51,472 nucleotides of DNA, taken from NCBI GenBank assembly GCA_943323545.2, contig CALPIE020000004.1:1-51472 (forward strand), in the 5' to 3' direction. The position numbers were made by a program, and so were the translations under genes. The notes below the pieces were generated by a model. It saw only the letters and a program-made list of their open reading frames with translations. It ran no database searches and was not told the origin of the DNA. The DNA is from Bifidobacterium breve. Lineage in GTDB: Bacteria > Bacteroidota > Bacteroidia > Flavobacteriales > Flavobacteriaceae. Below are positions 1 through 51,472 of the stretch, one piece after another (the first letter of the stretch is position 1; each line of letters starts with the position of its first letter).

Positions 1-2244
1 CCCACAATCACCTCTTACATAATATTCATAAGCTGTTCCTGGTGTTAATCCAGTTAATACAAATGGATTTGTAGGGGCAGCCGTCCATCCTGTAGTTGCT
101 GCAGTAGGAGCAGGAGAACCTGCAGCTAATGCTATAACTTGCCATGATGTAGCCGTTCCCGGACTTACCCATCCTAATTGTGCAGATGTTGTAGTAATAG
201 CCGTTGCAGTTAACGTAGTTGGTTGCAGACATGTTGGTGGTATAGCGCAAGTAATATTACCAACCCATCCAGGATTAGTAAATGAACCATCACTTCTAAA
301 AACAAAAGTTAAACACCCATCAGCTGTTGTTGAAGTAAATGGACCAGGCAAAGTGGCTGTTAAATTACCCCAATATGATCCTGCTAATCCTCCTGGAACA
401 TTTCCTGCTCCGTTAGCACTTGGTAATAATGCTGCTGGAGTTACTGTGTTGCCATTGTATACGTATAATCCATCCCAATTCGCTTCTGTACTAAAAGCTG
501 TAAAAGTAACTGTTACTTTTTCACCAGGGTTTGTTGGGCAAATAGTAGTTGTAATATTGGAATTATTAGCATAATTTGCTGTTGGGCCTCCAGAGTCTAC
601 AAAAATTCCGCCACAAACTGGTGGTGCAATTTGTGTAGTAATTGAAACTGGTCCTGCCCATAAACTTACTCCATTTTGTGTAGAACTACAGTCGCTTCTA
701 ACATATAAATTATAACATGTTGCCGGAAGTAAACCTGTGATATTAAATGGACTTGTTGCAGAAACCCATCCCGTCGTAGCTGCTGTAGGAGCTGGAGCTG
801 TACACGGTTGGACTAAAACTTGCCATCCTGTACCAACTCCAACAGGAGTCCAAGCAAGCGTAACAGAGGTCGAAAGTAAAGCACTCGTTACTAATGCCGT
901 TGGATTTTGACAAGGTGGTGGTGGAGCACAGGTAATATTAGCCACCCATCCTGCTGCATTTGTAGTAGCATTGGAAATAAAAACAAATGTTAAACAACCA
1001 TTTGCTGCACTAGATGTGAATGAAGGTGGTAATGTAGTTCCTGAAAAAGCACCTAATAATGGTGCTGCTGAACTGTTCCCGTCATAAATACTTAAAATAT
1101 CTGTATTAGCTTGAGTATTAAATGAAGTAAAAGTAATTGTAACTTGATCACCCGGATTGGTAGGACAAATAACAGTTGTTCCGTTAGCTGCTGTAGAGTT
1201 GTTAGGATAGTTTGCAGTAGTCCCACCAGCATCAACATAATTACCTCCACAAACTGGTGGTGCTGTAGTAGTTGTAAAATTAAATGGCCCAACCCAATCA
1301 GAAGGAATGTTTAGCGGACAAACAGCCCTCACATAATATTTGTAAGCGGTATTGGGAGTTAATGGTGTTTGTGTTAATGGTAATGGTCCGTAATGAGTGG
1401 TATTAGTTAAAAATGGCAATGTTCCTGAATATAAAACCCCAACACCAGTAGTTGCTGTTGCAGCAGGTAAAACTTCTATTTCCCATGATGTTGCACCACT
1501 CGGATTTGCCCAAGTTAAATTAGCACTCCCAGAAAATATCCCAGCTGTAGCTAATGTTGATGGATTTAAACAACGTTCATTTAATTGTACATTATCGATT
1601 AACCATCTATCACCATCTATTGATGTACCTATTTGTGTATTTCTTCTTATAAAAGCAATATATACTTGAGTGCCAATCATGGCAGCAGGGAAGTTTATTA
1701 TTTTTAGCGTATAAACATCAAATGGGTTTTGCACTCCCTGAGGATCTAAAGTTAATTGATCTTCTGTATAAGTAATCAAAGTGGTTGTATAAGAAGCAGG
1801 TAATGTTTGATCTGATGTGCCAGGCGCTACCTTAATGTCATAAAATGTACCTGTATTTCCAGCTGTAAAAGATCTTGTGTAAAAACGTAATTGTCCGTTT
1901 GCAGGTACAGTTACTCTTGGAGTAGCAAGGTAATTCTCGGTTGTAATACCAGCGCCTCCTGCTTGCACTCTGTTCATATATGCCGAATTTAGACCTTGAT
2001 AGATATAAGGCAATGCCGGTAAAGGCGGATTAACAGGTGCTAGTCCCCAACGCCCTGTGCCAACTCCATTACTAAAAACTGCCCATTGGTTTCCTACTGC
2101 TCCCGTTCCTAATGTCCAATTTGTAGAAGGTAACGCGTCTGGACCTGTAGTATCTTCAAACCCTTCTATTCCAGGAGTTGGAAATTGACTATAAACCGAA
2201 AAGGAAAGAAAAAATGTAAAAAAAAGTAAAATAATTTTTTTCAT
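1..2244 (-). CDS. Large secreted adhesin with FN3 and CUB-like modules (3' end outside window)
   Basis: The reading frame is open without a stop from the ATG at 2242-2244 to the window edge: 748 codons, C-terminus missing. Residues 1-20 are a signal peptide (Lys-Lys, hydrophobic core, ending SVYSQ). Residues ~22-222 resemble a cleaved-adhesin/choice-of-anchor-J jelly roll (start GFEDTTG, end DGDRWLIDNVQL). Then modules alternate: FN3 (~225-326), CUB-like (~332-439, starting VCGGNYVDAGG), FN3 (~445-537), CUB-like (~543-666, starting VCGGIFVDSGG) and FN3 (~672 to the edge). The two CUB-like modules are clear duplicates. Such proteins in Flavobacteria are usually exported by the type IX system through a C-terminal sorting domain; that region lies outside the window, so this route is inferred. 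Role: probably surface adhesion or polymer binding. Confidence 0.88.
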   Translation of the reverse strand, partial: MKKIILLFFTFFLSFSVYSQFPTPGIEGFEDTTGPDALPSTNWTLGTGAVGNQWAVFSNGVGTGRWGLAPVNPPLPALPYIYQGLNSAYMNRVQAGGAGITTENYLATPRVTVPANGQLRFYTRSFTAGNTGTFYDIKVAPGTSDQTLPASYTTTLITYTEDQLTLDPQGVQNPFDVYTLKIINFPAAMIGTQVYIAFIRRNTQIGTSIDGDRWLIDNVQLNERCLNPSTLATAGIFSGSANLTWANPSGATSWEIEVLPAATATTGVGVLYSGTLPFLTNTTHYGPLPLTQTPLTPNTAYKYYVRAVCPLNIPSDWVGPFNFTTTTAPPVCGGNYVDAGGTTANYPNNSTAANGTTVICPTNPGDQVTITFTSFNTQANTDILSIYDGNSSAAPLLGAFSGTTLPPSFTSSAANGCLTFVFISNATTNAAGWVANITCAPPPPCQNPTALVTSALLSTSVTLAWTPVGVGTGWQVLVQPCTAPAPTAATTGWVSATSPFNITGLLPATCYNLYVRSDCSSTQNGVSLWAGPVSITTQIAPPVCGGIFVDSGGPTANYANNSNITTTICPTNPGEKVTVTFTAFSTEANWDGLYVYNGNTVTPAALLPSANGAGNVPGGLAGSYWGNLTATLPGPFTSTTADGCLTFVFRSDGSFTNPGWVGNITCAIPPTCLQPTTLTATAITTTSAQLGWVSPGTATSWQVIALAAGSPAPTAATTGWTAAPTNPFVLTGLTPGTAYEYYVRGDCG

Positions 2245-2283
2245 TAGTATTGAATTAAAATTGTATAATATAGTTTTAGTTCC

Positions 2284-2291
2284 CAAATTTA
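2284..2291 (-). promoter_or_regulatory. Putative -7 element (TAAATTTG) for the adhesin gene
   Basis: On the minus strand this matches the Bacteroidetes -7 consensus TAnnTTTG. It lies 39 bases before the adhesin ATG at 2244. No good TTG is seen at the usual upstream distance, so the call rests on one box. Confidence 0.4.
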
Positions 2292-2419
2292 ACAAATTTT
2301 ATGAAAAAAGTATGTAAATAATATTTTTTAACAACATAATGTTTTTTAATTTCCGATTTTTTGTAAAAAACCATCTTCTTTGTTAAGTATTGTTTAATTT
2401 TATAAACTATTAAATTTTT

Positions 2420-3655
2420 ATGTTAGAAAAAGAAAAAATAAATTTTGAAAAAACTGTAATTGTTGGAATTGTTACACAAAATCAAAGCGAAGACAAACTT
2501 ATAGAATACCTTGATGAATTAGAATTCCTAACATTCACTGCAGGTGGCGTTGTTGTAAAAAGATTTTGGCAAAAGATGGAACGCCCAAATCCAAAAACAT
2601 TTCTAGGAACAGGAAAAATGGATGAAATTCATCTTTATGTAAAAGAAAATTCTATTTCAACAGTTATTTTTGATGATGAGTTATCTCCATCTCAACAAAA
2701 AAATATTTCAAAAATTTTAGATTGTAAAGTCCTCGATAGAACCAATCTTATCTTAGATATTTTTGCTCAAAGAGCTGAAACATCATACGCTAGAACTCAA
2801 GTTGAATTAGCGCAATGTCAATATTTATTACCAAGGCTTTCTGGAATGTGGACACACTTAGAACGTCAAAAAGGAGGAATCGGACTACGTGGTCCGGGTG
2901 AAACAGAAATTGAAACCGACCGTCGAATTGTTCGTGATCGAATTGCTTTATTAAAAGAAAAAATTAAAACAATCGACAAACAAATGTCGGTTCAAAGAGG
3001 GAATAGAGGAGCTATGGTTCGTGTGGCTTTAGTTGGTTACACCAATGTTGGAAAATCAACATTAATGAACGCTGTTGGAAAAAGTGATGTATTTGTCGAA
3101 AATAAATTGTTTGCCACTTTAGATACAACGGTTAGAAAAGTAGTAATTAAGAATTTGCCTTTTTTACTTTCTGATACCGTAGGTTTTATCAGAAAACTTC
3201 CCACGCAATTAATAGAATCTTTTAAAAGCACATTAGATGAAGTAAGGGAAGCCGATTTATTATTACATGTTGTAGATATTTCACATCCCGATTTTGAAGA
3301 CCATATCGCTTCTGTTAATCAAATATTAATGGATATTAAAAGTGACAATAAACCTATAATTATGGTGTTTAACAAAATTGATGCTTTTAAACATTTAACT
3401 ATTGATGACGATGATTTAATTACCGAAAAAACAAACAAACATCTCACTTTGGATGAATGGAAAACAACATGGATGCATAATGTGGGCGAAAAAAATGCTT
3501 TATTTATTTCGGCAACTGAAAAAGATAACTTTGAAGAATTTAGAGAAAAAGTTTATGAATCTGTTAGACAAATTCATATTACTCGATTTCCATACAATAA
3601 ATTTCTTTATCCAGATTATAAAGATGCTGTTGAAAAAGAAGAGAAAGTTGATTAA
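2420..3655 (+). CDS. hflX: GTPase HflX
   Basis: 411 residues. HflX is a ribosome-associated GTPase that splits stalled or hibernating ribosomes under stress. The N-terminal HflX domain (~1-190) contains the family stretch TFLGTGKMDEI and the conserved linker GGIGLRGPGETEIETDRR. The G domain follows: G1 GYTNVGKST (~205-213), FATLDTT (switch region), G3 DTVGF and G4 NKID. The start at 2420 keeps the full N-terminal domain. The gene is transcribed alone, divergent from the adhesin gene and convergent with the DUF3078 gene, with a hairpin between the latter two. The family assignment is secure. Confidence 0.97.
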   Translation: MLEKEKINFEKTVIVGIVTQNQSEDKLIEYLDELEFLTFTAGGVVVKRFWQKMERPNPKTFLGTGKMDEIHLYVKENSISTVIFDDELSPSQQKNISKILDCKVLDRTNLILDIFAQRAETSYARTQVELAQCQYLLPRLSGMWTHLERQKGGIGLRGPGETEIETDRRIVRDRIALLKEKIKTIDKQMSVQRGNRGAMVRVALVGYTNVGKSTLMNAVGKSDVFVENKLFATLDTTVRKVVIKNLPFLLSDTVGFIRKLPTQLIESFKSTLDEVREADLLLHVVDISHPDFEDHIASVNQILMDIKSDNKPIIMVFNKIDAFKHLTIDDDDLITEKTNKHLTLDEWKTTWMHNVGEKNALFISATEKDNFEEFREKVYESVRQIHITRFPYNKFLYPDYKDAVEKEEKVD

Positions 3656-3682
3656 AAAAACCTCAAAATTTATGGGTTTTTT
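3655..3682. terminator. Short A/T-flanked hairpin between convergent hflX and DUF3078 gene
   Basis: A-rich arm ending in CC (3655-3662) pairs with GG followed by a T-run (3675-3682) around a 12-base loop. It is symmetrical, so it could end transcription from both sides. The stem has only two G-C pairs, so the call is weak. Confidence 0.4.
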
Positions 3683-3696
3683 ATGTTTTTTGGTTT

Positions 3697-4605
3697 TTAG
3701 AATCCGTAATTTAATCCCAATCCAAAAACCTGTCTAATTTGTACTGCTTTAATAGCATTATCATCATAAATGGCTTGAAAAGCAATGTTTGCCGATAGGT
3801 ATTTATTTACTTTCATTACCAAATTCATTTGATAATCAATATCTACATTTTGTGGATTTTCTAAATAATTAGAATATAAATTCAAGATGTTTTCCATTGT
3901 AACATTCTCAAATAATGTTGCTTTATAATATCCATTAATTGCTGCTCCCAATTCGAAACGAGTTGTTTTATTTCCCTTAACTCCAAAATAAGTAACACCA
4001 TCAGGCAAACCATCTGTAAATTCTTTATGAACAAAAATAACTCTTGATGTAGCTGGAGCAATATTCACTTTTAAATTTTCACTTTTTTTCCAAAGCATTC
4101 CAGGGCCGACTTGCAGGTATGCTGGAGAGAAAAAATGTGAAATTTTTGTTCTAGTTTTTGGGTCAAAACCAGAATCCATTTGTGTTTTGAAATTTAAAAA
4201 CGCAGAATAATACCATTTGTTATTTCCTACTTTTCTTCCATATAAAGATGTAAATTCAAATCGGTCATCTGATTTTGTAATATCTTGGTCTTTTATTTTT
4301 GTTAAACCATAAGCTATTATTAACTTATTGTCCCAAACAGAATTTAAAGTTGAATAATTAATATCGTAATTCAGACCTATGTTTCCCGCAATATTAGATG
4401 TCCCTCCTGCTAACCATTCGTTATTGAAAGACGATTGATTAAAAAGAAAAAGGAAATTTCCCCCTTGTTTCCATCCTGATTTTGTAGTATCTACGGCTCT
4501 TTCTCCTGCTTTTTTAGCTTTTTCTAAACCCTCTTTTTCGTTATCTTGTGCAAAGGAATTACATACACAAAATAAAAATGTTGTGGCAATTAAAAAATAT
4601 TTCAT
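3697..4605 (-). CDS. DUF3078 family outer-membrane-type protein
   Basis: 302 residues from the ATG at 4605. A longer frame upstream has no signal sequence, whereas this start gives a clean signal peptide (MKYFLIATTFLFCVCNSFA). The mature part has the DUF3078 pattern: a short charged segment, then WKQGGNFLFLFNQSSFNNEWLAGG... followed by alternating aromatic/polar strands ending in GLGLNYGF, as expected for a beta-barrel with a C-terminal aromatic residue. The family is common in Bacteroidetes and has no firm function. It is the last gene of the minus-strand run that begins with sufS, 64 bases after DUF2480. Outer-membrane location is inferred from the strands and the signal peptide. Confidence 0.85.
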   Translation of the reverse strand: MKYFLIATTFLFCVCNSFAQDNEKEGLEKAKKAGERAVDTTKSGWKQGGNFLFLFNQSSFNNEWLAGGTSNIAGNIGLNYDINYSTLNSVWDNKLIIAYGLTKIKDQDITKSDDRFEFTSLYGRKVGNNKWYYSAFLNFKTQMDSGFDPKTRTKISHFFSPAYLQVGPGMLWKKSENLKVNIAPATSRVIFVHKEFTDGLPDGVTYFGVKGNKTTRFELGAAINGYYKATLFENVTMENILNLYSNYLENPQNVDIDYQMNLVMKVNKYLSANIAFQAIYDDNAIKAVQIRQVFGLGLNYGF

Positions 4606-4669
4606 GTTTTGATAAATATAAATTTCGCCGCGAAAAGTAATAAGAATTTCAACTTTATCAAAAAAAATT

Positions 4670-5176
4670 TTAGTTATTTTTTTTATATAAAGGAACAGCA
4701 GAACACGCTTCGCCATACATAATGATCTTTGCAAAGGGTTGCAAAAATTGAACTGCTAAAATATAAGCGCTTTCTGGAACAGGTTTTTTAGAACACCCTT
4801 TTAAAATAACAGGCTTGTCTTGGTATTTTGAATAATCTAAATCGGTTAAAATTTCTTGATATAGAAAAGTGTCTAAATCGGTTAAATTTCCGCTTATTGT
4901 TTTTTTAGCAAAAGGAGAAACATAAATAGTAACTAAAATACTTGCCCAGGCCGGAATTATTGCATCTGTCGAACAATGAATTGCAATTAAATGATCTTGA
5001 TATTGTTCCCAATTATGATTTTTTAAAGCCAAGCGAAAATCTTTTTCTCTCAAAAGCATACCTTCAAAAAGCCATTGTGAAATATCGATTTGTGTGCGAA
5101 TTCCATTTGGATAATAATCTTCCAAATCGAAAACTTCGAGTACAGAATTAGCGACTTTATTAATAATTTCGTCCAT
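4670..5176 (-). CDS. DUF2480 family protein
   Basis: 168 residues starting at the ATG at 5176 (MDEIINKVANSVLEVFDLED). A longer frame reaching 5260 runs into low-complexity intergenic repeat and is rejected. There is no signal peptide, so it is probably cytoplasmic. It has the typical DUF2480 features: a Leu/Asp-rich N-terminus, the segment IPAWASILV, and a CSKKPVP motif near the end. The family is restricted to Bacteroidetes and its function is unknown. It regularly sits near Fe-S assembly genes in this phylum; here it follows the DUF59 gene after 70 bases of simple repeat. A link to Fe-S metabolism is only inferred from position. Confidence 0.85.
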   Translation of the reverse strand: MDEIINKVANSVLEVFDLEDYYPNGIRTQIDISQWLFEGMLLREKDFRLALKNHNWEQYQDHLIAIHCSTDAIIPAWASILVTIYVSPFAKKTISGNLTDLDTFLYQEILTDLDYSKYQDKPVILKGCSKKPVPESAYILAVQFLQPFAKIIMYGEACSAVPLYKKNN

Positions 5177-5177
5177 T

Positions 5178-5236
5178 TTATTAGTGTTCTGTGTTCTGTG
5201 TTCAGTTGCAAAACTGCCAACTGCTACTGCCAACTG
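5178..5236. repeat. Degenerate short-period intergenic repeat (GTGTTCT / ACTGCCA units)
   Basis: The spacer between the DUF59 and DUF2480 genes is built from near-repeats: three GTGTTC units (TGTGTTCTGTGTTCAG) and a pair of ACTGCCAACTG units. It resembles the simple repeats at 11757-11796 and 46105-46139. It has no coding potential and lies inside an apparent operon. Confidence 0.6.
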
Positions 5237-5246
5237 AATACTGTTT

Positions 5247-5573
5247 CTAAAGCATTCCAAGTTCTAATTTTGCTTCTTCACTCATCAAATCTTTACTCCA
5301 CGGTGGATCAAATGTAATCTCAACTTCACAAGATTTTACAGCATCTATTTTAGCCACTTTTTCTTCAACTTCACGAGGTAATGTTTCTGCAACGGGACAA
5401 TTTGGAGAAGTTAATGTCATCAAAACTTTTACTTCATTGTCTTCGTTTATCATTACATCGTAGATTAATCCCAATTCGTAAATGTCAACTGGAATTTCGG
5501 GATCGTAAATGCCTTTTAAGGTTTTTACAACATTTTCTCCCAGATTTATTTCGTCTTTAAATTCTTCCATCAT
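5247..5573 (-). CDS. DUF59/MIP18-family Fe-S assembly protein (SufT-like)
   Basis: 108 residues; either of two adjacent ATG codons may be used. The whole protein is one DUF59/MIP18 domain: GIYDPEIPVDIYELGLIYD near residue 22, then the conserved TSPNCP (likely the reactive cysteine) and the closing DPPWS motif. Members of this family help mature Fe-S proteins, and in Bacteroidetes they are encoded with suf genes. The gene starts 2 bases after the end of the preceding exported-protein gene, in the sufS-lipoprotein-sufE run, so co-transcription is very likely. SufT is a reasonable functional label, but the gene lacks the longer N-terminal part of some SufT proteins. Confidence 0.93.
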   Translation of the reverse strand: MMEEFKDEINLGENVVKTLKGIYDPEIPVDIYELGLIYDVMINEDNEVKVLMTLTSPNCPVAETLPREVEEKVAKIDAVKSCEVEITFDPPWSKDLMSEEAKLELGML

Positions 5574-5575
5574 TT

Positions 5576-6292
5576 TTATTTATAAGTAACTGATTTTAAT
5601 TGTATTGTTTCTTTAATACTTTCTACTTTTTCAACTCCAAAAACATTATTAGTGAAAATTATAGGAGTTATAAAACTAGACAAATTTTCATTCATTAAAA
5701 CAATATTCTTGTACATTATATTATTTCTTACTTCGGTATAAGAAGCATGAACAGCATCTTCGGGGACAATTGTTTTTTCTATTTCTTCAAATTTTGAAAC
5801 ATAATTAACCCTAGGGTATTGTCTTTTTTCTATTCCGGTGTTATAGTTGAATTCTTGCCGATATTCAAACTTATAATAAGTGCTTTTAAAAAAATTTTTA
5901 AAAACATTTCTTGCTTCATCATCATTTCTTGTAACATAAAAAACCATTGTTTTACTAGGTATATAATAAGTTGCAACAATTTTTTCGTTATTGTGATATA
6001 TGGTACCTTCCAAAAACTTCTTGTTATCTTTGTTCAATTTTTTAAACGAAACAAATCCGCAAATTTTAGTTGAATCAAGAGGATGATTTATCATTTCAAA
6101 ATTCATTTTTGGAAAATCAGTTGCCAACAAAAGCGAATCGGCAAAAATACCCTTTTCATTAATAAAATAATTCGACTTTCTTTCATAAACAAAATGTATC
6201 TCTTTGGTATTTTCTGGCATTTTTTCAAAATTAATTTGCGAGAAACAATTCCAAAAACTGAAAAATACAATTATGCTTAGCGTAAATTTCAT
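5576..6292 (-). CDS. Exported protein of unknown function in the suf operon
   Basis: 238 residues; I do not recognise a family. Residues 1-19 (MKFTLSIIVFFSFWNCFSQ) are a signal peptide ending in the flavobacterial S-Q pattern. The mature part is rich in Asn, Lys, Phe and Tyr, with alternating hydrophobic residues that suggest beta structure (ATYYIPSKTMVFYVTRND, then a Lys/Tyr-rich stretch). No transmembrane helix is seen after the signal. It is packed between sufE (3 bases upstream) and the DUF59 gene (2 bases downstream), so it must be translated from the same message. Why a secreted protein sits there is unclear. Function unknown. Confidence 0.75.
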   Translation of the reverse strand: MKFTLSIIVFFSFWNCFSQINFEKMPENTKEIHFVYERKSNYFINEKGIFADSLLLATDFPKMNFEMINHPLDSTKICGFVSFKKLNKDNKKFLEGTIYHNNEKIVATYYIPSKTMVFYVTRNDDEARNVFKNFFKSTYYKFEYRQEFNYNTGIEKRQYPRVNYVSKFEEIEKTIVPEDAVHASYTEVRNNIMYKNIVLMNENLSSFITPIIFTNNVFGVEKVESIKETIQLKSVTYK

Positions 6293-6295
6293 TTA

Positions 6296-6715
6296 TTAAT
6301 TTGTTGTATTAAAAGCCAAAGCATACATTTTTATGTTTTTTATCATCGAGACCAATCCGTTAGCTCTTGTTGGTGATAAATGCTCCTTTAATCCTATTTC
6401 ATCAATAAAATCGGTATTGGCTTCTAATATATCTTCTGCTTTTTGATTGGAAAATGCTCGAATTAAGATTCCGATTATTCCTTTGGTTAATATAGCATCA
6501 CTATCAGCGGTGAAAACAACTTTACCATCCTTCTGTTCGGCATGAACCCAGACTTTCGATTGACATCCTTTAATAATGTTAACATCTGTTTTGTATTGCT
6601 CATCAATTATTGGTAGTGATTTTCCTAAATCGATAATGTATTCGTAGCGTTGCATCCAATCATCAAACATTGAAAACTCATCTACAATTTCGTCTTGTAT
6701 TTCTTTTATAGTCAT
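6296..6715 (-). CDS. sufE: SufE family sulfur-acceptor protein
   Basis: 139 residues. SufE takes persulfide sulfur from the cysteine desulfurase SufS, stimulates it, and passes the sulfur to the SufBCD scaffold. The fold is shown by the N-terminal helix (IQDEIVDEFSMFDDWMQRYEYII) and the motif IIKGCQSKVW with the active cysteine at residue 51, the same number as in E. coli SufE. The C-terminal part SPTRANGLVSMIKNIK is also conserved. It is cytoplasmic, and encoded 18 bases after the lipoprotein gene that follows sufS. The pairing with sufS supports the assignment. Confidence 0.96.
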   Translation of the reverse strand: MTIKEIQDEIVDEFSMFDDWMQRYEYIIDLGKSLPIIDEQYKTDVNIIKGCQSKVWVHAEQKDGKVVFTADSDAILTKGIIGILIRAFSNQKAEDILEANTDFIDEIGLKEHLSPTRANGLVSMIKNIKMYALAFNTTN

Positions 6716-6733
6716 TTAAGATAAATTTCTTAA

Positions 6734-7168
6734 TTATTCTTTTTTGCCAAGTAACACAATTTTATTAACTAGTTTTTCAATTTCAATTGGAGGGAATTCG
6801 TGATCAAAATTGGTGGTCAAGTATTCTTTGTCTTTATAAACTATTTTTAAATTAGCTATTGCAGCTCCATCATAAAACCTTTTTTGTGTTGGATCTTTGT
6901 AGGTTGCTAAACTATCCAAATCAACTGAATCAAAATAACTTATTAACTCTTTCCAGTCTTTATCAGAAATTGCAGTAGTTTCTCCGTTTCCAGTTTCATT
7001 TCTATCTTTAGAAATGGAAATCATTTGGTTTTTGATAATCGTTTTTTGGTAAAATCCTCTGGTATTAGCAACATATTCAATTGTAGTATTTGTTATGTCT
7101 TTTTTTGTTTCTTGAGAACACCCTTTACTTAAAAAAAGTGTTAGAAATAGTATTGCAATTGCTTTCAT
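6734..7168 (-). CDS. Putative lipoprotein between sufS and sufE
   Basis: 144 residues, family not recognised. A lipoprotein signal is visible: MKAIAILFLTLFLSKGC with the lipobox cysteine at residue 17. The mature part looks like a small globular domain: GFYQKTIIKNQMISIS, a WKEL helix, YKDPTQKRFYDGAAIANLKIVY, and a C-terminal ending HEFPPIEIEKLVNKI. It begins 12 bases after sufS and ends 18 bases before sufE, so it interrupts the natural sufS-sufE pair without breaking the operon. Its position on the envelope side contrasts with its cytoplasmic neighbours. Function unknown. Confidence 0.8.
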   Translation of the reverse strand: MKAIAILFLTLFLSKGCSQETKKDITNTTIEYVANTRGFYQKTIIKNQMISISKDRNETGNGETTAISDKDWKELISYFDSVDLDSLATYKDPTQKRFYDGAAIANLKIVYKDKEYLTTNFDHEFPPIEIEKLVNKIVLLGKKE

Positions 7169-7180
7169 TTTGAATTTTTT

Positions 7181-8395
7181 TTAAGATAACATCATTTTAG
7201 CTTTTTTAACTGCTAATACAAAGATATCAATTTCTTCTTTTGTGTTGTAAAAGGCGAAACTGGATCTAATCGTTCCCGGAATGTTGTAAAAATCCATAAT
7301 CGGTTGTGCACAATGATGACCAGTTCTAACAGCGATGCCCAATTTATCGATAATCGTGCCAATGTCATACGGATGAATGCCTTCAATATTAAAAGAAATT
7401 ACCGACGTTTTATTAGCAGCAGTCCCGATGATTTTTAATCCTTCTATTTCAAGTAATTTTTTAGTAGCATAGTCTAATAATTCGTGTTCGTAAACTGCTA
7501 TATTATCAAAACCAATTTCATTGAGATAATCTATGGCAGTCCCGAGAACTATTCCGCCTTCAATATTTGGAGTTCCAGCTTCAAATTTGTGTGGCAAATC
7601 GGCATAAGTAGTTTTCTCAAAAGAAACCGTTGCTATCATTTCGCCTCCGCCTTGATAGGGTGGTAATTTTCGCAGCCATTCTTCTTTTCCATACAATATT
7701 CCAATTCCAGTTGGGCCACATATTTTATGCCCAGAAAACACATAAAAATCACAATCCAATTCTTGAACATCAGGTTTTATATGTGGAACCGCTTGTGCGC
7801 CATCAATTAATACGGCAGCGCCAACTTCGTGAGCTTTATCAATCATATATTTTATTGGGTTTATCGTTCCCAAAGCATTGGAAATATGATTTACCGTAAC
7901 AATTTTAGTTCTAGATGAAAGTAATTTATCATATTCTGACATAATCAACTCTCCTTTTTCATTCATCGGAATAACTTTTAAAATCGCTCCTGTTCGTTCA
8001 CAAAGCATTTGCCAAGGAACAATATTACTGTGGTGTTCTAATGCAGAAACCAAAACCTCATCGCCAACTTTTAAAATTGAAAGAAAACCATTGGAAACAG
8101 CATTTATAGAATGTGTAGTTCCAGAGGTAAAAATCACTTCGTGAGTAAATTTGGCATTGATATGACTTTGTATTTTACCACGAGAAACTTCGTAAGCATC
8201 TGTCGCCAATTGGCTTAATGTATGAACGCCACGATGTATATTAGCATTGATTTCTTGGTAATATTTTGATATCGCATCAATAACTACTTGTGGTTTTTGT
8301 GAAGTTGCTCCGTTGTCAAAATAGACTAATGGTTTGCCATTGACCTGTTGCGAAAGAATTGGGAAATCAGCTCTGATTTTTAGGATGTCTAGCAT
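7181..8395 (-). CDS. sufS: Cysteine desulfurase SufS
   Basis: 404 residues, class V aminotransferase fold. It removes sulfur from cysteine, using PLP, and holds it as a persulfide for SufE. Visible: the N-terminal VYFDNGATSQKP, the histidine region LEHHSNIVPW, the PLP lysine in FSGHKICGPTGIG (~225) and the active cysteine in RTGHHCAQP (~362) near the C-terminus, placed as in group II (SufS-type) enzymes. The ATG at 8395 agrees with the family N-terminus. It heads the second minus-strand suf transcription unit and has its own promoter-like box at 8422-8429, because a plus-strand gene separates it from sufD. Confidence 0.97.
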   Translation of the reverse strand: MLDILKIRADFPILSQQVNGKPLVYFDNGATSQKPQVVIDAISKYYQEINANIHRGVHTLSQLATDAYEVSRGKIQSHINAKFTHEVIFTSGTTHSINAVSNGFLSILKVGDEVLVSALEHHSNIVPWQMLCERTGAILKVIPMNEKGELIMSEYDKLLSSRTKIVTVNHISNALGTINPIKYMIDKAHEVGAAVLIDGAQAVPHIKPDVQELDCDFYVFSGHKICGPTGIGILYGKEEWLRKLPPYQGGGEMIATVSFEKTTYADLPHKFEAGTPNIEGGIVLGTAIDYLNEIGFDNIAVYEHELLDYATKKLLEIEGLKIIGTAANKTSVISFNIEGIHPYDIGTIIDKLGIAVRTGHHCAQPIMDFYNIPGTIRSSFAFYNTKEEIDIFVLAVKKAKMMLS

Positions 8396-8421
8396 TTTAT
8401 TATTTAGAAAAATTCTAAATA

Positions 8422-8429
8422 CAAAAGTA
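8422..8429 (-). promoter_or_regulatory. Putative -7 element (TACTTTTG) for sufS
   Basis: Minus-strand match to TAnnTTTG, 26 bases upstream of the sufS ATG. A TTTG lies 23 bases further upstream (8453-8456 in plus coordinates), at the long end of accepted spacing. A separate promoter makes sense because sufS is cut off from sufBCD by the plus-strand hydrolase. Confidence 0.5.
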
Positions 8430-8518
8430 ATAAAATTGAATTTGGTATTTTACAAAACACTTGTTAATAATTCGTTTAATTTTTTACATTTACTAAACTA
8501 CTTTTATTCGTTTGTTTT

Positions 8519-9880
8519 ATGAAAAAATTCCTCAAAGTTCTTTCTGTTATTTTGCTAATTGTTTTAGTTTATTTGAGAATTGTAATTTATCCCCAGCTCG
8601 ATTTAATTTCTGGCTTTTCATCTAAAAGTGTGGCTTCCGGACATTTTATTGATGGTAGAAGTTTGGAAATCATTCAACTAGGTGACAATGATATTGATAA
8701 AATAGATTGGGCAACAAATAAAATAGAGGACAAGCAAAGATTTGTAACTTCAAGTGTTTATGGATTAAAAACTCGAAAAGCCATTTACCGAGAAGGATTA
8801 GGAGCAACATTAATCAATGATGATTTCGATATTTCGAAACCGTATGAAGTTCCAAAAAGAAATTTTGTTAAAAACAATTTGCCTTTCCCTTATGGAGATA
8901 ACGACCAAAAAGCCTGCCTGCCGAATGGCATGGATACTATTTTTTCCAACATTGAATATGCTAAACTTAAAACTGTAGTTGAAAATGCTTTTGATAAAAA
9001 AGGTAAAAAAGACAAGCGGACACGTTCTGTAATCGTAATTTACAAAGGCAAAATTATCGCTGAAAAATACGCTGATGGATTTGATAAAAATTCCAAAATT
9101 TTGGGTTGGTCGATGACTAAAAGTTTAACAGCAACTTACTTTGGAATTCTGCAAAAACAAGGCAAAGTTGCTATTATGAAACCAGCTCCAATAAAAGAAT
9201 GGAGCAATGACGAACGTTCAAAAATAACTATTAATGATTTACTGCACATGAATTCAGGCTTAGAATGGGAAGAGAATTATGATAAAATTTCAGATGTAAC
9301 TAAAATGCTTTTTCTAGCAGAAGACATGACTAAATCGCAAATAAAAAAACCGCTTATTGGAAAACCAAATAACACCTGGAATTACTCTTCTGGAACCACT
9401 AATTTATTGTCAGGAATTTTGAGAAAACAATTCAAAACACACCAAGAATATTTAGATTTTTGGTATTCCTCATTAATTGATAAAATTGGAATGAACTCTA
9501 TGGTTGTTGAAACGGATATGGCTGGAAATTATGTTGGTTCATCCTATTGCTGGGCAACGACAAGAGATTGGGCAAAATTTGGTTTACTCTATTTAAACAA
9601 AGGCAATTGGAATGGAGAACAGCTCTTTGACGAAAGTTGGGCAAAATATGTAGCTACACCAACAAATGGTTCAAATGGAAAATATGGTGCTCATTTTTTG
9701 CTAAATGCTAATGGCGATTTTCCTGATTTGCCAAGAGATTTTTATAGATGTAGTGGCTATCAAGGACAAATGGTAGCAATATTTCCAAGCCACGATTTGG
9801 TTGTTGTGCGTATGGGATTGAGTGAAGAATTTGATTTTAATGGGTTTTTGAAGGAAGTAATTTCATCAATTAAAAAATAA
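8519..9880 (+). CDS. Class C beta-lactamase-related serine hydrolase
   Basis: 453 residues. The N-terminus is one hydrophobic segment (residues 4-24) without a clear cleavage site, so it is probably a membrane-anchored periplasmic enzyme. Beta-lactamase/transpeptidase-like motifs: SxxK as S198-M-T-K201 in GWSMTKSLTATY, and the YSS tyrosine at Y289 in TWNYSSGTTNLL. The C-terminal part has the family HFLLN and YRCSGYQGQM stretches. Such esterase/6-aminohexanoate-dimer-hydrolase relatives act on varied esters and peptides; substrate cannot be told and antibiotic resistance is not implied. It is inserted against the reading direction of the suf genes, between sufD and sufS. Confidence 0.9.
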   Translation: MKKFLKVLSVILLIVLVYLRIVIYPQLDLISGFSSKSVASGHFIDGRSLEIIQLGDNDIDKIDWATNKIEDKQRFVTSSVYGLKTRKAIYREGLGATLINDDFDISKPYEVPKRNFVKNNLPFPYGDNDQKACLPNGMDTIFSNIEYAKLKTVVENAFDKKGKKDKRTRSVIVIYKGKIIAEKYADGFDKNSKILGWSMTKSLTATYFGILQKQGKVAIMKPAPIKEWSNDERSKITINDLLHMNSGLEWEENYDKISDVTKMLFLAEDMTKSQIKKPLIGKPNNTWNYSSGTTNLLSGILRKQFKTHQEYLDFWYSSLIDKIGMNSMVVETDMAGNYVGSSYCWATTRDWAKFGLLYLNKGNWNGEQLFDESWAKYVATPTNGSNGKYGAHFLLNANGDFPDLPRDFYRCSGYQGQMVAIFPSHDLVVVRMGLSEEFDFNGFLKEVISSIKK

Positions 9881-9911
9881 AATAACCGCAATGTTCGCTA
9901 ATTTATACACA

Positions 9912-9946
9912 AAGGGCACAAAGTTTATTACTACCCTTGCGCCCTT
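9912..9946. terminator. Imperfect GC-containing hairpin between convergent hydrolase and sufD
   Basis: Arms 9912-9923 (AAGGGCACAAAG) and 9935-9946 (CCTTGCGCCCTT) pair with two mismatches around an 11-base loop; a T-rich stretch follows on the plus strand. It sits in the 94-base gap between two converging genes and probably stops transcription of the hydrolase. The sequence looks like a dispersed flavobacterial intergenic element. Confidence 0.5.
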
Positions 9947-9974
9947 ATTCTTTTAAAGTGATCGTGGTTCACTT

Positions 9975-11291
9975 CTATAAATCAAATCCTAAATTCACGC
10001 CCAATTTCATCGCTATAATTTTAGTGATTCGTTGTTTAAGTTCTGGTATTTTAATACTTTCAATCACTTCATTAGAAAAAGCATACATTAATAATGCTTT
10101 GGCTTCTTTCTTTGGGATACCACGTTGTTGCATATAAAACATAGCTTTTTCATCCAATTGACCAATGGTACACCCGTGAGAACATTTCACATCGTCTGCA
10201 AAGATTTCCAACTGAGGCTTCGCGTTAATGGTTGCTTTGTCGCCTAGTAAAATATTGTTGTTTTGTTGAAAGGCATCTGTTTTCTGAGCTTCTTTTTCAA
10301 CATAAATTTTTCCGTTGAAAACACCTGTTGAGCTTCCGGCCAAGATGGTTTTATAGTTCTGATGACTTTCACAATTAGGCGTAGCGTGATTCACCAAAGT
10401 ATAATGATCTACATGCTGTTTATCTCCAATAATGGTAATTCCTTTTAAAGTTGAATCGATATGCTCTCCAAAATGATAGAAATTAAGATTGTTTCTCGTA
10501 ATATTCCCTCCAAAAGAAAAGGTATGAACCGAAACCCTACTTTCTTGTTTTTGAGAAATGTAAGAGTTATCTATCAGATTAGCAGTTTGTAAATCATTTT
10601 GAACTTTATAATAATCAACAATAGCACGTTTTTGAGCAAAAACTTCTGTAACCGAATTGGTCAATACTGGATTTTCATTTAAACTCTGGTGTCTTTCGAT
10701 GATTTGAACGTGTGCGTTTTCGCCAACTATTACCAAATTTCGCGGTTGCACCATTAAAGCATCTTCAATTCCAGTAGAAAAATAAATAATTTCGATTGGT
10801 TTATCAACCACTTTGCTTTTCGGAACATTAATATATGCTCCTTCGTTTGAAAAGGCTGTATTTAATGAAGTTAAACTCTCTTCTTTACTGGCAATTTTAT
10901 TGAAATATTCATCAATAATCATTTTGTATTTTGGCTTGGTTAATGCTGATGACATCAAACAAACATCTAAACCATCATGAGTAGTTGAAGATAAGAATGA
11001 AGCAAATTTTCCATCGATGAAAATCACTTTATAAGTATCAATTTCGTGAAGGAAGTATTTTTTTACATCCTTAATTTCAATGGTATTTTCATGTTTTGGA
11101 AATACAGAATAATCATTTTTTAAAATGGTATTCAGAGAAGTATATTTCCAAGCTTCCTCTTTTTTGGTTGGAAAACCTTTATTTTCAAAGTTTTTTATAG
11201 CCGAAGTTCGAACATCATATAATTCAGAATGAACGTCAATTTGCTCTTCAAAAGCCATAAAGGAGGAGACTAATTTTTCTTTTAATTCCAT
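9975..11291 (-). CDS. sufD: Fe-S cluster assembly protein SufD
   Basis: 438 residues. SufD pairs with SufB and SufC to form the SufBC2D scaffold on which clusters are built. The N-terminal helical part contains the usual KKEEAWKYTSL segment (~41-51); the middle is a right-handed beta-helix; the C-terminus has the SufBD signature CSHGCTIGQLDEKAMFYMQQRG, followed by a helical end. The length matches the family. In gene order it should follow sufC directly, but the four-helix-bundle element (11303-11796) lies between them. No promoter of its own was recognised, so it probably depends on read-through from sufABC. Confidence 0.96.
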   Translation of the reverse strand: MELKEKLVSSFMAFEEQIDVHSELYDVRTSAIKNFENKGFPTKKEEAWKYTSLNTILKNDYSVFPKHENTIEIKDVKKYFLHEIDTYKVIFIDGKFASFLSSTTHDGLDVCLMSSALTKPKYKMIIDEYFNKIASKEESLTSLNTAFSNEGAYINVPKSKVVDKPIEIIYFSTGIEDALMVQPRNLVIVGENAHVQIIERHQSLNENPVLTNSVTEVFAQKRAIVDYYKVQNDLQTANLIDNSYISQKQESRVSVHTFSFGGNITRNNLNFYHFGEHIDSTLKGITIIGDKQHVDHYTLVNHATPNCESHQNYKTILAGSSTGVFNGKIYVEKEAQKTDAFQQNNNILLGDKATINAKPQLEIFADDVKCSHGCTIGQLDEKAMFYMQQRGIPKKEAKALLMYAFSNEVIESIKIPELKQRITKIIAMKLGVNLGFDL

Positions 11292-11302
11292 TTTATTTTT
11301 AT

Positions 11303-11796
11303 TTCAGGTTTTAGGTTTCAAGTTTCAGGTTATTGAAACTTGTTCCCTTTGAAATCTTTTTTATTTAAATAAGTGATGAAGTTTTTAATCTTCCCACTTA
11401 AATTTTCATACTTATTTTTTAAATCAATAAACTGCTCTTCAGTAATATATTCATAATCATAGAGTCTATAAATTTGCGATCTTGATTCACCTGCGGAACC
11501 TTTGGCTATAGACAAAAACTGACGAAATTCTATATTCCCATCTCTTTCAAAACCTTCTGCAATATTGTCCATTACAGAACCTGAGGATGCTTTGATTTGT
11601 TCTTTAAATCTAAAATCCGTTTTTAATTCTGATTGGTTTGAAATTATAAAAATTTCTTTGGCTAGTTTTCTTGCTTCTATCCAAATTTCGAGGTCTTCGA
11701 AAGTTTTAATTGTTGCCATGGCTTATAACTATTTTTATTGGTGTATATAACTAAATAACCTGAAACTTGAAACCTGAAACTTGAAACTTGAAACAA
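11303..11796. mobile_element. Inverted-repeat element carrying a four-helix-bundle gene, inserted between sufC and sufD
   Basis: A perfect 22-base inverted repeat is present at 11313-11334 (begins AGGTTTCAAGTTTCAGG) and 11754-11775 (begins AATAACCTGAAACTTG). Each arm extends into heptad-like CTGAAAC/TTGAAAC repeats, reaching 11303 on one side and about 11796 on the other. The only gene inside is the S23-type four-helix-bundle protein, whose stop codon lies within the left arm. The outer edges are 12 bases from the sufD start and 3 from the sufC stop, so removing the element would leave a normal operon spacing. In RNA the arms would pair and loop out the gene, as in 23S rRNA intervening sequences. 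Mobility is inferred; no flanking target duplication was verified. Confidence 0.6.
11330..11719 (-). CDS. Four-helix-bundle protein (S23 / rRNA intervening-sequence type)
   Basis: 129 residues from the ATG at 11719. The typical family opening [18 protein letters not shown] and the central [17 protein letters not shown], then [17 protein letters not shown], are visible; these match the TIGR02436/S23 family found in 23S rRNA intervening sequences and as stand-alone genes, and related to the Avd protein of diversity-generating retroelements. No reverse transcriptase or template repeat is nearby. The biochemical role is unknown; an RNA-binding function has been suggested for relatives. It sits in the suf operon, flanked by inverted repeats that include its own stop codon. 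A weakly adapted passenger is likely. Confidence 0.93.
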
Positions 11797-11798
11797 TT

Positions 11799-12551
11799 TT
11801 AAACTTCTTGTTCTTGTTTAATCCAATCGTACCCTTTTTCTTCCAATTCGTGTGCTAAGTCTGCACCTCCTGATTTTACAATTTTTCCATCCATTAAAAC
11901 ATGAACAAAATCGGGAATAATATAATCCAACAGTCTTTGATAATGTGTAATTACCAATACAGCATTGTTCTCGTTTTTTAATTTATTAACACCATTGGCT
12001 ACTATTCTAAGGGCATCAATATCCAACCCCGAATCGGTTTCATCAAGTATTGCTAATTTTGGGGCTAACATTGCCATTTGAAAAATTTCGTTTCTTTTCT
12101 TTTCCCCACCAGAAAATCCTTCATTCAAGGAACGTGATAAAAACTTACGGTCTATTTCTAATAATTCTGATTTCTCACGTATTAATTTTAGCATTTCATT
12201 GGCAGGCATTTCGTCTTTTCCATTCGCTTTACGGCTCTCATTAATGGCCGTTTTCATAAAGTTGGTTACTGAAACTCCCGGAATTTCTACAGGATATTGA
12301 AATGACAAGAAAACGCCTTTATGCGCTCTTTCTTCTGGTGCGAAATCGGCTAAATCTTCACCATCTAATGTAACTGTTCCATCTGTTACTTCGTAATTTT
12401 CATTTCCAGCAATAACTGCAGAAAGGGTACTTTTACCTGAACCATTTGGTCCCATGATAGCATGAACTTCTCCTGCTTTTACCTCCAGATTTATTCCTCT
12501 TAAAATCTCTTTATCTTCAATTGAAGCGTGTAAATTTTTTATTGATAACAT
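11799..12551 (-). CDS. sufC: Fe-S cluster assembly ATPase SufC
   Basis: 250 residues, ABC-type ATPase that powers conformational change in the SufBC2D complex; cytoplasmic, not a transporter. Walker A GPNGSGKST (34-42), Q-loop FQYP (~84-87), the SufC-type signature LNEGFSGGEKKRNEI (142-156), Walker B LAILDE (166-171) with DSGLD, and the H-switch in ITHYQRLL. The length is standard. It lies 144 bases after sufB, and that gap holds only AT-rich, AAATTTGA-like repeats. Downstream, 3 bases after its stop, begins the four-helix-bundle element. Confidence 0.97.
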   Translation of the reverse strand: MLSIKNLHASIEDKEILRGINLEVKAGEVHAIMGPNGSGKSTLSAVIAGNENYEVTDGTVTLDGEDLADFAPEERAHKGVFLSFQYPVEIPGVSVTNFMKTAINESRKANGKDEMPANEMLKLIREKSELLEIDRKFLSRSLNEGFSGGEKKRNEIFQMAMLAPKLAILDETDSGLDIDALRIVANGVNKLKNENNAVLVITHYQRLLDYIIPDFVHVLMDGKIVKSGGADLAHELEEKGYDWIKQEQEV

Positions 12552-12695
12552 AATTAATTTGATGATTTGGAAATTTGATACTGTAAATTAACCTATTTCC
12601 TAATTCTATTTTTTCTACTTTTTTTGTTTGTATTTACTATTTATTAAGTCATAATGAAAATCATTTTCAAATCTTCAAATTGACACATTTTTAAA

Positions 12696-14144
12696 TTATC
12701 CTACTGAACCTTCTAATGAAATCTCCAGTAATTTTTGTGCTTCTACAGCAAACTCCATTGGTAATTTATTTAAAACTTCTTTACTGAAACCATTAACTAT
12801 TAAAGCTATTGCTTTTTCGGTCGGAATGCCACGTTGGTTGCAATAAAAAACTTGATCTTCACCAATTTTAGAGGTGGTTGCTTCGTGTTCAATTTTGGCT
12901 GATGAATTTTTACTTTCTATGTATGGAAACGTATGTGCGCCACAATTATTCCCCATTAAAAGAGAATCACATTGTGAAAAATTTCTTGCATTATCTGCAT
13001 TAGCGCTAATACGAACCAATCCTCGGTAACTATTTTGCGATTTTCCTGCTGAAATTCCTTTTGAAATGATAGTCGATTTGGTATTTTTACCTAAATGAAT
13101 CATTTTTGTTCCAGTATCGGCTTGTTGGAAATTATTGGTAACAGCTATTGAATAAAATTCGCCAATAGAATTATCGCCTTTTAAAACAACAGATGGATAT
13201 TTCCAGGTAATTGCCGAACCTGTTTCGACTTGTGTCCAAGAAATTTTTGCGTTTTTCTCACACAAGCCTCTTTTGGTTACAAAATTAAAAACGCCACCTT
13301 TACCTTCCTTATTTCCAGGATACCAATTTTGAACAGTTGAATATTTTATTTCAGCATTATCCAAAGCAATTAATTCAACCACTGCTGCGTGTAACTGATT
13401 TTCATCTCGACTTGGCGCAGTACAACCCTCAAGATACGATACATAACTGCCTTCATCGGCAATTAAAAGTGTTCTTTCAAATTGACCTGTTCCGGCTTGA
13501 TTGATTCGGAAATAAGTAGATAATTCCATCGGACATCTAACGCCTTTTGGAATATAACAAAAACTTCCATCAGAGAAAACTGCCGAATTTAATGCAGCAT
13601 AGAAATTATCTCTTTGCGGTACAACAGTTCCTAAATATTTCTGAATTAAATCTGGATATTCACGAATAGCTTCAGAAATACTCATGAATATAATCCCTTT
13701 TTCCGCTAAAGTTTTCTTGAAAGTAGTAGCAACAGAAACCGAATCAACAACAATATCCATTGCGACATTATTCATCATCTTTTGTTCATCGATTGAAATA
13801 CCTAACTTTTTATACATTTCCAAAAGATCAGGATCAACATCGTCTAAAGTTTTATTTGGATCTGCCTTTTTTGGAGCCGAATAATAAGAAATGGCTTGAA
13901 AATCGGGTTTTTCATATTGAACGTTTGCCCAATCAGGTTCGGTCATCTCTTGCCAAGCACGAAATGCTTCGATACGCCAATCGGTCATCCATTGCGGTTC
14001 TTCTTTCTTTAAAGAAATAGCACGAACTATATCTTCATTCAAGCCTACAGGAAATGTTTCTGAATCTAAATCGGTGTAAAATCCGTACTCGTATTCTTTA
14101 TTTTCGAGTTCAATTTTTAAATCGTCCTCAGTATATTTTGACAT
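12696..14144 (-). CDS. sufB: Fe-S cluster assembly protein SufB
   Basis: 482 residues, the main scaffold subunit of SufBC2D. Conserved features: the N-terminal W-rich segment ([17 protein letters not shown]), [38 protein letters not shown], the ring of beta-helix repeats including [23 protein letters not shown], and the C-terminal [11 protein letters not shown]...YCNQRGIP signature. Length and order agree with the family. The start ([10 protein letters not shown]) is 16 bases downstream of the sufA stop, so sufA and sufB share a message. Confidence is very high. Confidence 0.97.
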
Positions 14145-14160
14145 TTTATCTATTTAAATG

Positions 14161-14490
14161 TTATAATGAAAATGATTCCCCGCATCCACAAGTTCTCGAG
14201 GCATTTGGATTATTAAAAACAAAGCCTTTACCATTTAACCCTCCTGAAAATTCTAAAATAGTCCCTGCTAAATACAAAAAAGACTTTTTTTCAACTGCGA
14301 TTTTCACATGATTATCTTCAAAAACTTTGTCGTTTTCATGAAGTTCTTTATCGAATTTTAATTCGTAAGACAAACCCGAACAACCTCCACTTTTTACGCC
14401 TACTCGAACGTAATCTTTGGCAGCGTCAAAACCGTCGTCTTTCATCATGTCGATGATTTTTTTACTTGCTGAATCTGAAACTTTGATCAT
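14161..14490 (-). CDS. sufA: HesB/IscA-type Fe-S carrier (SufA-like)
   Basis: 109 residues, A-type carrier that accepts clusters from the scaffold and passes them to target proteins. The three metal-ligand cysteines are in their normal places: C37 in GGCSGLSYEL and C101/C103 in the C-terminal CGCGESF. It is first in the minus-strand suf run, with a good promoter box at 14521-14528. IscA and SufA cannot be separated by sequence alone; the name SufA follows from the context, since no isc genes are present. Confidence 0.92.
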   Translation of the reverse strand: MIKVSDSASKKIIDMMKDDGFDAAKDYVRVGVKSGGCSGLSYELKFDKELHENDKVFEDNHVKIAVEKKSFLYLAGTILEFSGGLNGKGFVFNNPNASRTCGCGESFSL

Positions 14491-14520
14491 TGCTTATTTT
14501 GAATTTTTCTAAATAATGCA

Positions 14521-14528
14521 CAAAGTTA
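14521..14528 (-). promoter_or_regulatory. Putative -7 element (TAACTTTG) for the sufABC run
   Basis: Exact TAnnTTTG match on the minus strand, 31 bases before the sufA ATG. A TTG box at the usual distance is not evident. This is the only promoter-like site seen upstream of sufABCD. Confidence 0.5.
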
Positions 14529-14659
14529 ATACATAAATCGTGTTTTTACCTATTCTGTAACATTTTTATAACAAATAAATAGATAGAAAAAATTGATTTA
14601 ACATAACTCACTCCAACCAATTTAGTAAATTGCAAACCATTAATTCTCAAAAAAAGACC

Positions 14660-15523
14660 ATGAAAATATACCCAATTGAAGCAGGAAATTTTAAATTAGA
14701 CGGAGGTGCCATGTTTGGTGTGGTGCCAAAAACCATATGGAACAAAACCAATCCTGCCGATGAAAATAATCTAATTGATATAGCTGCAAGATGCCTTTTA
14801 ATTGAAGCCGGAAAGCGTTTAATTCTAATTGATACTGGAATGGGAAACAAACAATCGGAAAAATTTTTCAGTTATTATTCACTTTGGGGAAATCATTCAT
14901 TAGATAAGTCGCTTGCAAAATATGGCTTTCATCGAGATGATATTACCGATGTTTTTATGACGCATTTGCATTTTGATCATTGCGGCGGAAGTGTAAATTG
15001 GAACCCAACTAAAACTGGTTATGAAGTTGCTTTTAAAAATGCAAAATATTGGACCAATGAAAACCATTGGGAATGGGCAACTAAACCAAATTCTCGAGAA
15101 AAAGCCTCTTTTTTAGTTGAAAATATTATTCCGATGCAAGAAAGCGGGCAGTTACATTTTATTAAAAGACCAGAAGGCGATTTTGGGATTTCTGATGAAT
15201 TGGGATTTGGGATTTTTTACGTTGATGGGCATACCGAAAAAATGATGATTCCACATATTTTATATCAAGATAAAACGATAGTATTTTGTGCCGATTTAAT
15301 TCCGACTGCAGGGCATTTACCGCTTCCCTATGTTATGGGTTATGACACAAGACCTCTTTTAACAATGCCTGAGAAAAGTAAGTTTCTAAAAGCAGCGGTA
15401 GAAAATAATTACTATTTATGGCTTGAACACGATGCGCATAATGAAATTATTACCGTTGAAAATACTGAAAAAGGAATTCGTTTAAAAAATACCCATTCAG
15501 TTGAAGAAATTTTCTTGCTGTAA
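14660..15523 (+). CDS. MBL-fold metallo-hydrolase
   Basis: 287 residues from the ATG at 14660. An upstream in-frame ATG at 14630 adds ten unconserved residues and is disfavoured. The metallo-beta-lactamase fold is clear: IDTGMG (~58-63), the metal motif H102-L-H104-F-D106-H107 in MTHLHFDHCGG, a later histidine in YVDGHTEKM, and FCADLIPTAGHLP. It is cytoplasmic, with no signal peptide. Relatives include lactonases and general hydrolases (AHL-lactonase-like groups); substrate is unknown. It is divergent from sufA and is not obviously linked to the suf genes. Confidence 0.92.
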   Translation: MKIYPIEAGNFKLDGGAMFGVVPKTIWNKTNPADENNLIDIAARCLLIEAGKRLILIDTGMGNKQSEKFFSYYSLWGNHSLDKSLAKYGFHRDDITDVFMTHLHFDHCGGSVNWNPTKTGYEVAFKNAKYWTNENHWEWATKPNSREKASFLVENIIPMQESGQLHFIKRPEGDFGISDELGFGIFYVDGHTEKMMIPHILYQDKTIVFCADLIPTAGHLPLPYVMGYDTRPLLTMPEKSKFLKAAVENNYYLWLEHDAHNEIITVENTEKGIRLKNTHSVEEIFLL

Positions 15524-15742
15524 TTTTATCCACAAATAAATCTATAACAACGTATTTTTTAACTCCAAATAATTGGATTCCAAATTAATTTATTTTAAAA
15601 AAACATTAAATATAGAAAAGTCAAATAGCGAAAGCCAATCAACGAATATCTAGTATCGATAATGGAAAAAAGGGGTGTTAATATTACATCATTTTAAAAG
15701 ATAAATTATCGTTAAATAAATCGTAAAGTTAATGATACTTAC

Positions 15743-15750
15743 TATTTTTG
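15743..15750 (+). promoter_or_regulatory. Putative -7 element (TATTTTTG) for the S8 protease gene
   Basis: TAnnTTTG match 25 bases before the ATG at 15776. No TTG at the expected upstream distance. It lies in a 252-base gap that otherwise contains only AT-rich sequence and one isolated DnaA-box-like 9-mer at 15526-15534. Confidence 0.4.
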
Positions 15751-15775
15751 ATTTTTTTAATTCAAATCATGTATT

Positions 15776-17374
15776 ATGAAATTTTATAAATCCCTTTTCT
15801 TTTCGGCAGTACTAGCATTTATTTTAGTTGGCTGTAGCCCTAAAATTGCTCCCATGGTTGGAACAAATCCGACTAACATAGATAAAACCATTTTAAAAAC
15901 AACACCACTTAATGAAGAAGATTTAAAACGTTGGAGCCATTTAGATTTAGTTAAAGACACCGTTCCTGGAATGAGCGTTGATAAAGCGTATACTGAAATA
16001 TTAAAAAATAAAAAAGGAAATAAAATTATTGTAGCTGTAATTGATGGGGGGTTAGATATTGACCATGAAGATTTAAAAGGTAAAATTTGGATAAACAAAA
16101 AAGAAATCAACGGAAACAATAAAGATGATGATAATAATGGCTATGTTGACGACATAAACGGTTGGAATTTCCTTGGCGATTCAGATGATGAAAATTTAGA
16201 ACTTACACGCATTGTTAAAAAAGGGGATGACGGTTCTGAAATTTATAAAAAAGCAAAAGCAGAATTAGAGCAAAAATTAGCTGAAATGAATCAACAAAAA
16301 CCGCAAGTAGATATGATTGCTAAAGCGGACAAAGACATGAAAACACTTTTAAAAAAAGAAGTATACACTGTTGATGATTTAAAGAAAGTTAGCACAACTG
16401 ATTCATCATTAAATCAAAGCAAAATGATTATGATGAGTGTCGCAACACAAGCAGGACCTGGATTTCAATCAGATATAAAAGAATATATAGATCAGGTTTA
16501 TGACATGCTTAATTATAATTTAAATGTAAATTTTGATGGAAGAAAAGTAGTAGGTGATAACCCAGAAGACATCAACGATAAAAAATACGGAAACGGAAAT
16601 GTAAAAGGAACTGATGTTGAAAATACATTTCATGGAACTCACGTTGCTGGTATCATCGCACAAATTAGAGGAAATGGGAAAGGTGGCGACGGTGTAATTG
16701 CTGCTAATTTAGAAATCATGGCATTAAGAGCAGTTCCAAATGGAGATGAATATGATAAAGATATTGCACTTGCCATTCGATATGCTGTTGATAATGGCGC
16801 TAAAATAATTAATGGGAGTTTTGGTAAAGACTATTCATCTCATAAAGAGTGGGTTTGGGATGCTATAAAATACGCCGAAAGTAAAAATGTATTACTTGTT
16901 TTGGCTGCTGGTAATGATTCTAAAGACATCGATAAAGAAGCGAGCTTTCCAACAGATCAAGTAAACGGAAAAGAAATAGCTGATAATGTTCTTACTATTG
17001 GTGCTTTAAGTAATGATTGTGGCTTAAATATGGTGGCTTCTTTCTCAAATTTTGGAAATGCTAATGTTGATGTTTTTTCTCCAGGAGATAAAATTTACGC
17101 TACTGTTCCTAATAATAAATACCGCTTTTTACAAGGAACCTCGATGGCTTCACCAAATACTGCCGGAGTTGCTGCTTTAATTCGCTCCTATTATCCTAAC
17201 CTTTCTGCTTCTCAAGTGAAACAAATTATCATGGATTCTGGCACCCCAATTTCTACTACAGTTATTGTAGGAGAAGAAAAAAATAAAATACCTTTTTCAA
17301 GTACTTGTGTATCTGGAAAAATTGTAAATGCTTACAATGCTTTAAAGATGGCTGAAGCAATCTCAAAAAAATAA
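15776..17374 (+). CDS. Subtilisin-like (S8) serine protease, lipoprotein
   Basis: 532 residues. A lipobox places the lipidated cysteine at residue 20 (FILVGC). The subtilase triad is complete: D90 in VAVIDGGLDIDH, H286 in HGTHVAG and S456 in GTSMASP, with the oxyanion Asn in LAAGND. The gap between Asp and His is near 195 residues, much longer than in classical subtilisins, because of a Lys/Glu-rich helical insertion (~135-255). This layout is common in Bacteroidetes envelope proteases. The protein is exported, lipid-anchored, and probably degrades envelope or extracellular proteins. The M1 peptidase gene starts 13 bases after the stop, so the pair may form a peptide-degradation operon. Confidence 0.94.
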   Translation: MKFYKSLFFSAVLAFILVGCSPKIAPMVGTNPTNIDKTILKTTPLNEEDLKRWSHLDLVKDTVPGMSVDKAYTEILKNKKGNKIIVAVIDGGLDIDHEDLKGKIWINKKEINGNNKDDDNNGYVDDINGWNFLGDSDDENLELTRIVKKGDDGSEIYKKAKAELEQKLAEMNQQKPQVDMIAKADKDMKTLLKKEVYTVDDLKKVSTTDSSLNQSKMIMMSVATQAGPGFQSDIKEYIDQVYDMLNYNLNVNFDGRKVVGDNPEDINDKKYGNGNVKGTDVENTFHGTHVAGIIAQIRGNGKGGDGVIAANLEIMALRAVPNGDEYDKDIALAIRYAVDNGAKIINGSFGKDYSSHKEWVWDAIKYAESKNVLLVLAAGNDSKDIDKEASFPTDQVNGKEIADNVLTIGALSNDCGLNMVASFSNFGNANVDVFSPGDKIYATVPNNKYRFLQGTSMASPNTAGVAALIRSYYPNLSASQVKQIIMDSGTPISTTVIVGEEKNKIPFSSTCVSGKIVNAYNALKMAEAISKK

Positions 17375-17387
17375 TAACCATAATTAA

Positions 17388-19262
17388 ATGAAAAAATTAG
17401 TTTTCTTACCTATCTTTTATTTTAGTATTTCAACTGTTTTTGGGCAAAGTAATGGTTATTGGCAACAAAAAGTTGACTATAAAATGACTGTTTCGATGGA
17501 TGTGAAAACCTATCAATACAAAGGAAAACAAGAATTGATTTATACTAACAATTCTCCTGACACTTTATACAAAGTTTTTTATCATTTATACAATAATGCT
17601 TTTCAACCTGGAAGTGAAATGGACATGCGTTTACAAAGTATTAAAGATCCTGATGCTAGAATGGTTGATAAAATTAAGACTGGTGATAAAACTGTTAATG
17701 AAAGTAGAATTGCTAAACTAAAGCCTAATGAAATTGGCTTTTTACACGTTTCAAATTTTAAACAAGACGGAAATAGTACCGCTACTAAAGAAATAGAAAC
17801 TATTTTAGAAGTTTCTCTATTACAACCTATTTTACCCGGAAAATCAACCACTTTTACTTTAGATTTTGACGGACAAGTTCCAATACAAATTCGACGTTCT
17901 GGCCGTAATAACAAAGAAGGTGTCGAATTATCGATAGCGCAATGGTATCCAAAAATGGCAGAATTTGATTTTGAGGGATGGCATGCAGATCCTTATATTG
18001 CTAGAGAATTCCACGGTGTTTGGGGAAATTTTGATGTAAAAATTACCATCGATAAAAATTATATTTTAGGAGGAACTGGCTATCTGCAAAACGGAAATGA
18101 AATTGGTTACAATTACCAAGATAAAGAAGTTGAGGTGAAAATTCCAAAGAAACAAACCAATTTAACTTGGCATTTCGTGGCGCCAATGGTACACGATTTT
18201 ACTTGGGCTGCCGATAAAAATTATGTGCATGATGTAGTTCAAACAGATTTCGGAACTACCTTGCATTTCTTATATAAAAACAATCCGAAAATTCTAGAAA
18301 ATTGGAAAAATGCACAGTCAAAAACGATTGAACTAATGCGTTATTTCAATACTTCTGTTGGCAAATATCCTTACAAACAATATTCTGTAATTCAGGGTGG
18401 TGATGGCGGAATGGAATATGCAATGTGTACATTAATTCTTGGCGAAGGAACTTTTAATGGATTAGTCGGCGTTATCGCCCATGAAATGGGACATTCTTGG
18501 TTTCAACATGTACTAGCATCTAACGAAAGTAAAAACAGTTGGATGGATGAAGGATTTACGTCTTACATTGAAGACATGAGTTTGAATGAAATAGCAGAAA
18601 AAAAAGTGGAAAATCCATTTATTAGTTCCTATAAAAGTTATATTGGTTTGGCCAATTCAGGAAAAGAACAACCTCTTACATCACATGCCGATAGATATGA
18701 TGAAAACAGAATTTATAGCACTGGTGCCTATAGTAAAGGAGAGCTTTTCTTGACACAATTGGAATATCTTATCGGAAAAGAAAATCTAACAAAAACATTA
18801 AAAAGATATTATTTAGAGTTTCAATTCAAACATCCAACTCCTAATGATATAAAACGAACAGCTGAGCGTGTATCTGGAGCTAATTTAGATTGGTATTTAA
18901 CGGATTGGACGAAAACTACCAATACTATAGATTACGGAATTAAAGATGTAAATGAATACAATAACACGACGCAAATTTCGTTAGAAAGAATTGGAAGAAT
19001 GCCGATGCCAATTGATATTTTAATTGAATATACCGATGGTACAAAAGAGTCTTTTTACATTCCGTTACGGATGATGGGTTTTGAAAAAGAAAATCCAACA
19101 CCAAATATAAAAAGAACTGTAATAAAAGATTGGGCGTGGGGAAATCCAAATTATACATTTACAATTGAAAAACTCCGAACTACTATTAGAAAAATTAATT
19201 TGAATCCGAGTTTGCTAATGGCAGATGTGAAAAGTAGTAACGATACTTATGAGATAAAGTAA
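17388..19262 (+). CDS. M1 family metallopeptidase (secreted)
   Basis: 624 residues. Signal peptide ~1-19 (ISTVFGQ end). The zinc site is the classical gluzincin one: H365-E-M-G-H369, then E388 in WMDEGFTSYIEDM, exactly 19 residues after the second His. The exopeptidase motif appears as GGDGGMEYAM before the zinc site rather than GAMEN, which is common in this Bacteroidetes subgroup. The C-terminal part holds a helical stretch and a beta-rich tail. It likely trims peptides outside the cytoplasmic membrane. It follows the S8 lipoprotease closely. Confidence 0.94.
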   Translation: MKKLVFLPIFYFSISTVFGQSNGYWQQKVDYKMTVSMDVKTYQYKGKQELIYTNNSPDTLYKVFYHLYNNAFQPGSEMDMRLQSIKDPDARMVDKIKTGDKTVNESRIAKLKPNEIGFLHVSNFKQDGNSTATKEIETILEVSLLQPILPGKSTTFTLDFDGQVPIQIRRSGRNNKEGVELSIAQWYPKMAEFDFEGWHADPYIAREFHGVWGNFDVKITIDKNYILGGTGYLQNGNEIGYNYQDKEVEVKIPKKQTNLTWHFVAPMVHDFTWAADKNYVHDVVQTDFGTTLHFLYKNNPKILENWKNAQSKTIELMRYFNTSVGKYPYKQYSVIQGGDGGMEYAMCTLILGEGTFNGLVGVIAHEMGHSWFQHVLASNESKNSWMDEGFTSYIEDMSLNEIAEKKVENPFISSYKSYIGLANSGKEQPLTSHADRYDENRIYSTGAYSKGELFLTQLEYLIGKENLTKTLKRYYLEFQFKHPTPNDIKRTAERVSGANLDWYLTDWTKTTNTIDYGIKDVNEYNNTTQISLERIGRMPMPIDILIEYTDGTKESFYIPLRMMGFEKENPTPNIKRTVIKDWAWGNPNYTFTIEKLRTTIRKINLNPSLLMADVKSSNDTYEIK

Positions 19263-19378
19263 AATATCGGCAAATTTAGTTTGTGTCTACTTAAACTCGT
19301 TCCAAATTTTCCCTATTTTGGTTTTACTTACTTTAAAATAGAATTTGTATTTTTACAACGCTAAATAGTATATTGTTT

Positions 19379-19792
19379 ATGAAATTATTTCAATCATTTT
19401 TTTTATTCCTTTCCCTTTATTTTGGATTTCAAAATACACATGCTCAAACCATTAATTTCAAAACTAGCAGTGTAAGTATAACCGAAAAAAATGAAAGAGG
19501 TAAATGGAGCGAATGGTCTGATTTTGTAAAAGCTGATTTGTTAATTACTATTGATGGTAAAAAAAATAGAATTGTAGTTAATTCGCCAGAAATTCAGGTT
19601 TTTACCATACTTTCTTATGGTGAAAAAACGGAGGATAGCTCAAATAAAGTAGTCCCTTTTGAATGCATCGATAATAACGGATCAAAAGCAACTATTTTTG
19701 TAATTACTAAAAAAAAGGAAGACAATAGAATGCAATTTTACATTAATTATTCGGAAGTAAAATTTGTCTATAACATATATAATTCTAACTAA
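19379..19792 (+). CDS. Small exported protein of unknown function upstream of rnpA
   Basis: 137 residues from the ATG at 19379 (a TTG two codons earlier is possible but unlikely). Signal peptide ~1-22 ending THAQ. The mature part contains KWSEWSDFVKADLLITIDGKK and is beta-rich; it resembles the small secreted beta proteins often seen in flavobacteria. I do not recognise a named family. It ends 3 bases before the rnpA GTG, so the two genes are almost certainly co-transcribed. Function unknown. Confidence 0.8.
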   Translation: MKLFQSFFLFLSLYFGFQNTHAQTINFKTSSVSITEKNERGKWSEWSDFVKADLLITIDGKKNRIVVNSPEIQVFTILSYGEKTEDSSNKVVPFECIDNNGSKATIFVITKKKEDNRMQFYINYSEVKFVYNIYNSN

Positions 19793-19795
19793 AAA

Positions 19796-20176
19796 GTGGA
19801 TTTTTCTTATCCAAAAAACGCAAAACTCAAAAGCAGAAAAACCATAGATTTGCTTTTTACAGAAGGGAAATCTGTTGCCAAATATCCTTTGCGACTTGTT
19901 TATATTGAAACTATATTTGAGGATAAAATTCCACTAAAAATTGGTGTTTCTGTCTCTAAAAAATATTTCAAAAATGCTGTGGATCGCAATTATTTTAAAC
20001 GTGTTTTACGCGAATGTTACCGACTAAACAAAGACATTCTAATTAACAACATAGATAAAAATTATGCGCTACTGTTTTTTTATCAAACCAATGATATTTT
20101 AAGTTATCAAGAAATAAACGATAAAACCATACAGCTTTTTGAAAAATTTGTAAAAGCAATTCAATCTGAAAAATAA
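19796..20176 (+). CDS. rnpA: Ribonuclease P protein component
   Basis: 126 residues, starting with GTG at 19796. No in-frame ATG fits the N-terminus, and the family's opening (YPKNAKLKSRKTIDLLFTEGKSV) directly follows. The RNR-type motif reads VDRNYFKRVLRECYR. The protein binds the RNase P RNA and helps recognise precursor tRNAs. The gene is usually found with rpmH and dnaA in many bacteria, but here it follows the small exported protein and precedes an S41 protease, an arrangement seen in Bacteroidetes. Confidence 0.95.
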   Translation: MDFSYPKNAKLKSRKTIDLLFTEGKSVAKYPLRLVYIETIFEDKIPLKIGVSVSKKYFKNAVDRNYFKRVLRECYRLNKDILINNIDKNYALLFFYQTNDILSYQEINDKTIQLFEKFVKAIQSEK

Positions 20177-20234
20177 ACGAATTGTATATTAACTTTTTCA
20201 ATGTGATTATAAAAAAACGTATTTTTAATAGTAA

Positions 20235-20355
20235 TTTTTTTGCCTCGAATTCACAAATTTTATTAAGCTGTCATTTGATTTATTTCGAATTTTCGTCAAA
20301 GACGAACAAATTTTCAACTATTTCATTTTTAATTCGTGAATTCGTGGCAAAAAAA
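20235..20355. repeat. MITE-like palindromic element with nested hairpin
   Basis: Arms of 25 bases (20235-20259 and 20331-20355) are reverse complements with two mismatches; the core reads GCC-TCGAATTCAC / GTGAATTCG-TGGC flanked by T and A runs. A second short hairpin (TTCGTC 20292-20297 / GACGAA 20301-20306) lies in the middle. It is a 121-base self-complementary block, and AATTCGTGAATTCGTGG is typical of dispersed flavobacterial intergenic repeats. It fills most of the 296-base gap between rnpA and the S41 gene. A short reading frame crossing it is not considered a gene. Confidence 0.6.
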
Positions 20356-20472
20356 ACCTTAAACTAAACTCAAGTTAATTATATTTATCATCATAACGAA
20401 TTCCTAAAAAAGTTGTTTATTATTGATAATCCTATATATTTGAACTTGTTTAAATTAATTTATAAAAAGACT

Positions 20473-22116
20473 ATGAAACTATTTTCATTCTTTAAGAAAA
20501 GATATATTATTGCTTGTGTTGCAAGTGGATTTCTATTTATAGGTGTTAGTTTTAAAGATGATTTCTTTGAAATTGCCAAACAGGTAGAAATTTTTACAAC
20601 ACTTTTTAAAACGGTTAATCAAAATTATGTTGATGAAATTGCTCCAGCCGATTTAATGGATAAAGCCATTAAAAGCATGTTGGCCGATTTAGATCCTTAT
20701 ACAAATTACTTTAACGAACAAGATGTTGTTAAATTTAAAATCAATAATACTGGTGAATATACTGGCATTGGTGCTTTAGTTACCCGAAAAGAAGATCAAC
20801 TAATAATTAAAGAGCCTTATAAAAACTTCCCGGCAGACAAAGCAGGGCTGAAAGCTGGAGATGCTATTATTCAAATCGGAGATGTTTCTTTGGTAGATTA
20901 TAAAGAAGATGCATCTCAATTACTAAGAGGGGCAAAAAACACAAAAATTGACTTAAAATACATACGTCAGGGGAAAACACTTACAACACAACTTGTTTTA
21001 GATGAAGTAACCGTAAAAGCAGTTCCTTTCTTTTCGAAAATTGACGATAAGACTGGGTATATTGTTTTAACCGCTTTTAATTCTAAAACTACTCAAGAAA
21101 CCAAAGAAGCGTTAGAAAGTTTAAAAGCTGATGGTGCAGAAAGAATTATTTTAGATTTAAGAGGAAACCCAGGTGGGCTTTTAAATGAAGCTATTAATAT
21201 ATGTAATCTTTTTGTTCCAAGAGGAGAAACCATAGTAACTACAAAATCTAAAAACGAAAAGCATACAAATACTTATAAAACTACAAGAGAACCTATAGAC
21301 ACTGAAATTCCGTTAGTTATAATTGTAGATGGGAAAAGTGCCTCTGCTTCCGAAATCGTTTCTGGCGCCCTACAAGATTTAGATAGGGCTGTTGTTTTAG
21401 GAAGTAGAAGTTTTGGAAAAGGATTGGTGCAACGTCCTTTTGATATGGTTTATGGAACTCAAGTAAAAGTAACTATATCAAGATATTATACGCCTTCTGG
21501 ACGCTGCATTCAGGCATTAGATTACTTGCATAAAGACAAAGACGGGAAAGCCGTTAGAACAGATGCTACTAAATACAATGCTTTTAAAACTAAAAAAGGA
21601 AGAACAGTATATGATGGTGGCGGAATTTTGCCTGACGTAGAATTAGACGAAACCAAAACAAGCGCAATAGCACAAGCTTTGCAAAAAAATGATGGGATTT
21701 TTAATTATGCTACTTATTATTATTATAAAAATCCGACACTTGGCGATAAAATAACTACTCTAACCGATATTGATTATGCAGATTTTAAAGCTTTTCTTAA
21801 ACGTGAAAAATTTAGTTTTGATACCGAAACAGAATTGGCATTAAAGGCAACATTAGAAAAAGCAAAAAAAGAAAAAATTGACGAAACCATTACTAAAGAA
21901 TATGAGCAATTGGTTGCAGCTTTACAAAGAAGTGATGAGCTGTTATTAGATAAAAATCAAAAAGAAATCAAAAAACTTATTCAAGACGAATTAATAAAAA
22001 GATACTTGTACAGAGAAGGATTGTATCAATTTTACACCAAAAATAATAGTGAAATAACAAAAGCTATAAATTTACTTGACAATAAAAACGACTACAATAA
22101 AATATTAAAAATATAA
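20473..22116 (+). CDS. S41 family C-terminal processing protease (CtpA-like)
   Basis: 547 residues from the ATG at 20473; the upstream TTG extension is rejected because it lacks the family N-terminus. One N-terminal hydrophobic segment (~11-26) anchors or exports it. The order is an N-terminal helical part, a PDZ domain (~95-180, with the AGLKAGD loop) and a protease core. The catalytic Ser is S291 in KSASASEIVSGA and the Lys is K316 in SFGKGLVQ, 25 residues apart as in Tsp. The C-terminal tail is Lys/Glu-rich and helical. The OmpA-like gene overlaps its stop (taATG), so the two are translationally coupled. Confidence 0.93.
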   Translation: MKLFSFFKKRYIIACVASGFLFIGVSFKDDFFEIAKQVEIFTTLFKTVNQNYVDEIAPADLMDKAIKSMLADLDPYTNYFNEQDVVKFKINNTGEYTGIGALVTRKEDQLIIKEPYKNFPADKAGLKAGDAIIQIGDVSLVDYKEDASQLLRGAKNTKIDLKYIRQGKTLTTQLVLDEVTVKAVPFFSKIDDKTGYIVLTAFNSKTTQETKEALESLKADGAERIILDLRGNPGGLLNEAINICNLFVPRGETIVTTKSKNEKHTNTYKTTREPIDTEIPLVIIVDGKSASASEIVSGALQDLDRAVVLGSRSFGKGLVQRPFDMVYGTQVKVTISRYYTPSGRCIQALDYLHKDKDGKAVRTDATKYNAFKTKKGRTVYDGGGILPDVELDETKTSAIAQALQKNDGIFNYATYYYYKNPTLGDKITTLTDIDYADFKAFLKREKFSFDTETELALKATLEKAKKEKIDETITKEYEQLVAALQRSDELLLDKNQKEIKKLIQDELIKRYLYREGLYQFYTKNNSEITKAINLLDNKNDYNKILKI

Positions 22117-22934
22117 TGTTTCGCTTTTTAAAAATCATTCCTTTCCTTTTTTATGGACTTCTTCATGCCCAAGAAGAAGTAGTACAATCTGTTTATTTTG
22201 ATTTTGATAAATTTTCAATCGATGAAAAACAAGCAAAAGAAGTAATTGCTTTTATTAAAACTACCGATTCAACTCGAATTGAATCCATCCAAATTTTTGG
22301 TTATACTGACGATATAGGGAAAGAGGATTATAATTATAAATTATCTGAAAATAGAGCTGCAACACTTCAAAATAAATTAATAGAAAACGGCATAAAAAGC
22401 AAAATTATAGTTACTATTGAAGGAAAAGGACGGGTGTTAATTGATGATGATATTGTTGAAAATTTGCCCGAAAAAAGATCTAAAAACCGAAGAGTAGATA
22501 TTGTTCTTAATTTAAAACCTTTACCAAAAATAGAGATCCCCGGATTTTATAATACCATTCAAAAAAAGCATATTGTTGGCGATCATATTTATCTTGATAA
22601 TATATTATTTGAAAGAGGGAGCAGCCGTTTAAGTCCGAAAGTAAAATTAGAATTAGATAAAATTGCACTATTATTACACCGGTATAAAAATACTCAATTT
22701 GAAATACAAGGTCACGTTTGTTGTACCCCTCCCTACCAAAAAGAAGCGATTGATAAAGAAACGAAAAAAAGACAGTTATCTACAAACAGAGCGCAATCAG
22801 TATATAAATATTTAGTATTTAGACGTATTCCGAAATCAAGAATGACTTTTAAAGGTTATGGAAATACCGTTCCTTTAGGAAAAGGAGCTGAATATGACAG
22901 AAGAGTAGAATTGGTAATCACCAAGATTAATTAG
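22116..22934 (+). CDS. Double OmpA-like domain protein
   Basis: 272 residues with a short signal peptide (~1-18, YGLLHAQ). Two OmpA-like domains follow: domain 1 ~25-130 (VYFDFDKFSIDEKQAKEV, GYTDDIGKEDYNYKLSENRA) and domain 2 ~160-272 (ILFERGSSRLSPKVKLELDK, a GH.. loop, LSTNRAQSVYKYL). Such domains bind peptidoglycan, so the protein probably anchors in the periplasm, yet it lacks the usual N-terminal barrel. The second domain replaces the normal SN/AD loop with VCCTPPYQKEAI and two adjacent cysteines. The start overlaps the S41 stop by one base; the gene ends in a 4-base overlap with the converging acetyltransferase gene. Confidence 0.9.
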   Translation: MFRFLKIIPFLFYGLLHAQEEVVQSVYFDFDKFSIDEKQAKEVIAFIKTTDSTRIESIQIFGYTDDIGKEDYNYKLSENRAATLQNKLIENGIKSKIIVTIEGKGRVLIDDDIVENLPEKRSKNRRVDIVLNLKPLPKIEIPGFYNTIQKKHIVGDHIYLDNILFERGSSRLSPKVKLELDKIALLLHRYKNTQFEIQGHVCCTPPYQKEAIDKETKKRQLSTNRAQSVYKYLVFRRIPKSRMTFKGYGNTVPLGKGAEYDRRVELVITKIN

Positions 22935-23380
22935 GCTATTTTCATCTCAATATGCGGAATGTCATCTTCTAAATACATTTCACTTGTTTGAACAAAACCA
23001 TGATTTTCATAGAATTTTTTTAAGTATAATTGTGCTGAAATAGTAATTTGACTCTCACCAAATATTGTATTTATAACTTGAATTGCTTCTCGAATTAATT
23101 CGTTTCCTAGTTTTAAATGTCTAAAATCTTCTTTAACAACAACTCTTCCAATTGAAGCTTTTTCGAAATAATCATTCGGTTTAAACAAACGAGCGTAAGC
23201 AATGGTTTTTCCTTCATGCTCTGCAAATAAATGAATTGCTTTTTGATCTTTGAAATCAATGTCTTGATAAACGCAATTTTGCTCTACTACAAAGACTTCG
23301 CTTCTTAATTGTAGGATTTCATATAACTCTTCTGTAGAAAGTGCATCAAATCGCTTTATTTTCCATTTTACCTCATTCAT
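22931..23380 (-). CDS. ElaA-type GNAT acetyltransferase
   Basis: 149 residues, one GNAT domain. Features: the N-terminal LYEILQLRSEVFVVEQ typical of ElaA proteins, IAYARLF, the acetyl-CoA loop VVVKEDFRHLKLGNELI and the C-terminal KKFYENHGFV. It is cytoplasmic; the substrate is unknown. It follows the DUF4837 gene by 11 bases on the same strand and overlaps the converging OmpA-like gene by 4 bases, so no terminator fits between the two. Confidence 0.9.
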   Translation of the reverse strand: MNEVKWKIKRFDALSTEELYEILQLRSEVFVVEQNCVYQDIDFKDQKAIHLFAEHEGKTIAYARLFKPNDYFEKASIGRVVVKEDFRHLKLGNELIREAIQVINTIFGESQITISAQLYLKKFYENHGFVQTSEMYLEDDIPHIEMKIA

Positions 23381-23391
23381 CTATTTCCCAT

Positions 23392-24384
23392 TTAATTAAA
23401 CTGTATAGTCTTTATAATCGATTCCAATTCCAACATTATATCCCTTTTTTCTTTTGATGGTGCGTAACAAAATCCTTCTACAATTAAAATTCTTTTACGC
23501 TCTTTATCCATAAAAGCATAATTTATATAGGGGCCCGACATGAAATCATTTTTTAAATCCCACGTTCCTTTCGTCTCAAAGACCAATTTACCAAAAATTG
23601 TTGTCTTAAGTAAATAAGGTGAAAAAGCGGGTTCTGTAATCATTCTTGTTCTTCTTTTACTGCCGTGAATATATCTTTTGCCTATAGAATCTCTAATTTT
23701 AGTAATAGTGTTTACAACAGTTGTAGTGTCTTTTATGTTACTTATTGGAATTTGATAAATTAACAAACTCAAATTTCCACTGGTAATCTCTTTTTTTAAC
23801 CAAGTGAATTTTTTGCCTTGCACAACGATTTTATATTTTGTTGGAATATTTAATTTTATGTTGAATCGAGACTCTATTTTATCAGAAACTAATTTGTCAG
23901 ATTTAATGTGACTTTGGAAAACTTTTATTTCAGAAGATTTTATTTCCTGAATTATTTTGGGTGCGTTTTTTTCAATACTATCTAACAATTCTTTTACACT
24001 AACTCCCGATATATGAACGGCAAGTTGAGGGGTTACATATTCATTTTCTTTTATATAAAATTTACTTCTTGCTTCTTTTTTTACCACAATAATATTTCGG
24101 CTGTTGGTGATAAAACCCTCTAATAATTTACCTGGATACTGATTTAGTGTAAATATTGGCTCTTCTTCTTGAAGCCCAATAACAGGAGAAGCAAATTTAT
24201 TACGTAGTGAATCGCCAACTTCTCCGTTCCATAATTGATCGTCTATTATTACAGAAACGGCATTCATTTTTGCCAAAGATTCTGAGGTAGCTGTTTTTTT
24301 CTTTTGATTACAAGACACAAGAGTTAAAGAACTTGCTAAGTAAACAAAGAAAAGGGGTATAAATAAAAAATGGGTTTTATTCAT
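23392..24384 (-). CDS. DUF4837 family lipoprotein
   Basis: 330 residues from the ATG at 24384, giving a lipoprotein signal with the cysteine at residue 25 (LTLVSC). The DUF4837 features are visible: SVIIDDQLWNGEVGDSLR near residue 40, EEPIFTLNQYP, then a long alpha/beta region ending with SGPYINYAFMDKERKRILIVEGFCYAPSKEKRD. The family is found in Bacteroidetes and has no known function. It follows the LysM transglycosylase by 37 bases on the same strand, which suggests a link to the cell envelope. Confidence 0.87.
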   Translation of the reverse strand: MNKTHFLFIPLFFVYLASSLTLVSCNQKKKTATSESLAKMNAVSVIIDDQLWNGEVGDSLRNKFASPVIGLQEEEPIFTLNQYPGKLLEGFITNSRNIIVVKKEARSKFYIKENEYVTPQLAVHISGVSVKELLDSIEKNAPKIIQEIKSSEIKVFQSHIKSDKLVSDKIESRFNIKLNIPTKYKIVVQGKKFTWLKKEITSGNLSLLIYQIPISNIKDTTTVVNTITKIRDSIGKRYIHGSKRRTRMITEPAFSPYLLKTTIFGKLVFETKGTWDLKNDFMSGPYINYAFMDKERKRILIVEGFCYAPSKEKRDIMLELESIIKTIQFN

Positions 24385-24421
24385 GATGAAATAAAACCCA
24401 AATTTATTGAAGATTTTTAAA

Positions 24422-26767
24422 TTATCCACTTATTTTTAATTTCATTCCAGGCTGAATACTTTCGTCTTTAATGTTATTCCATTTTTTAATATCTGAAATT
24501 GTAACTCCGGGAAACTTTTTAGAGATGCTAAACAATGAGTCCCCTCTTTTAACTGAATACATTTTGTCATTATCTTTTTTAGAATAAGTGTATTCGTCTT
24601 TCTTAAATTTAGAATTTTTAGGACTGGCAATAGCTACTTCTGTTTTTGCAACAATTAGTTTTGATCCAAGTTGGATATTGTTATTTTCAATGGCATTCCA
24701 TTCTTTTAAAAGTTCAATAGTAGTATTGTTTTTCTTAGCAATGCTTCCTAAATTATCACCTTTAACTACAATATATTCTGTAATTTTTGTTTCAGTTAAA
24801 GCAATTTGTGATTCTTTATTTTCACTAAGAGATTGATTGTTAATGATTAATTGAGTTCCTAATTTTACATTGTTATCAATTATATTATTCCATTCTTTTA
24901 ATTGTTGTATTGAAATATTATGTGATTTAGCTATCGAACTTAAATTATCCCCTTTTTGAACTACATAATAACTTTCGTGTTTTGAATTGTTCTCTAATTG
25001 AATTGTTTTTGATTCATTGCTAACAATAGTTTCATTTTTTTCAATTATCTGAGGTTTAACTTCTTTTTTTATCGTTGTAACAACTCTCTCTTTTTTGATT
25101 ATTTTCAAATTAGCGCCAGCTATTATATTGTTTCCTTTTAATTTATTCCATTTTTTTATTTCAGCTAAAGAAACATCAAATTTAGAAGCAATTTCACTAA
25201 TATTATCACCGCTTTTCACTTTGTGATATTTTGTTACATCTTTGTAAGTTACTACTGTTTCTGTAGTAAATGTTTTTTGATTAGTTGTTTCACTTGGGTT
25301 GTATTTAGCATCTAAACTTATCTTTTTAACATCAGAACTAGCTATTAAATTAGACGAAGTTTCTTTAGCAACCGAATCTTTTACTTTTGTTGCTTTGTCT
25401 TTATAAGCTACTCGCTCTGTAGTCAAAATTTTAAGATTTCTTCCTATTGGCGCTTTATTGCTTCTTAAGTGATTCCATTTTTTCACCTCTGCTACAGTTA
25501 CACCGTAGCGATCAGAAATTTCACTTAAATTATCGCCCCTTCTTACCTTATGATACTTGGTTCTAGATACTATTTCTGTTTCAACAAAAGAAGTATTTGA
25601 TGGATCATTTTGTTTAACCGAAGCTATTTTATCATATGGCCTTTCTCTTTTGCTATCAATATAATCAGCGTATGCATATATTTTATCTTCATTTGAAGTA
25701 AAAATAGAAATCTTATCTTTTGGTAATCTTAAATAGTTAGTAGTTCCTGTTATATAAGGTATCTCATTTCTTTTATAAGACGGATTAAAAAACTGCAATT
25801 CAGCAACTGTAATATTTAATAAATCGGAAATTTGTTTAAATGTTAAATGTTTTTTTATTCCAATTGTATCAGTTGCGAAATGATTGGCAATAGATTTATT
25901 CGGAACAATTCCGTGTTCTTTATGGTATTCAAAAATATACATAGTTGCCAAAAAAGCAGGTAAATATCCTTGTGTTTCTTTAGGAAGATTTTTTCTAATG
26001 TTCCAATAATTTTGTTGCCCACCTGAGCGTCGAATTGCTTTGGCAACATTTCCTGGTCCTGAATTATACGATGCTAAAACCAAATCCCAATCACCAAATA
26101 TTTTATACATGTTCATCATGTATTGTGATGCTGCTTGACTTGCTTTTAAAGGCTCACTTCTTTCATCAACATAAGAATCTATATTTAGACCATATTGTTT
26201 TCCGGTTTGGTACATAAACTGCCACAATCCTGTTGCACCTACTCTTGAAACGGCTAACGGATTTAAAGCAGATTCTACAACTGCTAAATATTTAATTTCA
26301 AGTGGTATGTTATTTTTTGCTAGTTCTTCTTCAAAAATTGGGAAATAAAATTGGGAAATTCCCATCAATCGTTCAAATCCTTTTTTTCTATTCTTCAAAA
26401 AGGATTTAATTACATTTTCTAAACCGATATTGTATTCAATATTAAATGGCGATTTTTCATCCATTCTTTTTAATCGCTCTTTAAGCAATTCGGTTGGCAA
26501 TTCGTAGTCTACTTTTTCATCAACATTAACATTTTTAATATCACTTAACATTTCATCATAAGAATTTAAACTTGTCAATTCTTTCATCCAAAGACTATCG
26601 ATACAAATAGCAATTTGATCTTTGATGAATGTTTTTTTAATAGAATCTAGGTAGGATATTTTAATTTGTTTGATAAGAGAAACGCTGTCGTTAGTCGATG
26701 ATTCTTGTGCATACAACGAGCAAACAGCAAGTAAAAGAAAAACGGAAATTTTAATTTTTTGTTTCAT
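24422..26767 (-). CDS. MltD-like lytic transglycosylase with five LysM repeats
   Basis: 781 residues. Signal peptide ~1-20 (SLYAQ). The SLT domain (~150-265) has the catalytic glutamate E165 in AVVESALNPLAVSRVGATGLWQFM and the ASYNSGPGNV motif. It is followed by a half-LysM-like segment (~290-340) and five LysM domains, starting near residues 404, 512, 597, 664 and 734 (YHKVRRGDNLSEI; YHKVKSGDNISEI; YYVVQKGDNLSSI; EYIVVKGDNLGSI; MYSVKRGDSLFSI). It cleaves peptidoglycan glycan strands in the periplasm; LysM domains hold it on the wall. A TATGTTTG box lies 47 bases upstream of the start. Confidence 0.95.
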   Translation of the reverse strand: MKQKIKISVFLLLAVCSLYAQESSTNDSVSLIKQIKISYLDSIKKTFIKDQIAICIDSLWMKELTSLNSYDEMLSDIKNVNVDEKVDYELPTELLKERLKRMDEKSPFNIEYNIGLENVIKSFLKNRKKGFERLMGISQFYFPIFEEELAKNNIPLEIKYLAVVESALNPLAVSRVGATGLWQFMYQTGKQYGLNIDSYVDERSEPLKASQAASQYMMNMYKIFGDWDLVLASYNSGPGNVAKAIRRSGGQQNYWNIRKNLPKETQGYLPAFLATMYIFEYHKEHGIVPNKSIANHFATDTIGIKKHLTFKQISDLLNITVAELQFFNPSYKRNEIPYITGTTNYLRLPKDKISIFTSNEDKIYAYADYIDSKRERPYDKIASVKQNDPSNTSFVETEIVSRTKYHKVRRGDNLSEISDRYGVTVAEVKKWNHLRSNKAPIGRNLKILTTERVAYKDKATKVKDSVAKETSSNLIASSDVKKISLDAKYNPSETTNQKTFTTETVVTYKDVTKYHKVKSGDNISEIASKFDVSLAEIKKWNKLKGNNIIAGANLKIIKKERVVTTIKKEVKPQIIEKNETIVSNESKTIQLENNSKHESYYVVQKGDNLSSIAKSHNISIQQLKEWNNIIDNNVKLGTQLIINNQSLSENKESQIALTETKITEYIVVKGDNLGSIAKKNNTTIELLKEWNAIENNNIQLGSKLIVAKTEVAIASPKNSKFKKDEYTYSKKDNDKMYSVKRGDSLFSISKKFPGVTISDIKKWNNIKDESIQPGMKLKISG

Positions 26768-26813
26768 ATAATTTTTAAAAGGGTATTATTCAGCATTTTA
26801 AGATGAATTTATG

Positions 26814-26821
26814 CAAACATA
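26814..26821 (-). promoter_or_regulatory. Putative -7 element (TATGTTTG) for the LysM transglycosylase operon
   Basis: TAnnTTTG match on the minus strand, in the gap between pgk and the LysM gene. A TTG box at 17-23 bases is not obvious. Confidence 0.45.
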
Positions 26822-26868
26822 ACACCTTATAACGTAACATTTTGTTTAATTATTGTTAAAACTGATAA

Positions 26869-28056
26869 TTAATCAAGAATTGCAGCAATTCCTGGTAAGA
26901 TTTTTCCTTCTAACATTTCTAACATAGCGCCTCCCCCAGTAGACACATAACTCATTTTATCTTCCAAACCAAACTGTTTAACAGCGGCAACAGAATCGCC
27001 TCCTCCAACAAGAGAAAAGCAACCATTTCTGGTAGATTCTGCAATATATTCTCCTAATGTTATCGTACCGTGGGCAAAACTTTCCATTTCAAAAACGCCT
27101 AATGGTCCGTTCCAAAGAATTGTTTTCGAATCCATTATTATTTTTTTGAAATTCTCTAACGATTTTGGTCCAGCATCAAGTCCTTGCCAACCATCCGGAA
27201 TTTCACGAACATCTACAATCTGAGTATTCGCGTCATTTGAAAAATCATCAGCTGCAACTACATCAACTGGAATATGAATGTGAACATTCTTCAATTTTGC
27301 CTGATGTAAAATTTCTATTGCTAAATCCATTTTATCGTCTTCACATATTGAATTCCCAATTTTTCCGCCTAACGCTTTGATAAATGTAAATGTCATTCCT
27401 CCGCCAATTATCATATGATCAACCTTGTCTAGAATATTTTCAATAACTGTAATTTTAGAGGAAACTTTTGAGCCGCCTAATATAGCAGTAACTGGTTTAA
27501 CCGAATTATTTAAAACCCTGTTTAAACTATCAATTTCTTTGGCTAAAAGCAAACCGAAGCATTTTTGATTAGGAAAAAACTGTGCAATTATTGTAGTTGA
27601 TGCGTGTGCTCTGTGAGCAGTTCCGAATGCATCATTAACGTAAATATCTCCTAAAGAAGCTAATTCTTTAGCAAAGGCAACATCACCAGCTTCTTCTTCG
27701 GCATAAAAACGTAGATTTTCGAGTAATAAAACTTCGCATGGTTTTAAATTATTAGCGGCATTTTTTGCTACTTCTCCTCGGCAATCTGAAGCAAATAAAA
27801 CAGAAACCCCTAGTATTTTAGCTGTTGCATCAACAATATGTTTTAATGAATATTTATCTTCTTTCCCTTTTGGTCTTCCTAAATGCGACATAAGAATTAC
27901 ACTACCACCATCTGCTAAGATTTTATCTATAGTAGGTTTTGCAGCTTCTATTCTATTTGTATCCGTAACTTGAAAATTTTCATTTAGAGGAACGTTAAAG
28001 TCAACACGAATTAATGCTTTTTTTGTGCTAAAATTGAAGTCTGCTAATGTTTTCAT
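26869..28056 (-). CDS. pgk: Phosphoglycerate kinase
   Basis: 395 residues from the ATG at 28056; a longer frame to 28110 adds unconserved residues upstream. It catalyses ATP formation from 1,3-bisphosphoglycerate in glycolysis. Signatures: [12 protein letters not shown] at the N-terminus, [32 protein letters not shown], and the nucleotide region [12 protein letters not shown] and [12 protein letters not shown] with [17 protein letters not shown] at the end. The length is standard. It is divergent from holB, each with its own TATCTTTG box. Confidence 0.98.
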
Positions 28057-28084
28057 TTGTTTTTGATTTATACTTTTAGATAGT

Positions 28085-28092
28085 GCAAAGAT
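28085..28092 (-). promoter_or_regulatory. Putative -7 element (TATCTTTG) for pgk
   Basis: Exact TAnnTTTG on the minus strand, 29 bases before the pgk ATG. Upstream, a run of T ending in TTTG lies only 14 bases away, shorter than the usual spacing. Confidence 0.55.
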
Positions 28093-28153
28093 AGGATTTT
28101 GTTTTTTCAAAAAAAATCGGTGAGGATTTGTGCTAATTTCTACTTTTACATTT

Positions 28154-28161
28154 TATCTTTG
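28154..28161 (+). promoter_or_regulatory. Putative -7 element (TATCTTTG) for holB
   Basis: Exact match with TTTG at 28127-28130 (23-base spacer). It ends only three bases before the holB ATG at 28165, so a transcript would begin at or just after the start codon. Confidence 0.5.
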
Positions 28162-28164
28162 CTT

Positions 28165-29313
28165 ATGCTATTTTCTGAAATTTTAGGACAAGATCATATT
28201 AAAAACCATTTAACCAATAGCGCTAGTAAAGGACGAATTCCTCATGCGCAATTATTTATTGGGCCAGAGGGAAGCGGAACTTTACTAATAGCAATAGCTT
28301 ATGCACAGTTTATTATCTGCAATAATTGTGATAATGAAAACCAAGGTGAAAATGAAGCTTGTAATTTGAAATTTAACCATTTATCACATCCCGATTTGCA
28401 TTTTGTTTATCCGACAGTTACAACAGAAGAAATAAAAACGAAACCAAAAAGCTTAGATTTTATAAAAGAATGGCGACAATTTTTAAATGAAAGTCCTTAT
28501 GGAAGTTTATTTGATTGGTATAAATTACTTGGTGTTAAAAACAAACAAGGAGAAATTCGTGTTGAAGATGCTAATGAAATTGTTAAATCACTTTCATTAA
28601 AATCTCACGAAGGTGGTTATAAAGTTATGATTATTTGGATGGCCGACAAAATGAATATAGCGGCATCTAATAAGCTCTTAAAAATTCTGGAAGAACCTAC
28701 TGACAAAACAGTTTTTATTCTTATTTCTGAAAATGAAGAAGATGTAATTCAAACCATTCGCTCTCGTTGTCAAGTACTACATTTTAATGCGTTACCCGAA
28801 AAGATAATTAGCGAAGCTTTGGTATTTCATGAGAATATAGATCAAAAAAAGGCTGCTAAAATAGCACATCAAGCACAGGGAAATTACAACAAAGCATTAC
28901 ATTTATTAAGTAACGATGAAGATGAATTCCCATTTGAAGAATGGTTTGTAGCTTGGGTTCGTGCTGCATTTAGAGCGAAAGGAAATGCTGCTGCAATTCA
29001 GGATTTAATTCGATGGAGTGAACAAATTGCCAGTTTGGGTCGAGAAGCACAAAAGAAGTTTTTAAATTACTGTATTGATATGTTCCGGCAAGGAATGTTG
29101 TTGAATTATCAATCAGAAAAATTGGTGTTTATTGAGCCAACGGTAGAAAATTTTAAACTAGAAAATTTTGCTCCTTTTGTAACCGGAAACAATATAAATG
29201 AAATTTTTACAGCACTTTCAGATGCAATTTATCATATTGAACGCAACGGGAATGCTAAAATAATTCTTACTGATTTATCAATAAAATTGACAAGATTCAT
29301 TCATAAAAAATAA
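28165..29313 (+). CDS. holB: DNA polymerase III delta' subunit
   Basis: 382 residues from the ATG at 28165 (MLFSEILGQDHIKNHL); an upstream extension is unconserved. It is a clamp-loader subunit that helps load the sliding clamp on DNA. Family features: HAQLFIGPEGSG at the degenerate P-loop position, a Cys-rich stretch (CNNCDNENQGENEACNL), VYPTVTTEEIK, ASNKLLKILEEP (sensor-1 region) and TIRSRCQVLHF. DoxX-like gene follows after 4 bases. A standard AAA+ layout without a functional ATP site is expected for delta'. Confidence 0.93.
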   Translation: MLFSEILGQDHIKNHLTNSASKGRIPHAQLFIGPEGSGTLLIAIAYAQFIICNNCDNENQGENEACNLKFNHLSHPDLHFVYPTVTTEEIKTKPKSLDFIKEWRQFLNESPYGSLFDWYKLLGVKNKQGEIRVEDANEIVKSLSLKSHEGGYKVMIIWMADKMNIAASNKLLKILEEPTDKTVFILISENEEDVIQTIRSRCQVLHFNALPEKIISEALVFHENIDQKKAAKIAHQAQGNYNKALHLLSNDEDEFPFEEWFVAWVRAAFRAKGNAAAIQDLIRWSEQIASLGREAQKKFLNYCIDMFRQGMLLNYQSEKLVFIEPTVENFKLENFAPFVTGNNINEIFTALSDAIYHIERNGNAKIILTDLSIKLTRFIHKK

Positions 29314-29317
29314 TATC

Positions 29318-29701
29318 ATGAACAATACCGCGTCTGTTTTAGTTTTGGCTTTTTTGGCATTGACTTTCATCATGTCGGCACACAATAAAATCTTTTATTG
29401 GAATGACAATATCACTTTCTTGAAATCACATTTTGAGAAAACAATTCTAAAAAATCAAGTTGTTTTAGCAACTGGAATATTATTAGCTTTTGAATTGGTT
29501 GCCGGAATTCTTTGCCTTTTGGGAATTATAGAAATGTACATTAATGGCGGTAGAATGTTTGGTTTTTACGGTGCTGTTTTCTCCTGCATTTCATTACTTT
29601 TTATGCTTTTTGGACAACGATTGGCGAAAGATTACGATGGGGCAAGAACAATTGCCATTTACTTTGTCTCTGCAGTTTTAGCAGTTTTTTGGTTGAGTTA
29701 A
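29318..29701 (+). CDS. DoxX-like membrane protein
   Basis: 127 residues with four hydrophobic helices (~5-22, 45-66, 78-100, 108-126). The DoxX pattern is seen in ALTFIMSAHNKIFYW at the start, LAFELVAGILCLLGI, and the C-terminal DYDGARTIAIYFVSAVLAVFWL. It is an inner-membrane protein; DoxX relatives are linked to quinone or thiol redox systems, but specific function is unknown. It is co-directional with holB and ends exactly where the converging helicase gene ends (29701/29702). Confidence 0.85.
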   Translation: MNNTASVLVLAFLALTFIMSAHNKIFYWNDNITFLKSHFEKTILKNQVVLATGILLAFELVAGILCLLGIIEMYINGGRMFGFYGAVFSCISLLFMLFGQRLAKDYDGARTIAIYFVSAVLAVFWLS

Positions 29702-31966
29702 TTACAAACTTGCCTTAAATATTTTCAACTCATCCCAAGTGAATTTGTCGCCGTATTTTTCTTTTAATTCACCCACAGTATCTCCTTTAAAACCTTTGAA
29801 AATTTTAGCTAATTCTTGAATTTTGTCTTGCGGTAAAACATCATTAATTGAAATCGTTTCGGTTTCAATTAGTTTGGCAATATGTGTGCTGATTGTTTGT
29901 GCAGTAAGTTTTCGAATGGCTGCAATTTCTTTAATAGAATTTTGTTGTTGCCACAACTCATAAGTTTCTTGAACGGTTGATTTTTTTGATTCTTTAGGGA
30001 CTTTTTTCTTTTTGGCGTATAGGTCAATGTCATCATCATCTTCAATTAAAGTAACATTTACGTTTTTGAATTCTTGACTTATCGTTTCTACTTTTCTAAT
30101 TCTGTAAAATTTAATTTCATCTGATGTTAATTTATCTTTAGAAATAGCTTCTCCCTTCACAACAGTTTCTATTAGTAATTTTGCTTTCATTAAACGTAAA
30201 ACGGCTTTAATTTGTAGTTCTTCCAAAACCAATAACTCATCATAATAAGCTTTTACTTTTTTTATACGTTTTACTTCTTCTAGTTTCCAGAGAATTTCAT
30301 ACACTAAATTATCTAAAGGTTGAATAAAATAATTGTAAGCTGCGTCAATTCTTTCCAAAACAAATTGTAAATCAACTGTTTCGGAGAAAACTTTGTTCAA
30401 TTGTGAAATGAATTTTTTTGAAGGATCTAAAAGTTTTTCTATTTCCTCAGTTTGTTTTTTTGCCCAAATGGCATGTTTAGATTTCTCAGAAATGTCCGAT
30501 TTTTCATTGTAACTGTATTGATGATTACGCCATTGTTGTGCTAAATCAATCCAATCGAAACTCGATTTTAAATAGGTGTGTAAAAACACTTTGGTGTCTT
30601 GTAATAATGTGTTTTCTAAATCGTTTTGAGTTGCTTTATTTTCTGCATAATCCATTACATCTTGATCGTTTGAAATACCGTTCATTCGTAAAGGAGAAAG
30701 TAAAACCAATCCGTTTAAAGAGCGTAATCTTGATAAGGCAACATAAGCTTGTCCGGGAAGAAAAACTTGTGAAACATCAAGAGCTGCTTTATCAAAAGTT
30801 AATCCCTGGCTTTTATGTACTGTAATTGCCCAAGCCAATTTAATGGGATAATGCACAAACGTTCCCAAAACTTCTTCCTCGATTTCTTTAGTATTTTGAT
30901 TTAAAGTATATCGGATGTTTTGCCATTCGTATTTTTCGATTTCAATTGTTTTATTTTCATCTGGAAAATGAATGATTATTTCTTCATCTGAAAGCGATTT
31001 TACTACACCCATTTTACCGTTAAAATAATTTTTTTCTATAGACAAATCGTTTTTAATAAACATGATTTGTGCTCCGATTTTTAATTCTAATTTTAAATCT
31101 ATTGGATAAATTTTATCTGGAAATTCTCCTATTATTTCAGCTGTATAAGATTTTGATTTTCCTTCTAAGTCAATAAGAGATTGTGAATTTATTGTATCAG
31201 CTTTTACATTATGAGTCGTTAAAGTAATGTATCCTTTATTGGATTTTAAATCAAAATTTGGTTGTACAAACTGATTTAAAATTTCTATATCTGTTGGCGT
31301 TATTTTGTTGTTTCGTAAATTATTCAATACTGAAATAAATTGATCGTCTGATTGACGGAAAATCTTTGATAATTCAATATATAAAGGTGGATTTTGCTGA
31401 ATGACATTTGCGTGGAAAAAGAATTTTCCTTTATAATAATTTCGCAATCTTCGCCATTCTTCATCCCTAATTACTGGTGGTAATTGTAATAAATCGCCAA
31501 TAAAAAGCACTTGGACACCACCAAAAGCTACTGTTTTTTTACGAACTGACTGCATCATATAATCGATTGCATCAAGCAAATCGGAACGTAACATACTCAC
31601 TTCATCTATAATTAGCAATTCCATATTTCGAATTACTGCTTTCTTTAAACCACTCATTTTGAAGTGTCTGCGCAAAGAATCTTTAGTTTCAAACTTTACG
31701 CTATCGGTAAAATGAGCATCAACATTAAATTCAGGAATAAATCCTCCAAAAGGAAGTTGAAACATAGAGTGTATGGTAACTCCGCCTGCATTCAAAGCAG
31801 CAATTCCGGTGGGAGCTACTACAACTGCATTTTTATGTGTGGTTTGAATTATTTCTTTGAGGAGTGTTGTTTTTCCAGTTCCTGCTTTTCCAGTTAGAAA
31901 AATAGAACGATTGGTTTGATTGATAAATTGAAGGACATATTCTGCTTCGGCTGTGATAATTTTCAT
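29702..31966 (-). CDS. PIF1/RecD-like DNA helicase with C-terminal HTH
   Basis: 754 residues from the ATG at 31966; an extension to 32008 is not supported. SF1 helicase core: Walker A GKAGTGKTT (26-34), motif with VAPTGIAALNAGGVTIHS, Walker B IIDEVSM (D121-E122), FIGDLLQLPPV, and the late motif AITVHKSQGLTFD followed by VALSRLRSL. After the core comes a Lys/Glu-rich linker, then a helix-turn-helix region resembling the HTH_40 of RecQ-like proteins (SIKEIAAIRKLTAQTISTHIAKLIE). It probably unwinds DNA during repair or replication; loss of G-quadruplex stalls has been shown for PIF1 relatives but not here. Confidence 0.9.
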   Translation of the reverse strand: MKIITAEAEYVLQFINQTNRSIFLTGKAGTGKTTLLKEIIQTTHKNAVVVAPTGIAALNAGGVTIHSMFQLPFGGFIPEFNVDAHFTDSVKFETKDSLRRHFKMSGLKKAVIRNMELLIIDEVSMLRSDLLDAIDYMMQSVRKKTVAFGGVQVLFIGDLLQLPPVIRDEEWRRLRNYYKGKFFFHANVIQQNPPLYIELSKIFRQSDDQFISVLNNLRNNKITPTDIEILNQFVQPNFDLKSNKGYITLTTHNVKADTINSQSLIDLEGKSKSYTAEIIGEFPDKIYPIDLKLELKIGAQIMFIKNDLSIEKNYFNGKMGVVKSLSDEEIIIHFPDENKTIEIEKYEWQNIRYTLNQNTKEIEEEVLGTFVHYPIKLAWAITVHKSQGLTFDKAALDVSQVFLPGQAYVALSRLRSLNGLVLLSPLRMNGISNDQDVMDYAENKATQNDLENTLLQDTKVFLHTYLKSSFDWIDLAQQWRNHQYSYNEKSDISEKSKHAIWAKKQTEEIEKLLDPSKKFISQLNKVFSETVDLQFVLERIDAAYNYFIQPLDNLVYEILWKLEEVKRIKKVKAYYDELLVLEELQIKAVLRLMKAKLLIETVVKGEAISKDKLTSDEIKFYRIRKVETISQEFKNVNVTLIEDDDDIDLYAKKKKVPKESKKSTVQETYELWQQQNSIKEIAAIRKLTAQTISTHIAKLIETETISINDVLPQDKIQELAKIFKGFKGDTVGELKEKYGDKFTWDELKIFKASL

Positions 31967-32018
31967 ATGGCATATATTTAAAAGCAAATTTAAAACATTG
32001 TAAATCAATATACAATAA

Positions 32019-32048
32019 AAAAACGCCTTTGATTAGAAAGGCGTTTTT
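32019..32048 (-). terminator. Strong Rho-independent terminator of the ompH gene
   Basis: A perfect 12-base stem, AAAAACGCCTTT (32019-32030) with AAAGGCGTTTTT (32037-32048), and a six-base loop. Read on the minus strand it is followed by a T-run. It begins about 20 bases after the OmpH stop, and it shields the helicase gene further downstream. Confidence 0.88.
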
Positions 32049-32068
32049 AAAAATAATTCTGTAAAGTT

Positions 32069-32632
32069 TTATTTTTTTGCTTCGGTAGATTCTTCTTTTT
32101 TCCCTTCAGCTTTGTACTTATCGTTAACAAGTTTTGTCAATTCTTTTGTAATATCATAGCTGTCTTTTGCATATAAAACTGAGGCTGCTTCTCCAGTTCC
32201 AAAAACATAATCATACCCTTTTTCTTTACCAAAATCTTTGAATATTTTTTTGTATTTCTTAACCAAGCTGTCCATTTCTATTCCGCTTTGACCTTGTAAT
32301 TGTTGTAACATACCTTGTTGAGCATATTGAAGTTGTTGGTCTCTTTGTTGTAATTCAGATCCTTTTTGTTGTGCCCATGCTTGACCATTTGTCATAGCAT
32401 TTTGCTTGAAATTTTTCATTTCAATTTCAAGTTTAGTTGCTTCGCTTTTTAATTTAAGATCCATTTCGGCAGCTTTACCTTTGTATTTTGCTTCAATGTC
32501 TTTAGCTTCGATACTTTCTTCCATTAACTTGGAGGTATCTACATAAGCTGTTTTAAAATCTTTTGCATCGGTTGTTTTGTTGCAAGAAATTACAACGATT
32601 GCAACGGCAAGAATTACGAGTATTTTTTTCAT
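32069..32632 (-). CDS. OmpH/Skp-family lipoprotein
   Basis: 187 residues. Lipobox at C17 (VVISCNK). It has the OmpH/Skp layout: AYVDTSKLMEES at the N-terminal strand, a long Gln/Lys/Glu-rich coiled coil (~45-125, with MLQQLQGQ), then a strand with YDYVFGTGEAASVLYA and a Lys-rich tail. In proteobacteria Skp is a soluble periplasmic chaperone; here the predicted lipid anchor makes it a membrane-tethered relative. It has its own promoter-like box (32659-32666) and a strong terminator, so it is a single-gene unit. Confidence 0.9.
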   Translation of the reverse strand: MKKILVILAVAIVVISCNKTTDAKDFKTAYVDTSKLMEESIEAKDIEAKYKGKAAEMDLKLKSEATKLEIEMKNFKQNAMTNGQAWAQQKGSELQQRDQQLQYAQQGMLQQLQGQSGIEMDSLVKKYKKIFKDFGKEKGYDYVFGTGEAASVLYAKDSYDITKELTKLVNDKYKAEGKKEESTEAKK

Positions 32633-32658
32633 TATTGTTTTAATTTATAAATTTTTGC

Positions 32659-32666
32659 CAAAAGTA
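32659..32666 (-). promoter_or_regulatory. Putative promoter of the ompH gene (TACTTTTG)
   Basis: Minus-strand TACTTTTG with a TTG 16 bases upstream (32683-32685 in plus coordinates), fitting the Bacteroidetes pattern reasonably. It is 26 bases before the start. Confidence 0.55.
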
Positions 32667-32862
32667 TAAATTTTAATTTTATCAACGAGAAATGATTTGC
32701 ATTTTACCATTTCTTCAGCAATAGTAATTATCTATACTTTTAAATTAATAATAAGATTTTCTTATTGTATTTGGATTAAAATAAAGCGTTTTTAGACAGC
32801 TTCTTCTAAATTGTATCAACTTACTTACCGAGAAATGTTTTAATGAAACAATCGCTTTTATT

Positions 32863-33714
32863 TTAGTTTTTAGCGTTTTTTAAGATATAAATATGCGAAG
32901 AAAATTCAGAATTTTTATTTCCGTAGCGATTGGACTTCCATCCGATAAAAAATGCTTTGATGTAATTCATTTTTCCGGTTTTATATTTTTCAGAAAGTAA
33001 GCTAACATAAAAACTATCAAATTTCATGGGAAGCACTTTTACTAATTTTAAATCTACTTTATCAAAAAGCTTTTCAATAGCTGTTTTTGAAAAATGCCAT
33101 AAATGAATTGGGACATCAAATGCGGCCCAAAACTTTCCATAATAATTGGCATCATAAGAATTAAAATTTGGAACGGCAATTAGAATCGTTCCACTGGGCT
33201 TTAGTAATCGTTTTAATTCTACTATTTGATTTTCTAAATCGGGTACATGTTCAAGTACATGCCACATGGTAATTAGATCGAAAGAATTGTTTTCTAATTC
33301 TGATAAATGATTTACAAAAGTAACCCCTTTTTTAATTGCAATTGATTTGGCTTTTTCGCTTGGTTCGATTCCGATTGTTTGCCAACCGTCTTTTTTTGCA
33401 ACAGATAAAAAGTCTCCAACACCTGCTCCAATATCTAAAATTTTTCCTTTTTTACTTTGAGAATTTATTAATTTTAATTTATTCTTTAAGGCAATTGACT
33501 TAACAAATTGATACATTTTTTCAAACAACGAAGTTTTCCCGTCAGTGTGTGAAATATAATCTTTGCTCTCATAATAACTTGGAAGTTTTTCTAGAGAAGG
33601 TTGTGGATGCGTAATCAACATGTCTAAATTGGAATCATAAAGCAACTCGAATGTTTCTCCAGAAACCGTATAATCTTTTACCTTTAAAAAAGGTTTTGTG
33701 TTTGAAATATTCAT
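32863..33714 (-). CDS. Class I SAM-dependent methyltransferase
   Basis: 283 residues. Motif I is ILDIGAGVGDF (D94, G96, G98, G100), the acidic strand end is IGIEPSEKA, and the motif with FDLITMWHVLEHVPD is typical of type-11 methyltransferases. An N-terminal segment of ~60 residues precedes the fold, and the C-terminus has the YGNKNSEFSSHIYIL end seen in lipid/sugar-methylating homologues. There is no signal peptide. Substrate is unknown. It is the gene immediately downstream of mnmG (minus direction), separated by 91 bases that contain a parS site. Confidence 0.87.
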   Translation of the reverse strand: MNISNTKPFLKVKDYTVSGETFELLYDSNLDMLITHPQPSLEKLPSYYESKDYISHTDGKTSLFEKMYQFVKSIALKNKLKLINSQSKKGKILDIGAGVGDFLSVAKKDGWQTIGIEPSEKAKSIAIKKGVTFVNHLSELENNSFDLITMWHVLEHVPDLENQIVELKRLLKPSGTILIAVPNFNSYDANYYGKFWAAFDVPIHLWHFSKTAIEKLFDKVDLKLVKVLPMKFDSFYVSLLSEKYKTGKMNYIKAFFIGWKSNRYGNKNSEFSSHIYILKNAKN

Positions 33715-33748
33715 TAATTTCTCTTTGTTTATAATACTTCATCCAATT

Positions 33749-33764
33749 CGTTTCACGTGGAACA
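33749..33764. promoter_or_regulatory. parS site 1 (CGTTTCACGTGGAACA)
   Basis: 15 of 16 bases fit the ParB-binding consensus TGTTCCACGTGAAACA (read on either strand); only the first base differs. It lies in the gap between mnmG and the methyltransferase gene. Together with the site at 35894-35909 it brackets mnmG. Confidence 0.85.
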
Positions 33765-33805
33765 AATTTTGGTTGGTAGGTAAAACTACCAGTTATTCCG
33801 TTTGT

Positions 33806-35674
33806 TTATCGTCCCATATGAATTAACAATACCGATACATCGCTTGGTGAAACACCACTTATTCTAGAAGCCTGTGAAATAGTTACTGGACGTATTTTAC
33901 TTAATTTTTGTTTGGCCTCAATCGACATTGATTTAATTTTGTTATAATCGAAGTTTTCTGGAATTTTCACATCTTCTAAACGCGTCAATTTATCTGCATT
34001 ATTACGTTCTTTTTCAATATAACCTGAATATTTAACTTGTATTTCAGCCTGTTCTAAAATCTCTTTATCTAATTTATTTTCGGTAACGTAATTTGCTACT
34101 TTTTCAAATTTCAGAAAATCTTCTAAATCAATTTGAGGTCTTGAAAAAACTTTAAACATTTTATCCGATTGTACAATTGGAGCGCTTTGTTTTGCTTCTA
34201 AAATTGGATTCGTTTCTGCCATTGTAATACTAGTTTCTTTAAAAAAAGCAACCATTTTATCACTTGCTGCAAATTTTTCTTCCATTCGACACAAACGTTT
34301 TTCTGAAGCTAATCCTATTGCAAATGATTTCGGTGTTAATCTATTGTCTGCATTATCTTGACGTAAAAGGGTTCTGTATTCGGCCCGAGACGTAAACATT
34401 CTGTATGGTTCTTCAGTGCCTTTTGTGATTAAATCGTCAATAAGTACACCAATATAGGCTTCATCTCGTTTTAAAATCATTGGCTCTTGTTCTTTGACTT
34501 TTAAAGCAGCATTTATTCCAGCCATTAATCCTTGTGATGCAGCTTCTTCATACCCTGTTGTTCCGTTAATTTGTCCAGCAAAATACAAACCTTCTACTAG
34601 TTTCGTTTCTAATGTATGTTTTAATTGCGTAGGTGGAAAATAATCATATTCTATTGCATAACCTGGACGGAAAAATTTTACTTTTTCGAAACCCGCAACC
34701 GAACGTAAAGCTTTAAATTGAATGTCTTCTGGTAGTGATGTTGAGAATCCGTTTACATAGACTTCAACCGTATCCCAACCTTCGGGTTCAACAAATAATT
34801 GGTGTCTTTCTTTATCAGCAAAACGATTGATTTTATCTTCTATTGACGGACAATAACGTGGTCCAATACTTTTAATTCTTCCATTAAACATTGGTGACCG
34901 ATCAAATCCTTCACGTAAAATATCGTGAACATCTAAGGAAGTATAGGTCATATGACATAATTTTTGTTTCGTTAATGGTTTAGTTTCGTCAGAATAGGAA
35001 AATTTATCAGGATTCTTATCTCCTGGTTCTTCAATCATTTTAGAATAATCTAAAGAACGTCCATCAACTCTTGGTGGGGTTCCTGTTTTCATTCTACCCG
35101 ATTCAAAACCTGCTTTGATTAAATCTTCCGTAATTCCGAATGCAGCACTTTCTCCTGCTCTTCCTCCACCAAATTGCTTGTCTCCAATATGTATTAATCC
35201 GTTAAGGAAAGTTCCGTTAGTTAGAATAACTGTTTTAGCTTTAATTTCAATACCAAGAGAAGTAACGATTCCTTCAATTTTATTGTTTTTTATAATTAAT
35301 CCTTTTGCCATTTCCTGATAGAAATCGAGATTTGGTGTTCGTTCTAACATTAATCTCCATTCTTCAGAGAAACGCATTCGGTCGCTTTGCACTCTTGGAG
35401 ACCACATGGCAGGACCTTTAGATTTGTTGAGCATTTTAAATTGGACAGCTGTTTTGTCGGATACAATTCCGGAATAACCACCTAATGCATCTATTTCACG
35501 AACGATTTGACCTTTTGCGATGCCGCCCATAGCCGGATTACAAGACATTTGTGCAATGTTTTGCAAACTCATTGTTACCAACAAAGTCGAACAACCCAGA
35601 TTAGCAGCAGCAGCAGCAGCTTCGCATCCTGCGTGTCCTGCACCGACAATTATAACATCGTAAGTATTAAACAT
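33806..35674 (-). CDS. mnmG: tRNA uridine-5-carboxymethylaminomethyl modification enzyme MnmG
   Basis: 622 residues, FAD-dependent; with MnmE it modifies the wobble uridine of several tRNAs. Visible: the FAD motif GAGHAGCEAA (11-20), SCNPAMGGIAKG, GFDRSPMFNGRIKSIGPRYCPSIEDKI (with its conserved cysteine), ASQGLMAGINAA and the C-terminal SRISGVSPSDVSVLL domain. Length and start agree with the family. In many bacteria the gene (gidA) lies near the replication origin, and here it is framed by two parS sites. Confidence 0.97.
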   Translation of the reverse strand: MFNTYDVIIVGAGHAGCEAAAAAANLGCSTLLVTMSLQNIAQMSCNPAMGGIAKGQIVREIDALGGYSGIVSDKTAVQFKMLNKSKGPAMWSPRVQSDRMRFSEEWRLMLERTPNLDFYQEMAKGLIIKNNKIEGIVTSLGIEIKAKTVILTNGTFLNGLIHIGDKQFGGGRAGESAAFGITEDLIKAGFESGRMKTGTPPRVDGRSLDYSKMIEEPGDKNPDKFSYSDETKPLTKQKLCHMTYTSLDVHDILREGFDRSPMFNGRIKSIGPRYCPSIEDKINRFADKERHQLFVEPEGWDTVEVYVNGFSTSLPEDIQFKALRSVAGFEKVKFFRPGYAIEYDYFPPTQLKHTLETKLVEGLYFAGQINGTTGYEEAASQGLMAGINAALKVKEQEPMILKRDEAYIGVLIDDLITKGTEEPYRMFTSRAEYRTLLRQDNADNRLTPKSFAIGLASEKRLCRMEEKFAASDKMVAFFKETSITMAETNPILEAKQSAPIVQSDKMFKVFSRPQIDLEDFLKFEKVANYVTENKLDKEILEQAEIQVKYSGYIEKERNNADKLTRLEDVKIPENFDYNKIKSMSIEAKQKLSKIRPVTISQASRISGVSPSDVSVLLIHMGR

Positions 35675-35772
35675 TTTAAATGGAATTTAGGATTTGGGAT
35701 TTTGAAACACTAACCTTCAAATCTTATTATTTGTTCTGTTAGAACTTTGTTTTTATACAATTCATATACTTT

Positions 35773-35880
35773 TTAGCCCCGATTGCAGTGCAAATCTTTT
35801 TAATACCGATATTTATCGGTGTTAAAAAATTGAAGCGAAAGCGGGAATTGCCATTCCGAAAAAGCCCAAGCCTTTCGCTT
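35773..35880. repeat. Structured dispersed-type intergenic element (possible conserved RNA)
   Basis: The gap between mnmG and ybeY contains AGCCCCGATTGCAGTG..., then a strong hairpin (arms 35797-35811 and 35814-35828, near-perfect 15 base pairs with a 2-base loop) and GAAGCGAAAGCGGG..., followed by ...GCCTTTCGCTT, partly self-complementary. The pattern GCCCCGATTGCAGTG ... GAAGCGAAAGCGGG recurs in intergenic regions of Flavobacteriia. It resembles a widespread structured repeat; whether it is transcribed is not known. Confidence 0.5.
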
Positions 35881-35889
35881 TAAATTAAA

Positions 35890-36309
35890 TCACTGTTCCA
35901 CGTGAAACATTTTAATCTTTTCGTCTTCTTTCTTTCGCATTAAGATTTCTTCTTCTTTGGTTTTATCTTTATAGCCACAATAGTGAAGGATGCCATGAAT
36001 GATAACTCTTTCAAGTTCTTCTTTAAATGTGACTTTAAAGTCTTCGGCGTTTTCTTGTACTCTTTCAATTGAGATGAAAACATCACCGTGTAATTCGTTT
36101 CCTACAGAATAATCGAAACTAATGATGTCTGTATAAAAGTCATGATTAAGATATTGTTTGTTAATTTCAAGTATGAATTCGTCATCGCAGAAAATATAAC
36201 TGATGTCACCTTCTTTCTTGTTTTCGGAAAGAATTACTTTAGAAATCCAACTAGAATACAGTGTTTCGTTCTCTAATTTGAAGTCAATTTCGTAATTAAA
36301 ATTAATCAT
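35890..36309 (-). CDS. ybeY: rRNA maturation endonuclease YbeY
   Basis: 139 residues. YbeY takes part in 16S rRNA 3'-end processing and ribosome quality control. The zinc motif reads HGILHYCGYKDKTKEE: the first two histidines are present, but the third, normally in GYDH, is Lys here, a change also seen in other Bacteroidetes. Upstream motif SFDYSVGNELHGDVFISIE is conserved. The last residues MFHVEQ are encoded by the parS site. The start overlaps the DUF4175 stop by 8 bases, so the genes are translationally coupled. Confidence 0.92.
   Translation of the reverse strand: MINFNYEIDFKLENETLYSSWISKVILSENKKEGDISYIFCDDEFILEINKQYLNHDFYTDIISFDYSVGNELHGDVFISIERVQENAEDFKVTFKEELERVIIHGILHYCGYKDKTKEEEILMRKKEDEKIKMFHVEQ
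35894..35909. promoter_or_regulatory. parS site 2 (perfect 16-mer) inside the 3' end of ybeY
   Basis: TGTTCCACGTGAAACA is an exact match to a ParB-binding consensus. On the minus strand it codes FHVEQ at the YbeY C-terminus. Confidence 0.92.
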
Positions 36310-39300
36310 TCTTCTTAAAATATTCTTGAACCTTTTGGTTGTAATTTTCGTGCAAAGGTAAGGTTTGTCTATTTAATATTTCAATGCTATTGATATAATC
36401 TTGTAAGCGTTGCGGTAACGCATTGGTTGTGTTATTAAATTCTTTCTTATTTGTTTCTGATTGTCTTTTCTTTTCCTCTCCTTGTTGTTGAACCGCTTTT
36501 TCTAACTTTAAAAGTTCATATTTTAAGTTTAATATTTTTTGTAAAGTTTCGTTATTAAAGCCTTTGTTTAACAATTGCTTTTCGATTTGTTTCATTTGAT
36601 CAAATGCATTTTGACCATTTCCGCCTAGTCCTTTTTTATTTAATTCGTTTTGAAGCGCTTCTCGTAATTGTTGTTGTTCTTTGTAGATTTCCATTATAGC
36701 TTTAGCATCACCTTCGCCATCTTCGCCGTTTTCACCATCTTTACCTTGACCGCTTCCTCCACCACCTTGTCCATTTTTACCTTCTTTGCCTTTGCCTTCT
36801 TTACCATCTTTTCCTTCTTTGCCTTTTCCTTCTTTACCACCTTCTTTTTCTCCGTCTTTCCCGTCTTTACCGTCGCCAGGTTTTTGACCAGGTTTCATCC
36901 CTTTTTTCATTTTTTCTCCAAGTCCATCTTGCTTTTTTATAATATCGGGTAATTGCATGCCTTCTCCTTGTCCTGGTTTGGGCTTACCTGCGCCTTTACC
37001 CGACATTGACATTTGCATACCATTAAGTATATCAGCTAACATATCGGCTAATTTGTTTGCGGCTGCTGTGGCGAATTGTTGGTTAGAGGTGCCTTTAATA
37101 ACATCTGCATCCGCTAATTTTTCTAAAGCTTTATCAACGTTGTATTGAACATTTCCAATCTCTTTAGTGATATCTTCTGCAATTTTAGGATTTCGTAATG
37201 ACATAGCAAATAAACTATCATCTACATGTTTAAATTGTTGTTTTAAGTCTTGCTGTATTTTTAGGTTTTTGTTAAAGGAAGGAGAGCCTCTTTTTAATCC
37301 TTTAAATTGTTTCATTACATCCTCTTGCGAAAAAGAATAGGCCAGTAGATTGTCTAAAATTTGACGTAACATAGCGACATCTTCTTCCATTTGTTCTTCT
37401 TCGCCTTGTTGCATGCTTTCTTGCATATCTTGACTCATTTGCTGCATTTTTTTTGCTGCACTTTTCTGTTTTGGCTTGGCTTTATCTTTTTGTTCTTTTT
37501 GTAGTTGCTCTTTAGCGTTTTTTAAATCTTCATTAATACTTTTCTCCTTTGGTGTTGTATTTGGTAAATCAACAGGGGTTTTTAGCTCTTTATTTTCTTT
37601 ATCAAGTTCCTTTAATTCTTCTTGTATTTTTTCAAATTCCTTATTGATTTCTTCTTGCTTTTCGGAATTATTTTCTTTTTCGTTATCCGAAATTTTCTCT
37701 TGCTTTTCTGCTAATTTGTTTAATTTATTAGCTATTTGTTCTGCTTTCTTTTCTACATAATATTTCTTTGTAAGCTCAACCAATTGCTCTAAACTCTTCG
37801 ATTGGTTTTTTGCGTTTTGTTTAAATTTTTCCATTTTTTCAAACAACTCTTCTTTGCTTATCTTATCATTCAATTCTTTAAGTTCGTCTAAAAGCTTTTT
37901 ATTCTTTTCAAAATCTTTATCAACTTTTTCCAAACGATCTTTTAGCAAATCTTTAATTTCGTCTTTCTTATTGGTTTTTACTTTATCAAGATTATCTTTC
38001 ATCTTTTTAGCAAACTCTTTCATCAATTCGTCTTGCTTTTTCTGACGTTGTAGAAAATCATTTACTTTTTGTTGCTCTTTAAACTCTAGTGATTCTTTTT
38101 CTTTGCCCATTTTTTGCAACTTCTCCATTTCATTTTGTTGCTTCTCTTGGGTTTTTAACGATTTCTCTAACGAATTGATATTATCGTTTTGTTGTTGCAT
38201 TAATTCGTCTTCTTTCTCAGCATCTGTCGATTCACGATGAGAAAAAACTGCCGATTTGGAGCTTTTATAATTATGAGGTGCATCGTTATCAAAAATCTCA
38301 AAATAATATTCGTAGTTAACACCTTCTTCTATTGATAAATTACTTGGAAAAGCAAATACAAACTGGTCGTAAATTTCTTTCTTTACAGCAATTGTTCCGC
38401 GTTTGGTTTCGTTGGGTTTTTCTTTTGGATAATAAACAATTTGTAATTTTGACAATCCGTAATCATCCGAAACTTGTCCTAAAACATAATTCTTTGCGAC
38501 TTTTAATGAATCGGGCGCATTGTTAACGGTAATAGAAGGAAATTGATCTTTTACTACCGAAATATTATAGTTTAACTTTTCGAAATTTATAACTTTAGCA
38601 TTCGAAGTAACTATTTGATAATCGGTATTTTGATTTATATTTCTAGCTAACAAAAATTGATTTTCTTGTTTTGAAAATATAAACTTTGAATCAGCATCCA
38701 ACCATTCTACTTTTTGGGTTGCAATAGTATTAATTCGCCAAGTTACACGAGTGCCTTCAGGAACAATAGCATTACCAGTTCCTTTTACTACTTCCTGCTT
38801 TTTAGCTAGATAATTTGGGAAATTTAATACCATTTCAAAGTTTACTATTGATGGAACAGTAACAACCGAAAGCTCATAATCGTTAGATAAAACATCATTT
38901 GCTTCTAAATGAAATGTTATATTTTCTTTTGGTTTTGGAATTACAAATTGGAATTCTCCGGCTTGATTACTTTCCATAAAATAACTTTCATTACCAATAA
39001 AAATAATAGCGTTTTCTGGAATTACTTTCCCGATTGTTTTTACTTTTAAAAGAAAATCTTGATTTTGTTCGGTTTGTAAGTTTTGATTCAATAATTGAAA
39101 CTCAAAAGGCGCTGGCGGTAAGAATTGTTGTTTAAAATGAACAACTCTATTTAAACTCTGTGTTAACATATCTCTTTTCCCAGAAAAAAGAAAGAAAAGA
39201 AAAAACAAAAGAGGAATAACGGCTAACGGTAAATATTTTTTGTTTTTATTAAAGTTTATTGCATTCCCAAACGGAATTGGCTGCAACGAATTCGCTTTTT

Positions 39301-39688
39301 GATCAATGGACGCCAAAAGCAATTCTGACTTATTTATATCTTGAGACAACTGAAGAAAATTCGTCAACTTATCACCTACTTCATTAAAATGATTTCCAAT
39401 AATTTTAGAAGCTTCATCATAATTTATCCCTTTTTGAAGTTTGAATAATTTAAATATAGGAAATAAAATAAATCGCAACAAAAGAAATAACTCAACTGCA
39501 ATAAACACCAAGAAAAGAACCGTTCTTGCCGTTGGTTTCAACCAAAGAAAATATTCTATAAAAAGTGTAAATATAAAATACAACAATCCTAAACCAACAA
39601 AAAAAATGGTTCCACGTAGTAATTCATTAGTATAAAACTTCTTAATAAACTGTTCGAGTTTATTGTAAATGAGATTCGATTTTTCCAA
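36302..39688 (-). CDS. DUF4175 family large membrane protein
   Basis: 1128 residues. Three hydrophobic segments lie near the N-terminus (~24-44, ~56-80, ~152-168). A beta-rich region follows (~200-480, with KVEWLDADSKFIFSK and similar strands). The rest is dominated by long coiled coil: Lys/Glu/Gln-rich helices (~490-880). A Gly-rich stretch with repeated GKDGKDGEKEGGKEGKGKEG units (~965-1025) resembles collagen-like or low-complexity linkers. The C-terminus is again helical. The family is Bacteroidetes-specific and uncharacterised. It probably forms a membrane-anchored scaffold. It overlaps ybeY by 8 bases. Confidence 0.88.
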   Translation of the reverse strand: MEKSNLIYNKLEQFIKKFYTNELLRGTIFFVGLGLLYFIFTLFIEYFLWLKPTARTVLFLVFIAVELFLLLRFILFPIFKLFKLQKGINYDEASKIIGNHFNEVGDKLTNFLQLSQDINKSELLLASIDQKANSLQPIPFGNAINFNKNKKYLPLAVIPLLFFLFFLFSGKRDMLTQSLNRVVHFKQQFLPPAPFEFQLLNQNLQTEQNQDFLLKVKTIGKVIPENAIIFIGNESYFMESNQAGEFQFVIPKPKENITFHLEANDVLSNDYELSVVTVPSIVNFEMVLNFPNYLAKKQEVVKGTGNAIVPEGTRVTWRINTIATQKVEWLDADSKFIFSKQENQFLLARNINQNTDYQIVTSNAKVINFEKLNYNISVVKDQFPSITVNNAPDSLKVAKNYVLGQVSDDYGLSKLQIVYYPKEKPNETKRGTIAVKKEIYDQFVFAFPSNLSIEEGVNYEYYFEIFDNDAPHNYKSSKSAVFSHRESTDAEKEDELMQQQNDNINSLEKSLKTQEKQQNEMEKLQKMGKEKESLEFKEQQKVNDFLQRQKKQDELMKEFAKKMKDNLDKVKTNKKDEIKDLLKDRLEKVDKDFEKNKKLLDELKELNDKISKEELFEKMEKFKQNAKNQSKSLEQLVELTKKYYVEKKAEQIANKLNKLAEKQEKISDNEKENNSEKQEEINKEFEKIQEELKELDKENKELKTPVDLPNTTPKEKSINEDLKNAKEQLQKEQKDKAKPKQKSAAKKMQQMSQDMQESMQQGEEEQMEEDVAMLRQILDNLLAYSFSQEDVMKQFKGLKRGSPSFNKNLKIQQDLKQQFKHVDDSLFAMSLRNPKIAEDITKEIGNVQYNVDKALEKLADADVIKGTSNQQFATAAANKLADMLADILNGMQMSMSGKGAGKPKPGQGEGMQLPDIIKKQDGLGEKMKKGMKPGQKPGDGKDGKDGEKEGGKEGKGKEGKDGKEGKGKEGKNGQGGGGSGQGKDGENGEDGEGDAKAIMEIYKEQQQLREALQNELNKKGLGGNGQNAFDQMKQIEKQLLNKGFNNETLQKILNLKYELLKLEKAVQQQGEEKKRQSETNKKEFNNTTNALPQRLQDYINSIEILNRQTLPLHENYNQKVQEYFKKND

Positions 39689-39805
39689 AATTGAAATTCT
39701 TTTATTTATAACCGATAAAAGTAGTAAAATTTAGGCATTAGGCAATAGCCAAAAGTTTGTTAAGATTTTAAGTTGGTTTTTTGCTCGTCGGTAATAGCTT
39801 TTGCC

Positions 39806-39835
39806 TTTGAACTAATAGCTAAAATTGTATCTTTG
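39806..39835 (+). promoter_or_regulatory. Promoter of gltX (TTTG-N18-TATCTTTG)
   Basis: TTTG at 39806-39809 and the exact -7 box TATCTTTG at 39828-39835 are separated by 18 bases, a good match to the Bacteroidetes sigma-A pattern. The ATG follows 15 bases later. Confidence 0.75.
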
Positions 39836-39850
39836 CAAAAATTTACAACA

Positions 39851-41356
39851 ATGTCGAAACCTGTTCGTGTGCGCTTTGCTCCTAGTCCAACCGGACCCTT
39901 ACATATTGGTGGTGTGAGAACTGCTTTGTTTAATTACTTATTTGCCAAAAAGAATAATGGCGTTTTTTATTTACGTATTGAAGATACCGACCAAAATAGA
40001 TTTGTGCCTGGTGCAGAAGAATATATCTTAGAAGCCTTGAATTGGTTAGGAATTGCTCCAAGTGAAACAATTGGGAAAAATGAAAAATTTGGACCTTATC
40101 GTCAAAGTGAACGAAAAGAGTTATATAAACAATACGTCGATCAATTAATCCATTCGGGATGGGCTTATTATGCTTTTGATACTGCTGAAGCTTTAGATTT
40201 ACAAAGAAAACAACACGAAGAACAAGGGAATACATTTATATACAACTGGCACAATCGAGAAAAATTAGATACTTCTTTAGTGATTTCTGAAGAAGAAACT
40301 AAAAAAAGAATAACTTCTGGTGCTGCTTATGTTATACGATTTAAAACGCCTGTGAATGAAACTTTGTATTTGCATGATATTATTCGTGGTGATATTCAAT
40401 TCGAAACCAATTTATTAGACGACAAAGTGTTGTTTAAAAGTGACGGAATGCCAACTTATCATTTAGCAAATATTGTAGATGATCATTTAATGGAAACCTC
40501 ACACGTTATTCGTGGAGAAGAATGGTTGCCTTCAATGCCATTACATTGTTTATTGTACAATGCATTTGGCTGGGATGCTCCAGAATTTGCACATCTACCA
40601 TTAATATTAAAACCTATTGGCAATGGTAAATTATCCAAACGTGATGGAGATAAAATGGGGTTTCCAGTATTTCCATTGGAATGGAAAAGCGAGGAAGGTA
40701 TTTCTTCTGGTTATAGAGAAAAAGGTTATTTCCCGGAAGCAGTAATTAACTTTTTGGCCTTATTGGGCTGGAATGACGGAACCGAACAAGAGTTATTTTC
40801 ATTAGAAGAATTAGTAGAAAAATTTGATTTGAGTCGAGTTCATAAAGCGGGAGCAAAATTTGATCCTGAAAAAAACAAATGGTTTAATCATCAATATTTA
40901 CAGAAACAAAGCAATGAAAGTTTAGCGGGTTCATTTACATCATTATTAATAGAAAAGAATATTTCTGTTGAAAATGATAAACTAATTAAAATCGTGTCTT
41001 TAATTAAAGAACGTGCAAATTTTGTGTCAGATTTTTGGGAAATGTGTGATTACTTTTTTATTGCTCCTATTTTGTATGATGAAAAAGCTATTAAAAATTG
41101 GAATTCAGCTACTTCTGAACTAATGCAACAATTAATAAACGTTTTAACATCTATTGAAGATTTTACCTCTGTAAACATAGAAACTATTATAAAAGATTGG
41201 ATGACCAAAAAAGAAATTGGAATGGGAAAAGTAATGCAACCCTTTCGACTGAGTTTGGTAGGTGCTTTAAAAGGACCCCATTTATTTGATATAGTTGAAT
41301 TGATTGGAAAAGAAGAAACAATTTCTAGATTGAAGAGGGCTATTATAACTATTTAA
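39851..41356 (+). CDS. gltX: Glutamate--tRNA ligase
   Basis: 501 residues from the ATG at 39851; the upstream in-frame extension covers the promoter and is rejected. It charges tRNA-Glu. Class I signatures: APSPTGPLHIGGVRTALFN (HIGH region, residues 10-28) and K260-L-S-K-R (KMSKS region). The C-terminal anticodon-binding part contains KIVSLIKERANFVSDFWEMCDYFF. The promoter is the best in the window. The downstream PorT-like gene converges. Confidence 0.97.
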   Translation: MSKPVRVRFAPSPTGPLHIGGVRTALFNYLFAKKNNGVFYLRIEDTDQNRFVPGAEEYILEALNWLGIAPSETIGKNEKFGPYRQSERKELYKQYVDQLIHSGWAYYAFDTAEALDLQRKQHEEQGNTFIYNWHNREKLDTSLVISEEETKKRITSGAAYVIRFKTPVNETLYLHDIIRGDIQFETNLLDDKVLFKSDGMPTYHLANIVDDHLMETSHVIRGEEWLPSMPLHCLLYNAFGWDAPEFAHLPLILKPIGNGKLSKRDGDKMGFPVFPLEWKSEEGISSGYREKGYFPEAVINFLALLGWNDGTEQELFSLEELVEKFDLSRVHKAGAKFDPEKNKWFNHQYLQKQSNESLAGSFTSLLIEKNISVENDKLIKIVSLIKERANFVSDFWEMCDYFFIAPILYDEKAIKNWNSATSELMQQLINVLTSIEDFTSVNIETIIKDWMTKKEIGMGKVMQPFRLSLVGALKGPHLFDIVELIGKEETISRLKRAIITI

Positions 41357-41384
41357 ATTGAAGTACGTTTAAAAGGAAGTAATA

Positions 41385-42032
41385 TTATAAATTAAATAAT
41401 AGTTGTAAGCTAATCGAACTCATATTCCCATTAAAATTATATTTCCCTGTACCTTCTTGACTATTTAAGTTTTTTAAAATATTAGTGAAACCGTATTGAT
41501 AAAAAATAATTCCACGAATACGTTTGTTTCCGGCAGAAGCACCTATGTATGCATTTCCGTTTATTGTATTTACATCTTGAATTTGATCGGCGGTTAAATT
41601 TGTTCCTGATATTGTGTTTTTAGCTGATTTTGTGTCAGATTTTAATTCTCCGTTTATTTGTAAAACTGGTCCAAAATCAATAGAAACATGATTTTTTACC
41701 ACATTATAACTTAATAACAATCTTATTTGAGCCCCAGATAAACTGAATTTAGAATTTGCTTTTTGATTAGATGCCGATATTGTTTCTATTTCAATGTTAT
41801 TCTGAAAAAATTGCATTCCATAAATCATGCTCCAATTATTGTAGTAATTACCCCGAACCGATAAACCCCCATTCCATCCAATTCCTGGTTTTGAATTAAA
41901 ATTAGAAGTTATTAAAGACGATTGTGAAATACCAATTGTTATACCGATTCTATTTCCATCTCTTTCCTCATATTGTGCGAAGGTAGAGAATGAAAAAAAT
42001 ACAATACTTATTACTAAAAAATTCGGCTTCAT
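41385..42032 (-). CDS. PorT-like outer-membrane beta-barrel protein
   Basis: 215 residues from the ATG at 42032; the longer frame to 42254 crosses the SPFH gene on the other strand and is rejected. Signal peptide ~1-19 (FSFSTFAQ). The mature part is a series of beta strands with aromatic and Gly residues (IGITIGISQSSLI, WNGGLSVRGNYYN, FNGNMSSISLQLLFNL at the end) as in porin-like/PorT family barrels. The precise role is unknown. It converges with gltX and diverges from the SPFH gene. Confidence 0.82.
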   Translation of the reverse strand: MKPNFLVISIVFFSFSTFAQYEERDGNRIGITIGISQSSLITSNFNSKPGIGWNGGLSVRGNYYNNWSMIYGMQFFQNNIEIETISASNQKANSKFSLSGAQIRLLLSYNVVKNHVSIDFGPVLQINGELKSDTKSAKNTISGTNLTADQIQDVNTINGNAYIGASAGNKRIRGIIFYQYGFTNILKNLNSQEGTGKYNFNGNMSSISLQLLFNL

Positions 42033-42111
42033 AATTAAGTTTTTTTTTATTTGTAACAAACATACATTTTTATCGTATAATAAGCGTATTAACCATTTAA
42101 TTTTAATTCTG

Positions 42112-43098
42112 ATGAGTGTATTTTTAATTTCTTTTTTGGTATTTGGCCTCTTCATTTTGTTTTCTTCGTTCTTTACAGTGAAACAACAAACCGCAATAAT
42201 TATTGAACGTTTTGGAAAATTCTTAAGTATTCGGCAATCAGGTTTGCAACTCAAAATTCCATTAATAGATAGAATTGCCGGTCGTGTGAATTTAAAAATT
42301 CAACAATTAGACGTGATTATTGAAACCAAAACTAAAGACAATGTGTTTGTTAAACTAAAAGTTTCTGTGCAGTTTATGGTTGTAAAAGACACTGTTTATG
42401 ATGCCTTTTACAAATTAGAATATCCTCATGATCAAATTACATCTTATGTATTTGACGTAGTTCGTGCAGAAGTCCCTAAATTAATTTTGGATGATGTTTT
42501 TGAAAGAAAGGATGATATCGCAATCGCTGTGAAAAGAGAATTAAATGAGGCTATGACAACTTATGGTTATACTATTATAAACACATTGGTTACAGATATT
42601 GATCCTGATATTCAAGTAAAAAATGCAATGAACAGAATAAATGCTGCAGATAGAGAAAAAACGGTTGCCGAATTTGAAGCAGAAGCTTCCAGAATTAGAA
42701 TTGTTGCAAAAGCAAAGGCTGAAGCGGAAAGCAAGCGTTTACAAGGTCAAGGTATTGCTGACCAAAGAAGAGAAATTGCAAAAGGATTGGTCGAAAGTGT
42801 AGATGTCTTAAATAAAGTTGGGATTAATTCTCAAGAAGCTTCCGCATTAATTGTCGTGACACAACACTATGATACGTTACAAGCTATTGGTGCAGATACA
42901 AACTCAAATTTAATTTTATTACCAAACTCACCACAGGCCGGAAGCGATATGTTAAATAATATGGTTGCTAGTTTCACAGCTAGTAATTTAGTTGGTGAAT
43001 CTATGAAGACTGGTATGAGAAAAGTAACGCCAAAAACTAAAAAAGGCCTACAAAATGATAATAACCAGGAAGATGATATTACAGAAACTGAGGTTTAA
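42112..43098 (+). CDS. SPFH/Band 7 (stomatin-like) membrane protein
   Basis: 328 residues. One N-terminal membrane helix (~2-22) then the SPFH domain: TAIIIERFGKFLSIRQSGLQLKIP (~27-50), VNLKIQQLDVIIETKTKDNVFV, YGYTIINTLVTDIDPD (~150). A helical region with AEFEAEASRIRIVAKAKAEAESKRLQGQGIADQRREIAKG follows and forms coiled coil typical of stomatin oligomers. The tail is polar. Such proteins assemble in membranes and organise microdomains; partners here are unknown. A terminator hairpin follows at 43117. Confidence 0.92.
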   Translation: MSVFLISFLVFGLFILFSSFFTVKQQTAIIIERFGKFLSIRQSGLQLKIPLIDRIAGRVNLKIQQLDVIIETKTKDNVFVKLKVSVQFMVVKDTVYDAFYKLEYPHDQITSYVFDVVRAEVPKLILDDVFERKDDIAIAVKRELNEAMTTYGYTIINTLVTDIDPDIQVKNAMNRINAADREKTVAEFEAEASRIRIVAKAKAEAESKRLQGQGIADQRREIAKGLVESVDVLNKVGINSQEASALIVVTQHYDTLQAIGADTNSNLILLPNSPQAGSDMLNNMVASFTASNLVGESMKTGMRKVTPKTKKGLQNDNNQEDDITETEV

Positions 43099-43116
43099 TT
43101 ATGTAATCACTAAATA

Positions 43117-43142
43117 AAAAAGAGGCTTAATCGCCTCTTTTT
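43117..43142. terminator. Bidirectional terminator between SPFH gene and the holin-like operon
   Basis: AAAAAGAGGC (43117-43126) pairs perfectly with GCCTCTTTTT (43133-43142) around a six-base loop. It is symmetrical, with T-runs on both strands. The stop codon of the minus-strand gene (43127-43129) lies in the loop, so its terminator overlaps its own reading frame. Confidence 0.88.
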
Positions 43143-43381
43143 CTATTTATATACCAATTGATAGCAATAGGAATTGCTGTTTTTAAAATAGTACCATACA
43201 TTCCTGATGAAAAATTAGAAACAGTTTCTAAAACTTTATTTATTTTCCTAAACGGAATTATACTTTCTTTGGTTCTATCAATACTCAATACAATCTTCTC
43301 ATAATGAATTTCTTTTTCCAGTTTAAGAATTTCTAAATCCATTTCTATTTCTGCATATGATGAATATTTTTTATTTTCCAT
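43127..43381 (-). CDS. Small hypothetical protein, third gene of the YtxH/holin-like operon
   Basis: 84 residues, not recognised. It begins with a charged helix (SSYAEIEMDLEILKLEKEIHYEKIVLSI) and has a mildly hydrophobic segment near the end (FSSGMYGTILKTAIPIAINWYI) that could associate with the membrane. It lies 2 bases after the holin-like gene, and its C-terminal codons are in the terminator stem. In Bacteroidetes this gene often follows YtxH and a holin-like gene. Function unknown. Confidence 0.78.
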   Translation of the reverse strand: MENKKYSSYAEIEMDLEILKLEKEIHYEKIVLSIDRTKESIIPFRKINKVLETVSNFSSGMYGTILKTAIPIAINWYINRKRGD

Positions 43382-43383
43382 AA

Positions 43384-43734
43384 TTAGTCGTTAAAAAATA
43401 TTTCTGAGAATTTTTCTAATATAGGTCCTTCAATTATTTTATCCTTTACTAAAAACAAAAGTAACGCTACGGCTAAATAAATTAAAGCCACACTTAAAAA
43501 ACCTAAAGTATAACTATCTAAAACATCTCCTATTGCAATCGCTCCAGCAATTGACAAGAAAAGTAACACTATCAGGAAACATAATGTAATAAGGAAAAAC
43601 TTAACCATCAAAGTGGTAGACTTCATTGCAACTTTAAAACCCCAAAGTTTATAATAGGCCAAACTGGTTTCTATATATGCCTTTGTGCTTTCCTGAACAG
43701 CTTCAACGTTTTCTTTTATTTCTTCAAAAGCCAT
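43384..43734 (-). CDS. Phage-holin-like (Holin_3_6 type) membrane protein
   Basis: 116 residues. Starts with an amphipathic helix (FEEIKENVEAVQESTKAYIETSLAYYKLWGFKVAM), then two strong membrane helices (~45-66 and ~76-95) and a short cytoplasmic tail. This matches the phage-holin-family proteins (actinobacterial Holin-X relatives) found on chromosomes, where they are envelope proteins rather than phage genes. Its ATG overlaps the YtxH stop (TAATG). Confidence 0.85.
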   Translation of the reverse strand: MAFEEIKENVEAVQESTKAYIETSLAYYKLWGFKVAMKSTTLMVKFFLITLCFLIVLLFLSIAGAIAIGDVLDSYTLGFLSVALIYLAVALLLFLVKDKIIEGPILEKFSEIFFND

Positions 43735-44063
43735 TACTTATGATTTTTTGCGTTTTGTTTTTTTAGTGCTGCTAATTTTTCTTCCAAAAAAACTATAGCT
43801 TCCTCTGTTTTGTAACTTGAGTTTGAAAGTAAATCATTAAGGGTGTCTTTTAACTCGTCTTTGGTTTTTGAAAATTGTTCTTTGGTTTCTGATTCTAAAA
43901 AATTCCATTTAGATTTAGCTTCATCTTTCAAATCGTCTAAACCATTTTTGATTTTTTCTCTAGTATTTGAACCTTTATCTGGAGCAAATAAAATTCCTAA
44001 TCCAGCTCCAATTGCAGCTCCTGCAAGAAGCGCTAGAATGCTATTATTGTTTGAACTTGACAT
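43734..44063 (-). CDS. YtxH-domain protein
   Basis: 109 residues from the ATG at 44063; a TTG three codons further is not needed. One short membrane segment (LALLAGAAIGAGLGILFAPDKG, ~11-32) with the typical Gly-rich YtxH motif and the APDKGSNTREKI follow-up, then a long Lys/Glu-rich helix. YtxH proteins are small stress-related envelope proteins with unclear roles. It is the first gene of the operon. No clear TAnnTTTG box is upstream (TAACTTTA at 44088-44095 is a near-match). Confidence 0.85.
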   Translation of the reverse strand: MSSSNNNSILALLAGAAIGAGLGILFAPDKGSNTREKIKNGLDDLKDEAKSKWNFLESETKEQFSKTKDELKDTLNDLLSNSSYKTEEAIVFLEEKLAALKKQNAKNHK

Positions 44064-44330
44064 GATTTTCAATAATTTATATAGAATAAAGTTACGGAAA
44101 AATTTAATTTGAAAGGTGTTAAATACTAAACTTATTTTAAGAAGTTATAAAAGCTGTTAATAAAACAAAGTAGTATTTATTTTCTAAAATTATTAAAGTC
44201 CAGTAAAATCAATTTATGAAACCCGTTTTTAATAGTTAAATCAAATGATTTTTATAATAATTATAACAAAATATAATAATAATAATTATCAATTTTTGTA
44301 GGTGATTTTATCTAAAAAATCTATACTTTT

Positions 44331-46016
44331 TTATTCCTTACTTTCCACTTTTGCCCAAGTGTCTCTTAATCCAACTGTTTTATTAAAAACTAATTTTTTT
44401 GAAGAAGAATCTTTATCAACACAATAATAACCCAAACGTTGAAATTGAAACTGCTCTAAATTTTTAGCTGATTGTAAACTTGGCTCAACATAACCGGTAA
44501 TAACTTCCAAAGAATTTTGGTTGATGTATTCTTTAAAATCTACTTCTTTATCTCCATCTGGATTTTCATGAGTAAACAATCTATCATACAAACGAACTTC
44601 AGTAGAAATCGCATGTTTTATCGAAACCCAATGTATCGTTCCTTTTACTTTACGTTGACTTGCTTCAGAACCGCTTCCACTTCTAGAGTCTTCATCATAA
44701 GTGCAATGAATTTCGATGATATTTCCTTCTGCATCTTTTACAATACTTTCGCCTTTGATAATATATGCGTTTTTTAATCGTACTTCTGTTCCTAAGGTTA
44801 AACGGAAAAACTTCTTATTCGCTTCTTCTTGAAAATCTTCTCTTTCTATATATAATTCTTTTGAAAAAGGAACTTTTCTATAACCTAAGCTTTCGTCTTC
44901 TTGACTATTCTCGGCATCTAAAATTTCTTCATTTCCTTCAGGATAATTGGTAATAATAAGCTTAACTGGATTTAAAACTGCCATTACTCTTGGTGCTGTT
45001 TTATTTAAAACTTCTCTAACACAAAATTCTAATAATGAAACATCGATCAAGTTAGATCGTTTTGCAATTCCAATAATATTGGCAAAATTCCTAATTGCCA
45101 TTGGTGGATAACCTCGACGACGCATTCCAGAAATAGTACTCATTCTTGGATCATCCCAACCAGTAACATATTTTTCTTCTACTAATTGAAGTAACTTTCT
45201 CTTTGAGACAACTGTATGGGAAAGATTTCTTCTGGCAAACTCTCTTTGTTTTGGTCGAACTTTACTATCATCGTATACTTGGTCTAAAAACCAATCATAT
45301 AATTCACGGTGAGGCAAAAACTCAAGTGTGCAAAACGAATGGGATATTTGTTCTAAATAATCGCTTTCTCCATGCGCCCAATCATACATTGGATAAATAC
45401 ACCAATCATTTCCTGTTCTGTGATGATGAGCATGTAAAATTCTATACATTATAGGATCGCGCATTAACATATTTTTCGCATTCATGCTTATTTTTGCACG
45501 AAGAATATGTGTGCCGTTAGGAAACTCTCCATTTTTCATCCGTTCAAATAAATCTAAATTTTCTTCAACCGAACGATTTCTATATGGTGAATCGGTACCT
45601 GGAGTAGTTGGCGTTCCTTTTTGAATAGCCATCTCTTCAGAAGATTGGCTATCTACATAAGCTTTTCCGTTTTTAATAAAAATAACTGCCCAATCATATA
45701 ATTGTTGAAAATAATCTGAAGCATAACATTCATGTGACCACTTAAATCCCAACCATTCAATGTCTTTTTTTATAGCGTCTACATATTCCTGCTCTTCTTT
45801 GGTTGGATTGGTATCATCAAAACGTAAATTAACTGGTGCTTTATAATCCAATCCTAAACCAAAATTCAAACAAATGGCACTTGCATGTCCAATATGTAAA
45901 TATCCGTTTGGTTCTGGGGGAAAACGAAAACGTAATTTTGTTGGAGACAAACCGTTTTTTAAATCTTCCTCTATAATTTGTTCGATAAAATTTAAAGACT
46001 TCTCTTCTGTAGACAT
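44331..46016 (-). CDS. glnS: Glutamine--tRNA ligase
   Basis: 561 residues. Charges tRNA-Gln. Class I motifs: FPPEPNGYLHIGHASAICLNFGL (HIGH at 41-44) and VVSKRKLLQLV (~268, KMSKS equivalent). GlnRS-specific features: DDTNPTKEEQEYVDAIK and the C-terminal beta-barrel region with TVGLRDTWAKVESK. The presence of glnS fits with direct charging rather than amidotransferase use for Gln. It has a promoter-like box 20 bases before the start and is divergent from folB. Confidence 0.96.
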   Translation of the reverse strand: MSTEEKSLNFIEQIIEEDLKNGLSPTKLRFRFPPEPNGYLHIGHASAICLNFGLGLDYKAPVNLRFDDTNPTKEEQEYVDAIKKDIEWLGFKWSHECYASDYFQQLYDWAVIFIKNGKAYVDSQSSEEMAIQKGTPTTPGTDSPYRNRSVEENLDLFERMKNGEFPNGTHILRAKISMNAKNMLMRDPIMYRILHAHHHRTGNDWCIYPMYDWAHGESDYLEQISHSFCTLEFLPHRELYDWFLDQVYDDSKVRPKQREFARRNLSHTVVSKRKLLQLVEEKYVTGWDDPRMSTISGMRRRGYPPMAIRNFANIIGIAKRSNLIDVSLLEFCVREVLNKTAPRVMAVLNPVKLIITNYPEGNEEILDAENSQEDESLGYRKVPFSKELYIEREDFQEEANKKFFRLTLGTEVRLKNAYIIKGESIVKDAEGNIIEIHCTYDEDSRSGSGSEASQRKVKGTIHWVSIKHAISTEVRLYDRLFTHENPDGDKEVDFKEYINQNSLEVITGYVEPSLQSAKNLEQFQFQRLGYYCVDKDSSSKKLVFNKTVGLRDTWAKVESKE

Positions 46017-46035
46017 ATTATTTTTGTAATTTTAG

Positions 46036-46043
46036 CAAAGATA
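46036..46043 (-). promoter_or_regulatory. Putative -7 element (TATCTTTG) for glnS
   Basis: Exact TAnnTTTG match on the minus strand, 19 bases before the glnS ATG. No TTG at the expected distance. Confidence 0.5.
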
Positions 46044-46104
46044 AAAATTTAGATGATAGATTTTAGATTATAGGAAATAGATACGTTATTATTTAAACTA
46101 TTCA

Positions 46105-46139
46105 AACTGAACACTGAATACTAAACACTGACCACTAAA
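46105..46139. repeat. Degenerate short-period repeat upstream of folB
   Basis: Repeated ACTGAACACTGAATACTAA-like units of about ten bases (AACACTGAAT, AAACACTGAC) end three bases before the folB ATG. Same general type as at 5178-5236. It has no coding potential. Confidence 0.6.
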
Positions 46140-46142
46140 TAT

Positions 46143-46502
46143 ATGGGAACAATAAAACTACAAAATATCCGCACTTATTCTTTTCACGGTTGCTTAGAAG
46201 AAGAAGGGAAAATTGGATCAGATTACCGTGTCGATCTTGAAATTAAAACCGATTTAAGAAAATCTTCACAAACTGATAAGTTGGAAGACACAGTTGATTA
46301 TGTATTATTAAATACAATTGTAGAAGTAGAAATGGCCATTCGTTCGAAACTGTTAGAGCATGTTGCTAATAGAATTATCACAAGAATCTTCAAAGAAATT
46401 CCTTCTGTTTCCCGAATTGTATTGGCTGTTTCTAAATTAAATCCGCCAATTGGTGGTGATGTAGAAGCGGTTACAATTGAAATGGAAGAATATCGAAATT
46501 AA
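46143..46502 (+). CDS. folB: Dihydroneopterin aldolase
   Basis: 119 residues. FolB makes 6-hydroxymethyl-dihydropterin in folate synthesis. Conserved parts: IRTYSFHGCLEEEGKIGSDYRVDLEI near the start, DTVDYVLLN, LLEHVANRI (with the conserved Glu-His) and PIGGDVEAVTIEM at the end, with the family's typical strand order. Complete, normal length. It starts right after a degenerate repeat and is followed by the tRNA-Cys promoter region. Confidence 0.94.
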   Translation: MGTIKLQNIRTYSFHGCLEEEGKIGSDYRVDLEIKTDLRKSSQTDKLEDTVDYVLLNTIVEVEMAIRSKLLEHVANRIITRIFKEIPSVSRIVLAVSKLNPPIGGDVEAVTIEMEEYRN

Positions 46503-46559
46503 AAAATTTTACAAATTAAAGATCACGAATTACAAATTTTAAAAATTGTTAATTATCAA

Positions 46560-46589
46560 TTGTTAATTATCAATTGTTTTATATATTTG
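46560..46589 (+). promoter_or_regulatory. Promoter of tRNA-Cys (TTG-N19-TATATTTG)
   Basis: The -7 box TATATTTG is at 46582-46589, with TTG at 46560-46562 and a 19-base spacer. The TTG lies in a tandem pair of the 14-mer ATTGTTAATTATCA (46545-46558, 46559-46572). The tRNA begins 17 bases after the box. Confidence 0.72.
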
Positions 46590-46606
46590 CAATCCAATCA
46601 ACAATT

Positions 46607-46677
46607 GGCGTCGTGGCCGAGCGGCTAGGCTGGGCTCTGCAAAAGCTCCTACTCCGGTTCGAATCCGGACGATGCCT
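46607..46677 (+). tRNA. tRNA-Cys (anticodon GCA)
   Basis: 71 bases including discriminator U. The acceptor stem GGCGTCG pairs with CGATGCC (one G-U). Anticodon loop CTGCAAA gives GCA, with stem GGGCT/AGCTC. The T arm TCCGG/CCGGA with TTCGAAT loop is standard. The discriminator is U73 as expected for Cys. CCA is not encoded, so it is added enzymatically. A hairpin terminator follows at once (46682-46710). Its 3' end is repeated downstream. Confidence 0.96.
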
Positions 46678-47296
46678 CTAAAACCTTCAAGGAAACTTGG
46701 AGGTTTTTTTATGGATAATTTTTAGAAAAAATTTATTAAAGTAATGTTCGAATCCGGACGATGCCTCTAAAACCTTCAAGCAAACTTGGAGGTTTTTTTA
46801 TGGATAATTTTTAGAAAAAATTTATTAAAGTAATGTTCGAATCCGGACGATGCCTCTAAAACCTTCAAGCAAACTTGGAGGTTTTTTTTATAGATAATTT
46901 TTAGAAAAAATTTATTAAAGTAATGTTCGAATCCGGACGATGCCTCTAAAACCTTCAAGGACAAGAGCGTAGCGAACTGGCGAAGCAAACTTGGAGGTTT
47001 TTTTATGTATAATTTTTAAGAAAAATTAATTAAAGTTATGTTCGAATCCAGAAGACGCCTCTAAAACCTTCAAGGGCAAGAGCGTAGCGAAATGGCGAAG
47101 CAAACTTGGAGGTTTTTTATGTATAATTTTTAGGAAAAATTAATTAAAGTTATGTTCGAATCCAGACGATGCCTCTAAAACCTTCAAGGGCAAGAGCGTA
47201 GCGAACTGGCGAAGCAAACTTGGAGGTTTTTTTATGGTTGTCATTCTGACGAAGGAAGAATCTAAAAAATTAATTAAAGTAATGTTGAATCCGGAC
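46657..47296 (+). repeat. Tandem array of tRNA-Cys 3'-end plus terminator units
   Basis: The 21-base 3' part of the tRNA (from GTTCGAATCC to the discriminator) and the downstream terminator and AT-rich spacer repeat six times, with starts at 46657, 46746, 46835, 46925, 47040 and 47154, and a degenerate seventh start at 47284. Unit lengths: 89, 89, 90, 115, 114, 130. Units 1-3 are nearly identical. Units 4-6 carry a 26-base longer hairpin loop (begins GACAAGAGCGTAGCG in unit 4) and more changes, and unit 6 also carries a GTCATTCTGACG repeat piece. Copies beyond the first lack the 5' part of the tRNA. An antisense reading frame across them is a consequence of the repeat and not a gene. Confidence 0.95.
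46682..46710 (+). terminator. Terminator of tRNA-Cys (first copy in array)
   Basis: AACCTTCAAG pairs with CTTGGAGGTT (one G-U) around GAAA, followed by seven T including the stem end. The same hairpin is present in each later unit, with loop CAAA or a longer one. Confidence 0.88.
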
Positions 47297-47325
47297 TAAG
47301 CTTTGAAAATAAACTTCTCTTTCTT

Positions 47326-47398
47326 TTGTCATTCCGAGGAACGAGGAATCTCATCAAGTGATTCAGATTATGTGATTCCTTGTTCCTCAGAATTACAA
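47326..47398. repeat. Palindromic element of the GTCATTCCGAGGAACGAGGAATC type
   Basis: Arms of 25 bases (47326-47350 and 47374-47398) are reverse complements with three mismatches and surround a 23-base loop. A partial copy of a related sequence is at 47239-47262 in the array. It lies just past the LysE stop (minus strand) and could stop transcription. The sequence looks like a dispersed flavobacterial element. Confidence 0.6.
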
Positions 47399-47412
47399 GA
47401 CTATAGAAAATA

Positions 47413-48096
47413 CTAATTCTTTTTCTCTAACTTTTCAAAAGCGGTATTTACAATTTGCTTTTCTTTTGGAAACAACCCTTGTGTCAACAAAAAGACTCCA
47501 GATAAAATAAGAACTACACTGATGGTTTTTTTAATTAAAATAATGTTTTTAGGATTCAGCTTATTTCTTAATTGTTTTGCTAATAGTATTTTAAAAACAT
47601 CGGTAACTAAATATGAAAGTATTAAAGTCGTAAAAAAAGTAATCATTCGAGTAGCTTTTAACTCGAGTTGGGGACCAACAGTTATTAATACAGCCAACCA
47701 AAATCCCAATACACCAATATTGATAAAGTTTAAGAAGAAACCTTTAATAAATAAACTAAGATAATTATTTTTTGCAAGTTCTATTGGATCTTCTGGGTCA
47801 ATATTTTTGGATGCTTTCTTATTTTGAACAAAAGTAATAATACCATAAGTAAGCATTATTAATCCACCAAATATAAATAAAGCAGGTTCGTCTTTTAAAC
47901 TTTGTATCAAACGATAACTACTAAAATAAGCAATAATAATAAAAACGATATCAGCAAATACAACTCCAAAATCGAGCATCATTGCGGCTCTAAATCCTTT
48001 TACTACACTGGTTTCTAGTAAAACAAAAAAGACGGGGCCAATCATAAAACTGAGAAAAAACCCAAGTGGAATCGCTGTAATAATGTCGTTGAACAT
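47413..48096 (-). CDS. LysE family transporter
   Basis: 227 residues with six hydrophobic segments (~5-28, 38-60, 68-88, ~110-135, 145-170, ~180-205). The N-terminal IPLGFFLSFMIGPVFFVLLETSVVKGFRAAM (G-P motif) is typical of the LysE/RhtB superfamily. It is an inner membrane exporter for amino acids or related compounds; the substrate is unknown. The C-terminal tail is charged. It is the gene nearest the tRNA-Cys array, on the other strand. Confidence 0.9.
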   Translation of the reverse strand: MFNDIITAIPLGFFLSFMIGPVFFVLLETSVVKGFRAAMMLDFGVVFADIVFIIIAYFSSYRLIQSLKDEPALFIFGGLIMLTYGIITFVQNKKASKNIDPEDPIELAKNNYLSLFIKGFFLNFINIGVLGFWLAVLITVGPQLELKATRMITFFTTLILSYLVTDVFKILLAKQLRNKLNPKNIILIKKTISVVLILSGVFLLTQGLFPKEKQIVNTAFEKLEKKN

Positions 48097-48160
48097 AAAT
48101 AGTTTTTAATCCAAATTTATTCTGCAATTTAAAATTTTATATTTAAAAATTAAAATAAAT

Positions 48161-48838
48161 CTACTTTACTTGTTCTATACTTCCTCCAGCAATTATTTTT
48201 TTATTGATTTTTTTAGGTTTTCCAAAAATGGTAATTACACCTCCTGCGCGCACTTTTGCGTCAACAAAATCGCTTGCGTTTATGTCTGCATCACCACCCG
48301 CATTTACAGTTACGTTTGTTTGCTTTGTAACAAGTTTACTTCCATAAAATAAAGCACCAGAATTTAATAAAATATCTTGATTAGTTGCTTTTCCATCAAT
48401 TGTGATTGTCGATCCGGCTAAACCTTTTACTGTAAGATTGTTAGTATCAACTTTTATAGCTATTTCAGAACCTTCTTTAGCAATGACATCAAAATTTGAT
48501 GTTTTAAATATAGATTCACTTGAAATTCGCGATCCTTCATTTGCTTCTATTGCTGTAATATCTTTATAATAAACAGTTGCCGAAATGTTATCGCCTTTTA
48601 ATAATTTTGATAATGGTAATCTTATTTTAAGTTCTCCATTATTATTTACTATTTCAACTTCTTCTGCATAATTACCAATTAATAAAACTTTGTTTTTGGT
48701 AGATTTTATTAATAAAACTTCGATTTTATCAAAAGATGTTACTTTGTTAAAATCGCCTGTTTGCTTACTTATTTTTTCTTCTTGGGAATACGAAATCAGA
48801 TTTAATATTAAACTTATTAATACTATAATATTTTTCAT
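48161..48838 (-). CDS. Head-GIN/DUF2807 auto-transporter-like adhesin domain protein
   Basis: 225 residues. Signal peptide ~1-19 (LISYSQ). The mature part is one beta-helix-like DUF2807 domain: FDKIEVLLIKSTKNKVLLIGN, NNGELKIRLP, VYYKDITAIEANEGSRISS, DVIAKEGSEIAIKVDTNNLTVKGLAGSTITIDG and VNAGGDADINASDFVDAKVRAGG. It probably acts at the cell surface or in the periplasm. It begins 1 base after the rnr stop, so it is likely co-transcribed with it. Function unknown. Confidence 0.88.
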   Translation of the reverse strand: MKNIIVLISLILNLISYSQEEKISKQTGDFNKVTSFDKIEVLLIKSTKNKVLLIGNYAEEVEIVNNNGELKIRLPLSKLLKGDNISATVYYKDITAIEANEGSRISSESIFKTSNFDVIAKEGSEIAIKVDTNNLTVKGLAGSTITIDGKATNQDILLNSGALFYGSKLVTKQTNVTVNAGGDADINASDFVDAKVRAGGVITIFGKPKKINKKIIAGGSIEQVK

Positions 48839-48839
48839 A

Positions 48840-51020
48840 TTATTCGTTTTTTCTGATAAAATGGAAATCCAATTGCTTTTTTACCAAATCGGCATTTTTT
48901 ACTTTAACGTAAACTTCATCTCCTAATTGTAGTAAACTTTTTGAAATTTCTCCTACTAAAGCGTATTGTTTGTCATCAAAAGTGTAATAATCATCTTTTA
49001 TTTCTCTAATTCTACACATTCCTTCGCATTTATTTTCGATTATTTCTACATAAATTCCCCATTCAGTAACACCAGAAATCACACCTAAAAACTCTTGATC
49101 TTTGTGATCTTGCATGTATTTTACTTGCATGTATTTCACCGAATCTCTTTCTGCTTGGGCTGCTAAATATTCCATTTCACTAGAATGTACACACTTTTCT
49201 TCATACAATTCTTCACTAACACTTTTCCCTCCATCCAAATAAAATTGCAATAATCGGTGTGCCATAACATCTGGATAACGTCTTATTGGAGAAGTAAAAT
49301 GACTGTAATAATCAAATGCTAATCCGTAATGACCAATATTATCAGTCGAATATTTAGCTTTACTCATCGTTCGAATTGCCAACGTATCAATTAAATTTTG
49401 TTCTTTTTTTCCGTTAACATCTTCTAATAATTGATTTAATGATTTTGAAATATCTTGTTTGTTGTTTAAATTGATTTTGTAACCAAATTTAGATATCAAT
49501 GCTTGCATCGCAAATAACTTGTCTTCATTAGGTTCATCGTGAATTCTGTAAATAAAAGTTTTCTTTTGTTTTCCTATAAATTCTGCTACTTTACGATTGG
49601 CTAATAACATGAATTCTTCTATTAAATGATTGGCATCTTTTGAAGTTTTAAAATACACACCAACAGGCTCAAATTCTTCATTTAAATTAAATTTAACTTC
49701 GACTTTATCAAAAGAAATTGCACCGTTTGCCATTCTTTTTCTTCTGAGTATTTTGGCTAATTCATCTTGTTTTAATGTTGCAAAAACAATTTCATCTGAC
49801 ACTTGGTATTCCTTTCCGGTTAATGATGTTTCGGTAGGAATCACATTCGATTTACTTTCGATAATCTGTTGTGCTTCTTCATATGAAAAACGCTGATCCG
49901 AATAAATTACTGTTCTTCCAAACCATTGATTTACTACCTCTGCTTTTGGTGTTACTTCAAAAATAGCTGAAAACGTATATTTTTCTTCATTCGGACGAAG
50001 CGAACAAGCAAAGTTTGATAACACTTCAGGTAACATCGGAACGACTCTATCAACTAAATAAACCGAAGTTGCTCTGTTAAAAGCTTCATCATCTAAAATA
50101 GTGCCTTCTAATAAATAATGAGAAACATCGGCTATGTGGACACCAATTTCGTAGTTCCCATTTTCTAAAACTTGAAAAGATAAAGCATCATCAAAATCTT
50201 TTGCATCTTTTGGATCGATAGTAAACGTGAGTATTTTTCGCATGTCACGACGCTTTTTTATTTCGTCTGGAGTGATTGTAGTATCTATTTTATTTGCATA
50301 TGCTTCAACTTCGATTGGAAAATCGTAAGGCAAACCATATTCAGCTAAAATTGCATGAATTTCGGTATTGTGCTCTCCTGGTTTTCCAAGAACTTTAATT
50401 ACAGATCCAAAAGGAGAATCAGCTTTTTGTGGCCAATCTTCCATTTTTACTAAAACAACATCACCATGTTCGGCTTCTCCTAATTTATTTTTCGGAATAA
50501 AAATATCGGTGTACATTTTAGCATTTGTTGTAGTTACAAATCCGAAATTCTTCTGAATTGAAATCACACCTACAAATTCTTCTTTAGCTCTTTCTAATAT
50601 TTCTAAAACTTCAGCTTCTGGTTTTCGGGAACTTCGTCTATCATAAACATAAGCTTTTACAGTATCACCATCTAAAGCGTGATTTAAATTTGTAAATGGA
50701 ACAAAAACATCATTATCTAATTCATCACAAACAAAATAACCTGTTTTTCTAATTGTCATGTCAATTTTTCCCTCGTAGTATTTTTGACTTGTTGCTTTTA
50801 CTAAATACTTTCCAGGTTCAGATTCTATAATTAGTTTTTGTGCTGCTAAAATTTTTAAATCTTTTATAATTTCATTCCTACTTTTAGTATCATCCAACTC
50901 TAAAATAGCGGCTATTTGCTTATAATTAAATGGCTTATTTTGATTTTTTGATAGTATTTTAAAAATTTTTTCAGAAAAGGTTTTGGTACTTTTTCCAAAC
51001 TTTTTATGGTGCTTACTCAT
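48840..51020 (-). CDS. rnr: Ribonuclease R
   Basis: 726 residues, 3'-5' exoribonuclease of the RNB family, which degrades structured RNA. Domain order: N-terminal HTH (~20-70, LELDDTKSRNEII), two cold-shock domains (~75-230, with GFVTTTNAKMYTDIFIP), the RNB catalytic core (~255-590) with TIDPKDAKDFDDALSF metal-binding Asp residues and LRPNEEKYTFSAIFE, and a C-terminal S1 domain (~640-720, EFLGVISGVTEWGIYVEIIEN). The HTH makes it the RNase R subtype, not RNase II. A DUF2807 gene is right downstream. Confidence 0.95.
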   Translation of the reverse strand: MSKHHKKFGKSTKTFSEKIFKILSKNQNKPFNYKQIAAILELDDTKSRNEIIKDLKILAAQKLIIESEPGKYLVKATSQKYYEGKIDMTIRKTGYFVCDELDNDVFVPFTNLNHALDGDTVKAYVYDRRSSRKPEAEVLEILERAKEEFVGVISIQKNFGFVTTTNAKMYTDIFIPKNKLGEAEHGDVVLVKMEDWPQKADSPFGSVIKVLGKPGEHNTEIHAILAEYGLPYDFPIEVEAYANKIDTTITPDEIKKRRDMRKILTFTIDPKDAKDFDDALSFQVLENGNYEIGVHIADVSHYLLEGTILDDEAFNRATSVYLVDRVVPMLPEVLSNFACSLRPNEEKYTFSAIFEVTPKAEVVNQWFGRTVIYSDQRFSYEEAQQIIESKSNVIPTETSLTGKEYQVSDEIVFATLKQDELAKILRRKRMANGAISFDKVEVKFNLNEEFEPVGVYFKTSKDANHLIEEFMLLANRKVAEFIGKQKKTFIYRIHDEPNEDKLFAMQALISKFGYKINLNNKQDISKSLNQLLEDVNGKKEQNLIDTLAIRTMSKAKYSTDNIGHYGLAFDYYSHFTSPIRRYPDVMAHRLLQFYLDGGKSVSEELYEEKCVHSSEMEYLAAQAERDSVKYMQVKYMQDHKDQEFLGVISGVTEWGIYVEIIENKCEGMCRIREIKDDYYTFDDKQYALVGEISKSLLQLGDEVYVKVKNADLVKKQLDFHFIRKNE

Positions 51021-51472
51021 TGTTAATATCTATTAATGTTGAAAATTACAAAGAAGAATTTAGATAATATATAATATACAATAGATTTATTTAAAAAATA
51101 ACTATTAATTATCTTTATAAAATTGGAAATAAATTATTTTATATGGTTTTAAAATTGTTTTTAATTAAATTACATTAAAATAAAATTCATAAAATACTAA
51201 AACTTTTTAACATCTATTAAAAATATTAAAAATAAAATTTAAAATTAAATTAATTTATAATGGTTATTATAGTGTGTTAATTTGTATAATAACTTTTATT
51301 ATAAAAAAGTAATTTACGATTTAGTTTATTTTATATAAATTTATTAACATGGTTATAAAAAATTAAATCACTCATTTTGAAGTCTTTTTTTAATTTAATT
51401 AACATATGTTTACAACTAAAAAATTAAATAATTTGTAGATAACTTATTCTTTAAAAACTGTTAAAAAAAATA
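51021..51472. other. AT-rich gene-free stretch at the window end
   Basis: 452 bases, very AT-rich, with long A/T runs and no reading frame I could support. No TAnnTTTG box for rnr was found near its start. One weak DnaA-box-like 9-mer (TGTAGATAA, about 51433-51441) occurs. It is likely a regulatory spacer upstream of rnr and of a neighbour outside the window. Confidence 0.6.

Follow-up and report, generated by a model that had tools for sequence, protein, structure and literature searches.

Bacterial mobile DNA has a preference for stable-RNA genes as insertion sites, and the mobile elements that we know of there measure kilobases and come with an integrase. A classical attP, the attachment site of such an element, needs a left half-site beside its core. 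Tandem repetition of a tRNA gene end is seen in the tyrT/tyrV repeats of E. coli (tpr, rttR/rtT RNA), where, as at the locus studied here, tandem units that each carry a tRNA 3' end lie right behind an intact tRNA. The tyrT unit is 178 bases long, a length with which the copies in NC_000913.3 are consistent. There the units carry AATCCTTCCCCCACCACCA, the final 19 bases of tRNA-Tyr, which start inside the T loop; this upholds tyrT as the precedent named by an earlier reading of the present DNA that was made from the letters alone (the sequence-only reading). How integration can copy a gene end is set out in three papers: integrase targets are pieces that run from the T or the anticodon loop to the gene end (PMC4383910, PMC1762012), partial tRNA genes arise from integration (PMC9897764), and a copy reaching from a hairpin loop to the gene end corresponds to what an integrase requires for the tRNA to stay intact (PMC4383910, PMC1762012, PMC9897764).

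Anatomy of the array behind tRNA-Cys

The window, by which we mean the whole stretch of 51,472 nucleotides that was analysed, holds an intact tRNA-Cys (gca) gene at 46607..46678 on the plus strand (the strand of every array feature given below), as called by ARAGORN with Rfam in agreement. Pieces of its 3' end begin at 46657 (the gene's own), 46746, 46835, 46925, 47040, 47154 and 47284 (decayed). We thus count six units, the gene's own copy and five extra ones, and then a decayed seventh start: unit 0, the gene's own, with tRNA 3' piece, terminator and AT element (46657..46745, 89 bases); unit 1 (46746..46834, 89 bases, 99% identity to unit 0); unit 2 (46835..46924, 90 bases, 97% identity); unit 3 (46925..47039, 115 bases); unit 4 (47040..47153, 114 bases); unit 5 (47154..47283, about 129 bases); and the seventh piece (GTTGAATCCGGACTA..., 47284..47300). 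TRF reports two arrays here, one with an 89-base period at 46657-46959 (score 583) and one with a 115-base period at 46867-47236 (score 647).

The sequence-only reading had described a tandem array of the tRNA-Cys 3' end, its terminator and an AT-rich spacer repeated six times after the tRNA, and ARAGORN, Rfam, TRF and the starts of the pieces bear out both the array and the number of units; the first unit, however, is the gene itself, so that five are extra, and the repeated tRNA end measures 22 bases (46657-46678, tRNA nt 51-72) and not 21. Its further account of three near-identical units of 89-90 bases, three longer and more diverged ones, a decayed seventh start (the piece at 47284) and a similarity to the tRNA that falls with distance agrees with the identities to unit 0, which run 0.99, 0.97, 0.73, 0.70 and 0.62 from unit 1 to unit 5. 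Units 3-5 owe their greater length to a terminator-loop insertion, AAGAGCGTAGCGAACTGGCGAAG, which has three copies in the window and none in shuffles. Each unit carries only the 3' half of the T arm, with AT-rich sequence in place of the 5' T-stem half (TCCGG). A T-arm hairpin therefore cannot form, and the T-arm-bearing hairpins that had been proposed for the units are not supported.

The terminator-like hairpin of tRNA-Cys (46683..46708, first T's included) is repeated at 46772-46797, 46861-46886, 46951-47002, 47066-47117 and 47180-47231; a single hairpin, at 46858-46885, passed the terminator rule of the prediction tool, and an Rfam search of the window matched no family to the array. What had been taken for a spacer is indeed AT-rich, but it is not a plain spacer: it contains a conserved element of about 26 bases that recurs at other RNA genes. 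This AT element occupies 46716..46741 in unit 0 (TAATTTTTAGAAAAAATTTATTAAAG), 46805..46830 in unit 1, 46895..46920 in unit 2, 47010..47035 in unit 3 (TAATTTTTAAGAAAAATTAATTAAAG) and 47124..47149 in unit 4. Half of the AT spacer of unit 5 is swapped for a GTCATTC...GAATCT repeat (47240-47263), which takes the place of the left half of the element, and the right half, AAAAAATTAATTAAAG, is retained at 47264. A second dispersed repeat of the GTCATTC...GAATCT kind lies in the window at 47328-47351, and at two loci elsewhere (L284 and L302) a similar repeat displaces the left half of the AT element.

Two subfamilies can be distinguished in the array, units 0-2 on the one hand and units 4-5, with the terminator-loop insertion and an altered T-loop piece, on the other. 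Unit 3 joins a T-loop piece of the first type to the insertion and AT variant of the unit 4 type, and looks like a chimera. The copy number is that of the assembly, a MAG of 220 contigs. A relative (L357) has at least 12 such units, with an IS3-type element within, on a single 3.67 Mb contig, so assembly error does not account for arrays of this kind as a class. In the window, a convergent transporter gene on the minus strand (47413..48096), presumably of the LysE type, marks the limit of the array. Between 46679 and 47413 we found no ORF for an integrase or recombinase; the sole ORF of at least 60 codons that starts in the array has 70 codons and lies within the repeats.

The AT element and copied ends of stable-RNA genes

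With tRNA, terminator and spacer as the query, 370 of 398 same-genus genomes matched at E<=1e-12, mostly with the tRNA alone as the sure part. We searched 84,980 species genomes for pairs of tRNA-Cys T-loop pieces at a spacing of 70-100 bases, and this pattern returned 92 stretches, 88 of them with tRNA-Cys present. F. hydatis (L041) and F. flabelliforme (L083) are among the species with arrays. All 92 stretches are labelled Flavobacterium, Flavobacteriaceae or Flavobacteriia save four records: a '[Flexibacter] sp.', an 'uncultured Bacteroidetes' MAG, and MAGs labelled Sphingobacterium and Rhizobium. The last two (L043, Sphingobacterium thalpophilum; L063, Rhizobium sp.) have Flavobacterium-type tRNA-Cys arrays and are likely mislabelled or contaminated bins. 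Units in the Flavobacteriaceae measure about 65-140 bases and most end in the common AT element. At one locus (L386, in G357) an IS200-like transposase gene, with an HUH motif seen by eye, lies directly behind the tRNA-Cys terminator and ahead of the array.

Two sets of 30 Flavobacterium genomes, picked by running number, supplied 57 tRNA-Cys loci, 54 of them with at least 150 bases downstream. The tRNA's own end is detectably copied in 30 of these 54, the first copy starting (as a BLAST start) at nt 50-53 in 21, at nt 32-35 in four, and at nt 45, 49, 55 or 56 in five. Element and copy tend to go together: both occur in 26 loci and neither in 19, with the AT element only in five and the copy only in four (Fisher p 1.2e-6, kinship ignored). 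Sister genera have the same AT element after the tRNA-Cys terminator, and there the copied piece begins in the anticodon loop, not in the T loop. From array to array the AT part remains recognisable, whereas the terminators are of at least two quite different kinds. Taken at tRNA-Cys alone, the association of element and copy could be plain common descent, which counts against reading it as insertion. One ancient partial tandem duplication at tRNA-Cys in an ancestor of the Flavobacteriaceae, reshaped since only by replication slippage and unequal exchange and with the AT element as its ancestral spacer, would account for arrays with the same element in several genera, for the chimera-like unit 3, and for the within-array likeness and copy-number turnover described below. 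We nevertheless consider such a history unlikely, because the same element at tRNA-Leu, -Ala, -Ser and 5S genes, with copies of those genes' own ends, would be left unexplained, as would an occupied and empty pair of tRNA-Ser sites.

The exact AT element has 62 matches in 44 of the 398 same-genus genomes (the window's genome included), whereas the reversed pattern has none. Every one of the 62 lies at the end of a stable-RNA gene, 27 at the 3' end of tRNA-Cys, 32 at the 5' end of tRNA-Leu, one at the 3' end of tRNA-Ala and two at 5S rRNA, where L387 and L388, on contigs that end before the tRNA-Leu, were assigned through tRNA-Leu pieces and L343/L351 through the 5S piece; kinship among the genomes makes these counts non-independent. 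When one mismatch is allowed, 104 of 106 rows are at an RNA gene (40 genomes; reversed control 1) and a tRNA-Ser site emerges (L350), while the two rows away from RNA genes, in G280 and G089, look like chance. At up to two mismatches, four genomes gave 21 matches, one of them (in G392) away from any known array, and the reversed control gave two; this threshold is therefore too loose for single hits. Across the family (299 genomes), the exact element less one base has 17 matches in 11 genomes and 8 of 236 genera, with none for the control. Five of the 17 are in the window's own genome (two in this array, two at tRNA-Leu, one at 5S), and all 12 outside it are behind tRNA-Cys.

Beyond the window array, the element occurs in the same genome twice on the 5' side of tRNA-Leu(caa) (L008) and once, at a contig start, between repeats of the 3' part of 5S rRNA (L193). 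The 5S identity of L193, where Rfam makes no 5S call, rests on its likeness to L372, a 5S site confirmed with Rfam 5S and LSU matches. Matches to Flavo-1 RNA (RF01705) were seen at 35771-35852 of the window, at 401-481 of L193 and at 165-253 of L351, two of the three being near 5S-derived repeats.

Read as TAATTTTTAGAAAAAATTAATTAAA[G/T], the element keeps one orientation at these unrelated genes: to the left stands an RNA-gene end, and the right side mostly bears a partial copy of that end, about 3-10 bases away. This right-hand copy starts within or next to a hairpin loop. At tRNA-Cys, -Ala and -Ser sites it spans the T loop (or anticodon loop) to the 3' end, at tRNA-Leu sites it is nt 1-12, reaching the D loop, and at 5S sites it begins at CCGAACAGAGAAG, a position that we take to be loop C. 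Often the variant copied is that of the neighbouring gene, as with CACCACCCAAGC, CACCACTCGAGC and CGCCATCCGGGC, which stand beside tRNA-Leu genes with exactly those ends. Quantitatively, the tRNA-Cys piece lies within 34 bases of 118 of 130 Cys-side elements (<=3 errors, 49 loci; 43/45, 15/18 and 60/67 by set) as against 169 of 1470 control stretches (57/540, 40/300 and 72/630), some of which are inside tRNAs or arrays. The tRNA-Leu 5' end lies within 30 bases of 38 of 39 Leu-side elements at up to four errors (control 180/1040) and of 30 of 39 at up to one, L387 and L388 being compared to the default tRNA-Leu end. Where an element has no piece, it is mostly array-terminal or the piece is heavily altered. 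The AT element itself is an imperfect dyad (AATTTTT...AAAAATT), and the length of the flanking repeat varies among the Cys, Leu, Ser and 5S sites.

Could the units be kept because they do something? Rows of terminators, or RNA made from them, might shield the convergent neighbour or act as small RNAs, with a functional AT element. Consistent with this, the AT part is more alike between first units of different arrays than the terminator part (identity 0.78 vs 0.67). Terminators of extra units fold more weakly than that of unit 0 (-10.0 vs -13.8 kcal/mol) but far more strongly than shuffled sequence (-2.4), and of 62 named loci that extend at least 2.5 kb downstream, 61 have a convergent relative of the transporter gene behind the array, within 1.5 kb of tRNA-Cys in 59 and at 3.6 and 6.5 kb in two, and one lacks it. 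Such selection seems quite improbable to us all the same: the AT element is absent near tRNA-Cys in 23 of the 54 sampled loci, far units decay, and the array at tRNA-Leu(taa) sits within the tRNA-Gly/tRNA-Leu spacer, antisense to tRNA-Leu, and tRNA-Leu arrays weaken the terminator role, since those of their units that were inspected by eye have no terminator. No host function is needed for the array.

Gene-end copies are also seen apart from the AT element. Partial self-copies without it lie downstream of tRNA-Pro, -Thr, -Met, -Val and -Leu(caa) in the window's genome (L166, L172, L173, L169, L008), and the repeat at tRNA-Pro, a unit of about 160 bases, includes the terminator. A survey of loci among the matches listed, with 20 stretches for each relative, counted downstream self-copies at 1/31 tRNAs in G358, 2/30 in G010, 4/35 in G392 and 5/15 in the window's genome (tRNA-Cys included), and upstream self-copies at 0/31, 0/30, 2/35 and 1/18 respectively, with a non-self control of 11/464. 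A TCCCGA...TCGGGA palindrome, in some cases imperfect, lies in or near the T loop or 5S stretch of non-functional Cys, Thr, Met and 5S copies (L023, L025-L027, L308, L311, L172, L173, L193, L372) and is absent from the window; the E. coli tyrT repeats likewise have a long insert in the copied T loop. The tRNA-Thr and tRNA-Met copies (L172, L173) share GGACGAGAAG with GGATGAGAAG of the tyrT units (L414), a likeness that may be chance.

Turnover of units and probable gain at tRNA-Ser

Units located through AT and T-loop motifs were compared by alignment. Identity between non-first units is 0.86 within an array (200 pairs) and 0.67 between arrays (11428 pairs), and for 106 of 153 non-first units the closest unit is found in their own genome; over the initial 15 bases the copies reach 0.95, but those are the very bases through which the units were found. 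Among 34 locus pairs with at least 94% upstream identity, which are not independent and include some genomes entered twice, the AT copy number differs in 24. On these comparisons, copy number turns over fast.

The falling similarity in the window had been read as growth at the tRNA side, and a comparison of the locus among relatives had been proposed for the order of divergence. Across 21 arrays with at least three extra units, identity to the first unit over distance falls in 15, rises in five and is flat in one (sign test p 0.04), and with the last unit dropped the balance is 7 vs 5 across 12 arrays. The far unit is least like the first in 13 of the 21 arrays, so that far-end decay is common; a consistent gradient is not what the relatives present. 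Individual units tell the same story, 83 of 127 being nearer a sibling unit, 33 nearer the tRNA's own unit and 11 equal, and polar growth does not hold as a rule. Rather, the far end of an array decays and inner units amplify among themselves, with the neat gradient of the window as one outcome of this process.

A difference in occupancy between close relatives is found at tRNA-Ser. In the genome G047, tRNA-Ser is separated from the following gene by an AT element and a T-loop piece, whereas in its nearest checked relative, G039 (99% upstream and 96% downstream identity), the site is empty and the gene comes straight after tRNA-Ser. The sites of G025, G063 and G013 are empty too, with the next gene within a few bases, and among the 14 genomes compared the AT element is in G047 only, with an AT-like stretch in G145 and a T-loop-like fragment in G000. 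A gain of the element in G047 is the simplest reading of this distribution. The copied piece there has 13 matching bases and then diverges, though the flanks are nearly unchanged, and this imperfection speaks against a faithful recent duplication. With pieces that start at T or anticodon loops, this presence/absence pair lends substance to the idea, raised in the sequence-only reading, of attachment-like events at tRNA ends. We had considered the tRNA-Ala site (L347) as a second occupied/empty pair and dropped it, as the tRNA itself differs between G039 and G047.

Origin of the units and comparison with known systems

Copied pieces that span the T or anticodon loop to the gene end resemble integrase targets as PMC4383910 and PMC1762012 give them, and integration is known to give partial tRNA genes (PMC9897764). 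The arrays might accordingly be scars of ordinary tRNA-targeting integrative elements (phages, ICEs), since lost, with displaced gene ends remaining. We find this improbable. Judged by distance, 59 of 62 loci lack an island in the interval from array to neighbour; unit spacing is regular, at about 90 bases; the same AT element stands beside different genes; and no attP turned up in the viral, phage or plasmid collections. By exact patterns or blastn, viral contigs contained neither the 19-base tRNA piece nor the AT element with T-loop piece (one 17-base and three AT matches were all without tRNA), and the collections searched gave no plasmid match and no phage match spanning the tRNA piece. 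A Microviridae match (E 0.01, 34 bases) was considered as attP and taken as chance. The tRNA-Leu-side query matched 106 phage records, with tRNA-Leu named in 5 of 20 among the matches listed.

We favour the reading that the AT element with its gene-end copy is likely a very small mobile element. For the window itself, it is about an even call that the element inserted at the tRNA-Cys end with a copy of that end and was then multiplied through recombination between copies. Element and copy would arrive in one insertion that leaves the gene whole, much as an integrative element enters a tRNA gene, and a recombinase supplied in trans would perform it; later expansion and loss would follow from RecA-type exchange or slippage between units, and after an exchange the tRNA would keep an intact 3' end where the participating unit carries one. 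It is the combination of loop-to-end copying, a constant element, a fixed orientation and new sites that makes us favour a minimal unit inserted by a trans-acting enzyme, although the observations would also suit template switching at hairpin loops or an HUH-type enzyme. Against insertion stand the copies of tRNA-Pro, -Thr and -Met without an AT element in the window's genome, by which the element is not the sole route to such copies, and the search of array and collections, which found no recombinase gene in the array, no attP and, on the AT-rich left side of the units, no left half-site.

More tentatively, we propose a gene-free, ultra-short unit specialised for the ends of stable-RNA genes, with insertion guided by hairpin loops, end copying from the loop outward, by which the gene is kept whole, and tandem growth, which we regard as possible rather than probable. 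If this is true, a place behind essential RNA genes would have sheltered such a unit and let it survive throughout a bacterial family. With its AT element of about 26 bases and its copy of the local gene end, present at five kinds of RNA gene and in several genera of one family, it would be smaller than any such element that we know of, and the presence/absence pairs offer material for studying the insertion reaction.

How, then, does the unit compare with what has been described? Our literature searches, with most subscription journals outside their reach, showed no paper on the Flavobacterium arrays. REP/BIME palindromes and MITEs, like the AT element, are dispersed intergenic repeats of very small size that contain no genes. 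What sets the AT element apart from both is that nearly all its sites are ends of stable-RNA genes and that a gene-end copy mostly goes with it. As for terminal repeats and target duplications, what was observed is the imperfect dyad of the element and flanking repeats of varying length, with none seen that is clearly defined or of short fixed size. The attR fragments of tDNA islands share with the present loci an intact gene and a partial copy from hairpin loop to gene end, but islands have kilobases between the copies, whereas here there are tens of bases, tandem runs, a common AT element and no integrated element in sight. The E. coli tyrT repeats share the principle, although beyond the tRNA piece the sequences are unalike by eye: tyrT has long units with a long T-loop insertion in the copy and no AT element that we could see, while the Flavobacteriaceae units are found beside several RNA genes, at the 5' as well as the 3' end. 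If the latter are mobile, tRNA-end repeats such as those of tyrT could belong to a wider process.
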